From Paenibacillus sp. IHBB 10380 (GTDB lineage: Bacteria > Bacillota > Bacilli > Paenibacillales > Paenibacillaceae): a stretch of DNA of 64,000 bases. The stretch lies in the NCBI RefSeq assembly GCF_000949425.1, contig NZ_CP010976.1, forward strand, positions 1,240,001-1,304,000. The letters are read 5' to 3'. The notes under the pieces are model-generated. The model worked only from the letters and a program-made list of their open reading frames with translations, was not told the DNA's origin and ran no database searches. The stretch's first letter is position 1. Each line of letters opens with the position of its first letter. The position numbers and the translations under genes are program-made. Below are positions 1-64,000 of the stretch, piece after piece.

Positions 1-324
1 ACGGGTACGACCGGACTACGTATTATGGAACATACGAAATTGGACATTCATCGCTTTATGTCTGGTCCTCTCGGTGGGGATCAACAGATCGGAGCCTTAG
101 TTGCTCAGAATGAAATGGACTTAATTATTTTCTTGCGCGATCCATTAATGGCTCAACCTCATGAACCAGATATTAATGCGCTTCTGAGACTATGTGACGT
201 ACAAGGAATTCCACTTGCAACGAATATTGCTACAGCTGAAATTCTAGTGAAAGCTCTAGATCGAGGAGACTTCGCATGGCGGGAGCTTGTGCATAAATAT
301 AAACCAACTAGTGATGACCTATGA
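1..324 (+). CDS. mgsA: methylglyoxal synthase (5' end outside window)
   Basis: The frame is open from base 1, beginning TGTTGLRIM, so the start codon lies upstream. The enzyme converts dihydroxyacetone phosphate to methylglyoxal and phosphate in the cytoplasm, as a bypass of lower glycolysis. Visible family blocks are the TGTTG phosphate-binding loop, [12 protein letters not shown], the FLRDPL catalytic region with its Asp, and PHEPD followed by the ATNIATAE segment. The C-terminus is complete. The gene overlaps bshB1 by 4 bp (ATGA), the same neighbour as in Bacillus. Identification is firm; only the N-terminus is unseen. Confidence 0.95.
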
Positions 325-1019
325 GTGAGAAATTAGATATCCTTATATTTGGTGCACATGCTGATGATGCAGAGATTGGTATGGGTGGGACCATTTGTAA
401 GCATGTTGAAGCTGGGTTGCGTGTAGGAATTTGTGATTTAACGGCTGCAGAGATGTCATCCAATGGAACGGTGGAACGCCGTAAGCAAGAAGCGGATGAA
501 GCAGGTAAAGTATTAGGTTTAACCTCACGTACGAATCTAGGCCTTCCAGATCGTGGCCTTTTGATTAACCAGCATAATATTGATTGCATAACGGCAGAAA
601 TTCGTCGACATGCACCCTCAATTATATTTGCTCCTTACTGGGAAGATCGACATCCAGATCATGTAGCCTGTAGTAAGCTCGTGGAGGAAGCGGTATTTAA
701 CGCTAAATTGCGTCGGTATATGCCGGACAAGCCTGCGGTAACAGTGGAGCAGTTATATTTTTATTTCATTAATGATTGGGTAAAGGCAGATCTGATTGTA
801 GATGTCTCTGAACAGTATGCCAAAAAGGAACAATCGTTGCTATGCTATCGTTCACAATTTGAGATAGAAGACGAAGATCATGTGTTTACACCACTCAATC
901 AAGGATATATTGAGCGTGTTAATTACCGTGATCGATTGGTTGGACAACGCAAATTGGTATCTTACGCGGAAGGCTTTGCGGTTAAATCGCCGTATTTGCT
1001 TGATCACTTTAACATATAG
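321..1019 (+). CDS. bshB1: bacillithiol biosynthesis deacetylase BshB1
   Basis: A 232-residue LmbE/PIG-L family metal-dependent deacetylase. It removes the acetyl group from GlcNAc-malate to give GlcN-malate, the second step of bacillithiol synthesis. The N-terminal motif [12 protein letters not shown] supplies His-Asp-Asp zinc ligands, and the later WEDRHPDH segment supplies the other conserved His and Asp residues. It starts inside the mgsA stop codon (ATGA overlap) and precedes bshA, which makes its substrate. That linkage separates it from other LmbE-family deacetylases. Confidence 0.95.
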
Positions 1020-1079
1020 GTCTCCTTCCATACATAAATATGGGGTTAGTTATTGCGAGATGGAAAGGGGCGGCGCTGC

Positions 1080-2243
1080 TTGAGTCAATCATTAAAAATT
1101 GGAATTACATGTTATCCTTCACTCGGTGGGTCTGGTGTTGTTGCAACTGAATTAGGTAAATTGTTGGCTGAAAAGGGTCATCAAGTTCATTTTATTGCGC
1201 ACAGTATACCTTTTCGATTGGGGACCACATTTCAAAAAAATATATTCTATCATGAAGTGGAAGTTAGCGATTATTATGTGTTTCGTTATCCTCCCTATGA
1301 TTTATCTCTAGCTACCAAAATGGCACAAGTAGCCAAAATGCAGCAACTAGACATATTACATGTTCATTATGCAGTACCGCATGCCGTATGTGCTTTTCTA
1401 GCCAAGCAAATGGTAGGTAGCCAGCTGAAGGTGGTCACCACACTTCATGGAACGGATATTACGGTATTAGCGCAAGATGAATCATTGAAAGATCTTATTC
1501 GTCTAGCGATAAATGAAAGTGACGGAGTAACGGCGGTATCTAATGACCTCATCCGAGAAACAAGGGAAGTTCTAGATATTAGTCGAGATATCGATTTAAC
1601 ATACAATTTTGTTGATAAAAGAGTATACTATCCGCGCGATACATCAGCATTACGTGGCGATTTCGCTAAACCGGAAGAAAAAATATTAATGCATATTTCT
1701 AATTTTCGTCCTGTTAAGAGAGTATCTGATGTGGTAGATATTTTTGCTAAAGTGAATGAAAAGGTTCCCTCGAAATTACTGTTTGTAGGTGAAGGGCCAG
1801 AGCTTCCTAAAATTCAATGTAAAATTAATGAATTAGGGCTTCAGGATAAAGTTCATTTTCTTGGTAAACAAGATGAGATTGCACAAGTGATTTCACTCGC
1901 AGACGTTCTCCTTCTTCCATCTGCCAAAGAAAGCTTCGGACTTGTTGCGTTAGAAGCTATGGCCTGTGGAGTACCTACAGTAGGTTCTCAAGCAGGGGGG
2001 ATTCCTGAGCTTGTCATCCATGGAGAGACGGGCTTTCTGGCCCCAATCGGAGATGTGGATCAGATGGCCAAATATGCCATTCGATTATTGTCTGATGAAG
2101 ATCTAGCTCGTAGAGTTAGTGAAGCTTGTCTTAATCGTGCATGTGTAGATTTTTGCGACAAGTTGATTACGAAACAATATGAAGAAATCTACTATCGTGT
2201 ATTGGGGCGTGAAGTTCCGAAGCTTGATCCGGTATGGAGGTAG
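1080..2243 (+). CDS. bshA: N-acetyl-alpha-D-glucosaminyl L-malate synthase BshA
   Basis: A GT4-family glycosyltransferase (387 aa) that joins GlcNAc from UDP-GlcNAc to L-malate, the first step of bacillithiol synthesis. The N-terminal IGITCYPSLGGSG loop, the HVHYAVPHA region and the C-terminal KESFGLVALEAMACGVP nucleotide-sugar motif (E-x7-E) are all visible. I chose the TTG at 1080 because a GAAAGGGG ribosome site lies about 10 bases upstream and the protein then begins close to the family's usual N-terminus. An in-frame ATG at 1053 would add nine unlikely residues. It sits between bshB1 and cca as in Bacillus. Confidence 0.93.
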   Translation: MSQSLKIGITCYPSLGGSGVVATELGKLLAEKGHQVHFIAHSIPFRLGTTFQKNIFYHEVEVSDYYVFRYPPYDLSLATKMAQVAKMQQLDILHVHYAVPHAVCAFLAKQMVGSQLKVVTTLHGTDITVLAQDESLKDLIRLAINESDGVTAVSNDLIRETREVLDISRDIDLTYNFVDKRVYYPRDTSALRGDFAKPEEKILMHISNFRPVKRVSDVVDIFAKVNEKVPSKLLFVGEGPELPKIQCKINELGLQDKVHFLGKQDEIAQVISLADVLLLPSAKESFGLVALEAMACGVPTVGSQAGGIPELVIHGETGFLAPIGDVDQMAKYAIRLLSDEDLARRVSEACLNRACVDFCDKLITKQYEEIYYRVLGREVPKLDPVWR

Positions 2244-2249
2244 TCACTA

Positions 2250-3542
2250 TTGGTTAAATGGAATTATGCGGACCCAGCAATGGCCGAGCAGAGTGAGCGT
2301 GTTCTTCAAACGCTACTACATCATGGGTATGAAGCTTATTGGGTTGGTGGATGCGTGAGAGATGAACTGATAGGACGTCCAGTTCATGATATGGATATGA
2401 CGACATCGGCTCTACCTGATAAGATGATTGAATTGTTTGATCATACGGTGCCTACTGGAATCAGTCATGGTACGATTACAGTTCTATTACATGGACATGC
2501 TTTTGAGGTGACCACTTTTCGTGTAGATGGGACATATGAGAATCATCGACGGCCTGAAGAGGTTACTTTTGTTCAGGAAGTTGTGGAAGATCTAAGACGT
2601 CGTGATTTCACAATGAATGCTATTGCTCGGGATGTTAAGGGACATTATATTGACCCCTTTGCAGGACAGCAGGATGTTGAGCGAGGGATCATTCGCTGTG
2701 TTGGAGATCCAGAAGAACGCTTCGAGGAAGATGCCTTGAGGATGGTAAGATGTGTTCGCTTCGCATCTGTCTTTGATTATAGGATAACGCACAATACGTG
2801 GAAGGGCTTGTGGAAGAAAAGGGATAAGCTGACATTTATAGCGATGGAACGTATTCGTGTGGAGCTAGAGAAGGTGATCGCAGGAAGTTATCCCCTTAAG
2901 GGATTAGAATTGCTAGGACGTAGTTCACTGCTATCATTTGCTAAAGTTGCTGTGGATTGTAACCGATTTGATCGGATGCTTGTTCGTCTCATGGACAGTA
3001 TTCCCAGTGATCAGGTAAATCTGAGATGGACACTTCTTCTTTACTCGGGTCGCTTCACAGTTCATGAAGCAGAGCAGTTACTAAGAAATTGGACATTTAC
3101 GAAACAAGATAAAGAGCATATTTGTGACATTCTGAAGATGGATGAAGAGGTCAAAGTGCTTTTTAATATAAGTGAAGCTATCCAATGGCCGAGTTCCATG
3201 AAGGAACAACGATTGCAATGGATGTCATTAGTTCTGAAATTCGGATTGTTAACGGTGAAGCGATGGCTAGAGCTTCGTACCATCATGGCGAATGATCTAG
3301 ATCATGAAGTTAAGGAATGGTTAGGTTTATTCTCGCAGTGGAATTCGGAGATGAAGGCTTTTCATCTGAAGGAACTGGATATAACAGGTCGTGAAATCAT
3401 GATGCTAAGTCATCGATCAGCGGGTCCTTGGCTCGGTCAAGTTCTTAATCATCTTTTGCTTCAGGTAGCCGTGGGCGTTATTAGTAATCATAAAGAATCG
3501 TTGATTCGAGAAGTAGAGAGGGTGGATAACAATCATGGCTAA
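2250..3542 (+). CDS. cca: CCA tRNA nucleotidyltransferase
   Basis: Class II tRNA nucleotidyltransferase (430 aa) that builds or repairs the CCA 3' end of tRNAs from CTP and ATP. The N-terminal head has YWVGGCVRDELIGRP, then the metal-binding DMDM pair. The RRRDFTMNAIA segment and the EDALRMVRCVRFAS template motif follow. The start is a TTG six bases after the bshA stop, with GGAGG inside the end of bshA. The C-terminal part is longer than in B. subtilis (about 397 aa). The last 8 bp overlap birA, which suggests coupled translation. Confidence 0.94.
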   Translation: MVKWNYADPAMAEQSERVLQTLLHHGYEAYWVGGCVRDELIGRPVHDMDMTTSALPDKMIELFDHTVPTGISHGTITVLLHGHAFEVTTFRVDGTYENHRRPEEVTFVQEVVEDLRRRDFTMNAIARDVKGHYIDPFAGQQDVERGIIRCVGDPEERFEEDALRMVRCVRFASVFDYRITHNTWKGLWKKRDKLTFIAMERIRVELEKVIAGSYPLKGLELLGRSSLLSFAKVAVDCNRFDRMLVRLMDSIPSDQVNLRWTLLLYSGRFTVHEAEQLLRNWTFTKQDKEHICDILKMDEEVKVLFNISEAIQWPSSMKEQRLQWMSLVLKFGLLTVKRWLELRTIMANDLDHEVKEWLGLFSQWNSEMKAFHLKELDITGREIMMLSHRSAGPWLGQVLNHLLLQVAVGVISNHKESLIREVERVDNNHG

Positions 3543-4512
3543 TGACTCATTATTGGACATCCTACTTCAGAGACCTGATGAATTTATCTCAGGTGAAGAA
3601 ATCAGCAGGAGATTAGAGATTAGTCGCACAGCTGTGTGGAAACAAGTGAACAAGTTACGAAATGCGGGATACGAATTTGAGGCTGTTCCTCATAAAGGCT
3701 ATCGTATGATCAAGAAACCGGATCTCTTGGACACGGTTACTCTGATGAATAATCTGAATACATCAATAATGGGAAGTCGGATTAAGGTGATGAAGAGCAC
3801 AACCTCTACCCAAGATCAGGCTCGCAAGATGGCAGAAGACGGTGCAGCTGAAGGAACGCTAGTCATTGCAGAAGAACAGACAGGCGGTAAGGGGAGAATT
3901 GGTCGTAAGTGGTTCTCTCCATATGGTAAAGGCATATGGATGAGCCTAATCTTAAGGCCACAGCAGCCACTTCAATTTACGCCTCAGCTCACATTGTTGA
4001 CCGGTGTAGCAGTATGTCGAGCCATTCGAAAAATAACTCACCTTGATGTAGGTATCAAGTGGCCTAATGATCTTTTGCTGAATGACCGAAAGGTCTGTGG
4101 TATTCTACTCGAATCTGCTGCAGAAGATGAGATTGTGCGCTATTGTATTGCTGGAATCGGCATTAGTGCAAATTTAGATCGAGAAGATTTCCCGGAGGAT
4201 TTGCAGAACATTGCTACGTCCTTAAAGGTACAAAGTGGTGTTGCTGTGGATAGGACAGTTCTTATCGCTTCAATTATGGAAGAACTGGAATCGTTGTATG
4301 AATTGTACCGTCTGAAAGGCTTTCAGCCTATTGCATCCTTATGGGAAGCGTCATCGGTTACACTTCATCATCAAGTGGTTGTAAATACCCTTCAAGGTCG
4401 TCTGGAAGGGATAGCTAGAGGTCTGGATCCAAGTGGAGCATTACTTGTAGAGACAAGCAGCGGAGAAATTGTACCTGTCATTTCGGGAGATGTGAATCGG
4501 ATAAATTTATAG
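3535..4512 (+). CDS. birA: bifunctional biotin ligase / biotin operon repressor BirA
   Basis: A 325-residue protein with an N-terminal winged-helix DNA-binding domain (about residues 1-62, ISRRLEISRTAVWKQVNKLR) followed by the biotin-protein ligase domain and an SH3-like C-terminal domain. The ligase signature GGKGRIGRKWFSPYGKG and the IKWPNDLL block are intact. It should biotinylate acetyl-CoA and pyruvate carboxylases and, because the HTH is present, repress biotin genes. No biotin genes occur in this window. It overlaps cca by 8 bp. Confidence 0.95.
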   Translation: MANDSLLDILLQRPDEFISGEEISRRLEISRTAVWKQVNKLRNAGYEFEAVPHKGYRMIKKPDLLDTVTLMNNLNTSIMGSRIKVMKSTTSTQDQARKMAEDGAAEGTLVIAEEQTGGKGRIGRKWFSPYGKGIWMSLILRPQQPLQFTPQLTLLTGVAVCRAIRKITHLDVGIKWPNDLLLNDRKVCGILLESAAEDEIVRYCIAGIGISANLDREDFPEDLQNIATSLKVQSGVAVDRTVLIASIMEELESLYELYRLKGFQPIASLWEASSVTLHHQVVVNTLQGRLEGIARGLDPSGALLVETSSGEIVPVISGDVNRINL

Positions 4513-4539
4513 GTGAAATTGAACATGGATTTTGATATA

Positions 4540-4740
4540 ATATTTGCGAGGCGACATCGATCATAGTAATCGGGCTGCACTCATGTTGTGTTGTAACTAT
4601 CTGGAACCATTGTTTAGGACATGATGTACCGTTGGATTCTGCTCTGAGCCGAAAGGACCGAGACAGAAGGGACGAACGCAAGTGACTCTTTTTTGTGCTT
4701 TCGGACCTTTTTAGCGGAGATGCTAAAAGGTTTTTTTTGT
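4540..4740 (+). promoter_or_regulatory. structured leader of panBCD (possible pan-motif RNA)
   Basis: About 230 bases separate birA from panB and end in a factor-independent terminator just before the panB ribosome site, the layout of an attenuated leader. A CCGAAAG at 4649-4655 can pair with CTTTCGG at 4698-4704 immediately beside the terminator stem, so alternative folds are possible. The pan RNA motif is known upstream of panB in Firmicutes, which makes it the first candidate, but I could not confirm its bulged-A consensus. No T-box sequence is present. Confidence 0.45.
4705..4738 (+). terminator. leader terminator before panB
   Basis: ACCTTTTTAGC pairs with GCTAAAAGGT (one bulged T) around a GGAGAT loop and runs straight into eight Ts. 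It lies upstream of panB, so it most likely acts as an attenuator rather than as the end of birA only. Confidence 0.75.
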
Positions 4741-4772
4741 TGTTCAGAAGAACGAAAGGGGTCAATAATGAA

Positions 4773-5648
4773 ATGGCAACGAAACAAGCGTTAAATATCG
4801 TGAAGATGAAAAAAATGAAAGAGGAAGCTGTTCCTCTTACGATGATTACGGCCTATGATTATCCTACAGCAATGTTAGCTGATGAGGCTGGAGTAGATAT
4901 GATTCTGGTTGGAGATTCACTTGGAAATGTTGTGCTTGGTTATAATTCTACAATACCCGTCACGATAGACGACATGGTATATCACACAAGAGCTACTGCA
5001 AGGGGAGCAAGTAACACCTTTATCGTAGCAGATATGCCGTTTATGACCTATCACGGAAGTGTAGATGAAACTCTTCGTAACGTGAGAAGACTCATGCAAG
5101 AAGGTCATGCCCATGCGGTAAAAATGGAAGGTGGCCTTGAAATATGCTCGACTGTTGAGACCATCGTCAAAGCTGGCGTTCCTGTGCTGGGTCATATTGG
5201 ACTCACACCTCAATCTGTCAATCAGATAGGGGGTTATCGAATTCAAGGTAAAGATGCCGCAGATGCTCAGCGCCTTATGGATGAGGCTAAAGCACTTGAA
5301 GCAGCAGGCGCCTTCGGTATTGTATTGGAATTAGTAACGGAGCAGGTGGCCGAAGCGATCTCCAAAGCATTATCGATTCCTACGATTGGTATCGGTGCTG
5401 GGCGATATTGTGATGGACAAGTGTTAGTGTTCCATGATGTCTTTCAGTTTGCTTCACCTTATCGGTCTAAGCGTTTCGTCAAAACTTATGGAGATGTGGG
5501 TACGATGATCCGTGAAGGTATTGGAAGTTACATTAAAGATGTGAAAGAACGTGCGTTTCCAGCTGAAAATCACGTTTTTTTAGCCGATGATGACGTTCTA
5601 GACAACCTATATGGGGACACTAAAGCAGAAAAGGTGGTGAGATCATGA
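4773..5648 (+). CDS. panB: 3-methyl-2-oxobutanoate hydroxymethyltransferase
   Basis: PanB (291 aa) transfers a hydroxymethyl group from 5,10-methylene-THF to 2-oxoisovalerate to form ketopantoate, the first committed step to pantothenate and CoA. The MITAYDYPTAMLADEAG start, VGDSLGNVVLG metal-binding block, GHIGLTPQ and IGIGAG loops are all present. I start it at ATG 4773 because GAAAGGGG lies about 10 bases upstream and upstream in-frame codons run through the leader terminator. It overlaps panC by 4 bp. Confidence 0.95.
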   Translation: MATKQALNIVKMKKMKEEAVPLTMITAYDYPTAMLADEAGVDMILVGDSLGNVVLGYNSTIPVTIDDMVYHTRATARGASNTFIVADMPFMTYHGSVDETLRNVRRLMQEGHAHAVKMEGGLEICSTVETIVKAGVPVLGHIGLTPQSVNQIGGYRIQGKDAADAQRLMDEAKALEAAGAFGIVLELVTEQVAEAISKALSIPTIGIGAGRYCDGQVLVFHDVFQFASPYRSKRFVKTYGDVGTMIREGIGSYIKDVKERAFPAENHVFLADDDVLDNLYGDTKAEKVVRS

Positions 5649-6538
5649 AAGTATTCAGAACGATAAGAGAACTTCGTGAAGAGCTGAACTCCTGTAAACA
5701 AAGCCAAAGTAATGTTTCGGTTGGGTTAGTTCCTACAATGGGATACTTACATGATGGTCATGCCAGCTTAATGACACGTGCTCGTGGGATGAGTGACATC
5801 GTCGTTCTAAGCATTTTTGTGAATCCGATCCAATTCGGACCAGGTGAAGATTTCGAAACGTACCCTCGTGATGAAGAGCGAGATTTGGCATTAGCCAAGA
5901 GTCATGGGGTTGATATTGTATTTATTCCCACTGTTCAGGAAATGTATCCAAAGCAGGTTAAGACTAAAGTTGTTGTCTCCGAATTGACAAGCCAACTCTG
6001 TGGAGCATCTCGTCCAGGTCATTTTGACGGCGTGACTACAGTGGTGAGTAAGCTGTTCAATATTGTTAAACCGAATAGAGCATTCTTTGGTTTAAAAGAT
6101 GCTCAACAGGTGGCGGTATTACAGCAGATGGTTACGGATTTAAATATGGATGTTGAGCTTATTACTTGTCCTATTATTCGCGAAGCGGATGGGCTTGCTC
6201 TAAGCTCACGCAATGTGTACCTTAGTCAGGAGGATCGCACGCAGGCTCTAGTCCTTTCACGCTCACTGAATGAGGTTAGGGAGGCTATTGACTGCGGAAG
6301 GGCAGCAACGGCTGCTGAAGCTCGTCTCATGCTAAATGAAATCATTCGAAGCGCTCCTCTAGCCGTAATTGACTATGCAGAAGTGTTATCTTTCCCAGAA
6401 TTATCACGTGTAGAGGATGAAACTGTGCTCGTAGATATGCAAGGTGAAGTGATCATGGCATTAGCTGTTAAATTTGGAGGGACTCGGCTGATTGATAATA
6501 TGTTATTTAAGCCAAAGGAGGCACTTTTACTTGTTTAG
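5645..6538 (+). CDS. panC: pantothenate synthetase
   Basis: PanC (297 aa) condenses pantoate with beta-alanine using ATP. The nucleotidyltransferase signature is clear: [14 protein letters not shown] with the HxGH motif, then [16 protein letters not shown], the FGLKDAQQ block and SSRNVYLS. The ATG overlaps the panB stop (ATGA). Its last 8 bp overlap panD, so the three proteins are probably made from one message at linked rates. No unusual residues seen. Confidence 0.96.
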
Positions 6539-6914
6539 ACACATGATGAAATCCAAGATTCACCGTGCAACCGTTACGGAAGCAAATTTAAACTATGTTG
6601 GTAGCATTACTATTGATGAGAATTTAATGGAAGATGCTGATTTATTGGAGAACGAAAAAGTTCAGATCGTGAATAATAACAACGGTGCTAGGCTTGAGAC
6701 ATACGTCATCCCAGGTCCCCGTGGTAGTGGTGTTATTTGTTTGAATGGAGCAGCGGCGCGTTTAGTTCAGCCTGGAGACACGGTCATTATTATTTCATAT
6801 GCTGTCATGTCACAAGAAGAGCTGGTAACGCACAAACCGACAGTTGTGTTTGTAGATGAGCATAATCGGTCTGTACAGAAGATGGACAAAGAAGTTCACG
6901 CAACCATTTTATAA
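6531..6914 (+). CDS. panD: aspartate 1-decarboxylase proenzyme
   Basis: PanD (127 aa) makes beta-alanine from aspartate and matures by self-cleavage to form a pyruvoyl group. The TTG at 6531 is supported by GGAGG at 6517-6521 and by numbering: from this start the cleavage pair falls at Gly24-Ser25 ([10 protein letters not shown]), the position known for the family. The [16 protein letters not shown] block (here [12 protein letters not shown]) and CLNGAAARL are also present. It completes the panBCD operon, which can supply pantothenate from ketoisovalerate and aspartate. Confidence 0.95.
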
Positions 6915-6919
6915 GAGGT

Positions 6920-7086
6920 TGTTCAAAAAGTCATCTATTGATCACGAAGCAACACTAGAAGAATATTCGGCATCGAATCTGAGTTCAACCCTCGAAGTCC
7001 GTTGCTCATGTAGGTTTGCCTACACTCCGCTACTCCTTCTTCGGCCCTGAACTCACCTTCTTGGTGCTGAATAGTCGACTTTTTGA
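6920..7086 (+). repeat. long imperfect palindromic intergenic element
   Basis: The element is bounded by perfect 12-bp inverted repeats, GTTCAAAAAGTC at 6920-6931 and GACTTTTTGAAC at 7075-7086. Inside, TGAGTTCA pairs with TGAACTCA and GTAGG with CCTAC around a TTTG loop, so most of the 167 bp can fold into one long imperfect hairpin. It has no coding capacity. It may be a small non-autonomous repeat and may also end panBCD transcription. Bases 7087-7242 show nothing further apart from the next ribosome site. Confidence 0.7.
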
Positions 7087-7242
7087 ACTCACACTATAAA
7101 CCACAGGAATTGCACATTTAATGCAATGTATGGTAGTAGGGGATATTAAGTCACACTTCGACAAAAAATGAACGTAGGGTGATCAAGCTTACTAATTAAA
7201 CCTTACTGAATTCATTTTTTTGTTAAGGGTGGGATGCAGGCT

Positions 7243-7872
7243 ATGTTTCAACATGTATTCGCGGAAATGAACGACATGTTAGAGGAAATTGTCAAGCATT
7301 ACCCTACTGCGCAGGATTCGCATAAGCAGTTATTGCTTCATAAGTGGAATATGCTCAAGTCCATGAGCGATGGCATTATGGAAGAATGGCTTTCTTTTGA
7401 AGAAAAGATGAGCAGCTTCCGAGAACATACCCTGTTACCTCCTGTTTTCTCTCTGGGTGAGGCCCCTGAAATGGGGATGGAGTCATTCGTCCGTGGTCAA
7501 GGATACTTCAAACTGCTCATGTATCGGCAGTCAATTCAGCAATTTTCTAACATTGTTTATGATTATCCGGATAGTCTTATTGCGCGTATGTACCTTGCAA
7601 TGGCGCACCTCCATCTGGAGGAGACCACGGAGGCCATGATGCATTTGCAGTGGATTCTGCCTTTAGCGGAGCATAAGAGATTGAAAGCCATGATCTTCAA
7701 TGCATTAGGGTGTATTCATGTCAAATTATCAGATTTAGGAAAAGCACAGGAGTATTTCACGATCGCATTGCAAAACGACCCAACGTTGCCAGAGCCTCTC
7801 GTTAATTTACAGGTCTGTCAAGATAATCGTGGTCAACTACAGTATGGCAATCAATTGATTACATTGATGTGA
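7243..7872 (+). CDS. tetratricopeptide repeat protein
   Basis: A 209-residue soluble protein. The C-terminal half (about residues 85-205) carries helical repeats of TPR type, e.g. SLIARMYLAMAHLHLEET and LGKAQEYFTIALQNDPTLP. The N-terminal half is predicted helical with no recognised domain. ATG 7243 fits the ribosome site AAGGGTGGG (ending 7233) better than ATG 7234, which is too close. TPRs mediate protein contacts; the partner is unknown. It is not part of the Bacillus version of this gene order. Confidence 0.8.
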   Translation: MFQHVFAEMNDMLEEIVKHYPTAQDSHKQLLLHKWNMLKSMSDGIMEEWLSFEEKMSSFREHTLLPPVFSLGEAPEMGMESFVRGQGYFKLLMYRQSIQQFSNIVYDYPDSLIARMYLAMAHLHLEETTEAMMHLQWILPLAEHKRLKAMIFNALGCIHVKLSDLGKAQEYFTIALQNDPTLPEPLVNLQVCQDNRGQLQYGNQLITLM

Positions 7873-7902
7873 AAAAATGGAGTTTATGAAGTGAACAAAT
7901 AA

Positions 7903-7948
7903 GACGATACATGTTGCTCACTAGAGCAATAATGTATCGCCTTTTTGT
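7903..7948 (+). terminator. strong hairpin terminator
   Basis: GACGATACAT pairs with ATGTATCGCC, continued by GTTGCTC pairing with GAGCAAT around an ACTA loop, then CTTTTTG. It ends transcription of the TPR gene. Confidence 0.85.
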
Positions 7949-8003
7949 TCAAATATAAGAAAGTATAAGTTTCCACTATACTTAGTTGATATTTCTACGA
8001 GAC

Positions 8004-8040
8004 ACGGTTAGCGTCCCTCAAAGGACGGTAACCGTTTCTT
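8004..8040 (+). terminator. second hairpin, possible terminator
   Basis: ACGGTTAGCGTCC and GGACGGTAACCGT form a 13-bp stem with one mismatch around CTCAAA, followed by a weak T/C-rich run. It could be a back-up terminator or a leader structure for dinG. Between it and dinG (8041-8225) I see only AT-rich DNA and the dinG ribosome site. Confidence 0.45.
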
Positions 8041-8225
8041 CTTTAATAAATGTATTATTTTATATATGATTTGAATACTAAATATATTATCCTTCTTGTT
8101 TATTATTATTGCAGAAATAGGTGCTGTTTATGAGTGAACGTTTGATGCTTCGTTCTACTTGGTGAATAAATTGTGATCTTCTGTTATGCTGGTATTGAGA
8201 CTGGATTGAAAGGGATAAGTAAATC

Positions 8226-11087
8226 ATGAAATTTGCTGTACTGGACTTTGAAACAACAGGCAACCAGTCCGCCGATGAAATTATTCAAGTTGGACTTGCC
8301 ATCATTGAAGAAGATCAAACGATATCCCGTGTATACGGGTCTTATGTTAATCCCGGGATACCCATCCCGCCGTTTATTACTAGCTTGACAGGTATCACAG
8401 AACAGGATGTAGTGGATGCTCCTTCTTTGGAAGAAATGATGATGGAGCTAGTTCCGCTTTTAGATGATGTGGTGCTGGTAGGTCACAATGTCGCTTTTGA
8501 CTTTGGTTTTCTACAGAATGCACTGGATCGGTGTGGCTATCTGCCCTATGCAGGACGAATTCTTGATACCATGGATTTTCTCAAAATATGCTTTCCATCC
8601 TTAACGACTTATCAATTGGGGTTGGTTTCTGCTCATTTTGAAATTCAGCATGACCGGCCTCATCAAGCAGATAGCGATGCACTCGCCACGGCGCTTGTTT
8701 TATTGAAATGTCTTGATGAGTTATGGACGCTTCCACTGATCACATTACAGCGTTTAAGTGAGTTATTTGCGAACGAGGATAGTGACCTTGGTTGGTATTT
8801 TGATGGATTGTGTCAGGAGAAGGAGAAGCAGCCCGCTCAGGATCTTGAGAATCATACCTACTATCGCCAATTGGCACTTGCTGTAGAGGATTGGAATGAA
8901 ATTGCACCTCCACGTGATAACTTAGAAGATAACCCACTTCGTTCAATGGATTTCCCACAGTATCTTGCGAGCATAGAAACCCGTCTTCGGGAAATTATGC
9001 CACAATATGAAGCGCGTGAATCACAAAGTATTATGTTCAGTGAGGTTATAACTGCACTCCAGAATGAGAAGCATCTTATCATTGAAGCGGGTACAGGGAC
9101 AGGGAAGTCACTTGGTTATTTGATCCCTGCCATATATCAAAGCGTTAAGAACGATCAAAAGGTCATGGTTAGCACGCACACTATTAATCTTCAGGAGCAG
9201 CTCCGAGAACGTGATGTTCCTTTATTGACAGAGGTTGTTCCTTTTCCTTTTAAGGCGGCTATATTTAAAGGTAGGCAGCATTATTTGTGTTTGAGAAAAT
9301 TTGAACATAAAATAAATAAGAGAGACTTCTCAAATCCTAAGGAAGACCTTCTAACAGCGGCTCAAATGTTAATATGGCTAACTCAGACAGAGACCGGTGA
9401 CGACGAGGAGCTGAACTTGAGCGGACGTGGAGGCGATTTCTGGGATACGGTTGCTAGTGACTCCGAATCATGCTTAGGTCGTGCTTGTCCATGGTTCCGT
9501 AAATGTTACTATCATCGAGCGAAGCATGAAGCAGGAATTGCGGACGTCGTTATCACGAATCACTCTAAACTTTTTACAGATGTTAAGGCAGGGCACCAGC
9601 TTCTACCAGCCTATGAACATTTGGTGATTGATGAAGCACATCACCTAGAAGAAGTAGCGGGTAAGCATCTCGGACTTCAAATGAAATATTTCACGATCGT
9701 GCATACACTAACAAGACTTTATAAAGATAATCGTAGTGGTCAATTACCAGCCTTACGCCAGCAGATCTATTCTTCGGGCTATGAGAAGTCTTCTGAGTGG
9801 TCTTCCCTTATTGAAAGATTAAGTGGAGATTTGGTTGAGGTTAAGGAGCATTGGGATAGACTGAGTGATATGTTATTTAGTCTTCTGCCTGAGCGCAGTG
9901 ATGCTGCACCTGGAGATACGGGTCAGTTTGTTCTACGCTTACAACCTACGAAGAAGCCACAGGATTGGGAGGCTGTATCTGCAATCGAGAATCAGATACA
10001 TGTCATCTTAAGCGATGTGGTTCGTAAAGGTGAGAAGATGATAAACGAGCTCAGGGATGATCATGATGAATACAATTCAGATAGCTTAGTCACAGATATC
10101 AGTGGTCTCTTCAAGGATCTGAATGCGGAGAAGGAAGATCTTCGTTTTTTCATGTCACTCAATGATGCAGGAAATGTATATTGGATGGAAGCCAATGGTC
10201 ATTTTCGAAGTAAATCATTGCAATTGTTCGCAGTCCCTATAGATGTGAGCAAGCAATTGAAGGAATTATTCTTTGATAAGAAGAAAAGTATAATATTAAC
10301 ATCTGCCACGCTATCGATTGAAAAGTCATTTCAGTATATGATCGAGAACCTGGGTCTACAAGAATCTGCAGACAGTAACCGACTGATGACAGTTCAACTG
10401 CCATCGCCGTTTCGCTACCGCGATCAGGCATTGCTTGTGATTCCTCGGGACTTCCCAAGTGTGAAGGGAAGCATTGGAGATGCGCTCTTTGTGAACACGC
10501 TGGTTAAATCTTTAGCAGATACGGCGATAGCTACTAAGGGGAGGATGCTTGTATTATTCACTTCATATCGCATGCTTCGTCAAGTGTATGAACCCTTACG
10601 TAGTGCGCTCTCTTCCAGTGATATTACCGTCTTAGGTCAGGGTGTGGACACAGGGAGTCGAAGTAAATTGATTCGCAGGTTCCAAGATAGCAGTGCCTCT
10701 GTGTTACTAGGAACGAGTAGCTTCTGGGAAGGTGTGGATATACCTGGTGAAGCGTTGACCTGTCTGGCTATCGTTCGGTTACCGTTTCAACCGCCGAATC
10801 ATCCGCTTGTAGAAGCCAAAAGCGAGCTCTTGCAACAACAGAAGAAGAATCCTTTCATGAAGTTATCAGTACCTCAAGCGGTGATCCGCTTCAAGCAAGG
10901 CTTTGGTAGACTTGTACGTACAGCAAGTGATCGAGGCATTGTTATTGTATATGATACACGTGTTATAGAATCTTATTATGGGAAATATTTCTTATATTCA
11001 TTGCCTGGTCCCAAAATGGAACATATGCCAATGAATCAGATGGTACCACGCATATCTGAATGGCTTCATGAGGGAGGGGCATCTTGA
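8226..11087 (+). CDS. dinG: DinG-family helicase with N-terminal 3'-5' exonuclease domain
   Basis: A 953-residue fusion. Residues 1 to about 170 form a DnaQ-like DEDDh exonuclease (VLDFETTG, HNVAFDFGFL, HQADSDA). After it comes an XPD/DinG superfamily 2 helicase with Walker A EAGTGTGKS, DEAH box VIDEAHH and C-terminal QGFGRLVRT. Four cysteines between motifs I and II follow C-x60-C-x4-C-x5-C, matching the tail spacing of the Fe-S cluster in E. coli DinG. It probably unwinds and trims damaged or displaced DNA. GAAAGGGA precedes the ATG. The place next to panD is as in Bacillus. Confidence 0.93.
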   Translation: MKFAVLDFETTGNQSADEIIQVGLAIIEEDQTISRVYGSYVNPGIPIPPFITSLTGITEQDVVDAPSLEEMMMELVPLLDDVVLVGHNVAFDFGFLQNALDRCGYLPYAGRILDTMDFLKICFPSLTTYQLGLVSAHFEIQHDRPHQADSDALATALVLLKCLDELWTLPLITLQRLSELFANEDSDLGWYFDGLCQEKEKQPAQDLENHTYYRQLALAVEDWNEIAPPRDNLEDNPLRSMDFPQYLASIETRLREIMPQYEARESQSIMFSEVITALQNEKHLIIEAGTGTGKSLGYLIPAIYQSVKNDQKVMVSTHTINLQEQLRERDVPLLTEVVPFPFKAAIFKGRQHYLCLRKFEHKINKRDFSNPKEDLLTAAQMLIWLTQTETGDDEELNLSGRGGDFWDTVASDSESCLGRACPWFRKCYYHRAKHEAGIADVVITNHSKLFTDVKAGHQLLPAYEHLVIDEAHHLEEVAGKHLGLQMKYFTIVHTLTRLYKDNRSGQLPALRQQIYSSGYEKSSEWSSLIERLSGDLVEVKEHWDRLSDMLFSLLPERSDAAPGDTGQFVLRLQPTKKPQDWEAVSAIENQIHVILSDVVRKGEKMINELRDDHDEYNSDSLVTDISGLFKDLNAEKEDLRFFMSLNDAGNVYWMEANGHFRSKSLQLFAVPIDVSKQLKELFFDKKKSIILTSATLSIEKSFQYMIENLGLQESADSNRLMTVQLPSPFRYRDQALLVIPRDFPSVKGSIGDALFVNTLVKSLADTAIATKGRMLVLFTSYRMLRQVYEPLRSALSSSDITVLGQGVDTGSRSKLIRRFQDSSASVLLGTSSFWEGVDIPGEALTCLAIVRLPFQPPNHPLVEAKSELLQQQKKNPFMKLSVPQAVIRFKQGFGRLVRTASDRGIVIVYDTRVIESYYGKYFLYSLPGPKMEHMPMNQMVPRISEWLHEGGAS

Positions 11088-11125
11088 GGTGGCTTTATTT
11101 CAGCCAATAATTAGGAGGAGCAAGA

Positions 11126-11797
11126 ATGAAATTCGAGAAAATATCAGAAGCTGTCGTCCGTAGATTGCCTGTCTATTTAAGGTATCTTTCGGAGCTTCAA
11201 AACCGTGAAGTTGCTACTGTTTCTTCGCAGGAATTAGGTCAAAAGCTTGAACTGAATCCTGCACAAATTCGTAAGGATTTAGCCTATTTCGGGGATTTCG
11301 GACGTAAAGGGATCGGTTATGATGTTGCTTATCTTATTGAGAAAATTCGTCACATCCTGAATCTTGACCAGCAAATTAATGTGGTGTTGGTGGGAGCAGG
11401 GAACTTGGGACAAGCGCTATCTAATTACAATATGTATCTTAAAGAGAATTTGAAAATCATTGCTGTGTTTGACTCTTATTCACCTAAAGTAGGCACAGAG
11501 ATTAATACATTAAAAGTACAACCAATGGAAGAGCTTAGATCAACAATTATTGACAAAAACATTCGAATTGGGATCATTACAGTTCCGGCATTTGAGGCGC
11601 AAAGTGTAGCTGACCAACTAATTGAATCAGGTATCGAAGCGATATTGAATTTCGCACCTACCATTCTTAAAGCACCGCCTCATATTCGCATCCATGCTGC
11701 TGACTTCACAACCGATATGCTAAGTCTGGCTTATTATTTGAACAATAGAAAGGAAGAAACAATTCATGACGAAATCACCGACAAAGTGGATCATTAA
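11126..11797 (+). CDS. rex: redox-sensing transcriptional repressor Rex
   Basis: Rex (223 aa) is a dimeric repressor that releases DNA when NADH rises. The N-terminal winged helix (residues 1-80) includes VSSQELGQKLELNPAQIRKD, and the Rossmann domain has VLVGAGNLGQAL. The C-terminal domain-swapped helix follows. Its usual targets are fermentation and respiration genes. ackA and a hydroxyacyl-CoA dehydrogenase lie 4-5 kb downstream, but I found no clear TTGTG-N8-CACAA operator near them. The last 32 bp overlap mtaD. AGGAGGAG precedes the ATG. Confidence 0.95.
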   Translation: MKFEKISEAVVRRLPVYLRYLSELQNREVATVSSQELGQKLELNPAQIRKDLAYFGDFGRKGIGYDVAYLIEKIRHILNLDQQINVVLVGAGNLGQALSNYNMYLKENLKIIAVFDSYSPKVGTEINTLKVQPMEELRSTIIDKNIRIGIITVPAFEAQSVADQLIESGIEAILNFAPTILKAPPHIRIHAADFTTDMLSLAYYLNNRKEETIHDEITDKVDH

Positions 11798-13073
11798 GAA
11801 CGGATCCTTTGCTGTCCTTAATCGAGAGCAACCGGTTATTCGAGGATATATGCTAATTGAAGATGATCTGATTACTTACATTGGGGAGCAGGCCCCTTCT
11901 GTTGAACAGGATATCCCCGTGGTTGATGGTACTCATTTGTTCTTCCTACCTGGATTAGTCAATACGCATGGGCATGCCGCGATGTCGTTGCTGAGAGGTT
12001 ATGGTGATGATCTAGCACTTCAAGTCTGGCTACAAGAAAAAATGTGGCCAATGGAGGCGAAATTCACTTCAGAAGACGTATACTGGGGAACATCCTTGTC
12101 AGTCATAGAAATGCTAAAGGGAGGTACAACTACCTTTTTAGATATGTATGATCATATGGGACAAGTGGCTAAAGTTGTTGAAGGATCTGGTATGAGAGGC
12201 GTTTTAATGCGTGGTGTTATTGGTCTATGTTCTGAAGAGGTTCAGAATGTGAAGCTGAAAGAAGCTATCGCTTTCGCTAAAGATTGGCATGGCCAAGCAG
12301 ATGGAAGAATCACGACGATGATCTCACCACATGCACCTTATACTTGCCCTCCAGATTTCTTCGAGAGATTTGTACAAGCCGCTCATGATCTAGATCTGCC
12401 TATGCATACGCATATGTCTGAGACGTTGAGTGAAGTCCAGCAGAATGTGAATGACTATGGTCTTAGACCTGTGGAGCATTTAGAGAAGCTAGGGATGTTT
12501 ACACGCCCTTCGTTGGTAGCTCATGGGGTTCACTTAAACGATAAGGAAATTGAAATATTGGCTAAATATGATGTTGGTGTGTCGCATAATCCAGGCAGTA
12601 ATCTGAAGCTTGCGAGTGGTATAGCAAGAGTGACAGATCTGTTGAAAGCGGGCGTTACGGTTTCGCTTGGCACAGATGGACCGGCCAGTAATAATAATTT
12701 AGATATGTTTGAAGAAATGCGTCTGGCTGCATTAATTCATAAAGGAATCTCGGGAGATCCAACAGCCATTCCTGCGGCAGAAGCGCTGCGTATGGGTACA
12801 GTGTATGGAGCCAAATCTCTTTTCTTAGACCGGATAGGTAGTCTTGCTCCGGGCATGAAAGCTGACTTCATTGCTGTAAATACAGACCAAGCTCATTTCT
12901 TGCCTCACACTGACTTCATATCTCATGCTGTATATTCAGCAAGTAGCAAAGATGTTGAGCATGTGTGGGTTGATGGTAAACAGGTTGTGAAACACGGTGC
13001 TTGTCTTACTCTCGATGAGGAACGCATTCGTCGTGAAGCACAGTCAGCATTCGAGGGCTTGTTGTCGCGTTAA
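11766..13073 (+). CDS. mtaD: 5-methylthioadenosine/S-adenosylhomocysteine deaminase
   Basis: Amidohydrolase (435 aa) of the ATZ/TRZ-MtaD group. It deaminates MTA and SAH to the inosine forms. The metal site is visible: NTHGHAAM (His-x-His), the HTHMSET strand, AHGVHL and LGTDGPAS (Asp). SPHAPYTCPP and SNLKLASGIA match the MtaD/SAH-deaminase group. The substrate assignment rests on family resemblance only. It fits a strain that also carries methionine-salvage genes at 25-36 kb. It overlaps rex by 32 bp, so it is probably co-transcribed. Confidence 0.85.
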   Translation: MTKSPTKWIIKNGSFAVLNREQPVIRGYMLIEDDLITYIGEQAPSVEQDIPVVDGTHLFFLPGLVNTHGHAAMSLLRGYGDDLALQVWLQEKMWPMEAKFTSEDVYWGTSLSVIEMLKGGTTTFLDMYDHMGQVAKVVEGSGMRGVLMRGVIGLCSEEVQNVKLKEAIAFAKDWHGQADGRITTMISPHAPYTCPPDFFERFVQAAHDLDLPMHTHMSETLSEVQQNVNDYGLRPVEHLEKLGMFTRPSLVAHGVHLNDKEIEILAKYDVGVSHNPGSNLKLASGIARVTDLLKAGVTVSLGTDGPASNNNLDMFEEMRLAALIHKGISGDPTAIPAAEALRMGTVYGAKSLFLDRIGSLAPGMKADFIAVNTDQAHFLPHTDFISHAVYSASSKDVEHVWVDGKQVVKHGACLTLDEERIRREAQSAFEGLLSR

Positions 13074-13110
13074 CAGCAAGGGTCTCACTCTCGGAGAAAG
13101 GAAGTTCAGG

Positions 13111-13623
13111 GTGAAGAATAAAAAAAAATGGATTCTGCTTGGTATTGTTATTTTTCTGCTGATATTGTTTGGACTTTATAGATATTACATATATATCATT
13201 CAAGATCAACACAGTCAGGAAACGACCGCAATCACTGCTGCCAAAAAAAATACAGAGTTGGTGAAGGTGACTGATACACAGAAATCAGTGTGGGACACCA
13301 TCTCTTGGGTTATTGAAGGTAAGGATAAGGACCAGAGAGATCTCATGGTCTGGGTTCAATTTACTGAAGATAACAAGCTTGCATCGGGACTGAACGCAAT
13401 ACACAGCGAGCTGGTAGAGAACGGATTATCAGAAGAGCAAATACGATCCAAGATCATAAATGAAATACCGGGTATTGAGGAAATTAGGATTCAGCCTGGA
13501 ATGTATTATGGTGAATATGTATGGCAAGTGTACTACTTGGAGAAAGACCATTATTACTACCGTTTTTATAAGTTCAAAGACGGTTCACCTGTAGGAGATC
13601 GTTATACATTACCTAATCGATAA
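13111..13623 (+). CDS. tseB: cell wall elongation regulator TseB-like protein (YpmB family)
   Basis: A 170-residue membrane-anchored protein with a short basic N-terminus (KNKKK), one transmembrane segment (about residues 6-26) and an extracytoplasmic part of DUF5590/PepSY type. In B. subtilis TseB (YpmB) binds PBP2A and tunes cell-wall elongation. GTG 13111 is chosen for GAGAAAGGAAG about 8 bases upstream; earlier in-frame codons lie inside mtaD. The position after dinG and before asnS matches ypmB in Bacillus, which supports orthology. Confidence 0.82.
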   Translation: MKNKKKWILLGIVIFLLILFGLYRYYIYIIQDQHSQETTAITAAKKNTELVKVTDTQKSVWDTISWVIEGKDKDQRDLMVWVQFTEDNKLASGLNAIHSELVENGLSEEQIRSKIINEIPGIEEIRIQPGMYYGEYVWQVYYLEKDHYYYRFYKFKDGSPVGDRYTLPNR

Positions 13624-13651
13624 ATAAAGACTTTATTAAATATAAAAATAT

Positions 13652-13692
13652 AAAATGACCGAGAATCCTTTGTGGAATCTCGGTCATTTTAT
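13652..13692 (+). terminator. hairpin terminator after tseB
   Basis: AAAATGACCGAGA pairs with TCTCGGTCATTTT, a 13-bp stem with flanking A and T tracts, so it can work in both directions. Confidence 0.85.
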
Positions 13693-13905
13693 ATTGGTCG
13701 GATTGTATAGCTATGTGTGACCGGGTCTGACAATTCGACATTAATAAACAACAAATTTAAAATATAGCCACACATTACCTTCGAAAAAGGATATGCGATA
13801 TGATATACTTTATCGTAGATTTACTTGATAGATTATATGTACACGATTTGTATATCAATATTGAGAAATTAAATTTTTGTCTATATATGAAAGGAGAACG
13901 ACTAG

Positions 13906-14457
13906 TTGAAACCACGTGTAGTTCCTATACTTATTACTGTAGTCCTCTCTGGCGCCCTTTTATTTGGCGGTTGGTTTCTATACCGGCAAATGACTTTACA
14001 AAGTCCCCTCCACAATATGGTGACAAAATATGAGGGCGTAAATAGCGCTCAAATGGATATTACCAAAGATAAAATTGTTTTGAATCTTGATATTAAACCA
14101 AATACTCAGTTACCAGGACTTGTTCAACAACTAAAAACAGAAGGAAAGTCACTGGTTGGAAACCGTGTTTTACAGTTCGTTGTTGTTGATCATTCCTCTA
14201 ATACATTAAATGAATTCTGGGAGAAAGCGATGTTCTCTGTAGCTGAGGCTATGGAGAATAAACGTTATACAGATATACCCAAGAAACTAGAGGAACTGAC
14301 ACAAGCATCAGGTGATGTGAAAGTGACAACTGAAATGGACGATACGAACGTGTATGTGAATTTGATTAGTACGACGGATGCTAAGGCTAGTAAATTTATT
14401 ATTCTACCGCGTGATCCAGGTAAATTGGGGGTGTGGAACAATGCCAAGATGGACTAA
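13906..14457 (+). CDS. membrane-anchored extracytoplasmic protein, unknown function
   Basis: A 183-residue protein starting at TTG 13906 after AAAGGAG. Residues 6-26 form one transmembrane helix (ILITVVLSGALLFGGW); the rest should face outside. The external part alternates beta-like stretches and a helical section and has no motif I recognise. Its 3' end overlaps the next gene by 17 bp, so the two are translationally linked. The neighbour is an FtsH-like protease without FtsH's usual external domain, so this protein could be its detached outer partner. That role is inference. Confidence 0.75.
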   Translation: MKPRVVPILITVVLSGALLFGGWFLYRQMTLQSPLHNMVTKYEGVNSAQMDITKDKIVLNLDIKPNTQLPGLVQQLKTEGKSLVGNRVLQFVVVDHSSNTLNEFWEKAMFSVAEAMENKRYTDIPKKLEELTQASGDVKVTTEMDDTNVYVNLISTTDAKASKFIILPRDPGKLGVWNNAKMD

Positions 14458-15943
14458 AGAAGTTCTGATTGGATTTCTGCCTGTACTGATTATTTTCTTA
14501 GCCTTTATTGGTATCAATGTTGTTCCATTGCTGTTTGCAGCTATCTTGATCGGTGTTCTGCTGGTGGTCGCTAACAAGCGCGGAGGACTTGCAGTCGGTG
14601 CAGCAGCGGACCGTAAGCGGAAGAAGAATAGCATGAGCAAGCTTACCTTTGAAGAAATTGGGGGTCAAGACAATGCGAAGGAGGAGCTTCGAGAAGCTCT
14701 TGATTTTCTTAATCGATATGACGAGGTTCAGAAATTTGGGATTCGGCCATTGAAAGGTATTCTCCTCACAGGTCCGCCAGGAACAGGGAAGACGCTGATG
14801 GCAAAAGCGGCGAGTCAGTATACGGATTCGGTTTTCGTAGCTGCAGCCGGTAGTGAATTTGTTGAGATGTATGTTGGGGTCGGTGCAGGACGAGTTCGGG
14901 ATTTATTTCGGGATGCTCGGTCCCGCGCTGCTAAGGAGAATAAGAAAAGCGCCATAATATTTATAGATGAGATTGACGTCATTGGTGGTAAGCGTGAGGG
15001 TGGTCAGCAGCGAGAGTATGATCAGACTCTTAATCAATTATTAACTGAAATGGATGGTATCTATTCATCGGAAAGTCCACGGATTCTAATCATCGCAGCG
15101 ACGAATCGTAAGGAAATGCTAGACAGTGCCTTACTGCGACCAGGACGATTTGATCGGCATATTCAGGTTGATTTACCGGATAAAAAGGGAAGAAAACATA
15201 TTTTACAACTTCATGCCAAGAACAAGCCTATTACGGAGGCTCTTGATATGGATAAGATAGCGGAGGAATCCTATGGATTCTCTGGAGCACAGCTCGAAAG
15301 TGTAATGAATGAGGCTGCGATCTACATGATGCGTGAGCATAAACAGGAGATAGAGCAGCGGCATATTTCCATGGCCATTGATAAGGTGATGATGGGAGAA
15401 AAGACGGATCGAGAATCAACCTTAGAAGAGAAAAGAAGAGTTGCGATTCATGAGTTGGGACATGCCATTATGGCAGAGGTAGTTCGCCCAGGTAGTGTAA
15501 GTCAAGTGGCATTAAGTCCACGGGGACAAGCACTAGGTTATGTGCGTCATAACCCACAAGAAGAACAATATCTGTATACAAAGTCTTTCCTCGAAGAACA
15601 GATTATGATTGCTCTTGGAGGGGCCGCATCGGAGGAAATTTATTACGGTGGACGGAGTACAGGTTCGAGTAATGATTTCGAACAAGCATTGAATATTGTC
15701 CAAACGATGATGAAATCGGGTCTGACCTCACTAGGTATCGTAAACATAGAAATGGTGACGACAGAAGAACTGATGAGAGAGAATAATGTGATTCTGGAGG
15801 CGTTAATGTCTCGAACTCGAGATGTACTAGAACAGCATCGTAACGTATTTGATCAGTCGCTGGACATCTTACTTAGAGAAGAAACACTCTCTGGAAATCA
15901 ATTTCGTTGTCTATTTAGTGAATCTTCACTTTTACCAGCATAA
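14441..15943 (+). CDS. FtsH-like membrane AAA metalloprotease lacking the external domain
   Basis: A 500-residue FtsH relative. Residues 7-45 are one hydrophobic stretch that fits two transmembrane helices joined by only a few residues, where true FtsH has about 70 external residues. The AAA module is complete: Walker A GPPGTGKT (111-118), pore loop MYVGVG, Walker B IIFIDEID (172-179) and RPGRFDR arginine fingers. The protease site is complete: HELGH (337-341) and Asp412 in SSNDFEQA. It should degrade proteins at the membrane using ATP and zinc. ATG 14441 has GGGGGTG upstream. The main FtsH is presumably elsewhere. Confidence 0.88.
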   Translation: MPRWTKEVLIGFLPVLIIFLAFIGINVVPLLFAAILIGVLLVVANKRGGLAVGAAADRKRKKNSMSKLTFEEIGGQDNAKEELREALDFLNRYDEVQKFGIRPLKGILLTGPPGTGKTLMAKAASQYTDSVFVAAAGSEFVEMYVGVGAGRVRDLFRDARSRAAKENKKSAIIFIDEIDVIGGKREGGQQREYDQTLNQLLTEMDGIYSSESPRILIIAATNRKEMLDSALLRPGRFDRHIQVDLPDKKGRKHILQLHAKNKPITEALDMDKIAEESYGFSGAQLESVMNEAAIYMMREHKQEIEQRHISMAIDKVMMGEKTDRESTLEEKRRVAIHELGHAIMAEVVRPGSVSQVALSPRGQALGYVRHNPQEEQYLYTKSFLEEQIMIALGGAASEEIYYGGRSTGSSNDFEQALNIVQTMMKSGLTSLGIVNIEMVTTEELMRENNVILEALMSRTRDVLEQHRNVFDQSLDILLREETLSGNQFRCLFSESSLLPA

Positions 15944-15968
15944 AATATGATGCTGGTTATTTTTTTTT
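15935..15968 (+). terminator. terminator spanning the protease stop codon
   Basis: CCAGCAT and ATGCTGG form a short stem that includes the TAA stop and is followed by about nine Ts. Confidence 0.75.
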
Positions 15969-16077
15969 ACTTTTGTTCCATGCTAAGATATTATTATATG
16001 TTGGAGTGAATAACGTATTTTTCGATAAGAAGGGTACAATATCGAATATACGACATAAAAAGGGAGTTGCATACCAT

Positions 16078-16950
16078 ATGTTATTTAAGAAGATTGGTGT
16101 CATAGGCGGTGGCACCATGGGACAAGGAATCGCAGAAATGCTAGCAGCAAAGGGCATTGATGTATTATTGGTGGAGAAATCTACAGAGAAATTAAACTAT
16201 TCCTATAACATGATTGAGACAAGTCTTGATAAACAGCTAGAGAAGTGGGGTATTACTCAGGCAGAGAAGAAACTTATTCTCAGTAGAATTCATAAAGTAG
16301 AACATTTCGCTGAACTTGGAACATGTGACATGATTATTGAGACCATTTCCGAAGATTTAGATGCGAAGAAACAAATATTCTCACAATTGGACCAAGTATG
16401 TCCTAACAATATTATTCTTGCTAGTAATACATCAACACTTAGTTTGACTGAACTTGCAAGTTCTACGATGTATCCTGAACGTGTGATTGGAATGCACTTT
16501 ATTCATCCGGTCGGAAAAGTGGATTTAGTTGAAATTATTCGTGGACTGAAGACATCCGATCTCACGTTTGTAGAAACGAAAAATTTCGTAGAAGACGTGG
16601 TAAGCAAAAAAGGAATCATGATCTATGAATCTCCTGGATTCGTATCTTCTCGTTTAATTTGTCTATTAATTAATGAGGCACTTCACATTCTGCAAGAAGG
16701 TGTTGCTTCTGCTGAAGACATCGATAATGCAATGCGTATAGGCTATCAGTTCCAGAATGGTCCTCTAGAAATGGCAGATCGTTTCGGACTGGACTCTGTA
16801 CTTGCTGCTCTTGAAAGAATGTTCCGTGAATTTGGTGAATTGAAATATCGCCCATCCACCATACTTAAGAAGATGGTTCGTGCAGGGCATCTAGGTGTTA
16901 AAACAGGTGAAGGATTCTTCAAGTATGACAAGGATGGTGACCGGATATGA
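16078..16950 (+). CDS. 3-hydroxyacyl-CoA (3-hydroxybutyryl-CoA) dehydrogenase
   Basis: A 290-residue NAD-dependent dehydrogenase of the FadB/Hbd type, interconverting 3-hydroxyacyl-CoA and 3-oxoacyl-CoA. The Rossmann loop is GVIGGGTMGQGIAE. SNTSTLSLTELAS and MHFIHPVGKVDLVEII carry the catalytic Ser and His, and the C-terminal domain has GYQFQNGPLEMAD. ATG 16078 has AAAGGGAG about 12 bases upstream. It overlaps ackA by 4 bp. Pairing with acetate kinase suggests a link to acyl-CoA/acetate metabolism; chain-length preference cannot be read from sequence. Confidence 0.87.
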   Translation: MLFKKIGVIGGGTMGQGIAEMLAAKGIDVLLVEKSTEKLNYSYNMIETSLDKQLEKWGITQAEKKLILSRIHKVEHFAELGTCDMIIETISEDLDAKKQIFSQLDQVCPNNIILASNTSTLSLTELASSTMYPERVIGMHFIHPVGKVDLVEIIRGLKTSDLTFVETKNFVEDVVSKKGIMIYESPGFVSSRLICLLINEALHILQEGVASAEDIDNAMRIGYQFQNGPLEMADRFGLDSVLAALERMFREFGELKYRPSTILKKMVRAGHLGVKTGEGFFKYDKDGDRI

Positions 16951-18152
16951 AAATTTTAGTTATTAATGCAGGAAGTTCTTCTTTGAAATATCAATTGTAT
17001 GACATGACAGACGAGTCTGTTCTGGCTAAAGGCCTTGTAGAACGAATTGGAATGGATTCATCTATTATGACTCACAAACCTACGGGTGGTCAGGAAGTTA
17101 CTGAAGTCAAAGAGATTCTGGAGCATACGACTGCAATTCGCAAAGTACTTTCTATGCTAACACATCCAGAACATGGTGTTATCAAGTCAGTGGATGAAAT
17201 ACAGGCTGTAGGTCATCGTGTTGTCCATGGTGGTGAATCGTTTAAGGCTTCTGCTCTTGTTGATAGTAATGCAAAGTCGGAAATTCGGCGCTTGATCGAT
17301 CTAGCACCCCTTCACAATCCTGCGGCGATGATGGGCATAACAGCTTCAGAAACTAATATGCCTGGTACACCTATGGTTGTTGTATTCGATACCGCTTTTC
17401 ATCAAGGGATGCCTGAAAAGGCTTATTTGTATGCCATCCCTAAAGTTCTTTATAACAAATACAAAGTACGCCGTTACGGCTTTCATGGTACTTCACATGA
17501 ATATGTTAGTAAAGCAGCAGCGGAACATCTTGGTCAACCTATCGAAGACTTGAAGATCATTACCTGTCATATCGGAAATGGTGGTAGTGTTACTGCTGTA
17601 CTTGGAGGATGTTCCGTAGATACTTCAATGGGGATGACTCCATTAGAAGGTTTAATGATGGGAACTCGAAGTGGTGATCTTGATCCAGCGGTTGTACCCT
17701 TTGTCATGAACAAAGAAGAATTGACTGTGAATGAAGTGAACTCTATGCTTAATAAACACAGCGGCCTCTTGGCAATATCCGGAGTTAGTAGCGACATGAG
17801 AGAAATTACAGATGGTATGGCCAATGGCGATGCTAATTGTACGCTTGCTTTTGAAATGTATGAGTACCGTTTACGTAAATACATTGGTTCTTATGCTGCA
17901 GCTATGAATGGTGTTGATGTGATTGTATTTACAGCTGGGGTTGGCGAGAATTCCATTGTTGTACGTGAGAAAGTATGTGAGAATTTAACTTATCTTGGAG
18001 TAGAAATTGACGATGCACTGAATGCCATTCGTTCTGGCGAACCACGGTTTATCTCAACAAATAATTCCAAAGTGAAAGTGTTGGTTGTTCCAACAAATGA
18101 AGAATTAATTATTGCACGTGATACTTTCCGCATTGTTAGTGATTCGATATAA
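16947..18152 (+). CDS. ackA: acetate kinase
   Basis: AckA (401 aa) interconverts acetate plus ATP and acetyl phosphate. N-terminal VINAGSSSLKYQLY, VVHGGESF, the VRRYGFHGTSHEYVS signature, IGNGGSVTAV and TAGVGENS are all present. Translation is coupled to the dehydrogenase by ATGA. pta is not in the window. The pair lies where aspB sits in the B. subtilis version of this block. Confidence 0.96.
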   Translation: MKILVINAGSSSLKYQLYDMTDESVLAKGLVERIGMDSSIMTHKPTGGQEVTEVKEILEHTTAIRKVLSMLTHPEHGVIKSVDEIQAVGHRVVHGGESFKASALVDSNAKSEIRRLIDLAPLHNPAAMMGITASETNMPGTPMVVVFDTAFHQGMPEKAYLYAIPKVLYNKYKVRRYGFHGTSHEYVSKAAAEHLGQPIEDLKIITCHIGNGGSVTAVLGGCSVDTSMGMTPLEGLMMGTRSGDLDPAVVPFVMNKEELTVNEVNSMLNKHSGLLAISGVSSDMREITDGMANGDANCTLAFEMYEYRLRKYIGSYAAAMNGVDVIVFTAGVGENSIVVREKVCENLTYLGVEIDDALNAIRSGEPRFISTNNSKVKVLVVPTNEELIIARDTFRIVSDSI

Positions 18153-18210
18153 TATTATAAAATAATGAATTCGTTATATAGAATGATAGTTATAAGGGAG
18201 AGATCAAAGC

Positions 18211-19506
18211 ATGTCCATCAAGAGTGTGATTCGTGATGTGAACCAGCATGTTGGCGAAACAATAACCATCGGAAGCTGGATCAATAACAAACGATCAAGT
18301 GGAAAAATTCAATTTTTGCAATTGCGTGACGGTACTGGATATATTCAAGGTGTTGTTGTAAAGAGTGAGGTTTCAGAGGAAGTGTGGGACGCTGCCAAGA
18401 GTCTAACTCAAGAAAGTTCATTATATGTGACAGGTATTATTCGTGAAGAACCACGAAGTGCATCTGGTTATGAAATGACGGTAACGGGAATCGAAGTGAT
18501 ACATATCACCGAGAACTATCCTATTACTCCGAAAGAGCATGGTGTAGATTTCTTAATGGATCATCGTCATCTATGGCTACGTTCCAATAAACAACGTGCG
18601 ATTCTTGTCATCCGTGCAGAGATTATTCGTTCCGTTCGTCATTTCTTTGACAATAATGGATTTACATTGGTTGACCCACCGATCCTAACTCCGACATCGG
18701 CAGAAGGAACAACAAACCTGTTCCATACGAAATATTTTGATGAAGATGCTTATTTAACTCAAAGCGGTCAATTGTACATGGAAGCTGCTGCAATGGCGCT
18801 AGGCAAAGTCTATTCCTTTGGGCCGACGTTCCGTGCTGAGAAATCCAAAACACGTCGTCACCTTATTGAATTCTGGATGATCGAACCAGAGATGGCTTTT
18901 ACAGATCATGAAGAAAGTCTACGTGTACAAGAGAACTTTATTAGTTATGTTGTACAATCTGTTGTTAAGAATTGTCGTACAGAATTGGAAACAGTAGGTC
19001 GTGATATTTCGAAGCTGGAACAAATTCAGGCACCTTTCCCACGTATAACTTACGATGATGCCATTGAATTTCTACACGGACAAGGTTTCGATATTCCTTG
19101 GGGTGATGACTTCGGTGCACCTCATGAGACTGCAATTGCCCAGAGTTACGACAAGCCTGTTTTTATAACACACTATCCTGCAGGTATCAAATCTTTCTAC
19201 ATGAAGCCCGATCCAACCCGGCCTGAAGTTGTGCTGTGCGCTGATATGATTGCACCAGAGGGATACGGTGAAATTATCGGAGGGTCACAGCGTATTGATG
19301 ACCAAGCATTACTGGAAGAGCGCTTCAACGAACATGGATTGACATTAGAGACTTACCAATGGTACATGGATTTACGCAAATATGGATCAGTACCCCATTC
19401 CGGATTCGGTCTCGGGTTGGAGCGTACTGTAGCATGGATTTGCGGACTTGATCATGTTCGCGAGACGATTGCCTTCCCACGTACGTTGTATCGTCTTTAT
19501 CCTTAA
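18211..19506 (+). CDS. asnS: asparagine--tRNA ligase
   Basis: Class IIb aminoacyl-tRNA synthetase (431 aa) with an N-terminal OB-fold anticodon-binding domain (residues 1-110) and the catalytic core. Motif 2 is [19 protein letters not shown] and motif 3 is [10 protein letters not shown]. The sequence resembles AsnRS rather than AspRS and lacks the AspRS insertion domain. AAGGGAGAG precedes the ATG. No T-box occurs in the 58-base gap from ackA. The order asnS-dnaD is conserved in Bacilli. Confidence 0.95.
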
Positions 19507-19523
19507 GTTAAGAGGTGAGGCTC

Positions 19524-20219
19524 ATGGATAACACGGGATGGAGAACATGGGCTGAGGGAGCTTCATCAGGAATGGGAGCAGGCGTAGCAATATTCCCTTA
19601 TGCTTTGTTCCGTTATTATCGAAGATTGAAGCTGGATGATCGTGAGGTTCTTCTATTGATGCATCTCATGTCTTTCAAGCAAGTGGAAATGAAAGAATTC
19701 CCAACACTTGAAGATATGCAGGAGCTTATAGGAGGAACAACACATGCGATATCATTGAGTCTACAGAAGCTGATGAAGGATGGTTTCTTGAGCATTGATG
19801 AAGAGGTTGATGAGGATCGAGACATTCAGTATGAGCGTTATAACGTTTCAGGTCTCTATGAGAAGCTAAGTATTTGTATGGCGAATGATGCCAAGAATAA
19901 GTTGAAACAAGCCTCTGTGGCACGTGAATCTACGGCCACAGAAGAGCCTGAGAGTGAGCGTAACATATTCAAGATTGTTGAGAAGGAATTTGGGCGTCCT
20001 TTATCTCCGATGGAATGTGAGACAATCTCTGGCTGGCTGGATCAGGACCAATATCCTCATGATCTTATTCTAATGGCACTCAAAGAGGCTGTATTCGCAG
20101 GAAAGGTCCATTTCCGTTATATTGATCGTATTTTGCTGGAGTGGAGCCGCAACCGTGTGAAGAATACTGCAGATGCCAAAGCATATACTCAGAAATTCCG
20201 TAGTAGCGGTAGATCATAA
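19524..20219 (+). CDS. dnaD: DnaD domain primosomal protein
   Basis: A 231-residue replication restart/initiation protein of DnaD type. The N-terminal DDBH1 winged-helix domain mediates oligomerisation and the C-terminal DDBH2 domain carries HFRYIDRILLEWSRNRV, the YxxxIxxxW-type DNA-binding motif. In Bacilli DnaD acts with DnaA, DnaB and DnaC at oriC and at stalled forks. ATG 19524 fits AGAGGTGAGG just upstream better than the GTG at 19515 that is part of that site. nth, which follows dnaD in B. subtilis, is absent here. Confidence 0.92.
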   Translation: MDNTGWRTWAEGASSGMGAGVAIFPYALFRYYRRLKLDDREVLLLMHLMSFKQVEMKEFPTLEDMQELIGGTTHAISLSLQKLMKDGFLSIDEEVDEDRDIQYERYNVSGLYEKLSICMANDAKNKLKQASVARESTATEEPESERNIFKIVEKEFGRPLSPMECETISGWLDQDQYPHDLILMALKEAVFAGKVHFRYIDRILLEWSRNRVKNTADAKAYTQKFRSSGRS

Positions 20220-20233
20220 TTTTAGAAATCTCA

Positions 20234-20266
20234 AGAACGTTTCCTTAATAAGGAAACGTTCTTTCT
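20234..20266 (+). terminator. terminator after dnaD
   Basis: AGAACGTTTCCTT pairs with AAGGAAACGTTCTT around a short loop and is followed by a T-rich run. It closes the asnS-dnaD transcript and marks the end of the Bacillus-like block. Confidence 0.88.
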
Positions 20267-20287
20267 AAATTATTTGATAGTTTTGAA

Positions 20288-20317
20288 TTGACATGAATAT
20301 GTGATTTATCATATGAT
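20288..20317 (+). promoter_or_regulatory. SigA-type promoter for the EamA gene
   Basis: TTGACA (20288-20293) and TATGAT (20312-20317) are separated by 18 bases, about 170 bases upstream of the transporter start. Confidence 0.6.
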
Positions 20318-20359
20318 AAGATTCTGTTTGATATTTTATTATAAGTAAATAACTCAAAC

Positions 20360-20448
20360 TCCATCCTTGTATGGAGTGGCGGAATTTTGTCAGAGATATA
20401 ATCTTTGGTTTCAATCGCCCCTTGTCTTCAATGACAAGGGGCTTTCTT
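20360..20448 (+). promoter_or_regulatory. structured leader with terminator-like hairpin
   Basis: Two hairpins lie between the promoter and the EamA gene: ACTCCAT/ATGGAGT near 20360, and a 10-bp stem GCCCCTTGTC/GACAAGGGGC (20417-20442) followed by TTTCTT. GGCGG at about 20378 could pair with the CGCC that begins the second stem. The layout suggests attenuation. I do not recognise a known riboswitch class. Confidence 0.45.
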
Positions 20449-20485
20449 ACGTAATTTGTTCTAATAGAAAGGGAAGTGTTCAACG

Positions 20486-21406
20486 TTGAATATTAAGTTA
20501 CTGAAGTACTCTTTATTAGTTTTTTTAGGTGCATGTAGTTATGGCGTTCTATCTACGATCATAAAGCTTGGAATTAAAGGCGGATTTACGATGCAGGAAT
20601 TAGTAGGAGGGCAATACTTTTTTGGTTGGTGTATTTTGTTACTATTAGTCTTGTTATTTTCCCGAAAAAGACTCGGGTTAAAAATAGTCTTTTCTTTATT
20701 TGGAGCTGGAATCACAACCAGTTTAACAGGCATATTCTACGGGTTAGCGGTTGAGCAGTTGCCCGCCTCGATTGCGGTTGTGCTCTTATTCCAATTTACT
20801 TGGATTGGTGTTATTCTTGAGGCCGTGGCAGATAGAAGATTTCCTAGTCGAGGGAAGTTGCTGTCGATGGCTATACTTCTTGTTGGGACACTGTTAGCTG
20901 GGGGCGTTTTTGAGCCTAGCGAAGGTGAAATAACGACAAGCGGTATCATTTTTGGCTTAATATCAGCGGTAACATTTGCTTTATATATTTTTGTAAGTGG
21001 GAGAGTAGCTACAGAAGTACCTGTAATTAATAAAAGTTTGTATATGATTACAAGTGCATTCATCATGGTTATGATCGTTTTCTCACCTTCATTTATTTAT
21101 GACGGAGCTATTCCAAATGGACTTTGGAAATACGGTATCCCGTTAGGATTGCTCGGAATTATTATTCCTGTCATTTTCTTTTCTATCGGTGTCCCAAAAG
21201 TAGGTTCAGGTCTAGCAACGATTCTAGGTGCAGCGGAATTACCAGCAGCTGTAGTGGCCTCCGTGTTAGTTCTACAAGAACACGTATCAGCGCTTCGCTG
21301 GGTCGGAATTATCGTTGTTATGATCGGAATTGCTGCCCCGCAAATATTACCGATGTGGACAAGAAAAGATTCACCCAGGGCATCTCTCTACAAGGTAGAG
21401 CTTTAG
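20486..21406 (+). CDS. EamA/DMT-superfamily transporter
   Basis: A 306-residue protein with about ten transmembrane segments in two EamA halves (roughly 5-140 and 150-295), typical of drug/metabolite exporters. The N-terminal GACSYGVLSTIIKLG and the GAAELPAAVVASVLVLQE segment before the last helices are family-like. It starts at TTG 20486 after GGGAAG. Substrate is unknown. It is monocistronic, with its own promoter and structured leader, so expression may respond to its substrate. Confidence 0.85.
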   Translation: MNIKLLKYSLLVFLGACSYGVLSTIIKLGIKGGFTMQELVGGQYFFGWCILLLLVLLFSRKRLGLKIVFSLFGAGITTSLTGIFYGLAVEQLPASIAVVLLFQFTWIGVILEAVADRRFPSRGKLLSMAILLVGTLLAGGVFEPSEGEITTSGIIFGLISAVTFALYIFVSGRVATEVPVINKSLYMITSAFIMVMIVFSPSFIYDGAIPNGLWKYGIPLGLLGIIIPVIFFSIGVPKVGSGLATILGAAELPAAVVASVLVLQEHVSALRWVGIIVVMIGIAAPQILPMWTRKDSPRASLYKVEL

Positions 21407-21705
21407 GTTACAAATAGGCATCGATAAATGATAGGGTCCCTCAGGTCGTTCAATTCTTCATGAATTGACGATAATGAACTCTACGAGCTGATATTCTAGT
21501 AAGGAAATTTATACTTCAATAACAATGAACTAGTCGAACACTTTATGTTGTGTTGTGACTGGTTCTTTGTTTAATAAGAAATAAGAAAGAACAGTTTAAA
21601 ACTTATTTCAAAGTCAAAGGAATCGTTATAATTATTTTTTTGCAAAAACATGCAGTGTAATGAAAATACGATGCGTCTATTAATAATGGGAAGGAGAGGA
21701 GAACT
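21407..21705 (+). other. intergenic region before the sigma-factor operon
   Basis: No gene seen. It holds a small hairpin (TTCAATTC/GAATTGA near 21450) and the phrase ATGTTGTGTTGTGACT near 21545, similar to one in the panB leader near 4584. GGAAGGAGAGGAG (21689-21701) is the ribosome site for the sigma factor. Confidence 0.4.
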
Positions 21706-22254
21706 ATTGACGAGGATATCATAATAGAGAATATTCGCCAGGGAGATATGAGCGGCTTCCGTGTCATCGTGGATCGATATAATAGGCATATCTTTCAGAT
21801 TACCTATTCGGTATTACATGACGTTAAGGATGCCGAGGATGCTGCGCAGGAAACTTTTATCCAGATCTATAGATCTCTTCCTCAGTACCGCTCCCAAGGC
21901 TTCAAATCTTGGATTTCTAGGATTGCATTGAATAAAGCTATAGATCTTAAACGGAAAAAAACGAGGCATAGTGAGCACACAATCACCTCTGTCATTGAGA
22001 TGGAGACAATACCGTCCAATGAGGAAGGTCCTTTATCGCTCACTATTCGTAAAGAGAAACATCGGCTACTTAAGGATAAACTGAAACAATTACCTGATAA
22101 TCATAAACAAGTTCTGTCAGCTTATTATCTAGAAGAGAAAAGTTATGAACAGATTGCTCTAGAGCTTCAGGTGACCAAGAATACGGTAGAGTCTAAGTTA
22201 TATCGAGCGAAACAGTGGATTCGAAAGAAATGGAAGGAGGAGGATTGGAAGTGA
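21706..22254 (+). CDS. ECF-type RNA polymerase sigma factor
   Basis: About 182 residues from a proposed ATT start, or 168 from ATG 21748. Region 2 carries DVKDAEDAAQETFIQIYRSL and region 4 carries LPDNHKQVLSAYYLEEKSYEQIA with an HTH (VTKNTVESKLYRAK). The residues before ATG 21748 (DEDIIIENIRQGD) are standard ECF N-terminal sequence, and a very strong GGAAGGAGAGGAG site lies just upstream of 21706, so the ATG looks internal. It ends in a GTGA overlap with the next gene. It should direct polymerase to a small regulon, probably including this operon. Confidence 0.88.
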   Translation: MDEDIIIENIRQGDMSGFRVIVDRYNRHIFQITYSVLHDVKDAEDAAQETFIQIYRSLPQYRSQGFKSWISRIALNKAIDLKRKKTRHSEHTITSVIEMETIPSNEEGPLSLTIRKEKHRLLKDKLKQLPDNHKQVLSAYYLEEKSYEQIALELQVTKNTVESKLYRAKQWIRKKWKEEDWK

Positions 22255-22697
22255 ACCCTATGACAACCAGCACCAAGAGACAATGGGCTCAGAATTATAT
22301 AACGGGCATAGCTAACAAAGAGGAGCAACAAATTTGGGAAGTGCTGTTGATAGATGATCCCGAGGCACTGGAAATACATATGCAGTTGTTGACTTGTGAA
22401 GAATTGCAGCTTCCAGATCTAGAATATCCCTCTCAATTTACCGATACAGTCATGAATCAGCTACCTAAGGAACCTTATTGCAAGGCTCCAATTTCGTCGG
22501 AATCGAAGCGCCGCTGGTATGAGCACTCCTTCGTCCATTACGCTGTAGCTGCTTGTCTGACAGTGATTTTCCTTTCTACAGGCTTATTCGATAAGGTCAT
22601 GTATCCGGATTTAAGTACACAGGATACTTATGAGGGTGTCTCTTTTAGTAATCAGATGATGAATATTACGATCAATTGGTTGGATCAATTCAAATAA
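22251..22697 (+). CDS. probable membrane-bound anti-sigma factor
   Basis: A 148-residue protein starting at GTG 22251, overlapping the sigma stop codon by 4 bp, with GGAAGGAGGAGG upstream. Residues about 1-85 are cytoplasmic and acidic. One transmembrane helix follows (FVHYAVAACLTVIFLSTGL) and then a short external tail. Translational coupling to an ECF sigma factor and single-span topology are the usual features of an anti-sigma factor. No zinc-type HxxxCxxC motif is seen, so the class is uncertain. Confidence 0.65.
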   Translation: MNPMTTSTKRQWAQNYITGIANKEEQQIWEVLLIDDPEALEIHMQLLTCEELQLPDLEYPSQFTDTVMNQLPKEPYCKAPISSESKRRWYEHSFVHYAVAACLTVIFLSTGLFDKVMYPDLSTQDTYEGVSFSNQMMNITINWLDQFK

Positions 22698-22730
22698 TTA
22701 GTTTGAAAATTAATGGAAAGGTTGGTTGAT

Positions 22731-23843
22731 ATGAAGCCTAATCATAATAAGATATTAGCTTTAATGTTAAATGTAGTGCCGGGCCTGGGACATTATTATT
22801 TAGGGAGAAAAGGCAGAGCTGTTATATATCCCTTCTTGTTTTTCGGAAGTATTATTTTAGGATTTATGATGTATTTTGCTAGTAATGGTGAAGAGATGAT
22901 TCTATTTCTCACGGCTGTTATAGCGTTGTTCTTCTGGGGAATCAATATGCTTGATTTGCTGATCTCACTTCTTAGACAACAACCTAATTATATACCTGAG
23001 ATGCCATTGGATTATGGTATGCCACCTCAATATGAATCCCATGTCCGAAGTGGAGAAAGTGAACGGTTCTATACGATTTTGTTATCCTTTATTCCTGGTT
23101 TGGGACATTTACAATTGGGTCTAATGCAGCGGGGGTTATCCTTCTTAGTCGCTTTCTTCGGTCTTTTGACGATTATGCTGTTCGTGACAGGGTTAACCAG
23201 TCAGTCTATATTTCTGCTGTTTCTAGGCGTGTTGCCGATTATATGGCTTTATTGTATGTTTGACGCTGTTCAACAGGTGCATCGCAAGCAAGCTGGAGAG
23301 GTATTGGTGGATAGAACCTTATTTGAGGAATTTGAATCGGGCCGTGAGGTAGGTAAGCGAAGTAAAATATTAGCGACATTGCTGTCAGCCTTTCCTGGAG
23401 CTGGGCATATGTATGTTGGTTTGCAGAAGCGTGGTTTGCAACTGATGATATTATTTCTGGGCTCCATTTATATTCTAGACATTCTTAGGCTCTCGGTGTT
23501 CCTATTTCTCATTCCTGTGATTTGGTTCTTCAGTTTCTTTGATGCCTTACAGCAGATTAGTCGGTATGGAAGAGAACCTATGCAAGATCGTCCGCTGATT
23601 GATGGAATTGAGAACCATCGAAGATGGATTGGTATTGTGTTGTTAGGTTGTGGAATATATTATATAAGTAGCTCTCTAATTATTCCTTTGTTCGAATCAT
23701 GGTTTCCTGACTGGCATATTGAGTATAGGGTACGAACATATATGAGGACATTTATTGTATCCCTATTGCTCCTTGCAGGTGGAATTAAATTGTTGCTAGA
23801 TAATAAGACGAAGAAGAAACAGGAAAGCAGACTACGGCGCTAG
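22731..23843 (+). CDS. membrane protein with three TM2-like PGxGHxxxG repeats
   Basis: A 370-residue membrane protein built from three units of about 100 residues. Each starts with a glycine-rich turn: PGLGHYYLG (17-25), PGLGHLQLG (122-130) and PGAGHMYVG (222-230), followed by two to three transmembrane helices. Units 2 and 3 end with FDAVQQ and FDALQQ. The turn resembles the TM2 domain. Two further helices lie near the C-terminus, which is strongly basic. ATG 22731 is favoured by GGAAAGG ten bases upstream. Function is unknown; its place behind an ECF sigma/anti-sigma pair suggests an envelope role. Confidence 0.75.
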   Translation: MKPNHNKILALMLNVVPGLGHYYLGRKGRAVIYPFLFFGSIILGFMMYFASNGEEMILFLTAVIALFFWGINMLDLLISLLRQQPNYIPEMPLDYGMPPQYESHVRSGESERFYTILLSFIPGLGHLQLGLMQRGLSFLVAFFGLLTIMLFVTGLTSQSIFLLFLGVLPIIWLYCMFDAVQQVHRKQAGEVLVDRTLFEEFESGREVGKRSKILATLLSAFPGAGHMYVGLQKRGLQLMILFLGSIYILDILRLSVFLFLIPVIWFFSFFDALQQISRYGREPMQDRPLIDGIENHRRWIGIVLLGCGIYYISSSLIIPLFESWFPDWHIEYRVRTYMRTFIVSLLLLAGGIKLLLDNKTKKKQESRLRR

Positions 23844-23874
23844 TGTGACACAACAGGATTAAAGGAGGAATTCA

Positions 23875-24750
23875 ATGTACAGAGTATTGGTCATGGGTGG
23901 AACTCGTTTCTTTGGCAAAAGATTAGTTCAATTACTGTTGGACGATGGAGCGGAAGTCACCATCGCGACGAGAGGTCAAACTGTGGATTCCTTTGGAGAT
24001 ACTGTGAAACGGCTTGTTGTGGATCGTGAAAGCTATGAGTCATTAGCCAAGGCAGTAGAAGGCCGTGACTGGGACCTTATTTATGATAATATATGTTATT
24101 CACCACAAGATGCTATGAATGCCTGCGAGATTTTTGCAGGTAAAGTCAAGAGATATATCTATACGTCTAGTATGTCTGTCTATGAGTCATTGTCTGTGAA
24201 CAAGAAAGAAGAGGAATTCGATCCATACCCACTTCCAATTCAGATGGGAAAGCGAATGGATTTCGATTATGGAACTGCTAAAGGGTTAGCTGAAGCTGTA
24301 TTTGCACAACGAGCTACTTTTCCTGTCTGCAGTGTACGGTTCACCTTCGTATTAGGAATCGATGACTACACTCGGCGTGTAGAATTCCATATTGATCGAG
24401 TGAAGAGGGGTATACCGATTGGAATCCCGAATATGGATGCCAAGATTAACTTCATTAGCTCAGACGAGGCCGCTGAACTGTTGTTATGGCTCAAGGATCA
24501 TAAGATAGAAGGTCCTCTGAACGCGTGCTCAACAGGTGCTATCTCGTTAGCGGAGTTAATATCCTCTATTGAACAAGAGGTCGGGAAGAAAGCAATTATT
24601 GTACCTCGTACTTCTCAGGAGAATATGTCACCTTACGGGGTAGAGCGTACCTTAACGATTAATAATGGCAAGGCAACCCAAGCGGGGTTTGCATTTCAGC
24701 CTTTACATTCATGGTTTCCAATATTGCTGAGACAACTTGTGCTATCTTAG
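23875..24750 (+). CDS. NAD-dependent epimerase/dehydratase family protein
   Basis: A 291-residue extended SDR protein. The Rossmann loop is VMGGTRFFGKRLV, a TRxFGK variant of GxxGxxG. Catalytic-type residues appear in YTSSMSVYES and DYGTAKGLAEA (Y-x3-K). The substrate is not evident; nucleotide-sugar epimerases and mRNA-binding plant relatives share this variant loop. AAAGGAGG precedes the ATG. It is 31 bases after the membrane-repeat gene and likely the last gene of the sigma-factor operon. Confidence 0.82.
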   Translation: MYRVLVMGGTRFFGKRLVQLLLDDGAEVTIATRGQTVDSFGDTVKRLVVDRESYESLAKAVEGRDWDLIYDNICYSPQDAMNACEIFAGKVKRYIYTSSMSVYESLSVNKKEEEFDPYPLPIQMGKRMDFDYGTAKGLAEAVFAQRATFPVCSVRFTFVLGIDDYTRRVEFHIDRVKRGIPIGIPNMDAKINFISSDEAAELLLWLKDHKIEGPLNACSTGAISLAELISSIEQEVGKKAIIVPRTSQENMSPYGVERTLTINNGKATQAGFAFQPLHSWFPILLRQLVLS

Positions 24751-24778
24751 ATGTATTTCCGCTATAAGGACTCGATAA

Positions 24779-24823
24779 AAAAACCTCCAAGCCCACTTTT
24801 ATAGTGGTTTTGGAGGTTTTTAG
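24779..24823. terminator. bidirectional terminator between convergent genes
   Basis: AAAAACCTCCAA pairs with TTGGAGGTTTTT, with an inner CCCAC...GTGG stem. A and T tracts on both sides serve the + strand epimerase gene and the - strand mtnB. Confidence 0.88.
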
Positions 24824-24859
24824 TTTAATGTCTGGAATATTCTCTTTTAAATTATTTGT

Positions 24860-25516
24860 TTATCTTTTAGGTACATTCTGAAGAAGTAAACTACGGTATA
24901 AATATTCGAAGATAAATTCAAATGACTCCAAATGTTTCTTGGCTTCAAAAGCGTTCTTACCCCACGCATATATTCCATGATTACGTAAAAGGATACCTGG
25001 GACTGCAGGGTTAAGCACACCTTCAACTTCAGCGGCAATCCGTGGGATATCTGCATAATTAGGAAGGACCGGAATAGAAATGGCAGCATCTTCTTCCCAA
25101 ATATTGAAGGCTTTAATAAGTTCAATTCCTTGAGCTGTTACAAAACCACCGTTACCCATCCACTCACTGATAAGGTTATTGAAGACGGTATGTACATGGA
25201 ATACCGCACTACATCCCGTTAGACGGTAAATTTCACAATGAATAAGAGTTTCAGCACTGGGTTTCAGGAGTGTATTCTCGCAAGGGTGACCCGCATGATC
25301 AACGAATAAAAAGTCCTCTGGGGTGTTCTTAGATTTGTCTTTGCCACTTGAAGTAACAGCGAAATAAAATTGTTCTGGACTATAATCACCAACACGCATG
25401 GATAGATTACCGCTAGTTCCGGGGAAGAGCATGCGCTCGGCTAGTTGATTTTTAACTTTACGAAGATCGCTAATAACCTCTTGTTTCTGTTCTAAGGTGA
25501 TATTTACAAAGCTCAT
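24860..25516 (-). CDS. mtnB: methylthioribulose-1-phosphate dehydratase
   Basis: MtnB (218 aa) is a zinc class II aldolase-fold enzyme that dehydrates methylthioribulose-1-phosphate in methionine salvage. GTSGNLSMRVGD at the N-terminus binds phosphate; Zn ligands are in FHVHTVFNN and LLRNHGIYAWG. It begins directly after the mtnX stop codon and is the last gene of the minus-strand proline/salvage operon. mtnD, which follows in B. subtilis, is not next to it here. Confidence 0.93.
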   Translation of the reverse strand: MSFVNITLEQKQEVISDLRKVKNQLAERMLFPGTSGNLSMRVGDYSPEQFYFAVTSSGKDKSKNTPEDFLFVDHAGHPCENTLLKPSAETLIHCEIYRLTGCSAVFHVHTVFNNLISEWMGNGGFVTAQGIELIKAFNIWEEDAAISIPVLPNYADIPRIAAEVEGVLNPAVPGILLRNHGIYAWGKNAFEAKKHLESFEFIFEYLYRSLLLQNVPKR

Positions 25517-26194
25517 TTATAGCACTCCTTGTTCTTGTTTCTGTTGTAAATCGGATATAATATCATGAAACGTTTCGAAGGGCACATGATTGACCCCAAG
25601 TTCTTCACATTTCGTGGTGAGCCAAGAGCGAGAATAGACGAGATCGGCAATCTTGGCTCCTTCGAAGTCCGTTAGGCTATCTCCGATGAGTATCCGTAGA
25701 TAAGTGTCCTCTGGAAACTGGCGGATAACCGTTGTCTTGCACATCCCACAACTATTCTCACAAGGAGGAAGGCAAGGATTGGGCCAAGTTATCTTAATAT
25801 GTTCTCCAGAGAAATCAGCCCCGTTGCAATAAATATGGTCTTGGGGTATTTGGAAAGGCTGAAGCAAGGGATCAATAAAGAAATCCATACCACCACTTGT
25901 TACATAGAATTCAATATTTTCTTTTTTGAGATAGTAAAGGAATTGTTGAAATCCTTCTCTGATACCAGCGTATTCCAATACGAAAGAAATAATCTCCTCA
26001 CGTTGACTGGAGGGTATAAGTGCGAACATGGCGCTCACACCTTCATGAAGGCTAATTCTCTGTTTGATCGTATCTTCCATAATTTTTTCGTGGCCTTGCG
26101 GCTTGAAATGCTTCATGATCGCCACGATATTGTCTGTTATCGTAATCGTTCCATCGAAATCACAGAAGATGACGGGTTTTCTAGATGATATCAT
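25517..26194 (-). CDS. mtnX: 2-hydroxy-3-keto-5-methylthiopentenyl-1-phosphate phosphatase
   Basis: A HAD-superfamily phosphatase (225 aa) that removes phosphate from the enol product of MtnW. Motif I is FCDFDGTIT (nucleophile Asp), motif II TSGGMDFF and motif III GDSLTDFEGA. The CNGADFS and CENSCGMCK segments are typical of MtnX. It overlaps mtnW by 4 bp and abuts mtnB. The start ATG has GGGAGGAG upstream. Confidence 0.93.
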   Translation of the reverse strand: MISSRKPVIFCDFDGTITITDNIVAIMKHFKPQGHEKIMEDTIKQRISLHEGVSAMFALIPSSQREEIISFVLEYAGIREGFQQFLYYLKKENIEFYVTSGGMDFFIDPLLQPFQIPQDHIYCNGADFSGEHIKITWPNPCLPPCENSCGMCKTTVIRQFPEDTYLRILIGDSLTDFEGAKIADLVYSRSWLTTKCEELGVNHVPFETFHDIISDLQQKQEQGVL

Positions 26195-27411
26195 TGTTCT
26201 CCTCCCCAGGTATTAATGGCAGACTGTAGTTCTGGATGAGTTACCGCATATTCTGCGAGCGGAATAGATTTCATTGCCGCATCAATCGCTTGTACAAAAG
26301 CATGTCCACCTGCTGTCGTTCCCATGGGATGTCCATGAATACCTCCACCTGCATTGATGACAACATCAGTTCCGAAATCTTTCAGTATCAAAGGCACTAG
26401 ACCGGGGTGAATACCGGCAGAAGGAACGGGCATACTTGTTGTGATTTTCAGATCAGATGTAATGAGTTCATGATGGATAGCTAAGTTCTCTTCTCTTGGC
26501 ATCGTAACCGAGCCATATGGAGATGGGAAGAGTACTAGATCTGCACCTGCTAGTCGCATGAGTTGCCCTAAAAGAACAGAAGGTGAAATGCCATAGTGCT
26601 GAGCTGGATATATTGCTCCTGCTAAAGCAGGGTGAGCTGCAATAGGTACGGTGATCTCAGGATCACTAGACAATTCATGGAGGACGTCATAGCCATAGGC
26701 TAGTGCATTAAACAATAGGGCGTTAGCTCCCGCATCGATAGCTTTCATAGCTTGTTGCTTAAGCTGGGAAGTACGGCCGGTTAGATTGGCAGCGTAAAGT
26801 AGCTTTTTACCCGTCTCCTTACTTGCCAATTCGGCAGCCTTCATACAAATTTCAACCCGCTTTTCTATAGGGGTCAGCTTATTCTCGAATAGAATTTCAT
26901 CATCCTTGATGAGGTCGACACCACCGAGTGCTTGATGGTAGAACTGCTCACGTAATTCCTCAAGGTTAAGGCCAATAACCGACTTGAAGATGCTCATAAG
27001 TAGAGGGCGATCATAGACACCCAGTTGTTCTCTGATTCCTGCTATACCGAATTTAGGACCTGAAAAAGCCGAAAGGAAAGACTCTGAGAATCCTAGGTTA
27101 ATCAGTTTAATTCGTCCATCCATTGATATTTTGCCGAATACGGTGACGAGTAGGGCTGGGATATCATGGCTAAAATTTACATCAGGATAGGCGATCGTGA
27201 TATCTGCATATCTAGTGCCGATGGCAGCACCCTTTGCTTCATGTTCTTCTACACTTAAGACTTGTCCTAAATGTTTCTGCATGGAGTTCCGTTTCGCTTG
27301 GGGTAACTCTGTCCAGCTACCAACAGTCATGCCTATAGCGATCGATTCTGCTTTTTTACGAAAATCTACTTTGTCATCATAAATTCGATAAGTTGCTGTA
27401 CATTGATTCAT
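26191..27411 (-). CDS. mtnW: 2,3-diketo-5-methylthiopentyl-1-phosphate enolase (RuBisCO-like)
   Basis: A form IV RuBisCO-like protein (406 aa) that enolises diketomethylthiopentyl-1-phosphate. The active-site strand GGVDLIKDDEIL includes the lysine that is carbamylated in relatives. HPALAG, the VLFPSPYGSV strand and NAGGGIHGHPMG phosphate loop are present. It does not fix CO2. Its ATG overlaps the proC stop by 4 bp, which ties salvage genes to proline genes in one message. Confidence 0.94.
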   Translation of the reverse strand: MNQCTATYRIYDDKVDFRKKAESIAIGMTVGSWTELPQAKRNSMQKHLGQVLSVEEHEAKGAAIGTRYADITIAYPDVNFSHDIPALLVTVFGKISMDGRIKLINLGFSESFLSAFSGPKFGIAGIREQLGVYDRPLLMSIFKSVIGLNLEELREQFYHQALGGVDLIKDDEILFENKLTPIEKRVEICMKAAELASKETGKKLLYAANLTGRTSQLKQQAMKAIDAGANALLFNALAYGYDVLHELSSDPEITVPIAAHPALAGAIYPAQHYGISPSVLLGQLMRLAGADLVLFPSPYGSVTMPREENLAIHHELITSDLKITTSMPVPSAGIHPGLVPLILKDFGTDVVINAGGGIHGHPMGTTAGGHAFVQAIDAAMKSIPLAEYAVTHPELQSAINTWGGEQ

Positions 27412-28268
27412 GAACCTTCCTCCTTTAGCGCAGCACCCATCTCACGGGAACGCTCTGCGCAGCGGTTAACAGCTGCAATAACATCTTCAAAGAAGTCACC
27501 TTTATCAAGCATCATAATGGCTGCTTGTGTTGAACCATTCGGAGAGGTCACCTTAGCTCTTAGTGTACTTGGTTCTTCTCCTGTCTGCTGAACCATTTGG
27601 GCGGCACCCAGAACGGTCTGTACCGTTAATTCTTTACACTGCTGAGGTGATAATCCACCGCGAATCCCCGCAGCCATCATGGCTTCCATCATGTAATAAA
27701 TATAGGCAGGACCACTGCCGGAAATACCTGTAAGCAAGTCCATTTTCTCCTCAGGAATAGCAGTGACTATTCCTACTGCCTCAAACAAAGTCGTGACGGT
27801 ATGGCGTTGATCCTCCGTTATTTCTTTTGAGAACGATAAACCAGTCGCGCCGAGACCAATAGAACTAGAAGTATTGGGCATCGTTCTTGCAATGGGTTGT
27901 TTCCGTCCTAGTAGACGTTGCATGGTTGTAATAGATAATCCAGCAATGACGGAGACGATTAATTGTCCATCTGAGAGTAGTGGACCTAATTGTTGCAGAG
28001 AGGCGGCGGCATCTTTGGGTTTCATCGCGAGTACGATGATTGGAGAGTTCTGCAAAATTCTAACTTTAGCTGTCTCATCATTATTGGTATTCACTTGATA
28101 TCGTTGCTTTAATTCCTCAAGACGCTCTGTATTACTTCGATTAAGCATCGTAATTGCCGAAGGAAGTACAACGGTGCGAGCGATAATACCGCGCACGATT
28201 GCCTCTGCCATCGATCCAGCCCCATAGAACGTAATATGATCTTGAATTATAGCTTGTTGCTGGCTCAT
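27408..28268 (-). CDS. proC: pyrroline-5-carboxylate reductase
   Basis: ProC (286 aa) reduces pyrroline-5-carboxylate to proline with NAD(P)H. The Rossmann loop is FYGAGSMAEAIV, MKPKDAA follows, and the C-terminal dimer domain has LTGISGSGPAYIYYMMEA with VTSPNGST. It lies between proA (24-base gap) and mtnW (4-bp overlap). With proB and proA it completes proline synthesis from glutamate. Confidence 0.95.
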   Translation of the reverse strand: MSQQQAIIQDHITFYGAGSMAEAIVRGIIARTVVLPSAITMLNRSNTERLEELKQRYQVNTNNDETAKVRILQNSPIIVLAMKPKDAAASLQQLGPLLSDGQLIVSVIAGLSITTMQRLLGRKQPIARTMPNTSSSIGLGATGLSFSKEITEDQRHTVTTLFEAVGIVTAIPEEKMDLLTGISGSGPAYIYYMMEAMMAAGIRGGLSPQQCKELTVQTVLGAAQMVQQTGEEPSTLRAKVTSPNGSTQAAIMMLDKGDFFEDVIAAVNRCAERSREMGAALKEEGS

Positions 28269-28292
28269 AGGTAAGAATCCTCCTTGCCGATA

Positions 28293-29546
28293 TTAGCGGC
28301 GTATTTGTCCATTTCCATAGATGCGATATTTCGTTGAGGTTAGTGCAGGAAGTCCCATAGGGCCTCTTGCATGTAGTTTTTGCGTGCTAATCCCAATCTC
28401 TGCTCCATAACCGAATTCGAAACCATCGGTAAAGCGAGTAGAGGCATTGTGATAAACTGCCGCAGCATCGACTTCTTGTATAAAGTAATCTGCCTGAGTC
28501 TTATTCTCTGTCACGATACATTCGGAATGTTGCGTGCCATATTGTGTGATATGATCTAAGGCTTCCTGTATATTGTTTACTATCTTAACATTTAGAATGT
28601 AATCATTGTATTCCGTGTCGTAGTCTTCGGAAGTGGCTAACTTTGCCCAAGGGACAAGAGAAAGCGTATGCTCGCAACCGCGTAGCTCGACATCAGCATT
28701 ACGGAATTGTTCAGCAATATGAGGCAAATGCAATGCAGCGAATGCTTGATGAATTAACAAGGTTTCCATGGAATTGCAGACTGAAGGACGCTGAACCTTG
28801 GCATTCATACTTATCTCTGTAGCCATGGTGAGTTCGGCAGATTCATCGATATACGTATGGCATACACCTGCGCCCGTCTCAATGACAGGGACGGTAGCAT
28901 TGGTGACTACATTCTGGATGAGTGAGCGGCCACCTCGTGGGATTACGACATCTAGTAGGCCGTTTAACTTCAACATTTCATCCACAGAGGATCGGTTTGG
29001 ATCTTCAATGATCTGCAAGGCATCTACAGGAATATCAGTCGAAGCGAGTGCATGATGCAGGACTTCGATAATTTGGCGGTTAGACGAGAGGGCAGAAGAG
29101 CCACCACGCAAGACTACAGCGTTTCCGGTCTTAAGACATAATCCAGCAGCATCAACGGTTACATTGGGTCTTGCTTCGTAGATAATACCAATGACTCCTA
29201 GGGGTACACGAATTTTATCAATCAGCAAACCATTTGGTCGTTCAGTAGTTTCTAGCACATCACCGACTGGATCAGGTAAACTAATAATTTGTTCTAGCCC
29301 TTCAGCCATTGCCTCAATACGCTCTGGGTTTAAAGCGAGACGGTCAAGTAAAGAAGAAGGGGTTCCTTGCTGGCGCCCACGTTCTAGATCTACAGCATTT
29401 GCAGTGATAATGCTCTGCTGTTCCTGTCTAAGGGCATTGGCCATAGCTCCTAAAGCTTTATTCTTCTGCTCCGTCGTTAGTCGATTCAGCACCGCACTTG
29501 CTGATTTAGCCAGCGCTGCTTTGGATCTCACTTCACTTCCATTCAT
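28293..29546 (-). CDS. proA: glutamate-5-semialdehyde dehydrogenase (gamma-glutamyl phosphate reductase)
   Basis: ProA (417 aa) reduces gamma-glutamyl phosphate to glutamate semialdehyde. It is an aldehyde-dehydrogenase-fold protein: GVIGIIYEARPNVT, KTGNAVVLRGG, and the catalytic Cys in QRPSVCNSMETLL. The C-terminus has GPMGLPALTSTKY. ATG 29546 is supported by GGGAGGT eight bases upstream on the minus strand; a longer start six codons earlier lacks one. Confidence 0.95.
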   Translation of the reverse strand: MNGSEVRSKAALAKSASAVLNRLTTEQKNKALGAMANALRQEQQSIITANAVDLERGRQQGTPSSLLDRLALNPERIEAMAEGLEQIISLPDPVGDVLETTERPNGLLIDKIRVPLGVIGIIYEARPNVTVDAAGLCLKTGNAVVLRGGSSALSSNRQIIEVLHHALASTDIPVDALQIIEDPNRSSVDEMLKLNGLLDVVIPRGGRSLIQNVVTNATVPVIETGAGVCHTYIDESAELTMATEISMNAKVQRPSVCNSMETLLIHQAFAALHLPHIAEQFRNADVELRGCEHTLSLVPWAKLATSEDYDTEYNDYILNVKIVNNIQEALDHITQYGTQHSECIVTENKTQADYFIQEVDAAAVYHNASTRFTDGFEFGYGAEIGISTQKLHARGPMGLPALTSTKYRIYGNGQIRR

Positions 29547-29595
29547 TGATATTACCTCCCACAAGTTTTTTGGCTTGAAACGTGACTTTATTGTG

Positions 29596-30699
29596 CTATT
29601 TCAATGTGATCCATTCATCTCTATGGATGACCTCTAACCGATGGATATGATCTAGCGCTTGAACAACTTTTGAGCTAGACATCCCACGAATGAGTCGTAG
29701 TTGTTCATCATCATAATTAATGATACCACGTCCTAGAACTACACTTTCGGAATTTAGTACTTCAACGACATCTCCAGCATGGAAATGGCCTATCACTTGT
29801 TGAACGCCTACGGGAAGCAGACTATGACCGCCATGAATTAAAGCTTGCTCTGCGCCCGCATCTACGGTGATCGAGCCAAGGGGTGAAGACATGAAGCCTA
29901 ACCATTGCTTCTTCATTGAAAGAGAAGAGAGTTCGGTATCGAAGTATGTCCCTTGTCCATGACCATCAACAGCGTTTTTCAGATCACCTGGTGAATTGAC
30001 TTTACCCACAAAGACAGGAACTCCGCCACGGGTGGCAATTTTGGCGGCATCAATTTTGGAACGCATACCTCCCGTGCCAAGGGATGAACCAGCGCCACCG
30101 GCAGTGGCATATATTTCTTCAGTAATCTCCTGTACATGATCGAAACGGACAGCATCCGGATGTATGCGTGGATCACCTGTGTATAGCCCATCCATATCCG
30201 TTAGTATTAATAGATGCTTAGCCTTGACTAGATTAGCTACTAGAGCAGATAGGGTGTCATTATCCCCGAATTTGAGCTCATCCACAGATACGGTATCATT
30301 TTCATTGAAGATAGGCACAACACCTTGCTTCAATAGTTCTTCAATCGTAAGACCAGCGTTATTCATTCGTTTACGACTGCAAAAATCGGTACGGGTAAGG
30401 AGAATTTGAGCATTAATAATATCATGAGCTGCAAAGGCTGCTTGGTATGCTTGCATTAACAAGGCCTGCCCAACGGCAGCAGCAGCTTGTTTCTCGTGTA
30501 GTAGATGGGGTCTAGACACATATCCGATCTCACGGAACCCTGCGGCAACGGCTCCAGATGTAACAAGGAGCACCTCATATCCAACAGCTTTTAAGGATGC
30601 TATCTCCCCAGCAAAAAAATGAATGGCTTCTCGATTTAACTCACCTTCAGTAGAGGCAAGGGAGCTGCTTCCAATTTTTATAATAATACGAGATGGCAT
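29596..30699 (-). CDS. proB: glutamate 5-kinase with PUA domain
   Basis: ProB (367 aa) phosphorylates glutamate to start proline synthesis. The amino-acid kinase domain (about 1-255) has IIIKIGSSSL, LVTSGAVAAG, FNENDTVS and GTGGMRSKIDAA. A PUA domain follows (GAEQALIHGGHSLLP). This is the enzyme normally inhibited by proline. ATG 30699 is preferred since AAGGGA lies about ten bases upstream; the GTG at 30708 is too close. A T-box leader and a repeat element lie upstream. Confidence 0.94.
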   Translation of the reverse strand: MPSRIIIKIGSSSLASTEGELNREAIHFFAGEIASLKAVGYEVLLVTSGAVAAGFREIGYVSRPHLLHEKQAAAAVGQALLMQAYQAAFAAHDIINAQILLTRTDFCSRKRMNNAGLTIEELLKQGVVPIFNENDTVSVDELKFGDNDTLSALVANLVKAKHLLILTDMDGLYTGDPRIHPDAVRFDHVQEITEEIYATAGGAGSSLGTGGMRSKIDAAKIATRGGVPVFVGKVNSPGDLKNAVDGHGQGTYFDTELSSLSMKKQWLGFMSSPLGSITVDAGAEQALIHGGHSLLPVGVQQVIGHFHAGDVVEVLNSESVVLGRGIINYDDEQLRLIRGMSSSKVVQALDHIHRLEVIHRDEWITLK

Positions 30700-30741
30700 C
30701 AGAGTCACTTCCCTTAATTAATCAATTATACATCTGATCTT

Positions 30742-31075
30742 ATAGAATGAACTAAAGTTGTGTTTCTTAAATGGCACAACACCAAAATCAGTGCTTGAAA
30801 ATCTATCGTATTGATAACTGACCACTATGCGGATGGATTGTCCAACCGAATCGCTGTTGCCCCCAAATTTTTTGAATATGCCGCTATTTGTGATTAGAAT
30901 TCAGGGGCAAAGCGTATGCTTTCGAAGTAGCTTTCGGAAGGGAAAGCTTTTAGGCGAACGCTACGCTGCTACAAGACAATTCCAGTATCGAAGCTACAAT
31001 CAGCATAAAATTCTATTTTCAGCAAGCACTAATTATGAATTAGAACCTCTTAAATTCCTCTTTAGTTCATTCTAT
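30742..31075. mobile_element. MITE-like element with 16-bp terminal inverted repeats
   Basis: ATAGAATGAACTAAAG at 30742-30757 is exactly repeated in reverse complement at 31060-31075, enclosing about 334 bp. The interior has no credible gene but several small palindromes, including AAAGC/GCTTT and AGCTTTC/GAAAGCT around 30915-30950. Its size, perfect ends and lack of coding fit a non-autonomous miniature element. No clear target duplication is visible. It separates the T-box terminator from proB. Confidence 0.65.
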
Positions 31076-31084
31076 CTATACAAC

Positions 31085-31124
31085 AAAAAAACTTTCATCC
31101 TTGACGAGCAAAGGACGAAAGTTT
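31085..31124 (-). terminator. T-box regulated terminator
   Basis: On the minus strand AAACTTTCGTCCTT pairs with AAGGATGAAAGTTT and is followed by TTTTTTGTT. It competes with the antiterminator formed by the T-box sequence. Confidence 0.85.
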
Positions 31125-31312
31125 AGCTTCCGCGGTACCACCTTTATTGATGAAATAAATCATCCAACTTGGGACCTTGTAACAGAAGGTACTGTCCTAC
31201 TATATTAGCAGGCCGCTCAGGGGGAGGATTAAGAAAGGATTCACGGTAAATTCTCTCAGCCAATGGAATTTACTCTCTGCAAAGCGTGAAGTTATCTTAC
31301 TTATGGGCCCCA
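31085..31312 (-). promoter_or_regulatory. T-box riboswitch, probably proline-specific
   Basis: On the minus strand the conserved T-box AGGTGGTACCGCGG lies at 31130-31143, preceded by a stem I with an AGTA-like box, GCAGAGAG, and a GTGAATCCT...CTGAGCGG specifier arm. CCT triplets occur at the expected specifier places, which fits proline. The T-box pairs with uncharged tRNA to prevent termination. The nearest genes downstream are proB, proA and proC. Exact specifier choice is my reading by eye. Confidence 0.85.
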
Positions 31313-31411
31313 TCAACACGTTTTTGTATATTGTGATTTGTTTACTTCATTATAATGATTAGATCATATATTTCACATAGAATAACATGGAAAACTAGTG
31401 TTTGCAAAGGT

Positions 31412-32620
31412 TTATGCAAAGAGACCAAGCTTCCCTATACGTTCTGCGGCTTCTTGTAAACGATCTTCTGGACTTAACAGTCCAAGCCGTACATATCCTT
31501 CACCATATTTACCGAATCCAACGCCAGGTGCTACAGCGACTTTCGCTTCTTTAAGCAGAAGGTCCGATAATGAAACGGAAGTGTGACCTTTAGGCACAGG
31601 TAACCAGCTAAAGAAGGAACCGCTAGGCTTGGTAGCTTGCCAGCCTATATGGTCCAAAGCATCGTATAGTGCATTCCGACGCGATTCATAGCGACCCACT
31701 AATTGCTCTACACATGCCTGTGAAGAGGTTAGGGCAACGGCAGCCGCAGATTGGATACCTCCAAACAAGCTAACATACATATGATCCTGTAGCGTATTGA
31801 TGAGCGATATCACTTTGGCGTTACCAAGAGCGAAGCCAACACGCCAGCCAGCCATATTATAGGTTTTGGACAGGGTATATAACTCAATGCCTACTTCCTT
31901 TGCGCCAGGAGCTTGAAGAAAGCTGACAGGGCGATGTCCATCGAATCCAAGAGCGCCGTATGCGAAATCACTCGCAACGACGATTCCATGTTTCGCTGCG
32001 AACTCCACCGTGTCTTCATAGAAAGAGAGGGGAGCGGTCGCAGAGGTTGGATTATTAGGATAGTTTAAGAACATAAGTTTCGCTCGTGCCTTGTCCTGTT
32101 CACTTATACTACTATAATCAGGAAGATATCCATGATCTTGAAGCAGAGGCATGAAAGACATCTCCGCGCGTGCGAGAGCTACTCCTGACCAATAATCAGG
32201 ATAACCCGGATCTGGAACTAGGCAAAGATCGCCGGGATTCAGCAAAATTTGTGGCAACTCCACAAGTCCGGTTTTGCCGCCGAACAGAATAGCAACTTCG
32301 GTCTCGGGATCTAATACAACACCATAATCATCTAAATAACGCTTAGCGATCGCTTCTTTTAAAAAAGAATATCCAGTAAAAGGAGAATATTTATGATATA
32401 GCGGGTTGGTAGCCGCGTTCTGAAGTTCTTTAACGATATGTTCTGGTGTTGGTGTATCTGGATTACCTTGTCCCAAATTGATGACATCATGGCCTGCAGC
32501 AATTTCATGGTTGACCTTTTGAACTAATGTAGCAAAAAATTGAGTGGGTAGCCCTTTGAAGATTTCAGCGGGTTCGATTTGAAAAGCTGAGTTCGGGGTC
32601 ATGTTGTTCGTCGTATTCAT
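31412..32620 (-). CDS. mtnE: PLP-dependent aminotransferase, likely methionine-salvage MtnE
   Basis: A fold-type I aminotransferase (402 aa). VINLGQGNPDTPTP, NYPNNPTSA, the PLP-lysine motif LYTLSKTYNMAGWRVGFA and VRLGLLSPEDR are clear. It resembles the MtnE/LL-DAP aminotransferase group. The last salvage step transaminates ketomethylthiobutyrate to methionine. That role is supported by mtnW, mtnX and mtnB downstream and mtnU on the other side of the decayed region. Substrate range cannot be proved from sequence. Confidence 0.82.
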   Translation of the reverse strand: MNTTNNMTPNSAFQIEPAEIFKGLPTQFFATLVQKVNHEIAAGHDVINLGQGNPDTPTPEHIVKELQNAATNPLYHKYSPFTGYSFLKEAIAKRYLDDYGVVLDPETEVAILFGGKTGLVELPQILLNPGDLCLVPDPGYPDYWSGVALARAEMSFMPLLQDHGYLPDYSSISEQDKARAKLMFLNYPNNPTSATAPLSFYEDTVEFAAKHGIVVASDFAYGALGFDGHRPVSFLQAPGAKEVGIELYTLSKTYNMAGWRVGFALGNAKVISLINTLQDHMYVSLFGGIQSAAAVALTSSQACVEQLVGRYESRRNALYDALDHIGWQATKPSGSFFSWLPVPKGHTSVSLSDLLLKEAKVAVAPGVGFGKYGEGYVRLGLLSPEDRLQEAAERIGKLGLFA

Positions 32621-32682
32621 CGTTCATCACTCTACTCTCATCCAAAATATAATAGTTACAATTTATCATCATTTAACAGGGC

Positions 32683-32711
32683 TGTATAGAGGGGATAAGC
32701 TGGACTGTCAA
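32683..32711 (-). promoter_or_regulatory. SigA-type promoter for mtnE
   Basis: On the minus strand TTGACA (32706-32711) and TATACA (32683-32688) are exactly 17 bases apart, about 60 bases before the mtnE start. No SAM riboswitch lies between promoter and gene. Confidence 0.7.
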
Positions 32712-32760
32712 GCCGATCACCAATTATGCGATTGATAGCAGTAGCCAAGCCCGAGGGTGA

Positions 32761-32967
32761 GCAACTTTCATTAGACCTGGTATTACCTACCTCCCTCCTG
32801 AGAAGATTGAAACTAAAGAAGATCTGAATCATGATTTCATTGAGATTAGGGGACGACTGTCTGAAGACGATACTTACCTGAAGCTTGCAGGTGAGGAAGA
32901 TATGGGTGTTGGAATATTCGTAATGATGGTGGACGAGTACCGGAAGCGCGTAGCACCGTTAGCCTAG
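32761..32967 (+). pseudogene. C-terminal fragment of a phage-like protein
   Basis: A 68-codon open stretch between two stops, with no start codon or ribosome site. It reads like the acidic tail of a larger soluble protein (e.g. YLKLAGEEDMGVG and MMVDEYRKRV). I do not recognise the family. The context of neighbouring broken genes suggests a prophage or plasmid remnant. Confidence 0.5.
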
Positions 32968-32993
32968 AAGTGGGATGAATGGCGCAATGGTAG

Positions 32994-33416
32994 GTTCAGG
33001 CGGAACCTGTAGTCAAGGATGACAAAAACGGAGAAGTAGAACCGGATAATAACACTAGATCTGAACCTACGGACTGGATGCAGGAAGACAAAAATAATCA
33101 GGAAATGGATTTCGGTGATCCGATCAACACTGAAACTTCAACCACTGAACCTTAAGAAGCAATAAAGTCTGTGGAAGTGACTGAGAATGTCGTAGTGAAT
33201 AAAGAAGAGCTAGAGCAGTTCATTTTTGATAATCAGCCGATATTTGATGACATACCTCACGATTTCCTTACATTTTTAAGGCAGTGACGCGAGGATGGCA
33301 TGACATGGCTTCAAATCGCCAAGGGTGTTGGATAACCATGTAGTCGAATAAGCAGTAAGTAGACGGTATATAAGGAGCGTGTCGCAAGTCAAATGAAAGG
33401 TGGGGGAGCGGCTTAG
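32994..33416 (+). pseudogene. broken DNA-binding-like protein, phage/plasmid type
   Basis: One frame runs from about 33001 through TAA (33153) and TGA (33285) to IAKGVG-TAA, then shifts frame and passes another stop before ending VASQMKGGGAA at 33416. Read through, it gives an acidic linker, a helical EELEQFIFDNQPIFDDI segment and a WLQIAKGVG helix like an HTH. At least three stops and a frameshift show it is dead. Family not recognised. Confidence 0.6.
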
Positions 33417-33493
33417 GTGCTTCTCCCTCACTCCTGAATCAAGCAGATCCGGTATGGGTAGCTACGGCCTTGTGACCAAACATACGATCTTAT

Positions 33494-33598
33494 TTAGGGT
33501 AACAATTTGATAACTATTCTTGGGATGTAGAACAGAATATCTAAGAATAGCTCAATGAAGTTCCATTTTCGTTCAGACCGAGCTCTACCGTATTTCAT
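33494..33598 (-). CDS. small 34-residue membrane-associated peptide
   Basis: ATG 33598 on the minus strand has GAGGTGA six bases upstream. The product is 34 aa: a basic start (MKYGRARSERKW) and a hydrophobic helix (FIELFLDILFYIPRIVIKLL) that could sit on or across the membrane. Similar basic-plus-hydrophobic miniproteins are common in Bacilli and mostly uncharacterised. It is intact within a decayed region, so it may be a real gene. No partner is evident. Confidence 0.5.
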   Translation of the reverse strand: MKYGRARSERKWNFIELFLDILFYIPRIVIKLLP

Positions 33599-33757
33599 CT
33601 AAGTCACCTCGCATTTGGAAACTATTTACTTTAGTTTACCATGATTTGAATCTCGAAAGAAAGGATGGATGAAAAATGGAAAAGTGAATTTGGAACCTCA
33701 AGCATTCTGGAAGCTATCTGACTATATGAAAGCTATGGCAGCATATCCATTAAACAT

Positions 33758-33970
33758 TTAGTCAAGAAAGCCAGTGATAAAGATACCCAAGCCCAGAATC
33801 GAACAGACTATTCCAGTAAGTTTTGTGATGGATATGAAGGTATCGTCTGGCTCAGAGTACCCTCCACTTTGCCATCCTTCTCTTAAATACCATGCGATTG
33901 AAGGATAAAAGATATTGGTTAAACCCGTTGCGAGTATTATAAGGCCCATAAAAAATCGCAAAAATTGCAT
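33758..33970 (-). CDS. small two-helix membrane protein (DUF6199-like)
   Basis: A 70-residue protein starting at ATG 33970 with AAAGGAGATG seven bases upstream on the minus strand. Two transmembrane helices (about 3-20 and 50-69) flank a loop with FYPSIAWYLREGW and YSEPDDTF, which matches my recollection of the small DUF6199 family. Function unknown. The frame stays open upstream to 34069, but the ribosome site fixes the shorter start. Confidence 0.65.
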   Translation of the reverse strand: MQFLRFFMGLIILATGLTNIFYPSIAWYLREGWQSGGYSEPDDTFISITKLTGIVCSILGLGIFITGFLD

Positions 33971-34067
33971 TAGAGCATCTCCTTTGTAGATAAATACGCA
34001 AAACATGGGGAATAGTTCTATATTGCTACAATTTTTGAACATATAAGAACAGGAGGGGGAGGGACAC

Positions 34068-34320
34068 ATGAACCTCTTAAGCCTATTTAGTGGAATTGGT
34101 GGAATAGATAAAAAAGTAGCATGTTGCGAACGTGAACTATTTCCTTAGAAGGTGCTACGGAAACGATGGCCTGATGTACCAATATATGACGATGTATGAA
34201 AGCGAGGTTAGAAGCTGTTGGAATCGACACAGGAGCAATTGGAATTATTTCAGCCAGCCTTTTTAGTACTGCCGGGAAGCGAAAAGGGATGTCAGAGTCA
34301 ATAGGGGCTTATGCCTCAGG
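34068..34320 (+). pseudogene. remnant of DNA cytosine-5 methyltransferase
   Basis: ATG 34068 with an AGGAGGGGGAGGG site begins MNLLSLFSGIGGID, the SAM-binding motif I of cytosine-5 methyltransferases. A TAG at 34146 interrupts ERELFP-KVLRKRWPDVPIYDD, where the family has Gln (CAG). A second stop and a frame change follow. The last recognisable piece, IGIISASLFSTAGKRKG, is motif IV with the catalytic PCQ missing. The 3' two-thirds is gone and the sequence joins a cardiolipin synthase fragment. Confidence 0.78.
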
Positions 34321-34612
34321 AGCTCCAAAAGCTTCTTTTCCGTCGATCACAACAATTTCACAATGATCCCTATAAGTCAGAGTGAATATAAACTTAGGGA
34401 AGCGCAATGGCAATATCGTCCGGCATTCAATCCCAGCATCCACCATCCGTATGATTTGATGTTGAGGAAATTTCTTACTCCCCCAACCGTCTCTTACAAA
34501 GCGAACATGCACACCGGATACAGCACATTTGATCAGCAAGTCCGTGATACGTTTGCCAATGAGATCATCCCGGTGATGTAATATTCCAAATCAATCGTTT
34601 TCTTCGCATTTT
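34309..34612 (-). pseudogene. internal fragment of cardiolipin synthase
   Basis: On the minus strand the fragment reads LQNAKKTIDLEYYI, shifts frame, then gives RDDLIGKRITDLLIK, VSGVHVRFVRDGWGSKK, DAGIECRTILPLRFPKF and HCEIVVIDGKEAF. This is the first phospholipase-D domain of cardiolipin synthase, with HxKx4D partly changed (HCEI for HxK). There is no start, no second PLD domain, and it stops at the methyltransferase remnant. Confidence 0.75.
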
Positions 34613-34924
34613 GTAAGTCCCCATGCCCAGAATCAAACATTGAACTAACGGGAAAAGAGTCTAATATATTTAGTTTTGCATTTTGACTGGTTTTTATTTA
34701 TAAGGATTGAATCAATCAACAACAAAGAGACCACAAAGGCATAACGCCAATGTGATCACCGCTTATCACTTCTATGTTGTCTTACAATTACCCTCTGATT
34801 GTGTTCAGTAGCTATATGTATTTCTTTCTTCACACTCATCAGTCATGATCTCGTTGTTAATCCTTCGAGTGAATTCGATGACGCTTTAATATTAACTAAT
34901 GGATTTTGTTGAGATGGTAGTGTA
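34613..34924. other. intergenic, no gene seen
   Basis: AT-rich DNA between the cardiolipin synthase remnant and the next small gene. Bases 34730-34790 contain related phrases (GGCATAACGCCAATGTGATC and CTTATCACTTCTATGTTG) of unknown meaning. I see no coding frame with a ribosome site. Confidence 0.4.
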
Positions 34925-35182
34925 TCATCGCGCGTTTCTCTCCATGAGTTCTTTAAGCATGTGACTGTGCCATTCTAACAACTCGAGCATTTTTGAGAAT
35001 GCTAGAAATAGTATGCCAGAGACTAATCCGCTTACCCACCAGGACAGAGCTACAGCAAATCGAAAGCTATCATCCATTTCTAGCAATTTTGCCAGCGGGT
35101 CCTCTTTTGTCCCATAAATGATACCAACAATGATTCCTCCAATGATTGAAATGATTCCAAGAGCTTTTAGGGTTTTGACCAA
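34925..35182 (-). CDS. small membrane protein, unknown function
   Basis: An 85-residue protein. TTG 35182 is preferred because GGAGG sits eight bases upstream; the ATG at 35197 is part of that site. Two hydrophobic stretches are visible (ALGIISIIGGIIVGIIYG, and AVALSWWVSGLVSGILFLAF), with an acidic loop between and a charged C-terminus. No family recognised. It is intact among broken genes. Confidence 0.6.
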   Translation of the reverse strand: MVKTLKALGIISIIGGIIVGIIYGTKEDPLAKLLEMDDSFRFAVALSWWVSGLVSGILFLAFSKMLELLEWHSHMLKELMERNAR

Positions 35183-35334
35183 TTTGAATTCCTCCATAAA
35201 TATTATTCTAGGATAAGTCTATCAGACTTAGGTAAATACTACCATACACCTATATTGTCAATTACTCTTGAATAAAGAACATTAGTTCGTATATGATACA
35301 AACAAATGTTTTAATAATGAGCGATGTCATGCCA

Positions 35335-35490
35335 ATGAAGTATCTTGGGAAAATTGTCGAGATCATGTATATGGATCAATCGGGGGAAATCACACAACGG
35401 CGTATTGAAGTGAATAGTATTCGCAATGGTGCCGCTTTTGCGACTCTAGTATATCAATTTACAAATTTCTGCTTAGGCAACTCAAGCTAA
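35335..35490 (+). pseudogene. short fragment resembling small WYL-like proteins
   Basis: From ATG 35335 the frame gives 51 residues. GKIVEIMYMDQSGEITQRRI resembles small Paenibacillus proteins with one WYL-like sheet, which continue for another 20 or so residues. Here similarity ends after NSIRNGAAFA, followed by an unrelated tail, so the C-terminus looks lost by frameshift. No convincing ribosome site. Bases 35491-35802 hold only AT-rich DNA and the mtnU ribosome site. Confidence 0.4.
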
Positions 35491-35802
35491 CCGAGTTTTT
35501 ATCGATAGTCGGATCAGCTTGCGGATTATAGATGCAAGTATATAATGATTATAGAAAAGAAATATAGAATCGTTGTTGATTCTAAATTGCGTAATTTCAT
35601 CTAAAGAAAATCACGAAAAAAAACCACATTTTCTGCATATAAACGTGAATGGGAACGAAACTTACAATTGAAAGATGTCCATAAAACGATGCTTTGTTTG
35701 GGGTTATGAATACATGCGGATAGAGATGGATAGTAAAAAATGATGATATACATCACGAAAGAAAGAGTAGTTCAGTTACATTTAAATAAGGGGGAACTTG
35801 TG

Positions 35803-36618
35803 TTGACAATGAGCAGTAATAATTTACGTGTAGCTTTGATCCAGACACCTATTCAACTAGGTCAACCAGAGGTTAATAGGGAACATATTCTAATGTTAAT
35901 GGAGCAAGCGGCAAATATGTCACCTAAGCCTGATCTGATTGTATTGCCTGAAATGTGGAATACAGGTTATGCCCTAGAGGAAATTCACGAAATCGCAGAT
36001 GTTGCGGGTCAACGTAGTAAAGAGTGGCTTAGTTCATTTGCTAAACGTCATGAGATTATCGTTGTAGGTGGGTCCATTGCTGAGAAAAATGGAGAGAATA
36101 TTACTAATTCTATGTATGTATTTGATCGTCAAGGCGAACAAATAGCCAAGTATTCTAAGATCCACTTATTTTGTTTGATGAACGAAGAAAAATATCTGAA
36201 GTCAGGTGATCATAAGGTTACATTTGAGATTGATCACCATTTCACCGCAGGAGCATCGATCTGTTATGATATTCGGTTTCCAGAATTAGCACGAAGTCTA
36301 GCTCTAGATGGAGCCAAGGTACTGTTTGTTTCAGCGGAATGGCCGCATCCTCGTCTGCATCATTGGCGCACATTGCTCATGGCTCGGGCTATTGAGAATC
36401 AAATGTACGTAGTTGCTTGTAATACGGTGGGTGTAAGTGGAGACACATCATTCTTCGGGCATTCTATGATCATTGACCCATGGGGGGAGATTATTGCTGA
36501 GGGTGGAGAAGGAGAAGAGATCGTCATAGGTGAGATCTCTCCAGCATTAGTAGATGACGTACGGGGACGAATTCCAGTATTTAGTGATCGTCGCCCTGAC
36601 CTTTACTCAATCAATTAA
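35803..36618 (+). CDS. mtnU: carbon-nitrogen hydrolase, likely 2-oxoglutaramate amidase MtnU
   Basis: Nitrilase-superfamily omega-amidase (271 aa). The Glu-Lys-Cys triad is visible in LIVLPEMWNTGYA, KYSKIHLF and GASICYDIRFPEL. In methionine salvage it hydrolyses the oxoglutaramate left when MtnE uses glutamine as amino donor. The salvage genes nearby support this role. The start is TTG 35803 (or GTG 35800), placed by AAGGGGG at 35788-35794; ATG 35809 is rather far. Its end overlaps the convergent LysR gene by 12 bp. Confidence 0.82.
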   Translation: MTMSSNNLRVALIQTPIQLGQPEVNREHILMLMEQAANMSPKPDLIVLPEMWNTGYALEEIHEIADVAGQRSKEWLSSFAKRHEIIVVGGSIAEKNGENITNSMYVFDRQGEQIAKYSKIHLFCLMNEEKYLKSGDHKVTFEIDHHFTAGASICYDIRFPELARSLALDGAKVLFVSAEWPHPRLHHWRTLLMARAIENQMYVVACNTVGVSGDTSFFGHSMIIDPWGEIIAEGGEGEEIVIGEISPALVDDVRGRIPVFSDRRPDLYSIN

Positions 36619-37521
36619 TTCGTCTATTGATTTCTTGAATGAGTCGATGAAAGCTTCAGCTGCTTTGGATAAATAACGTCCTCGTCTATAGGCGACGACC
36701 AACGTTCGACTTGGGACGGGCTCAGCTAGTGGCAAAAAGATGGGAACGAAGTCTGTTCTAGGTGCCCGGGCGATAAAACGCGGAACTAGCGTTATACCCA
36801 TGCCTGCGGCAACTAGTGATTGAATGGTTTCCATATTACTGCTCTCAAATACGACCTTGGGTTCGAATCCAGCCTGCTGGCACAGGTCAAAGGTCATTTT
36901 ACGGAATCCTTGGCCTTTCTTGAGTACGATAAAGGATTCATTCTTGAGTTCTTCTATTTGAATGGTCTCAAGGGTCTGGTTAGCATGCTTCACAGCCAAA
37001 GGATGCTCTGGAGGGACAGCCAAATCAATTTTTTCTTCTCCTATAACTTCGTAAGCAAGTGAAGGTTCTAGGAGAGGGAGGGAGAGCAAGCTTAAATCTG
37101 TTTTGCCATTGGCTGTTAGCTTCTCTAGATTCATTGAGGAGTCCTCTAGGAGTGTGATCTCAATGTCAGGGTAGGTCTGTCTAAAGACGGGTAATACATA
37201 AGGAAGTAAATGAGAACCTGTAATAGGCATACTTCCGATGACAACCTTACCTCCACGTAGCTGGGATATATCGGTCATTTCTTGATGAAGAAGTTCAACA
37301 GCATCTACAATTTTTTGTGCTTGCTCCATAAAGGCTGCACCCGCATGGGTGAGTTCAACACTGCTTGTATTTCGCTGAAAGAGTAGTACACCGATTTCTT
37401 TCTCTAACTTAGAAAGTTGTTGACTTAGTGAAGGCTGGGCAATGTGTAGCTTATCTGCGGCGCGTGAGAAATTGCGTTCTGCAGCTATTTGAAGTGCATA
37501 TTGTAGCTGTCGTAGTTCCAT
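36607..37521 (-). CDS. LysR-family transcriptional regulator
   Basis: A 304-residue LTTR. The N-terminal winged HTH is typical (LQYALQIAAERNFSRAADKL, QPSLSQQLSKLEKEIG), followed by a periplasmic-binding-like effector domain. It resembles the CynR/CysL/GltC-like group, but the effector is not readable. ATG 37521 has GAGGT nine bases upstream. It faces mtnU tail to tail, so control of mtnU is not implied by position. Confidence 0.88.
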   Translation of the reverse strand: MELRQLQYALQIAAERNFSRAADKLHIAQPSLSQQLSKLEKEIGVLLFQRNTSSVELTHAGAAFMEQAQKIVDAVELLHQEMTDISQLRGGKVVIGSMPITGSHLLPYVLPVFRQTYPDIEITLLEDSSMNLEKLTANGKTDLSLLSLPLLEPSLAYEVIGEEKIDLAVPPEHPLAVKHANQTLETIQIEELKNESFIVLKKGQGFRKMTFDLCQQAGFEPKVVFESSNMETIQSLVAAGMGITLVPRFIARAPRTDFVPIFLPLAEPVPSRTLVVAYRRGRYLSKAAEAFIDSFKKSIDELID

Positions 37522-37612
37522 ATTCAATCGACCTCATTTACGTTAATGAATTCCTCTTATAGCGTTTACTTATATTATATCTATAATCATTGTAGCAAAA
37601 GATAAATAAAAA

Positions 37613-37668
37613 AGAAGCTTCTCATGATAGTTCAACTTACCAGTGAACTGATGGAGAGGCTTTTTTCT
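37613..37668. terminator. hairpin with T run upstream of LysR gene
   Basis: AAGCTTCTC pairs with GGAGAGGCTT, with an inner AGTTCA/TGAACT stem, then TTTTTT on the + strand and an A run on the other side. It lies between the LysR start and a chemoreceptor remnant, and may be the terminator of that lost gene's neighbour. Confidence 0.6.
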
Positions 37669-37690
37669 AATGTAGGACGTGAATTAAATT

Positions 37691-37790
37691 TTAAATATTT
37701 GGTGATGAAATTTGCTCCATCAATGCTACTGATTCTTCCGTTGTAGCTGATATATTCTCGGTTCCGGTTGCATTTTTTTCTGAAACCTTA
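37691..37790 (-). pseudogene. C-terminal fragment of a methyl-accepting chemotaxis protein
   Basis: On the minus strand about 33 codons read SEKNATGTENISATTEESV then ALMEQISSPNI-stop. The ISATTEESVALMEQIS string is the C-terminal signalling helix of a chemoreceptor. Nothing else of the receptor remains. It points away from the intact receptor that starts at 37916. Confidence 0.65.
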
Positions 37791-37915
37791 CTATTATTTC
37801 AAATGGAGTGCTGGGCTCTACGCGGTATTAAGCTTTAATGCATTCACTTTTTTATTCCCTTTACCGATATATAAGAAGTAAATAATGTTCTCCGATTACG
37901 AAAGGTAGGTTTTCC

Positions 37916-39661
37916 ATGAAAGTGAAGTTTAGGTCATTAAGAACCAAGTTAGTCGTATTATGTTTATTTCTCTTGTTAGTCCCTACGATTCTAATAGGAA
38001 TAACGACATATGAATCATCCAAGAGCAAATTGGATGAGGCGGGAAAAAAGCAACTTCAACATAGCGTGAAGGCCATGATTGGCATGATGAATGTGATGGA
38101 TGGAGAAGTCAAAGCCGGGAGACTGACTTTGGAGGAAGCGCAAGAAAAAGTTAGACAGGAGCTGTTAGGACAAAAAGATGCCAAAAATGTCCGTCCGATA
38201 AAACAGGCTTACACAGTGGGTACGACGGGCTATCCGTGGGCTGTAAATAAAAATTCAATATCAGTGATGAATCCGAACAACGAAGGGGAAGACCTGACAA
38301 ATATTAAGTCACAAGATGGTGTGATGCTGGGTAAAGCGATCGTGGAAATGGGAATCAAAGGGGGAGGTTTTCTATCTTACCAATATAAGATCCCAGGGGA
38401 CAGTAATAAAGTAGAAACAAAAATATCTTATGTAGAAATGGACCCCAACTGGGGATGGATCGTCGGTTCCGGCGCTCACGTCACAGAATTTAATGCTGGC
38501 GCCCAAGATGTTCTAAAACTTGTTTTATGGATCGGCTCTATTGCCTTGGTATTGGGCATGTTTATTGTGAGTTTCTTCTCTTCTCGTCTCGCCAAGCCGA
38601 TCCAGTTAATTGGAAGAAAATTAAATGAAGTGGCTACAGGTAATTTTACGGTGGAAGAGGTTCACAACAAATCAAAAGATGAAGTTGGCGAATTAGCTAG
38701 GGACTTTAATAACATGGTTAAGCAGATGAGGCACTTTATTGGAGAAGTGAATGCATCCACGCAGCAGGTCGCCTCTTACTCCAATGATTTAATGGTCGGT
38801 GCGGAACAAACGAGCAAGGCCACCGAACAAATCACCATAGCCATTCAGGAGTCTGCCGACGGAGTCGAAGAACAACGGATCACCTTGGAGCAAACGACGA
38901 CGTCCCTTGTAGAGATGTCCATTGGCATCCAGCGTATTGCCGAGAGTTCCTCGACGATTGCGGATTCTTCTGCAGATACGAGGAACATCGCGGGACTAGG
39001 AGGAGTTGCTATACAGAATACCGTCAAGCAAATGAGCTCCATCAGCGAATCCGTCAATGATTCTAATGAGGTCATCCAACTCTTGGAGCAACGGACCGCA
39101 CAAATTGATCAGGTGCTCACGATTATTCGGAACATTTCTAGTCAAACCAACATGTTGGCATTGAATGCCGGAATCGAAGCGGCACGCGCCGGGGAGCACG
39201 GCAAGGGATTTGCTGTCGTAGCCGGTGAGGTCCGTAAGCTGGCTGATCAATCGAACAGCTCCACCAATGAGATTTCCAGCTTGATTGAAGAAATGCAGAA
39301 TGACATGAAACGATCCGTTCAAACGATGAACAAAGTCAAGGAAGAAGTGCTTTCCGGAACTGAAGTTGCTAAGGAAACTGAGCTTAGATTTCAAGATATA
39401 ACCACGTCAACGATTCGTATTTCAGAGCAGATCGAAGAATTGGCGAGCATAACCCAACAAATTTCAGCGAGTGTACAGGAGATATCGGCCAGTGGCGAGA
39501 ACGTTGCTAATATTGCCAAGATTGCGTCCAGTCATTCACAGGAAATTGCCTCCTCCGCAGAGGAACAGCTTGCTTCCATGGAAGAAGTGTCGGGACTGGC
39601 TTCTAATTTATCGCATATGTCAGGAGATTTGCAGCAGTTGATTAATAGGTTTAAGTTTTAG
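37916..39661 (+). CDS. methyl-accepting chemotaxis protein with Cache sensor
   Basis: A 581-residue transmembrane chemoreceptor. Order: TM1 (about 13-30), an external single-Cache-type sensor (about 35-195, with [13 protein letters not shown] and [10 protein letters not shown]), TM2 (about 203-223), HAMP, then the helical signalling domain with tip [20 protein letters not shown] and [20 protein letters not shown]. It should signal to CheA/CheW. The next genes are a sugar-use locus, so the ligand might be related, but a terminator separates them. Confidence 0.93.
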
Positions 39662-39727
39662 GCGGTTGCGTCAGGGATTTGACTTCTCTTTTCCTAGGTA
39701 TTTCCTAGTTCCTTGGGATTATGAAGG

Positions 39728-39770
39728 GCCGAGTAAGCACAGGCGCATAGCCTGTGCTTACTCGGCTCTT
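39728..39770 (+). terminator. perfect 17-bp hairpin
   Basis: GCCGAGTAAGCACAGGC and its exact reverse complement flank a GCATA loop, followed by TCTTGTC. The run of Ts is weak, but the stem is very stable. It sits 67 bases after the chemoreceptor stop. The rest of 39771-39944 holds no gene. Confidence 0.75.
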
Positions 39771-39944
39771 GTCGTTCATAAGCTCATATGGTTTCGCTTG
39801 GGGCTGATTAGCATATGTAAGACTTACCCATTTGATAAATTTATATCATTTTAATAAAATGTTATCATAAATAGTCCTTAGATACACATGAATAAATGTA
39901 GTCGTATTTCTTTTTTTGCTAGGTGATTACTAGGGGGATAGCCT

Positions 39945-41684
39945 ATGCGCTGGCTTAAACAGAGTTTGTTCAGTAAATTGCTAATCGGTATGCTGCTCGC
40001 AACCGTGGTTCCATTTTCATTATCCAATATAATTGCGTATCAGACGACATCTAGCTCCATGAAAGAACAAGTGATTGAACTGAATTATAATGCGATGGAG
40101 ATTATATCGAATAATTTGAAGATCTATATTCATGATCTAAATCTGTTGTTAGGTTCTTTCTATGTCGATCCGCAGCTCATGAGTTATCTCAGATCAGAAC
40201 AGACATCGCCACTTCAGAAGTTGTACATCTATAACAAAGTGAACGCCATGTATATCAGCCGGTCAGAGTTCAATGCGGTTAAGTATATTAGCAACTTAAA
40301 AAAGCAAGCGTTTACATCTTCGGATGTTGGCAATAGCGAGCTAGAGAACCTGTTGCAGGACTATGACAAGATACAGGGTGAATCCATGCAATATAGTGTG
40401 AAACATCTGGGGAATAAAGAGGTTCTGCTGATGCAGAAGAATTTGATTGACTATCCAAGATCGACGATACTCGGAACTTTAAATATGTATGTTGGACTCA
40501 GAGAGATTGATAAACTGATTTATTCCCAGCTCTCTACGGACGATGCGTATTTTTTGCTAATTAAAGACGAACAGCAGCTTCTCTACAGTTCTAATGAGGA
40601 TACGGCAGGATTAAGTCATATCCAAGGCAAACTGCTCGGGAGCCGAGGATTCTTTGAAGGAGAATTGGAACGAAGAGAAGGGGTGTTTATCTATGTGCAC
40701 AATGAATACAATGATTTTCCGTTCACATTAGTGAAATTTGTGCCCAATGCCGTTATATATTCCTCTGCGCACAAGACCATTAACCGATCCTTACTCATTC
40801 AATTCATCGCCATTGCCTTCGTCGTTGTACTAGCCATGATTCTGTCTTATTTCATAATTCTCCCTGTGAGAAGACTAATTCGCAATATTGCTCGCGTTGA
40901 AAAAGGCCACTTTGATATTCCGAAGGGGAAGAAGCGAACCGATGAGATGGGCCTTTTGGAAGATCGATTCTATGGGATGACTCGGAATTTGGATGACTAC
41001 ATGAATCGCGAGCACCGATATCGTTTAGAGCTAACTACAGCGCAACTCAAGATGTTGCAGGCGCAAATCAATCCACATTTTCTATACAATACGATGCAAT
41101 CCATCGGTACGATTGCGATGAAACACGGCGCTTACGAAATCAGTGATAAAATATCGGAATTGGGATCGATTTTGCGGTATAGCATGGATTTTCAGACCGA
41201 GATCGTCATGTTGGAGATGGAGTTAAAGCATATTGAAGACTACATGTCTCTTCAACAGGGCCGATTTAAAAGTAAATTATCGTACACTATGTCCATTCCT
41301 CCAGAAGCGCGATATTTGGAAGTACCTAAGATGCTGCTTCAGCCGCTTATTGAGAATAGTATCGTACACGGAATTGAAAGAGGACGAGGCTATGGATTTA
41401 TACACCTTGATGTTGCACTAGAGATCAAGGAGTCAGAGCACTTGCTGTGTATTCAGGTGATTGATGATGGAAAGGGAATCACGTTGGAGACGATCGAGGC
41501 CATTCGCCAGGATTACGTAGAGGACAAACTGCACTATGGTAAGAATGGCATTGGATTAATCAATGTGTTGCAACGGTTGCGATTGTTTTATGGTCCAGGA
41601 TTTACTTGGGAAGTGACAAGCGTTCCTTTTGAAGCAACCATCATCTCATTACATATCCGAATGGTGATGATTCCAAGCGATTGA
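39945..41684 (+). CDS. sensor histidine kinase, YesM type
   Basis: A 579-residue membrane sensor. TM1 is at about 12-32, an external sensing domain at about 33-275, TM2 (LLIQFIAIAFVVVLAMILSY), then HAMP and a His_kinase domain with the phospho-acceptor in QINPHFLYNTMQSIG and an ATPase lid IDDGKGI / YGKNGIGLINV. This Lyt/YesM class pairs with AraC-type response regulators. The partner follows after 19 bases. The sugar operon next door is the likely target. TAGGGGGAT precedes the ATG. Confidence 0.93.
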   Translation: MRWLKQSLFSKLLIGMLLATVVPFSLSNIIAYQTTSSSMKEQVIELNYNAMEIISNNLKIYIHDLNLLLGSFYVDPQLMSYLRSEQTSPLQKLYIYNKVNAMYISRSEFNAVKYISNLKKQAFTSSDVGNSELENLLQDYDKIQGESMQYSVKHLGNKEVLLMQKNLIDYPRSTILGTLNMYVGLREIDKLIYSQLSTDDAYFLLIKDEQQLLYSSNEDTAGLSHIQGKLLGSRGFFEGELERREGVFIYVHNEYNDFPFTLVKFVPNAVIYSSAHKTINRSLLIQFIAIAFVVVLAMILSYFIILPVRRLIRNIARVEKGHFDIPKGKKRTDEMGLLEDRFYGMTRNLDDYMNREHRYRLELTTAQLKMLQAQINPHFLYNTMQSIGTIAMKHGAYEISDKISELGSILRYSMDFQTEIVMLEMELKHIEDYMSLQQGRFKSKLSYTMSIPPEARYLEVPKMLLQPLIENSIVHGIERGRGYGFIHLDVALEIKESEHLLCIQVIDDGKGITLETIEAIRQDYVEDKLHYGKNGIGLINVLQRLRLFYGPGFTWEVTSVPFEATIISLHIRMVMIPSD

Positions 41685-41703
41685 ATGAAGAGGAGGGGCT
41701 TCT

Positions 41704-43263
41704 GTGAAAGTATTAATTGTTGATGATGAAGAGCACGTAAGAGAGGGAATTGAACTGGCTATAGACTGGGATCGGTTTGGTGTGAGAGAACGATTTCATG
41801 CGGAGAATGGTCTTCAAGCACTGGATATGATTCGATTGCACAAACCTAGCGTGATGTTCTGTGACATGAGTATGCCCGAAATGAATGGGATTCAATTATT
41901 AGATATGATTCGCGAGAAATATCCCAATGTACAGATTATTGTTGTTAGCGGTTACAACGACTATATGTATACACGAGCCACGATTAAGGCGAATGGTATC
42001 GATTATATTTTGAAACCGTTTAAGAAGAAGGATGTGGAACAAGCCCTTTTGCAAGCGGTAACATTATGTGAATTAAGGGAGGACACCATGCGTGTGGAGA
42101 GAGATACAGAGTTTCTCCTAAAACAGGCTGACTTTTTAGTGATTGAGCAAAAAATGAATCAGTCCCTCAAGGAGGATACTCCGAATTATACCGAACTCAA
42201 TGGGTATTTTCACAAGTCGAAAATGGCGGTAGAATGCCTTCGAGCGACCATCATTTTGATGCGTGACAGTACTCTACGTATTGAACAGAGGTATGAAGGG
42301 AATGCAGAGTTGTTTGCATTTGCTCTAAGAAATATTGCTTCTGAGTCTTTAGAAGAGTATGGTGCACATCTATTATTCCGGTGTGACGATTATCGTTGGT
42401 TATTGCTGACGGCCGAAGAGCCTGAGAGCTTAACGAATAAGCTGCAGTATTTCATCAAGAAGATGACAGCGGCTTGGAAGAAGACCATTGGCTTAGAGGT
42501 GTTGACGGGCACAAGCAAGAGGGCAACCAATCTACAACAAATTCAGGAACAGATCGATTCAGCTAGGGAAACGCTAATGGATTCCCCTATATCTGCTGAA
42601 TATGACAGCACCTACGACGGTGACGATGTGAAACCGAGCCTATCCAACCAGGAATTACTGTTGAATATCGCTTTAGAAGACCGTAATAAGACTTATGTCA
42701 CTGAGATTATACATGGCTTTGCCGAAGAGCTTCGTACATGCCGTATGTTGCTTTTTAAAGATTTGCAGATGATGACCAAGGAAGCCAACTATATGTTGGA
42801 GCGAGCCAGTCGTAAGCTGCATAAGGATGTAGACGATTTATCTATTCCATTATGGATTAGCTATATTGCAGAGTGGGAGACGAAGATGATTCAACAATGG
42901 TGGCGGTTGATTGAAGTTAGTGGTATGGATGGGTATGAAAGCCGAGGGATACAGGCCATCCATGAGTATATCCAGCAGCATTTTCATGAGAATATTACCA
43001 TGATTAGTTTATCGGAGCATTTCCATTTCAGTCCGCAATACATTGCGAAGAAATTCAAAGAGATGTACAACACCACGGTGGTCACTTATCAGACGTATTT
43101 ACGAATGCAGAAGGCCAAGTCATTGCTGATGCATACCGAGATGTCCGTGATCAAAATCGCGGAGATCATTGGATATGCGGACGAGAACTATTTTAGCAAA
43201 GTATTTCGCAAGCAAATGGGCTTATCCCCGCTGAAATATCGCAAACAAGTGAGAGGTTCATAA
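41704..43263 (+). CDS. AraC-family response regulator, YesN type
   Basis: A 519-residue regulator. The receiver domain (1-120) has VDDEEHVREG, phospho-acceptor Asp54 in CDMSMPEMNG and the KPFKKKD lysine. A long middle region follows. The C-terminal AraC domain has two HTHs (ITMISLSEHFHFSPQYIAKK, and MSVIKIAEIIGYADENYFSK). It starts at GTG 41704 after GAGGAGGGG. It probably activates the ABC-transporter/phosphorylase genes just downstream when YesM-like kinase senses sugar. Confidence 0.93.
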   Translation: MKVLIVDDEEHVREGIELAIDWDRFGVRERFHAENGLQALDMIRLHKPSVMFCDMSMPEMNGIQLLDMIREKYPNVQIIVVSGYNDYMYTRATIKANGIDYILKPFKKKDVEQALLQAVTLCELREDTMRVERDTEFLLKQADFLVIEQKMNQSLKEDTPNYTELNGYFHKSKMAVECLRATIILMRDSTLRIEQRYEGNAELFAFALRNIASESLEEYGAHLLFRCDDYRWLLLTAEEPESLTNKLQYFIKKMTAAWKKTIGLEVLTGTSKRATNLQQIQEQIDSARETLMDSPISAEYDSTYDGDDVKPSLSNQELLLNIALEDRNKTYVTEIIHGFAEELRTCRMLLFKDLQMMTKEANYMLERASRKLHKDVDDLSIPLWISYIAEWETKMIQQWWRLIEVSGMDGYESRGIQAIHEYIQQHFHENITMISLSEHFHFSPQYIAKKFKEMYNTTVVTYQTYLRMQKAKSLLMHTEMSVIKIAEIIGYADENYFSKVFRKQMGLSPLKYRKQVRGS

Positions 43264-43290
43264 TTTACTCTTTTTAGCGAATATAATCTC

Positions 43291-43304
43291 TGTTTCCGCT
43301 GACA
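43291..43304. promoter_or_regulatory. cre-like site (weak)
   Basis: TGTTTCCGCTGACA, read on the minus strand TGTCAGCGGAAACA, differs at one place from the relaxed CcpA consensus TGNAANCGNNNNCA. It lies 59 bases before the binding-protein gene of a sugar operon, where carbon catabolite control would make sense. Confidence 0.3.
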
Positions 43305-43362
43305 AGTAATTTGTAAAATAAAGGTGTAGCAAAAGAAAACAACTACTTAAGGGGGAATAGAG

Positions 43363-44646
43363 ATGCGTAAGGTAATGTTAATGCTTCTCACGAGTATTGT
43401 ATTTTTGTCATTGATCAGCGGTTGCGCTGGCGGCGGAAGTACAAACAGTAAGAATGAGGCAGCCAATAATAAAGGAAATTCAAACAGTGAAAAAGTAACG
43501 ATTAAGATCATGGATTTCAAGACCGAAATTACAGACAAAATCAAAGCCATGACTGCGGATTATATGGCACTAAACCCTAACGTCAACATTGAGGCACAAG
43601 TTACAAGCAACTACGATACGTTATTGAAAACACGCTTTGCAGCTGGCGATGGTCCTGATATCTTCATGACTCGAGCGTATACAGACATTCAAGATTGGTC
43701 CGATCGCTTGGTCGATTTATCTGATGAGCCATGGATGGACAAGGTGGTTCCTTCAGCGGAGCCAGGAATGACCGTAGACGGCAAGAAGCTGGGCTTCCCG
43801 CTCGCTGTAGAAGGATATGGATTTATTTATAACAAGGATCTATTCTCCAAAGCGGGTATTAATAATGTGCCAACAACGCTAACGGAGCTAAAAGAAGTAA
43901 ACGAGAAGCTCAAAGCTGCACAAATTTCCTCCTACTCGGAAGGGTACAAGTCATTCTGGGTATTGGGTCAGCATTTATTCAATCTTCCATTTGCATTTGA
44001 GAAAGATCCAGCAGCGACAATCGGGAAAATGTACAAAGGAGAGGCTGGAATCTCTGATTTGACGAACCTGAACGGATTCTTTGATGTGTTAGACATGACG
44101 ATTCAATATGGTAAAGGCACAGATACAATTGGCTTAAGTTACGATAATCAGGTTTCAGATTTTGCATCCGGCAAAACAGCGATGATGCAACAAGGGGTAT
44201 GGGCGATCGATTCGATTACAAAAATTAACCCAAATATGAATATTGGAATGTTCGCGATCCCGCTTAATGACAATCCTGAAGATACTAAAATGCCTATCGG
44301 TGTATCAACGTACTACTCGATTAGTAAAGAATCCAAAGCCCTTGATGAGAGCAAGAAATTCTTATCATGGCTGCATGAGAACGGGCAGAAGTATATCGTA
44401 GATTCCTATAAAATGATTCCTGCTTTCACCGATTTGAAGACGATACCTGAACTCGGTCCATTAGCAGAAGATTTGAATACGTACCTAACAGAGAACAAAA
44501 CGTTGATTTGGTCCTTCCAGTTGTGGCCATCTGGCATCGCTGAAGATTTCGCAGTACCTTTGCAGGCTTATGTAGGCGCACAATATGATAAAGACCAAAC
44601 CATAAAGGAACTACAGGATATTTGGAACCAAAAAGTCAAAAAGTAG
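43363..44646 (+). CDS. sugar ABC transporter substrate-binding lipoprotein
   Basis: A 427-residue extracellular binding protein of the ABC sugar family (SBP_bac_1 type). The signal peptide ends in lipobox LISGCAGG with Cys21 as the lipid anchor, followed by an Asn/Ser-rich linker. Visible fold strings are AGDGPDIFMTRA and GKTAMMQQGVWAID. It delivers sugar to the two permeases downstream. Substrate is inferred as an alpha-glucoside disaccharide from the GH65 gene. AAGGGGGAAT precedes the ATG. Confidence 0.93.
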   Translation: MRKVMLMLLTSIVFLSLISGCAGGGSTNSKNEAANNKGNSNSEKVTIKIMDFKTEITDKIKAMTADYMALNPNVNIEAQVTSNYDTLLKTRFAAGDGPDIFMTRAYTDIQDWSDRLVDLSDEPWMDKVVPSAEPGMTVDGKKLGFPLAVEGYGFIYNKDLFSKAGINNVPTTLTELKEVNEKLKAAQISSYSEGYKSFWVLGQHLFNLPFAFEKDPAATIGKMYKGEAGISDLTNLNGFFDVLDMTIQYGKGTDTIGLSYDNQVSDFASGKTAMMQQGVWAIDSITKINPNMNIGMFAIPLNDNPEDTKMPIGVSTYYSISKESKALDESKKFLSWLHENGQKYIVDSYKMIPAFTDLKTIPELGPLAEDLNTYLTENKTLIWSFQLWPSGIAEDFAVPLQAYVGAQYDKDQTIKELQDIWNQKVKK

Positions 44647-44658
44647 GGATGATTAGGC

Positions 44659-45534
44659 ATGATGATTAAGACACGTAGACGATTGATATATGTCGCTTTT
44701 GTGGCACCTGCTATCATTTTCTTCACTTTAGTTATTCTAATTCCCTTTCTGAGAGCGATTGTTTACAGTTTTCAGGACTGGGATGGCATTAGCAGCAATA
44801 TAAGTTGGGTGGGGTGGAGTAACTATGAACGGTTATTCCACGACACTGCCTTCTTACGATCCTTTATATTTACCGCGAAATACGTTGCGATTACAACGAT
44901 TCTACTCAATGTATTTGGTCTATTGCTTGCCCTAGGGTTAAATCAAGCCATTAAATTTCGGAACCTCTTGCGAACCATCTTTTTCTTACCGTACGTAATG
45001 GGTTCGGTCATCGTAGGCTTCATCTGGCAATTCATTATTACAAATTTGTTCAGTGAAATCGGCGCTACGACAGGATGGTCGCTATTTCAGAAAAATTGGC
45101 TAAGCCTTCCAGATTATGCCTTCTGGTCGATCGTGATGGTAGCGGTGTGGCAGTCTGTTGGATATTTCATGATTATTTACTTGGCAGCACTTCAAGGTGT
45201 GCCGAAAGATATGCTGGAAGCTGCTGAAATTGATGGCGCAGGCTATTGGAGCAGAATGTGGAACGTGATATTCCCGCTCATTCGTCCGGCATTAACCATT
45301 AACTTATTCTTGGCGATTGCGAACGGCTTCAAGGGCTTTGACCTGAACTATTCCCTTACAGGCGGGGGTCCATTCGGAACAACGCAGTCGTTAGCATATC
45401 ACATCTACACGGAAGGTTTCGGAAGAAACTTGTTCACCTATGCTTCAGCGAAAGCGGTTATCTTCTTCCTTGTTCTTGCTGCTGTCACCTTAGTTCAGTC
45501 CATTGTGCTGAAACGTAGGGAGGTGGAGTTATAA
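44659..45534 (+). CDS. sugar ABC transporter permease (MalF/UgpA type)
   Basis: A 291-residue inner-membrane permease with six predicted helices. The EAA loop that contacts the ATPase reads EAAEIDGAGYWSRMWNVIFP. It overlaps the second permease by 1 bp (TAATG). No ATP-binding gene is in the locus; in Bacilli a shared MsmX/MalK-type ATPase usually serves such systems. Confidence 0.93.
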   Translation: MMIKTRRRLIYVAFVAPAIIFFTLVILIPFLRAIVYSFQDWDGISSNISWVGWSNYERLFHDTAFLRSFIFTAKYVAITTILLNVFGLLLALGLNQAIKFRNLLRTIFFLPYVMGSVIVGFIWQFIITNLFSEIGATTGWSLFQKNWLSLPDYAFWSIVMVAVWQSVGYFMIIYLAALQGVPKDMLEAAEIDGAGYWSRMWNVIFPLIRPALTINLFLAIANGFKGFDLNYSLTGGGPFGTTQSLAYHIYTEGFGRNLFTYASAKAVIFFLVLAAVTLVQSIVLKRREVEL

Positions 45535-46364
45535 TGCATAAACGTAAAAATAAACGTCAATGGATCGTATTCACGATATTAGCTGTCTTTGCTATTGTTG
45601 TTTTCTTTCCCTTGTATATTACATTAGTTAATTCCTTTAAAACGTATAATGAGGTTGTCTCAACGGTTGCATCACTGCCAACTACGTTTAATTTCGGTAA
45701 CTTTGAGACGGTATGGAAGCAACTTAATTTTGGTGGCGTACTTATGAACTCGCTTACCATTACAGTTTTTTCGGTGGTGGGGATATTAATCATTAGTGCA
45801 CCAGCTGCGTACCAATTTGTCCGGCGTCCGGGTTGGGTGAGTTCGATGTTATTTTTACTCATCTTGTCTTCTCTCGTCATCCCGTTCCAGACGTTAATGA
45901 TTCCGCTAGTGAAGGTAACTAGTGAATTACACCTTATGGATTCGATTCCCGGTATCATTATCATGTATTGGGGCTTTGGGATTCCGCTAGCAGTGTTCCT
46001 ATATCACGGCTTCATCAAGTCCATCCCGCGTGAGTTAGAAGAGGCTGCTTTCATTGATGGTAACGGCATTGTAGGTGCATTCTTCCGGGTCGTGCTTCCG
46101 TTGTTGAAACCTGTGACGACGACGATTGCGATCTTGCATTCACTATGGATTTGGAACGACTTCTTGCTTCCGTTGATCACACTCAGCTCGGAGAAGAATC
46201 GGACGATTTCGATTGCTTCATCCGTCTATTTCGGTCAGTACATGAACGAATGGCATCTGGCTATGGCGGCGTTAACGATGGCTTCCATCCCGGTTATTGT
46301 GTTCTTCATCTTCATGCAACGAAATATTATTGATGGTATTACGGCAGGAGCGGTCAAAGGATAA
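45534..46364 (+). CDS. carbohydrate ABC transporter permease (MalG/UgpE type)
   Basis: A 276-residue permease with six predicted helices and an EAA loop EEAAFIDGNGIVGAFFRVVL. It forms the channel with the preceding permease. The C-terminal MQRNIIDGITAGAVKG is typical for MalG-like partners. A hairpin follows before the phosphorylase gene, so read-through may be partial. Confidence 0.93.
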   Translation: MHKRKNKRQWIVFTILAVFAIVVFFPLYITLVNSFKTYNEVVSTVASLPTTFNFGNFETVWKQLNFGGVLMNSLTITVFSVVGILIISAPAAYQFVRRPGWVSSMLFLLILSSLVIPFQTLMIPLVKVTSELHLMDSIPGIIIMYWGFGIPLAVFLYHGFIKSIPRELEEAAFIDGNGIVGAFFRVVLPLLKPVTTTIAILHSLWIWNDFLLPLITLSSEKNRTISIASSVYFGQYMNEWHLAMAALTMASIPVIVFFIFMQRNIIDGITAGAVKG

Positions 46365-46422
46365 ACGGCTGTTCAATAGGCGTGTTATCCAATTAAATAA
46401 ATATGGATTATGTAAGTTTAAG

Positions 46423-46462
46423 AGGCCCGTCTCCCTTCATTTTGATGGGAGGATGGGTCTTT
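46423..46462 (+). terminator. imperfect hairpin between permease and phosphorylase genes
   Basis: GGCCCGTC-TCCC pairs with GGGAGGATGGGTC, using G-U pairs and one bulge, followed by TTTG. It may reduce transcription into the GH65 gene and so set transporter-to-enzyme ratios. Confidence 0.55.
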
Positions 46463-46529
46463 GCTTGTCTAGCGTTTGAATTTATCATACACGCAATCAG
46501 CGTGGAAGAATAACGGAGGTATAGGTGCG

Positions 46530-48875
46530 ATGATGAAATATGATATAGGAAAGGGCAAGTTGAAGAATTGGATCGTTGCTGATTCTAGTTTTTCCAGCAG
46601 CTTATTAGGTAAGGCCGAAGCAATCATGTCCTTAGGGAATGGATATATGGGACTTCGAAGTGCGACAGAAGAGCCCTATGTAGGCGAGGTAAGGAATTTA
46701 TTCGTGGCCGGTACATTTAACAAATCAAATTCGCTAGAGGTATCCGAGTTGCCGAATGCTGCGGATGTGACACGACTCGATATTCGTGTGGACGGAGAAC
46801 GGTTGGATGTGACACCTTCACGAACAGCGAACTACGTACGCACTTTGAATTTGAAAGTAGCGGAGTTGACGAGATCGTTCATATGGTTAACATCGTCGGG
46901 GAAAGAAGTGGCCTTCACTTTCAAACGCTTTGTGTCGTTGGATAACCTGCACCTCATTGCCATGAACATGGAAATTGAATCACTTAACGCAGATGTTGAA
47001 ATTTATGTTGAGAGTGGTGTGAATGCACAAGTAACCAACAGCGGGGTGCAGCACTTCTATGAAGGCGAGAAGCGTATTTACGATAAGAAGTACATTGAAT
47101 TACTCCAGAAAACGGTCGAATCAGATATCGATTTTATGTTCCATACCGTTCATCGTGCAAGTCTAGACGGCGTTACGTTGGAAGATCCCTTCATGCGCAT
47201 TGACCGTAGAATGGTTATGCTAACGTATAAGTGTACCGTGACAAAGGGACAAAAATTATCGCTACAGAAACTAACCACGGTTCATACTTCACGGGATAAA
47301 GAATTTGCGGGAATGGAATTGCAGGCGATGTGCGAACAAGCGCTATCCAGCTTAAAAGTCAGTGAGACAAAAGGTTACGATGCTTTGCTACACGAGCATG
47401 CGTTAGCCTGGGAGCAAAAAGTATGGGGCTTATACACCTTGGACATTGACTCTAAGCATGATTTCGATTTACTTGCAGCTAGATTTGCCTTGTACCATTT
47501 GACAGTTATGACGCCTGCTCATGACGAGAGGATGGGAATTGCAGCGAAGGGGTTAAGTGGCGAAGGGTATCAGGGGCATTCGTTCTGGGATACGGAAATG
47601 TTCATATTGCCTTTCTTTATCTATTCGAATCCAAAGGTTGCACGTTCGTTGCTGACCTATCGTTATTTAGGCTTGGAGGGCGCACGAAAGAAAGCACAAA
47701 GTAATGGGTATGAAGGAGCCATGTATCCTTGGGAAGCGGCTTGGCCAAGTGAAGGAGAAGTTGCACAGGAGTGGGGCCGAGTAGATATTGTAACAGGGAA
47801 GCAGACGAAGATCTGGACCGGATTTATTGAGCAGCATATTACTGCGGACATCGCTTTTGCCGTGCGGCAATATTACATGGTTACCGGCGACCAGGCATTC
47901 ATGGATGATCATGGTTATGAGATCATCTTCGATACGGCGAGATTCTGGGTCGATCGCTTGGAATGGGATGAAAGCAAACAGCACTATGGGATTAACGATG
48001 TCATTGGCCCGGATGAATACAAGGAGCATGTCGACAACAATGCGTTTACGAACTATTTCGCGCATGAGAATATACAGCTTGCGATCACGTACTATCAGCA
48101 GTTAAAGGAACAGAATACCGATGTGTTTAACAGGCTCAATGAAAAACTTCAGTTGGACGAGGTTTACATTGCTTGGAATGAAGCCATCGGCAAGCTATAT
48201 TTACCACAGCCACGAGAAGAGGATCTGGTTATTCCGCAAGATGATATGTATTTAATGAAGCGAATCATTGATTTGACGAAATATAAGAATCAGACGCATG
48301 TGAATACCATCTTTGAAGATTATAGCTTAGAGCAGTTAAGTGACATCCAAGTATCGAAGCAGGCTGACTTAATGATTTTATTCTACTTGTTAGAGGACAA
48401 GTTTAGCCAAGAGGTCAAGATCGCTAACTACAATTATTACGAGCCAAAGACGATCCACGACTCTTCGTTAAGTTTATCGACGCATGCCATATTGGCCAAC
48501 GATTTGAATGATACCTCGTTAGCCTATCGTTTGTATAGACAGGCCTGCGAAATTGATTTGGGACCCGAAATGAAGTCCTCAGATTTAGGTGTGCATACAG
48601 CTTCAATGGGTGGGATATGGCAAATCATTGTAATGGGATTTGGCGGCATGCGGATGATGCATGGAACGTTAAGAATGAATCCGAAGTTGCCGTTACATTG
48701 GAACAAGCTAGAGTTCGCGATCAACTGGCAAGGACAACGTTTGGAGGTTATCGTGACGAAGAATGAACTGGTCATCAAAGCGGTGAATCAAATGCCTGTA
48801 ACGATTGAAGTCTATGAAACCGAATACAGCTTTGATCAGGTATTAACGGTCAGTCTCAACGAAGGAGGGCAATGA
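46530..48875 (+). CDS. glycoside hydrolase family 65 disaccharide phosphorylase
   Basis: A 781-residue GH65 enzyme with N-terminal beta-sandwich, (alpha/alpha)6 barrel and C-terminal domain. Barrel strings: GYQGHSFWDTEMFILPFF, YPWEAAWPSEGE and the catalytic acid Glu496 in VIGPDEYKEHVDNN. It splits an alpha-linked glucose disaccharide with phosphate, giving beta-glucose-1-phosphate. VIGPDEY-x-EHVDNN looks nearer to kojibiose/nigerose-type than to classic maltose phosphorylases, so the linkage is open. ATG 46530 has GGAGG 11 bases upstream. pgmB overlaps or abuts its end. Confidence 0.9.
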   Translation: MMKYDIGKGKLKNWIVADSSFSSSLLGKAEAIMSLGNGYMGLRSATEEPYVGEVRNLFVAGTFNKSNSLEVSELPNAADVTRLDIRVDGERLDVTPSRTANYVRTLNLKVAELTRSFIWLTSSGKEVAFTFKRFVSLDNLHLIAMNMEIESLNADVEIYVESGVNAQVTNSGVQHFYEGEKRIYDKKYIELLQKTVESDIDFMFHTVHRASLDGVTLEDPFMRIDRRMVMLTYKCTVTKGQKLSLQKLTTVHTSRDKEFAGMELQAMCEQALSSLKVSETKGYDALLHEHALAWEQKVWGLYTLDIDSKHDFDLLAARFALYHLTVMTPAHDERMGIAAKGLSGEGYQGHSFWDTEMFILPFFIYSNPKVARSLLTYRYLGLEGARKKAQSNGYEGAMYPWEAAWPSEGEVAQEWGRVDIVTGKQTKIWTGFIEQHITADIAFAVRQYYMVTGDQAFMDDHGYEIIFDTARFWVDRLEWDESKQHYGINDVIGPDEYKEHVDNNAFTNYFAHENIQLAITYYQQLKEQNTDVFNRLNEKLQLDEVYIAWNEAIGKLYLPQPREEDLVIPQDDMYLMKRIIDLTKYKNQTHVNTIFEDYSLEQLSDIQVSKQADLMILFYLLEDKFSQEVKIANYNYYEPKTIHDSSLSLSTHAILANDLNDTSLAYRLYRQACEIDLGPEMKSSDLGVHTASMGGIWQIIVMGFGGMRMMHGTLRMNPKLPLHWNKLEFAINWQGQRLEVIVTKNELVIKAVNQMPVTIEVYETEYSFDQVLTVSLNEGGQ

Positions 48876-48877
48876 AG

Positions 48878-49549
48878 ATGAAGCTACAAGCAGTATTATT
48901 TGATTTGGATGGCGTTATCACGGATACGGCAGAGTATCATTATCTAGCATGGAAACAAATGGCAGATCATATTGAAATAGATATCGACCGAGAATTTAAT
49001 GAAACGCTGAAGGGAATCAGCCGGATGGAATCACTGGAACGCATCTTGATCCATGGCAAACGTGAGCGTGATTTCTCTGGGGAGCAGCGTGAGGCTTTGG
49101 CAAAAGAGAAGAATGATCATTACGTTTCTTTGCTCACCCATCTTTCACCTGAAAACACGTATCCGGGGATTCTAGAATTGCTGGAACAGTTGAACCAAGT
49201 ACACATTCCTGTCGTGCTTACATCCGCTAGCAAGAATGCGCCTCAAATCCTGAAGTCTCTCGAATTGGAAGACAAGTTCCAATATATTGTGAATCCGGAT
49301 GGAATTACAGGAAAGCCTGCTCCGGATATCTTCTTGAAGGGTGCGCAGGCTGTAAGTGCCGATCCCAAGTACTGTATTGGCATTGAAGATGCACAAGCGG
49401 GAATCGAAGCCATTAAAGCAGCGGGAATGTACGCTGTTGGGATCGGTGAAGAGCGCTTATTAAGTATTGCAGGTGCTGATATCGTATACGACAGTACTGC
49501 GAAATTAGATCTTTATTCGTTAATAAACGCGGCATCATTGGCATCGTAG
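48878..49549 (+). CDS. pgmB: beta-phosphoglucomutase
   Basis: A HAD-superfamily mutase (223 aa) turning beta-glucose-1-phosphate into glucose-6-phosphate. Motif I VLFDLDGVITDTAEYH has the two catalytic Asp residues; the cap domain has KGISRMESLERIL, then TSASKNAP, GKPAPDIF and IEDAQAGIEA. It completes phosphorolytic disaccharide use with the GH65 enzyme. ATG 48878 is preferred because GGAGGG is eight bases upstream; ATG 48872 overlaps the GH65 stop but is too close. Confidence 0.94.
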   Translation: MKLQAVLFDLDGVITDTAEYHYLAWKQMADHIEIDIDREFNETLKGISRMESLERILIHGKRERDFSGEQREALAKEKNDHYVSLLTHLSPENTYPGILELLEQLNQVHIPVVLTSASKNAPQILKSLELEDKFQYIVNPDGITGKPAPDIFLKGAQAVSADPKYCIGIEDAQAGIEAIKAAGMYAVGIGEERLLSIAGADIVYDSTAKLDLYSLINAASLAS

Positions 49550-49570
49550 CATTCGATTACAATACAATCA

Positions 49571-49616
49571 TATGAACAATGCAGCCTGTGCTAAGAAAAG
49601 GGCTGCATTTTCATAT
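49571..49616 (+). terminator. terminator after pgmB
   Basis: An extended stem: ATGCAGCC-like left arm (AATGCAGCC) with GGGCTGCATTTT, and outer TATGAA with TTCATA. It ends the sugar operon. Bases 49617-49905 hold no gene that I can support; AAGGAG near 49888 serves chrA. Confidence 0.8.
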
Positions 49617-49905
49617 GATAAGAATTTATTGGATGATCCCTAACAATTGTAGGTTTATTATGAGGCAGGAGTGACTCTACATTGAGCAGGCTGGATTGTA
49701 ACGTTTAAGTAAAGCTTTGTAAAATTTTTGTAAAAGGATTGAAGTAGCATGAAATTAGAGCTTAAAATATAGTCGTATTCAATGATCAGAAGAAAATCAA
49801 GATGTAAGTGAGAATAGGGTGAGTGTAGAACAGATAGAAGCATGCGAGAGGCTGTACAGATCAAATCTTCGCAAACGTATAAAAAGATAAGGAGTTTGCA
49901 ACTGT

Positions 49906-51120
49906 ATGGAGACAAATGAGCATATGAAACCACAGGGCAAGCAACAAGGGAAAATCTCTGTTCTGATGGAGGTATTAAGTGTATCGACTAAACTCGGGCT
50001 AACCTCCTTTGGAGGACCGATTGCACACCTCGGTTATTTTCATAACGAGTACATTCGTCGTCGGAAATGGATGGATGAACGAAGTTACGCTGACCTAGTT
50101 GCACTTTGTCAGTTTCTTCCTGGCCCGGCCAGTAGTCAGATTGGGATAGGAATTGGCATCGTAAGGGCAGGATTACTAGGCGGCATAGTCGCTTGGTTAG
50201 GATTCACACTTCCCTCTGTCATTGCTTTAGTGGCTTTTGCCTTCCTGCTGAAGGGATTTGATATAGTAAACGTAGGATGGATTCATGGACTGAAAATCGT
50301 TGCTGTAGCCATTGTAGCTCATGCTATCTTAGGAATGGGGCGAAAGCTCACACCGGATCGGGATCGTGCTACGATAGCGGTTATCACTGCAACAATTACT
50401 TTATCTTGGCAAACTGCTTATAGTCAGGTTCTAATTATTCTTGCAGCGGGAGTCGTAGGGTTATGGTTATACCGTAAGAAAGAGGTGGAGGATACACCCG
50501 AATTACCAATGGCTATAAGTCGATCCTTCGCCATAGCCTGCCTCGCTTTATTTTTCGGTCTTCTCCTAGTACTTCCGCTGCTTAGACAGTGGGGAGATAG
50601 CGAATGGCTAGCGATGTTTGATAGCTTTTATCGGTCGGGATCTTTGGTGTTTGGTGGAGGTCACGTCGTATTGCCGATTCTAGAACGTGAGGTAGTTCCT
50701 ACAGGTTGGGTAAGTCAGGCGGATTTTCTAGCAGGGTACGGCGCTGCTCAAGCTGTCCCAGGGCCTTTATTTACATTTGCAAGTTATCTCGGAGCCATGC
50801 TGGGCGGAATATCTGGTGCGATCATTGCGACCATTTCCATTTTCTTACCAGCATTTCTCCTCGTTGTGGGTATGCTCCCGTTTTGGAATGTTCTAAGAAA
50901 TAGTCCGAGAATCCAAGGTGCGTTGGTAGGCATAAATGCTGCGGTCGTTGGTATATTGCTAGCTGCGCTGTATGATCCCCTTTGGACTACTGCAATTTTG
51001 GAACCTATGGATTTTGCCCTAGCGATCCTATTGTATATTATGCTTGTCTTCTGGAAGCTTCCGCCTTGGGTGATTGTCCTTACGGGAGCTGCGGGAGGAA
51101 TGGTGCTGGGGTTCATATAA
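49906..51120 (+). CDS. chrA: chromate efflux transporter ChrA
   Basis: A 404-residue long-chain CHR protein made of two homologous membrane halves. Half 1 has LTSFGGPIAHLGYFHNEY and LCQFLPGPASSQ; half 2 has GSLVFGGGHVVLPILERE and AQAVPGPLFTFASYLG. Members export chromate; some have other or unknown roles, so resistance is not proved. The gene stands alone with no ChrB or regulator. AAGGAG lies about 12 bases before the ATG. Confidence 0.9.
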   Translation: METNEHMKPQGKQQGKISVLMEVLSVSTKLGLTSFGGPIAHLGYFHNEYIRRRKWMDERSYADLVALCQFLPGPASSQIGIGIGIVRAGLLGGIVAWLGFTLPSVIALVAFAFLLKGFDIVNVGWIHGLKIVAVAIVAHAILGMGRKLTPDRDRATIAVITATITLSWQTAYSQVLIILAAGVVGLWLYRKKEVEDTPELPMAISRSFAIACLALFFGLLLVLPLLRQWGDSEWLAMFDSFYRSGSLVFGGGHVVLPILEREVVPTGWVSQADFLAGYGAAQAVPGPLFTFASYLGAMLGGISGAIIATISIFLPAFLLVVGMLPFWNVLRNSPRIQGALVGINAAVVGILLAALYDPLWTTAILEPMDFALAILLYIMLVFWKLPPWVIVLTGAAGGMVLGFI

Positions 51121-51255
51121 GACAGTAATTTTATTAGAACAAACAAAGGAAGTAGACAATATTTAACGAATAAGTTTAATTGGACTTTAATTGCAATAAT
51201 GATGTGTGGAATGACATTATAATACATTTTCAGAATCGTGATAGGGGGTTTGACA

Positions 51256-51444
51256 ATGGATATAATCTGGGGAAATGTGATCATACAGATTCTTTTTCTT
51301 GGGTTAGTGTTAGGACTAATACTACTGTTAGTTTATAGTCTTACACGCTTTATAAAATATAGGAGTACTCATCAATATTCAACTCCTGAAACATTGAGAA
51401 GAATAGAACAGAAGATTGACACATTAATTGAGAAAAACAAATGA
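51256..51444 (+). CDS. small single-span membrane protein (DUF4083-like)
   Basis: A 62-residue protein with one transmembrane helix (about 7-30: IIQILFLGLVLGLILLLVYS), a basic stretch and a C-terminal helix (ETLRRIEQKIDTLIEKNK) likely to form a coiled coil. TAGGGGGT is seven bases before ATG 51256. Such short proteins resemble the DUF4083 family. Function unknown. Confidence 0.7.
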   Translation: MDIIWGNVIIQILFLGLVLGLILLLVYSLTRFIKYRSTHQYSTPETLRRIEQKIDTLIEKNK

Positions 51445-51538
51445 CGTTAATGGATTCATCTTATACATAGCTTTAGTCAGAAATGATATGAACAATACTT
51501 TATACATACTGAAGGAGATTAACGAGGAGGAATGGCGT

Positions 51539-52504
51539 ATGCAATTAAATAATTGGTCTGAGGACCTTATTTCTTATAGTTTATCCCCTGAATATTCTAT
51601 TCAAAAGGCCGAACCAGAGATTTGGGGAGTTTACTGTTCTGTTTATTATAATATGCAATACAATGGCTTTTTTAGGGAGCAAGGCTACAATGCTCCACAG
51701 CGGAACGCCTATTGGATCTATCAAGGCGAATCCCGAATAGGCGGAGTAAGAATGGCTCCCAATAGAATATATCATCTATTTTTTATTCCTCCATTTAACG
51801 ATTCTTTTAAGGTATTGAAATTACTTACAAAGATTCTATTACACTGGTCTGATCGAACACAATATATAAAGACTTTTGAAGTTCTTCCTGATCAAGTGGA
51901 TTTGTTTGCTAGAGCAGGCTTTTGGCCGGACGAGTTCAGATGTCGCTGGATGCAACGCCCTACCGATCATTTCGATGTGACATGGGATGATAGTCTTATC
52001 ATCGAGTGTCCTCAAATTGAAGACAATGGGATGGGTGCTAAGCGATTTGTTAACGAAGATGAAATTGCTAGATGTGATTATAGTATCTTTACAGGAAGTA
52101 TTGATGCAATAAGAAGAAAACAACTGGCCCTCGAAGATTTTATTCCGGCAGAAGATCCGAATTATACAAATGAAACGTTACTTCAAGCGTCTACACTTGT
52201 GTATGAAAAGAATACCGGTCTGCTCATTGCAAACTGTCGTCTTTGCTTACAAGACAATTACGCAGCGGTATACCAGATAGGTGTCTTACCGGCTTATAGA
52301 GGACGAGGATTGGCATCAAGCATGCTGAAAAGAGCGCTTGCTCTTCTTAAAGATAAGTATCCAATTCTAAGATTGTATGTTATGCAAGGTAATAATGCTG
52401 AGTCTGTTTATTTGAACATGGGATTTGTGCCTGGAGTACAAGAAGTACAGAATATGTATATTCCAGCGATCGGTAGCAATGAAAAGGGAGGTGTACCAAT
52501 ATGA
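51539..52504 (+). CDS. GNAT family N-acetyltransferase
   Basis: A 321-residue protein whose C-terminal third (about 205-305) is a GNAT fold with acetyl-CoA loop VYQIGVLPAYRGRGLASSML and NNAESVYLNMGF. The N-terminal half also looks GNAT-like but lacks the loop, so it may be a degenerate second domain. ATG 51539 has GAGGAGG nine bases upstream. An earlier ATG at 51488 lacks a site. The acceptor substrate is unknown. It precedes an ATPase gene by 51 bases. Confidence 0.85.
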   Translation: MQLNNWSEDLISYSLSPEYSIQKAEPEIWGVYCSVYYNMQYNGFFREQGYNAPQRNAYWIYQGESRIGGVRMAPNRIYHLFFIPPFNDSFKVLKLLTKILLHWSDRTQYIKTFEVLPDQVDLFARAGFWPDEFRCRWMQRPTDHFDVTWDDSLIIECPQIEDNGMGAKRFVNEDEIARCDYSIFTGSIDAIRRKQLALEDFIPAEDPNYTNETLLQASTLVYEKNTGLLIANCRLCLQDNYAAVYQIGVLPAYRGRGLASSMLKRALALLKDKYPILRLYVMQGNNAESVYLNMGFVPGVQEVQNMYIPAIGSNEKGGVPI

Positions 52505-52555
52505 AGGTGTTAAATACTTTACCAATTAAATAAAGAGTAGTAATGAGGAGAAATT

Positions 52556-53278
52556 ATGTTCCTTCGTAGTGTTGAATTATTAAGAGAAAAGATAAAACAA
52601 GATAATCAATATCCATTTTCAATTCCTACTATTCAAACCATGGATGTCATAAAATTGACGAGTAACGTAACTTTTTTCGTTGGAGAGAATGGTTCGGGTA
52701 AATCTACGTTGCTTGAAGCTATGGCCTACCAATGTGGATTTAATACAGCTGGTGGGGGTAGAAACAACAATTATAATCTAGAGGCTTCGGGATCTGCATT
52801 AGGTGAACACATACGATTGTCTTGGCTACCCAAAATAACGAATGGTTTCTTTCTAAGGGCAGAATCATATTATAATTTTGCAACACATATAGACTCGGTC
52901 GATGCACAGAGATACTATGGAGGTCAATCTTTACATGAACAATCACATGGAGAGTCCTTTTTGAGTTTATTTGTCAATCGATTCAGTGGCAAAGGAATTT
53001 ATTTACTGGATGAGCCTGAAGCGGCCTTGTCCCCATCAAGACAACTCGCATTTCTTAGATTATTATACGATCTAAAGGATACATCACAGTTTATTATTGC
53101 AACGCACTCTCCCATTATTCTTGGATTCCCCGATGCACAAATTCTTAGTTTCGATCATTCACCCATCCGTGAAATTCAATATGAGGAGACAGAACATTAT
53201 CAGATAACTAGGAGGTTCCTTGAGAATAAGAAACGATATTTGAATGAGCTATTTGATGACAGTGAAGAAGAGTTCTAG
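52556..53278 (+). CDS. AAA/ABC-type ATPase (RecF-SMC-like head)
   Basis: A 240-residue cytoplasmic ATPase without transmembrane segments. Walker A GENGSGKSTLL (about 43-53), signature-like QSHGESFLSLF, Walker B GIYLLDEPEAALS and switch His in ATHSP. Length and order match the AAA_15/AAA_21 single-domain group, often paired with nucleases or used in repair. No nuclease partner is adjacent. AGGAGAA precedes the ATG. Its job is unknown. Confidence 0.85.
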   Translation: MFLRSVELLREKIKQDNQYPFSIPTIQTMDVIKLTSNVTFFVGENGSGKSTLLEAMAYQCGFNTAGGGRNNNYNLEASGSALGEHIRLSWLPKITNGFFLRAESYYNFATHIDSVDAQRYYGGQSLHEQSHGESFLSLFVNRFSGKGIYLLDEPEAALSPSRQLAFLRLLYDLKDTSQFIIATHSPIILGFPDAQILSFDHSPIREIQYEETEHYQITRRFLENKKRYLNELFDDSEEEF

Positions 53279-53404
53279 CTCAAGGGCCCTCCGTATCATA
53301 CAAAATCAAATAACGCGATAATTAAGCTGGGGTAAGGAGTGGTATATTCAAAACGCACGTTACCAAAGATGACCATCACGCAGAGTACATTTAAGAAAAT
53401 GAAA

Positions 53405-53446
53405 ATGGCAGTCTAGAGGTTACGTTAACCTTCTGGACTGCCATTC
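53405..53446. terminator. bidirectional terminator between convergent genes
   Basis: ATGGCAGTC and GACTGCCAT outer arms, plus AGGTTA/TTAACCT inner pairing around CG, with AT-rich flanks. It separates the ATPase gene from pdxK. Bases 53279-53404 hold no supported gene. Confidence 0.75.
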
Positions 53447-53480
53447 GTTTCTAAAATTAAGTTATAACTTATTGCTAGTT

Positions 53481-54293
53481 CTAACGATTCAAGCGGTAGC
53501 CGCCATGGAAGACAGGCCCCACATATTCATTGAAGATATAGCCGGCGCGAATAGCAGCTAAGACAAAATCTTTGGCCTTCGCAACGGCTTCATGGATAGG
53601 AAGACCGTTAGCTAAACCACCGGTAATTGCTGCGGCAAAGGTGCAGCCAGCCCCATGATTCGTTGCGGGCTCAATTTTGTCTGCTTCAAAGATTGTATAA
53701 TCAGCACCATTGTAGAAGACGTCTACAGCACGATCTCCGCCTAGAGCTTTTCCACCTTTAACGACGACATTGCGCGCTCCAAGGTCATGAATAAGGCGAG
53801 CAGCTTCCTTCATATCTTCAATCGAAGAGAGCTTACCGAGACCCGACAGCACACCGGCTTCGAATAGATTAGGTGTTACCACGGTCGCCAGGGGCAGCAG
53901 TAAATCACGGATGGCATGAGCGCTTTCGGGATTCAGAACCTCGTCTTCGCCTTTACATACCATGACTGGATCAATAACTACATTGGTCTGGTGATTCTCC
54001 TTAATGGCTTGCTCCACAACACGGACAATGTCCACACTTCCCAACATGCCGGTTTTCATAGCATCGACGGGGCCGCCTGCAAAGATGGTTTTCAGCTGCT
54101 CTGCAACAATCGTGGCATCGATCGGATATACATTGTGATGCCAGCCCTTGTCTGGGTCCATTGTTACAATGGTAGTTAAGGCGCTGAAGCCGTAAGTGCC
54201 ATATTCCTCAAATGTTTTTAAATCTGCTTGAATGCCTGCGCCTCCACTGGAGTCACTTCCGGCAATAGTTAAGGTTTTAATAATTTTTGTCAA
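53481..54293 (-). CDS. pdxK: pyridoxine/hydroxymethylpyrimidine kinase
   Basis: A ribokinase-fold kinase (270 aa). LTIAGSDSSGGAGIQADLKT, AMKTGMLGS, VIDPVMVCKG and the GAGCTFAAAI anion hole with catalytic Asp-like position are present. It resembles B. subtilis PdxK (formerly ThiD2) more than classical ThiD because of MVCKGEDEVLNPE and the C-terminal YVGPVFH. It phosphorylates B6 vitamers and possibly HMP. It starts at TTG 54293 with AAGAAGGGG upstream. No thiamine genes are adjacent. Confidence 0.85.
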   Translation of the reverse strand: MTKIIKTLTIAGSDSSGGAGIQADLKTFEEYGTYGFSALTTIVTMDPDKGWHHNVYPIDATIVAEQLKTIFAGGPVDAMKTGMLGSVDIVRVVEQAIKENHQTNVVIDPVMVCKGEDEVLNPESAHAIRDLLLPLATVVTPNLFEAGVLSGLGKLSSIEDMKEAARLIHDLGARNVVVKGGKALGGDRAVDVFYNGADYTIFEADKIEPATNHGAGCTFAAAITGGLANGLPIHEAVAKAKDFVLAAIRAGYIFNEYVGPVFHGGYRLNR

Positions 54294-54691
54294 TGCTAAC
54301 GTCCCCTTCTTCTATAACTGATTCATAAAATGTGAATTGAATTGATTATAACAAAAATCCACACATAATTATCTTTTTCTTGATTGTTTATGTAAAATTC
54401 ACGTGATTTTCATGAACAGATTGAAAATCATTCGAATTATCATCCAATTTCAGGAATGAAAAATTATTGAACGGTAATGATGCGAAGCTCCCGTTGATTG
54501 TTAAAAGTATATTTAACATGATTTCTTGCGTTAAGGCATACTTTCAGATCACCTTATAGTTAAAACCTATAGCTTTTATAGAAATTATATCTTGGAACAA
54601 TGAGAGTGACGGTGTTATCATTAGTTTCAATCAAGAGATGTCTTAGTGAGGCAGATCTTCCAAAGTTCGAATTCAAGATGGGGTGAATATG
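54294..54691 (+). other. intergenic region upstream of leuC
   Basis: About 400 bases between divergent pdxK and leuC. I see no T-box, no conserved leader and no small gene. GATGGGG at 54677-54683 is the leuC ribosome site. Promoters for both genes must lie here but none is clear enough to place. Confidence 0.4.
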
Positions 54692-56113
54692 ATGAGTAAA
54701 AAGACAATGTTTGAGAAAATTTGGGAAAACCACGTCATTCATCAAGAAGAGAGTAAACCTAGTATTCTGTATATTGATTTACATCTCGTTCATGAAGTGA
54801 CATCTCCACAAGCGTTTGAAGGACTTCGTCTTAGTGGACGTCAAGTTCGTAGACCTGAGCTAACTTTTGCAACGATGGACCATAATGTTCCAACGCAAGA
54901 TCGTTTCAACATTAAAGACCCGATTTCTAAGCAACAAATTGATACACTTTCACAAAACTGTCGTGATTTCGGTGTTAAGCTGTATGATCTTGATTCAATC
55001 GATCAAGGGGTAGTACACGTTATGGGTCCTGAACTCGGACTGACGCATCCAGGTAAAACAATTGTATGTGGTGATAGCCATACTTCAACTCACGGTGCTT
55101 TCGGTGCATTGGCATTCGGTATTGGTACAAGTGAAGTTGAACACGTGCTTGCAACACAATGTCTACAACAATCTAAAGCTAAAACGATGGAAATTCGTTT
55201 TGTCGGTCATCGTAAAGCAGGCGTGACAGCTAAAGATATGATTCTAGGCGTTATTGCTAAGTATGGTACGGATTTCGCAACGGGTTATGTTATTGAATAT
55301 ACAGGTGAATCGATTAGAACGCTGACGATGGAAGAGCGTATGACAGTATGTAATATGTCCATCGAAGGTGGAGCGAGAGCAGGTATGATCGCTCCAGATG
55401 AGACGACATTTGAATATTTACGTGGTCGTCAACATGTACCTCAAGGTGCTGCGTTTGACAAAGCTGTTGAAGGTTGGAACGAACTGTTGACAGATGAAGG
55501 AGCTTCATTTGATCTTGTATTGGAATTCGATGTAGATTCATTAATTCCACAAGTGACCTGGGGAACAAGTCCAGGTATGGGGACAGATATTACTTCTAAA
55601 GTTCCAGTTCCATCAGAGTTGCCTACAGAGAACGAACGTAAAGCTGCTGAGAAAGCATTGGAATATATGGGGCTTACACCTGGTACCCCGATTTCCGAAA
55701 TTACAATAGATTATGTATTCATTGGTTCATGTACGAATGGTCGGATTGAAGATTTACGTGCCGCAGCTGAAGTGGCTAAAGGTTACAGCGTATCTGGGCA
55801 AGTGACAGCTATTGTTGTACCGGGATCAGGAAGAGTCAAAATACAAGCCGAAGAAGAAGGGCTTGATAAAATATTTACAGAGGCTGGATTTGAATGGCGT
55901 GATGCAGGTTGCAGTATGTGTCTCGCAATGAATCCGGATGTATTGAAGCCTGGTCAACGTTGTGCTTCAACTTCGAATCGTAACTTCGAAGGACGCCAAG
56001 GACGAGGTGGGCGAACGCATCTTGTATCCCCAGCTATGGCAGCGGCAGCAGCGATCAAAGGACGTTTCGTTGACGTTCGCGATTGGAACTTTAAGACAGA
56101 AATAGTTAGCTAA
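54692..56113 (+). CDS. leuC: 3-isopropylmalate dehydratase large subunit
   Basis: LeuC (473 aa) with LeuD isomerises 2- and 3-isopropylmalate in leucine synthesis. It is an aconitase-family protein: [30 protein letters not shown], and Fe-S cysteines in FIGSCTNGR and [15 protein letters not shown] 54692 has GATGGGG eight bases upstream; ATG 54689 and GTG 54683 are alternatives. leuA and leuB are not in the window. Confidence 0.95.
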
Positions 56114-56139
56114 AGAGAAGAAAGAGAGGGATATATCCT

Positions 56140-56742
56140 ATGGAAGCATTCACTAAATTAACAGGTATTGTAGGGCCCGTGGATCGGGTTAACGTAGATA
56201 CAGATGCTATTATTCCTAAACAATTTCTAAAACGGATCGAACGGACGGGTTTTGGACAGTTCTTGTTTTACGAATGGCGGTTTGATGAAGAAGGCAAAGA
56301 CAATGAAAATTTCGAATTAAATAAGCCTCGTTATAAAGGTGCATCAGTACTCGTATCTAGAGCCAACTTCGGCTGTGGATCATCACGTGAACATGCTCCT
56401 TGGGCAATCATGGACTACGGTTTCAAATGTGTTATTGCACCTTCATTTGCAGATATATTCTATAATAACTGCTTTAAGAATGGCATTCTGCCCCTTAAAT
56501 TGTCAGAAGAGCAAGTGGAAGATGTGTTCCAGCGGACTGCTACGCATGAAGGCTACAAGATGCATGTTGACTTAGAGAATAACACGTTGACAGATGATTA
56601 TGGTCTGCACATCGATTTTGTGCTTGATGAGCACCGTCGTCAATTCCTGTTACAAGGATTGGATGACATTGGCTTAACACTTCAACATGAGTCTGAGATT
56701 ACTGCATACGAGCAAAAGCGCGCTAGTCAAGTATTGGTATAA
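56140..56742 (+). CDS. leuD: 3-isopropylmalate dehydratase small subunit
   Basis: LeuD (200 aa) is the swivelling domain that completes the isomerase active site. [34 protein letters not shown] and [20 protein letters not shown] are characteristic. It lies 26 bases after leuC with AGAGAGGGAT upstream of the ATG. A terminator follows. Confidence 0.96.
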
Positions 56743-56773
56743 CAATCTTTGACATCACATAGAGTTGATTGGA

Positions 56774-56816
56774 ATCTTCTAAGTCCTTGTTTCCAGGGAT
56801 TTAGAAGGTTTTTTGT
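56774..56816 (+). terminator. terminator after leuD
   Basis: CTTCTAAGTCC pairs with GGGATTTAGAAG (one bulge) around TTGTTTCCA, followed by GTTTTTTG. The open frame of the next coding remnant runs through this hairpin, so its true start must be later. Confidence 0.8.
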
Positions 56817-56865
56817 TACGTTCATAAATACAAATTGGATAGAACAGTGTGATGGTCAACGTGGA

Positions 56866-57866
56866 ATCAGTAATAAAAATAGATCTATATTTTTGTTCAT
56901 AAGTTTGGTTGTTATGTCCTTGTGTCTTGCGGCATGCGGCGGAGGCAACAACTCAGGCAGCACAAGTAACGCTGGCGGAGCTAATACTTCAGACAAAGCA
57001 ACAACGGGGACAAAGACAACGGAAGTCGCTACAGAGAGAACGTTGACAGATCCATTAGGGCATGAGGTTAAAGTTCCTGCGAATCCAAAACGGATTATAG
57101 CATCTTACCTGGAAGACTATCTGGTGACCCTAGGAGTAAAACCAGTGGTACAATGGTCCGTGGCGAATGGCATTCAGGATTACCTGCAGAATGAGTTAAC
57201 TGGAATTCCTACGATTCCTTACGATATGCCTTATGAAGTCGTTGCAAGCCACAACCCGGATCTAATTATTATGGGTTCGAGCAATACGATAGAAGGGGAT
57301 AAATATGCACAATACGCCAAATAGCCCCAACGTACGTACTCGGAGACGAGATTAACAATGACTGGCGCAAAGCGTTGCTGAAGGTGGGAGAAATTCTCGG
57401 CAAGAGTAAGGAAGCACAGAAGGCGCTGGATGACTATGATGCTAAGGCAGCAGAAGCAAAAGCGAAAATCCAGAAGGTGACTGGAGGGACGAAGTCGGCT
57501 GCAGCGATATGGATGATTAATAAGAAGTTTTTTATCGTCGGCGATAATGTATCGAGCGGTTCGGTTCTGTATCAGGATCTAGGAGTGGCCGTACCAGAAA
57601 CAGTCAAGAAAATTTCGAATTCTAAAGCTAGCTGGAACCCGATATCGCTGGAGGAAATAGCTCAGCTGGATGCGGATTATATTTTCCTCATCAACAGTGA
57701 CCAAGCGGACGAGGCGAAGGCACTTCAGGATACGGTCTGGAAGAGTATTCCGGCTGTTGTAAAAGGTAACGTGTTTGAATTTGACAAAGCGAGCACATGG
57801 TTGTATTACGGAGCAACTGCGAACTCACAAACCATCGATAATATTGTAAATAGCATTGTGAAATAA
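56866..57866 (+). pseudogene. frameshifted siderophore-type ABC binding lipoprotein
   Basis: An iron-siderophore-type (FhuD/BtuF fold) substrate-binding lipoprotein split by one missing base. The 5' part has hydrophobic signal and lipobox LCLAACGGG, then PLGHEVKVPANPKRII and HNPDLIIMGSSNTIEG. It stops at TAG 57322. Adding one A to the AAA there restores YAKIAPTYVLGDE and joins the rest (DYIFLINSDQADEAK, to 57866). No usable start codon or ribosome site is seen between the leuD terminator and the signal peptide. No permease genes are adjacent. Confidence 0.8.
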
Positions 57867-57890
57867 CGAGTACACATTTAGAGGTGTCCT

Positions 57891-57917
57891 GCAGCCAAAG
57901 CTGGGGACACCTTCTTT
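57891..57917 (+). terminator. terminator after the binding-protein remnant
   Basis: AGGTGTCC pairs with GGGACACCT, with inner CAGC/GCTG, followed by TCTTTGTTG. From 57918 to 58178 I see AT-rich DNA without a supported gene. Confidence 0.75.
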
Positions 57918-58178
57918 GTTGTTAGTATTGTTCAAAAGTTACTTTTGTTAAGAAATGGATCGTGATTATCGCTGATTAGCCTAAATAACGTTCTGCTCCT
58001 CGCCTAAATATTTAGCTCATCCTAACTCGTTGGTAAATTTATGATAATTATTTGTAATATTAAGGAGGATATTGACCCCTCAAACGAGAATATTATCTTA
58101 ACCATATAAAAAGATTTATGAAGTATTATGTCGTCGTTAAGTTTTTGTTTAGCATAAATTTATCAACTGGGGTGGAAA

Positions 58179-59642
58179 ATGAAGAAATTTAGTATTAGTT
58201 TTATGTTGCTATGGTGTGTTTTTTTCATGTTTTTGTCAGGTCAAGGTCATGCTGCGACGGACTCAAGAATGTTTCTAGATGGTAAAGAGCTGAGCTTGCC
58301 CGAGAAAGTAGAAATAGAGAACCTAGATGGTAACATTATGATTCCTATTCGAGTTGTTGTGGAGAACTTAGGGTTCAAGGTGACTTGGAATCAGAAGAGT
58401 CAAAGTGTTAAAATTGAACAACGGGATAAAGTGGTTCAACTCGTTGTTAATAATCAGGTTGCTACGGTAGATGGGAAACAGGAAAATTTAGATGCAATGC
58501 CATTATTACGTAAAGGCTCTGTTGTTGTGCCCATTCGATTTGTCAGTGAACAGATGGGGATGGAAGTACGGTGGAATAATACTGACAAAATTGTATCTCT
58601 GACTACACCAGTTATAGAATCTATAACAGAACCTGTTATCGATCCCTCTACAGGAAGTGGAAGTAAACCAGTGACCTCTGATCCCGGAGCTGAACCATCA
58701 GATTTCTTATCTAAGGTTAATGCTATCCAGTTTAGTGATAATCAATTAAGAATTTCAATAAGTGGGAGTGTTCAACCGAAAGTTTCCACGTTAACGGGAC
58801 CCGACAGAATCGTGTTAGATTTACCAAATGCCATGTTCTCCGATTCATTTGGGGATTCACAGAATCTTGATGCTAGGTCTAACGGTAAATTAGAAGTTAT
58901 TGGATATCCGGACGTATCTGGTGTAAGATATTCACTGTTCAGCTCTAATCCATCGACAGTTCGTATGGTTGTAGACTTAAACTATGCTATGAAATATACA
59001 TTGCTGAATGAGACTAATGATTCTACTCTTATTACTCTTCAACTTAATAGCGGAGAGGATGCTGTTTCTCCCGATCCAAATGTACCTAATGGTAATGATG
59101 GACGTAAAATAGTCGTCATTGATCCTGGACATGGCAAAGGGGATCCAGGAGCTATTAGTGTGACTAAGAAGAAAGAGAAAGATTTCAATCTGGCGCTTGC
59201 TCTAAAAGTAGAACAGCTACTACTGCAAGAACCCAATATTCAAGTGGTTATGACACGAAATTCGGATACTTTTCCAACACTACAAGAGCGTGTATCTATC
59301 GCGAACAATTTGAACGCGAACGTATTTGTTTCTATACACGGCAATAGTAATCCCGCTTCAACTCCAAACGGAAGTCAGACATTCTATTATAAACGTGATG
59401 ATAGTAAGGCGTTAGCGAATGTGATGCACACATATTTAATGACAGCCACAGGATTGAAAGATAGGGGGGTTACTAGCGGTAATCTTCATGTTATTAGAGA
59501 AACAAAGATGCCTGCAGTATTATTAGAGGTAGGCTTCTTGAGTAATACTTATGACGAAGCATTGCTATTTACAGAGGATTTTCAGAATAATGTTGCAAAA
59601 GGAATTGTGGATGGGATTAAAGAATATTTAGGAGTCAAGTAA
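58179..59642 (+). CDS. N-acetylmuramoyl-L-alanine amidase, copy 1
   Basis: A 487-residue exported enzyme. Signal peptide (1-26, cut after QGHA), a copper-amine-oxidase-like N domain (about 30-147; MIPIRVVVENLGF, VPIRFVSEQMG), an AMIN domain (about 185-290) and Amidase_3 (about 308-485). Zinc/catalytic residues are in IDPGHGKGDPGA, SIHGN and LLEVGFLSN. It cleaves the muramoyl-alanine bond of peptidoglycan. It is followed 28 bases later by a GerMN lipoprotein; the pair is repeated downstream. Confidence 0.93.
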   Translation: MKKFSISFMLLWCVFFMFLSGQGHAATDSRMFLDGKELSLPEKVEIENLDGNIMIPIRVVVENLGFKVTWNQKSQSVKIEQRDKVVQLVVNNQVATVDGKQENLDAMPLLRKGSVVVPIRFVSEQMGMEVRWNNTDKIVSLTTPVIESITEPVIDPSTGSGSKPVTSDPGAEPSDFLSKVNAIQFSDNQLRISISGSVQPKVSTLTGPDRIVLDLPNAMFSDSFGDSQNLDARSNGKLEVIGYPDVSGVRYSLFSSNPSTVRMVVDLNYAMKYTLLNETNDSTLITLQLNSGEDAVSPDPNVPNGNDGRKIVVIDPGHGKGDPGAISVTKKKEKDFNLALALKVEQLLLQEPNIQVVMTRNSDTFPTLQERVSIANNLNANVFVSIHGNSNPASTPNGSQTFYYKRDDSKALANVMHTYLMTATGLKDRGVTSGNLHVIRETKMPAVLLEVGFLSNTYDEALLFTEDFQNNVAKGIVDGIKEYLGVK

Positions 59643-59670
59643 GGCGATTTCTCACGAAGGACGTGGCAAA

Positions 59671-60366
59671 ATGAATAAAAAAGTAACCTGTACAGCCGCA
59701 TTAACTCTCATACTAGTATTTGCAGTAGCCTGTGGACAAAAGCCATTGACGGGTGCTGATCCACAGTCATCTTCTTCTAATACCGTGGATAGTTCCAATA
59801 ATACTGCTACTGATAACGAAAAAGATAACACAACAGATTCTGTAACAACAGCTAATCCGCCAGCTAAAGCTACGGACACAGACTCAAACACAAACACAGA
59901 CTCAAACACAAACACAAACACTAAAGAAGGCGATGGCACTTTAACATCGGAGGGTAATACAGCGGCTGAGAAGATGCAAAGTGAGACGATTACTGCTTAT
60001 TATACTGATCCAGAGGTTATGGAACTGCATAAGGCACAGCAAGAAATACAATATAGTAATGATATTGAGAAATATAAAGCAGCATTTAAGACTTTACAAA
60101 TAGATAGCAATCCTGATTTAATTCCATTATGGGGTATGGTGGAGTTGAAATCTTTAACTTCAACCCATGGTGATATTTCAATGGATATCCATTTGCCAGA
60201 TGAAGCACGCCTAGGATCTGGGGGCGAAATGTTCGCATTAGATGCTCTATACAATACGCTTTTCCAATTTGAAGAGGTTAAGTCTATTGACTTGACCGTA
60301 GATGGTAAGTCAACAGAGAGCTTAATGGGGCATGTCGAACTAGAGCATCCTATGGTTCGTGATTAA
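59671..60366 (+). CDS. GerMN-domain lipoprotein, copy 1
   Basis: A 231-residue lipoprotein. Lipobox VFAVACGQ gives Cys21. A long Thr/Asn/Asp-rich linker (about 25-100) includes a tandem repeat (DSNTNT). The C-terminal domain (about 105-228) resembles GerMN: TITAYYTDPEVMEL, a KAAFKTL helix and FQFEEVKSIDLTVDG. GerM-type proteins act with cell-wall enzymes in spore formation. It probably partners with the amidase before it. The start has GAAGGACG, a moderate ribosome site. Confidence 0.82.
   Translation: MNKKVTCTAALTLILVFAVACGQKPLTGADPQSSSSNTVDSSNNTATDNEKDNTTDSVTTANPPAKATDTDSNTNTDSNTNTNTKEGDGTLTSEGNTAAEKMQSETITAYYTDPEVMELHKAQQEIQYSNDIEKYKAAFKTLQIDSNPDLIPLWGMVELKSLTSTHGDISMDIHLPDEARLGSGGEMFALDALYNTLFQFEEVKSIDLTVDGKSTESLMGHVELEHPMVRD
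59881..59921 (+). repeat. tandem 18-bp coding repeat
   Basis: GACTCAAACACAAACACA occurs twice back to back (59881-59898, 59899-59916), with a partial third unit. It encodes DSNTNT repeats in the linker of the GerMN lipoprotein and may vary in copy number. Confidence 0.85.
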
Positions 60367-60414
60367 ATATTTCTATTGGTTGATAGTGCAAGTCATGATT
60401 TGTTTTTTGTAAGA

Positions 60415-60462
60415 GAAGAGGGATAGAACAGAGAGTTATTTCTGTTCTATCCCTCTTCTTTA
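60415..60462 (+). terminator. perfect 18-bp terminator hairpin
   Basis: GAAGAGGGATAGAACAGA and its exact reverse complement flank GAGTTATT, then TTTAT. It separates the two amidase/GerMN modules. The rest of 60463-60666 contains no gene; GGGGTG precedes the second amidase. Confidence 0.9.
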
Positions 60463-60666
60463 TATTGAGTAATAAGCCTGCTATTCATATACTGATATGC
60501 ACATTTACGCAAATGGTATAGTTAAAAAGACGGAAGACTTTTTTGAAAAAAGGAAGATTTACGCAACTTTTATAGTATTAGAGCGTCTAATAGTTGTCGA
60601 ATGGGAGGAGTGAACCGGTGACAAAAGTCAGTAGAGAAGTTAACTATACTAGGATAGTAGGGGTGA

Positions 60667-62058
60667 ATGATGAAGAAATTTAGCTTTCTGTTGTTGGTTC
60701 TAATCTTCGTTATGGTATTTCCAAGTAAAGGACAAGCCGCCACGGCAAATTCTAATATTTTCTTGGATGGTAAAGAATTAACCTTAACGACTAATGCGAA
60801 AATTGAAAACGTCAAAGGTAATATTATGATTCCAATTCGTGTCGTCACGGAGAATCTAGGGTTTCAAGTCGGATGGGAGAAAAAGACGGGCACGGTGACC
60901 ATACAGAACGATAGTAAAACTGTTAAGCTAGTTGTAGATTCAAAGACTGCGACAGTCAATGGTAACGAGGTAGCCTTAGAGGTGTCCCCTTTATTACGTA
61001 GTGACACGGTTTTAGTTCCAATTCGATTTGTGAGTGAAGAGATGGGTTTACTAGTTAGCTGGGATAACGCTAGCAAAACGGTACGTCTAATTACCTCGGA
61101 TAACGGGAGTGGAAACACAACACCACCGGATAATGGAAATAGTAATGAGGGACTTGCCATGATTAATGGTCTCAGCTTCAGCGAGAACCGTTTACTCATT
61201 GCAACGTCAGGTAATATTCAACCTAAAATATCTACCTTAACCGGACCTGATCGGATTGTTATTGATGTTCCAAATGCTGCCTTTGGAGATACATTTGGCC
61301 AACAACTTGATCAGAATTTACAAGGAGAGTTTGCAGTAAATGGGTATCCAGATGTATCCAAAATACGATATTCTCTTTTCAATAATGCACCATCCACGGT
61401 TAGAATTGTAGTAGATATGAATTATTCTAACAATTATACACTTACTAATGATGGTAGTTTATATATCGTGAATATAGACACAGCAGACACTAAACCCACT
61501 CCACCAGTTGGTGGAAACGGTAAGAAAATTGTTGTCATTGATGCAGGTCATGGTAATCAAGATCCAGGCGCAACAGGTATTACGGGTAAGAGAGAGAAGG
61601 ATTTCAATTTAGCAGTTGCACTTAAAGTCGAAAAACTTCTTAAAAAAGAGCCGAATATTGAATTCGTTCTGACGCGTAGCAATGATACTTTTCTTGAATT
61701 GAAGCAACGGGTAAAGATTGCGAATGATTTAAAAGCAGATGTATTTGTATCCATCCATGCCAATTCGAGCGGTTCATCGGTCGCAACGGGTACCGAAACT
61801 TATTATCAAAGGGAGAGCAGCAAGTCATTTGCTAATATCATGCATAAGTACTTAGTTAAAGCGACGGGTCTTAAGGACCGTGGTGTTCGCTATGGTAACT
61901 TTCATGTGATACGTGAGACTAAAATGGCAGCAGTACTTTTGGAGGTAGGATACCTTAGTAATAAGAACGACGAATCGGCCCTTTTTAATGAAACCTTCCA
62001 AAACAATGTTGCCGAAGGTGTCGTTAAAGGGATCAAAGAATATCTTCAAATTAAATAA
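60667..62058 (+). CDS. N-acetylmuramoyl-L-alanine amidase, copy 2
   Basis: A 463-residue paralogue of the 58.2-kb gene with the same order: signal peptide (MKKFSFLLLVLIFVM...), copper-amine-oxidase-like domain, AMIN and Amidase_3 with IDAGHGNQDPGATG, SIHAN and LLEVGYLSN. It is 24 residues shorter, mostly in the linkers. Active-site residues are intact, so both copies should be functional. A GerMN lipoprotein follows 26 bases later. Confidence 0.93.
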   Translation: MMKKFSFLLLVLIFVMVFPSKGQAATANSNIFLDGKELTLTTNAKIENVKGNIMIPIRVVTENLGFQVGWEKKTGTVTIQNDSKTVKLVVDSKTATVNGNEVALEVSPLLRSDTVLVPIRFVSEEMGLLVSWDNASKTVRLITSDNGSGNTTPPDNGNSNEGLAMINGLSFSENRLLIATSGNIQPKISTLTGPDRIVIDVPNAAFGDTFGQQLDQNLQGEFAVNGYPDVSKIRYSLFNNAPSTVRIVVDMNYSNNYTLTNDGSLYIVNIDTADTKPTPPVGGNGKKIVVIDAGHGNQDPGATGITGKREKDFNLAVALKVEKLLKKEPNIEFVLTRSNDTFLELKQRVKIANDLKADVFVSIHANSSGSSVATGTETYYQRESSKSFANIMHKYLVKATGLKDRGVRYGNFHVIRETKMAAVLLEVGYLSNKNDESALFNETFQNNVAEGVVKGIKEYLQIK

Positions 62059-62084
62059 GAGCAAATCCTCAAAGGAGGCAGAAC

Positions 62085-62762
62085 ATGAATAAGAAATTAT
62101 GGTGCATTGGACTTCTTACCTTGGTGATGGTTGTAGGTGTCGCTTGTGGACAGAAACCTACTACCGGACCAAATGTAAGTAACAATAATGGTAATACGGT
62201 GACTGAGGAACAAGGTGCGGCGGGTACTCCGGATGAGAATACGGTGCCTGAGGTAGGAAGTAATGGGACAGAAGGTGAATCTACCCCAACAACTCCTGAT
62301 ACAACAGCAGAAGTAACTCCTACACCAACAGAAACACCAACTCCAACTCCAACTCCAAAACCAACAGAAACGGTTAAAAAGGAGACGATTGAAGTTTATT
62401 TCACTGATCCGCAAGCTATGGAGTTAATGAAATCTAAGCAAGAAATTACTTTCGAAGATGATATTCAGAAATACAAAGCAGCTTATAAAGTTTTAGCAAG
62501 CAGTGCTCATTCGGAGTTAATTCCACTATGGGCCAAAATAGAACTGAAATCACTTGATTTCAAAGTGGGCGCAATCACTTTAGATATTCATATGCCAGAT
62601 GAAGCACGCCAAGGTGCAGGTGAAGAACAATTTGCGATTGATGCACTAAGAAATACGCTGTTTCAATTTGATGAAGTGAAATCTATCGAATTATTGGTGG
62701 ATGGAGAAAAGGTTGAAAGTCTAATGGGACATGTCGAACTTGAACATCCAATGATGAAATAA
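62085..62762 (+). CDS. GerMN-domain lipoprotein, copy 2
   Basis: A 225-residue paralogue of the 59.7-kb lipoprotein. Lipobox VVGVACGQ gives Cys21. The linker is Thr/Pro-rich (TPTPTE-type repeats) where copy 1 is Asn/Thr-rich. The GerMN part is strongly alike: TDPQAMELMKSKQEI, LDIHMPDEARQGAG and FQFDEVKSIELLVDG. AAAGGAGG precedes the ATG. The different linkers with similar domains show the pair has diverged since duplication. Confidence 0.82.
   Translation: MNKKLWCIGLLTLVMVVGVACGQKPTTGPNVSNNNGNTVTEEQGAAGTPDENTVPEVGSNGTEGESTPTTPDTTAEVTPTPTETPTPTPTPKPTETVKKETIEVYFTDPQAMELMKSKQEITFEDDIQKYKAAYKVLASSAHSELIPLWAKIELKSLDFKVGAITLDIHMPDEARQGAGEEQFAIDALRNTLFQFDEVKSIELLVDGEKVESLMGHVELEHPMMK
62316..62370 (+). 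repeat. Thr-Pro-coding short tandem repeat
   Basis: Repeats of CCAACT/CCAACA give the TPTPTE-TPTPTP linker of the second GerMN lipoprotein. Confidence 0.75.
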
Positions 62763-62843
62763 TAGAGAAAAGCAGGAATATAAGCTCAGTTGTCGAAATT
62801 AATATGTTGGCTTTATTTGTTTATTAAGAGAGGGGAAAATCAG

Positions 62844-64000
62844 ATGCACTCCAAACGCAGCAATTATATAAAATCCCAAAAAGTGGTCTCTGCCATACTA
62901 GTTAGTATGGTGGCTTTGAGCTCAGGCACGGCCGCTTTTGCCGATGAGGTAACGCCAACAACCTCCACGGCAACCGTTACTTCTAGTAGTTTGTTCAATG
63001 ATGTTAAGAACGGATATTGGGCAGAGAAGCACATTTATAAATTGGCTTCGCAAGGTATTATTCTAGGAGACAAAGGATTGTTCCGGCCTAATGATTCAGT
63101 AACACAACAGGAAGCCATTACGATGGCCATTCGTTTTATGGGTCTACAGGATAGCTTGAATTCAAGCAATACGAGCACACTTCCAGCTAATTTAACCGTA
63201 GGCAATTATTTCAAACCCTATGTCGATCTTGCTTTTCAGAAAAATTTGTTGGATAAGAAGCTTGAGATGGACGATGCTACTCTAAAAACGTCATGGGGAC
63301 AGAAGCAAGCAAGTCGGGAATGGATTACGCAAATATTAGTCCGAGCTATCGGTAAGCAAGATGAAGCGACGTCAGCCAATAAAGCAACTGCTTTTGCTGA
63401 TAATAGCAAAATCTCTGCTTCCAAGTTAGGTTATGTGAATGTAGCGGTTGAATTGGGTCTTACAAACGGTACAACAGGTAATCGATTTGATCCACAAGGT
63501 TCCGTTACCCGTACACAATTAGCGACGTTCTTCAGTCGCGCTGAGGCACATAGCAATACTCAATATGCTAACGCGTCGGAAGGCATTGTAACCAGCATTA
63601 ATAACGATACCCTCAGTTTATATGTGAATGGCAAGATTCTTGACTTCTCACTGGACAATAAGACAGCGTATTTCACAAGTACGTCTGATACTAAAGTAGC
63701 TTTATCAGATGTGAAATTGTATACCAAAGTTATGGTTCTTGCGAATACAGGAAAAGCAAGTTATGTGGAAATTACAGATCCAAAAGAACAATTAGACAGT
63801 ATTGACACGACATTCGAGCGAATGTTCCCTGGGAATATGCTAGGTGTATCTAATAATACATCTTTTGATTCTTATAAGTATGATGCTAATACAATCTTCT
63901 TAGATCAAAACAACAACAAGATTGAGCCATCAGCATTGACTGCTGGAAGTCAAATTGTGATTAAGCGCGAGAACGTGACTTCAGATAAAAATGTGATTGT
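62844..64000 (+). CDS. S-layer homology domain surface protein (3' end outside window)
   Basis: ATG 62844 follows AGAGAGGGGAAAA. The frame stays open to the window end (385 codons). A signal peptide (KVVSAILVSMVALSSGTAAF, cut after AFA) is followed by three SLH domains: LFNDVKNGYWAEKHIYKLAS (about 50-110), a degenerate second (about 110-170) and AFADNSKISASKLGYVNVAV with GNRFDPQGSVTRTQLA (about 178-235). SLH domains bind pyruvylated wall polymer. The later part is beta-rich. Likely an S-layer or other wall protein; total size unknown. Confidence 0.88.
   Translation, partial: MHSKRSNYIKSQKVVSAILVSMVALSSGTAAFADEVTPTTSTATVTSSSLFNDVKNGYWAEKHIYKLASQGIILGDKGLFRPNDSVTQQEAITMAIRFMGLQDSLNSSNTSTLPANLTVGNYFKPYVDLAFQKNLLDKKLEMDDATLKTSWGQKQASREWITQILVRAIGKQDEATSANKATAFADNSKISASKLGYVNVAVELGLTNGTTGNRFDPQGSVTRTQLATFFSRAEAHSNTQYANASEGIVTSINNDTLSLYVNGKILDFSLDNKTAYFTSTSDTKVALSDVKLYTKVMVLANTGKASYVEITDPKEQLDSIDTTFERMFPGNMLGVSNNTSFDSYKYDANTIFLDQNNNKIEPSALTAGSQIVIKRENVTSDKNVI

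Follow-up and report, generated by a model that had tools for sequence, protein, structure and literature searches.

A short FtsH-like protease and its neighbouring membrane protein point to a two-part protease of Bacillota

Can the outer domain of an FtsH-type protease be supplied by a separate protein? FtsH, the standard membrane quality-control protease, canonically carries an outer (periplasmic) domain of about 70–100 residues between its two membrane helices, TM1 and TM2. In a 64,000-nucleotide stretch of Paenibacillus sp. IHBB 10380 (NZ_CP010976.1, positions 1,240,001 to 1,304,000; hereafter the window), this domain is missing from a short FtsH-like protease, and the overlapping gene upstream encodes a single-helix membrane protein, here termed UP (Table 1). 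In an excerpt of PMC13097134, the FtsH outer domain is described as a hexameric alpha+beta assembly to which each subunit contributes two helices and five strands, and the way in which this domain and its partners admit substrates as still debated. The side-by-side genes, found in nearly all sampled Bacillota carriers, point to an undescribed two-part protease.

Table 1. Features of the UP–protease locus, in window coordinates
Feature	Coordinates	Strand	Basis or remark
Long near-perfect hairpin in the gap between the TseB-like gene and UP	13650..13692	+	dG -25.9 kcal/mol, z -6.0, weak T run
Shine-Dalgarno-like AAAGGAG ahead of the UP TTG	13890..13896	+	sequence
UP gene	13906..14457	+	183 aa, TTG start; membrane protein with N-terminal helix and extracytoplasmic part
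UP transmembrane segment, residues ~5-27; conserved L-F-G-G...Y motif at 19-26	13918..13986	+	membrane limits inferred
UP outer module 1, beta-beta-alpha-beta, residues 45-94	14038..14187	+	ring-building/KH-type fold likeness
UP outer module 2, two helices and three strands, residues 99-168	14200..14409	+	conserved L101, D145, Y150, P168
Short FtsH-like AAA zinc protease, 500 aa	14441..15943	+	ATG start within the UP 3' end
UP/protease gene overlap, 17 nt	14441..14457	+	sequence
Membrane hairpin of the protease, helices 3-22 and 28-46, ~5-residue turn, without outer domain	14447..14578	+	AF2 model, hydropathy
AAA domain and lid, residues 107-310; pore motif YVG at 144-146	14759..15370	+	
M41 zinc protease domain	15422..15904	+	HELGH 15449-15463; third ligand Asp 15674-15676
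Terminator-like hairpin and T run at the protease stop	15934..15957	+	dG -11.3, z -4.6

The two proteins and their genes

The original prediction, made from the letters alone, described a protease with complete AAA and zinc-protease sites and a link of only a few residues between its two membrane helices, preceded by a gene that overlaps it by 17 bp and encodes one membrane helix plus about 155 external residues. Each of these elements was recovered. The AAA, AAA lid, and M41 domains of the 500-aa protease lie above the Pfam cut-offs. Across 221 aligned relatives there is no variation at the Walker Lys, the Walker B Asp-Glu, Asp412, the zinc-motif residues H, E, and H, or the arginines in the second region of homology (SRH); slight variation occurs elsewhere in the motifs (Walker A P112 in 217/221, G340 in 219/221). 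The link between the helices measures about five residues in the AF2 model (pLDDT 79), the genes share the 17 nt from 14441 to 14457, and the UP model contains one helix (residues 5–40) followed by an outer alpha/beta region that ends at residue 168. Outside its membrane helix, UP has about 150 outer residues. All the features of the M41/FtsH-type superfamily are thus present, namely AAA plus M41, Walker A and B, the SRH arginines, HExxH, and a third zinc ligand. The PADLOC anti-phage models include none for UP, and the protease matches IetA/TRIP13 over its AAA part only.

The protease start at ATG 14441 is well anchored, with M1 aligned in 37 of 37 rows, and an alternative in-frame ATG at 14378 was rejected because nearly all of the 120 homologues among the matches listed are 500 aa long; also among the matches listed, the named close homologues are from Paenibacillus. 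Public names for the protease are mostly 'AAA family ATPase' and variants of 'FtsH', and for UP 'hypothetical protein', among the matches listed. Flanked by the hairpins at 13650–13692 and 15934–15957, UP and the protease have the appearance of a single small transcription unit. The first of these hairpins, absent from the output of the terminator search, is a possible upstream terminator or attenuator, and promoter-like matches are about as many as chance predicts (9 versus 7.2 expected). A TseB/YpmB-like gene lies 5' of UP at 13111–13623 (+); its product scores 39.3 bits with Pfam TseB (cut-off 26.5) and falls far short with NCBIfam TseB (42.8 of 200 bits).

The host genome (5.79 Mb) also encodes a canonical FtsH, at C1:4936335, which is 46% identical to the short protease. 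The short form scores 443.1 bits against the 600-bit cut-off of the FtsH equivalog (NCBIfam TIGR01241), and it differs from 90 canonical controls in several dimensions. In 79 of these controls the two helices lie 75–102 residues apart (in the other 11 the hydropathy rule did not call two helices), and the Walker A motif sits at a median position of 112 in the 221 short relatives versus about 200–230 in most canonical controls. In 217 of the 221 short relatives, Tyr serves as the pore aromatic, and the canonical pore motif is FVG in 76 controls and YVG in six, with no call in eight. From HExxH to the end, the median length is 164 residues in the short form versus 231 in the canonical one. In a tree of 138 rows, comprising 53 of the 221 short and 85 of the 90 canonical sequences from many phyla, all 53 short rows fall on one side of a single branch and all 85 canonical rows on the other, with a support of 100; the tree was made by a quick method and carries a warning for its long stem and long branches. 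In this tree the short protease forms its own deep clade, beside canonical FtsH and outside the canonical clade.

The outer part of UP offers fewer landmarks. Exactly one helix is called by hydropathy in 217 of 221 UP relatives, and the similarity of module 1 to ring-building (EscJ/FliF) and KH-type folds is loose and confined to the fold. A Foldseek search with UP returned nothing at E 0.001, and the FtsH outer domain is absent among the matches listed, which excludes nothing. The idea that UP may be the outer domain of FtsH (FtsH_ext) split off was examined by profile comparison with hhalign. The full UP profile matched the N-terminal part of canonical FtsH with a probability of 49% (P 1.7e-4; best of 20 controls 6.7e-4, reached via the helix), and the outer part of UP matched the canonical outer domain with a probability of 9% (P 0.0038; best of 20 control families 0.0043), so that the margin of the UP–FtsH match over the best control family is narrow. 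No SPFH/Band 7 domain was found in the window UP by Pfam at E 1. Two other affiliations were rejected. The top solved-structure match of the UP profile, a dextranase, has an E-value of 0.0015 and is not credible. A metal-binding HMA domain, the motif of which is CxxC, scores 12.2 of 24.8 bits in Pfam, and the window UP has no cysteine; weak HMA matches occur in 8 of 48 UP relatives (best E 0.0014), and two relatives (P0209 and P0214) are named heavy-metal-associated.

Occurrence and linkage of the pair

Protease matches at 1e-80, a threshold that also admits canonical FtsH, were found in all 197 genomes and all 19 genera of a family sample, with two matches in 196 genomes and three in one. The best E-value per row is 1.1e-182 or lower, versus about 1e-97 for canonical FtsH, so that all 197 genomes hold the short form. 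The presence of both forms in the same genome would allow the short protease to work alongside canonical FtsH or to enter mixed hexamers with it, UP serving the mixed complex. The deep split between the clades, the different pore motif, and the shorter C-terminus favour separate assemblies, however, and make such mixing very improbable.

If the protease were widespread without the upstream gene, the original prediction of a paired system would fail. This situation was looked for in the class and phylum samples and did not occur; the co-occurrence is near one-to-one. In the class sample, the protease is present in 195 of 398 genomes (threshold 1e-108) and UP in 196 of 398 (threshold 1e-6), and the two sets, compared by eye, differ by the single genome G496. 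In the phylum sample (n = 398; overlap of the sets likewise read by eye), the protease is present in 276 genomes and UP in 271, with both in 265, the protease only in 11, UP only in six, and neither in 116. All 11 protease-only genomes carry a diverged one-helix UP no more than 122 nt before the protease match, with UP-profile E-values of 4e-14 to 1e-5 in a single-sequence test. In the six UP-only genomes, the protease is cut by a contig end in four and split over two frames in one, and in the last, G767, about 5 kb of downstream sequence contain no short protease. Neither the class nor the phylum sample yielded a genome in which an intact short protease stands without UP, and no UP occurs in the 827 kb that make up the 90 canonical FtsH loci.

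We note that UP stands without a downstream short protease at two loci, L380 (G496) and L376 (G767). G496 has UP with canonical FtsH only, and the ORF in the expected place of the protease is aminotransferase-like as judged by reading its sequence. Both genomes are possible recent losses of the protease.

These distributions bear on an alternative in which UP is no structural subunit, and acts instead as a membrane-anchored inhibitor, a pseudo-substrate, or a substrate whose turnover by the protease signals. UP is encoded first, by a gene that overlaps that of the protease, and it evolves much faster, being 19–31% identical to the window protein in 22 other-Bacilli loci (one missed by BLAST) versus 54–64% for the protease; its survival on its own in G496 and G767 would likewise suit a harmless inhibitor. 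Loss of an inhibitor should, however, sometimes be tolerated, and the intact protease was never seen without UP in the class and phylum samples. The outer core of UP is moreover conserved among the 221 relatives (D145 in 95%, Y150 in 96%, and L101 in 93%). We regard an inhibitor or substrate role as unlikely, and a dedicated partner of the protease as the better description of UP.

The linkage of the two genes is tight. Of 123 loci, 121 have a UP-like ORF (140 aa or longer) whose end lies no more than 60 nt from the start of the protease; these represent 98 unique UP sequences, some genomes being counted twice. At L139 and L189, on one contig of G014, full-length frames are missing for both UP and the protease. 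Among the 98 unique pairs, 68 share 8 nt, an overlap that resembles translational coupling. In non-Bacilli loci, picked by their UP match, the short protease lies downstream in 40 of 40, within 132 nt in 39 and after a 3.4-kb insert in one. Long open frames in G893, G898, and G828 were considered as natural UP–FtsH fusions and rejected, as UP and the protease occupy separate frames there.

The pair stays together while its neighbours change. With neighbour clusters named from one member each or from the genes of the window, the same-family loci (n = 34) have TseB-like genes in 28, hbd in 32, and ackA in 25; the other-Bacilli loci (n = 24) have these in 12, seven, and six, respectively; and the non-Bacilli loci (n = 40) have rimO in 25, pgsA in 21, cinA in 27, and recA in 17. 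Members of the TseB-like cluster are present at 40 of the 58 Bacilli loci, for the most part directly upstream of UP, and asnS is also among the Bacilli neighbours. Genome G792 holds two copies (L374 and L375), each a complete UP–protease pair. As a clue to substrates, the proximity of pgsA and of the TseB-like gene is a hint only. Two further families recur beside the pair: one of about 225 aa (cluster c17, e.g., L170:3662-4327:+), which precedes UP in 10 of the 24 other-Bacilli loci and one member of which gave no Pfam or NCBIfam match at the thresholds used, and a 470-aa calcineurin-like phosphoesterase (L238:1478-2890:-), which follows the pair in 15 of the 40 non-Bacilli loci.

Couplings between the membrane helices

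Contact between the proteins was addressed by mean-field DCA on 221 unique pairs aligned side by side (Neff 159 at 80%). Eight of 248 protease loci gave no pair, comprising five canonical FtsH loci (L002 and L228–L231), L226, which begins inside the gene, L270, which carries an insert, and L279; of the 240 pairs obtained, those that were identical or had a protease shorter than 420 aa were removed. The seven strongest membrane couplings (UP–FtsH residues 15–12, 16–15, 11–12, 17–36, 23–23, 8–43, and 8–10) join positions whose depths differ by no more than 0.18 of the membrane, and they fit a UP helix that runs parallel to TM1 and antiparallel to TM2; the eighth, UP23–FtsH7, is depth-mismatched. 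The depth-matched minus mismatched score is 0.106, versus 0.017 +/- 0.029 in random re-pairings, none of which reached it in 500, and -0.047 in the flipped-depth control.

The mean depth difference of the top 10 couplings is 0.159 versus 0.324 +/- 0.071 (P 0.002), and by the same mean-distance measure the matching is not significant for the top 20 (P 0.16) or top 40 (P 0.11). Re-pairing inside three clades gave P values of 0.02 and 0.012. Single clades alone give a weak signal, and dropping one shifts the top-10 measure strongly, the depth difference rising to 0.367 without the non-Bacilli pairs. In full-length DCA, helix–helix pairs make up three of the top 20 and five of the top 50 inter-protein pairs (background 1.8%), and 11 of the top 20 join the outer part of UP to cytoplasmic FtsH. 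If the topology is right, these 11 are impossible as contacts, so that much of the full-length result is noise; the full-length analysis is underpowered, with a model too large for the data. Taken together, the couplings give moderate support to a direct contact of the UP helix with the hairpin of FtsH.

As this evidence is statistical and modest, the pair may also be viewed as a conserved operon without physical contact, its products working in one envelope pathway and linked by co-expression only; the hairpins before UP and after the protease, which mark an apparent small transcription unit, agree with that. Co-expression alone fits less well with a pair that is kept in different neighbourhoods and is present as two complete pairs in G792, or with helix couplings that are depth-matched and lose the match when depth is flipped. 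We consider an operon without contact to be quite improbable, and a complex of the two proteins to be the preferred explanation.

A probable two-subunit protease and its known counterparts

In sum, the proteins behave as one unit, as originally envisaged, in their co-occurrence, gene overlap, persistence as a pair in different neighbourhoods, and depth-matched helix couplings. Anatomy, catalytic residues, overlap, co-occurrence, co-inheritance, and the separate clade are matters of observation. The short FtsH and UP probably constitute a two-subunit, membrane-anchored, ATP-dependent zinc protease with UP as its dedicated partner, and the pair is most likely an obligate two-subunit protease. 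Short FtsH would be the catalytic machine inside the cell, held at the membrane by its tight helical hairpin, onto which the single helix of UP would pack, setting the alpha/beta domain on the outer face. UP could thereby take in trans the role of the built-in outer domain of canonical FtsH, and shape or simply stabilise the assembly, recruit, admit, or cap membrane substrates, or sense and relay a signal from outside, the last being the role originally proposed for it. For such a complex we infer the topology, a hexamer, its stoichiometry, its regulation, and membrane-protein substrates. A more elaborate picture, which we hold as tentative and rather doubtful, is a very old Bacillota protease class with the outer domain as a separate ring-forming subunit, in which several UP helices would ring the hairpins and the ring-building-like modules of UP would form an outer gate selective for membrane substrates.

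A phylum-wide paralogue with a separate outer protein would be a natural two-piece FtsH, in which the outer part could be removed, swapped, or titrated with the catalytic chain untouched. A likely partner is also now given to each of two protein families that are mostly named 'AAA family ATPase' and 'hypothetical protein'.

No description of the UP–protease pair was found in the open-access literature searched. An ftsH2 (CD3559) is named in Clostridium difficile in excerpts of PMC3408451 and PMC4028888. The FtsH–HflK/C and other SPFH complexes, as presented in an excerpt of PMC12048511, are like the pair in that a membrane partner with outer mass is joined to the protease. Unlike HflK/C, UP has no SPFH match in Pfam. 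HflK/C are also much larger than UP. In yeast, the FtsH-type i-AAA protease Yme1 is assisted by the membrane adaptor subunits Mgr1 and Mgr3, much as is proposed here for the short protease and UP; these are different proteins on the opposite side of the membrane. Proteins with a ring-building motif, such as EscJ/PrgK and FliF, resemble UP module 1 in fold only; SpoIIIAG is another protein with that motif. The closest counterpart is canonical FtsH, which has in common with the short protease the AAA, lid, and M41 domains, the zinc site, and the two N-terminal membrane helices, whereas the short protease is distinguished by the lack of an outer domain, its separate clade, the Tyr pore loop, a shorter C-terminus, and a linked partner gene.
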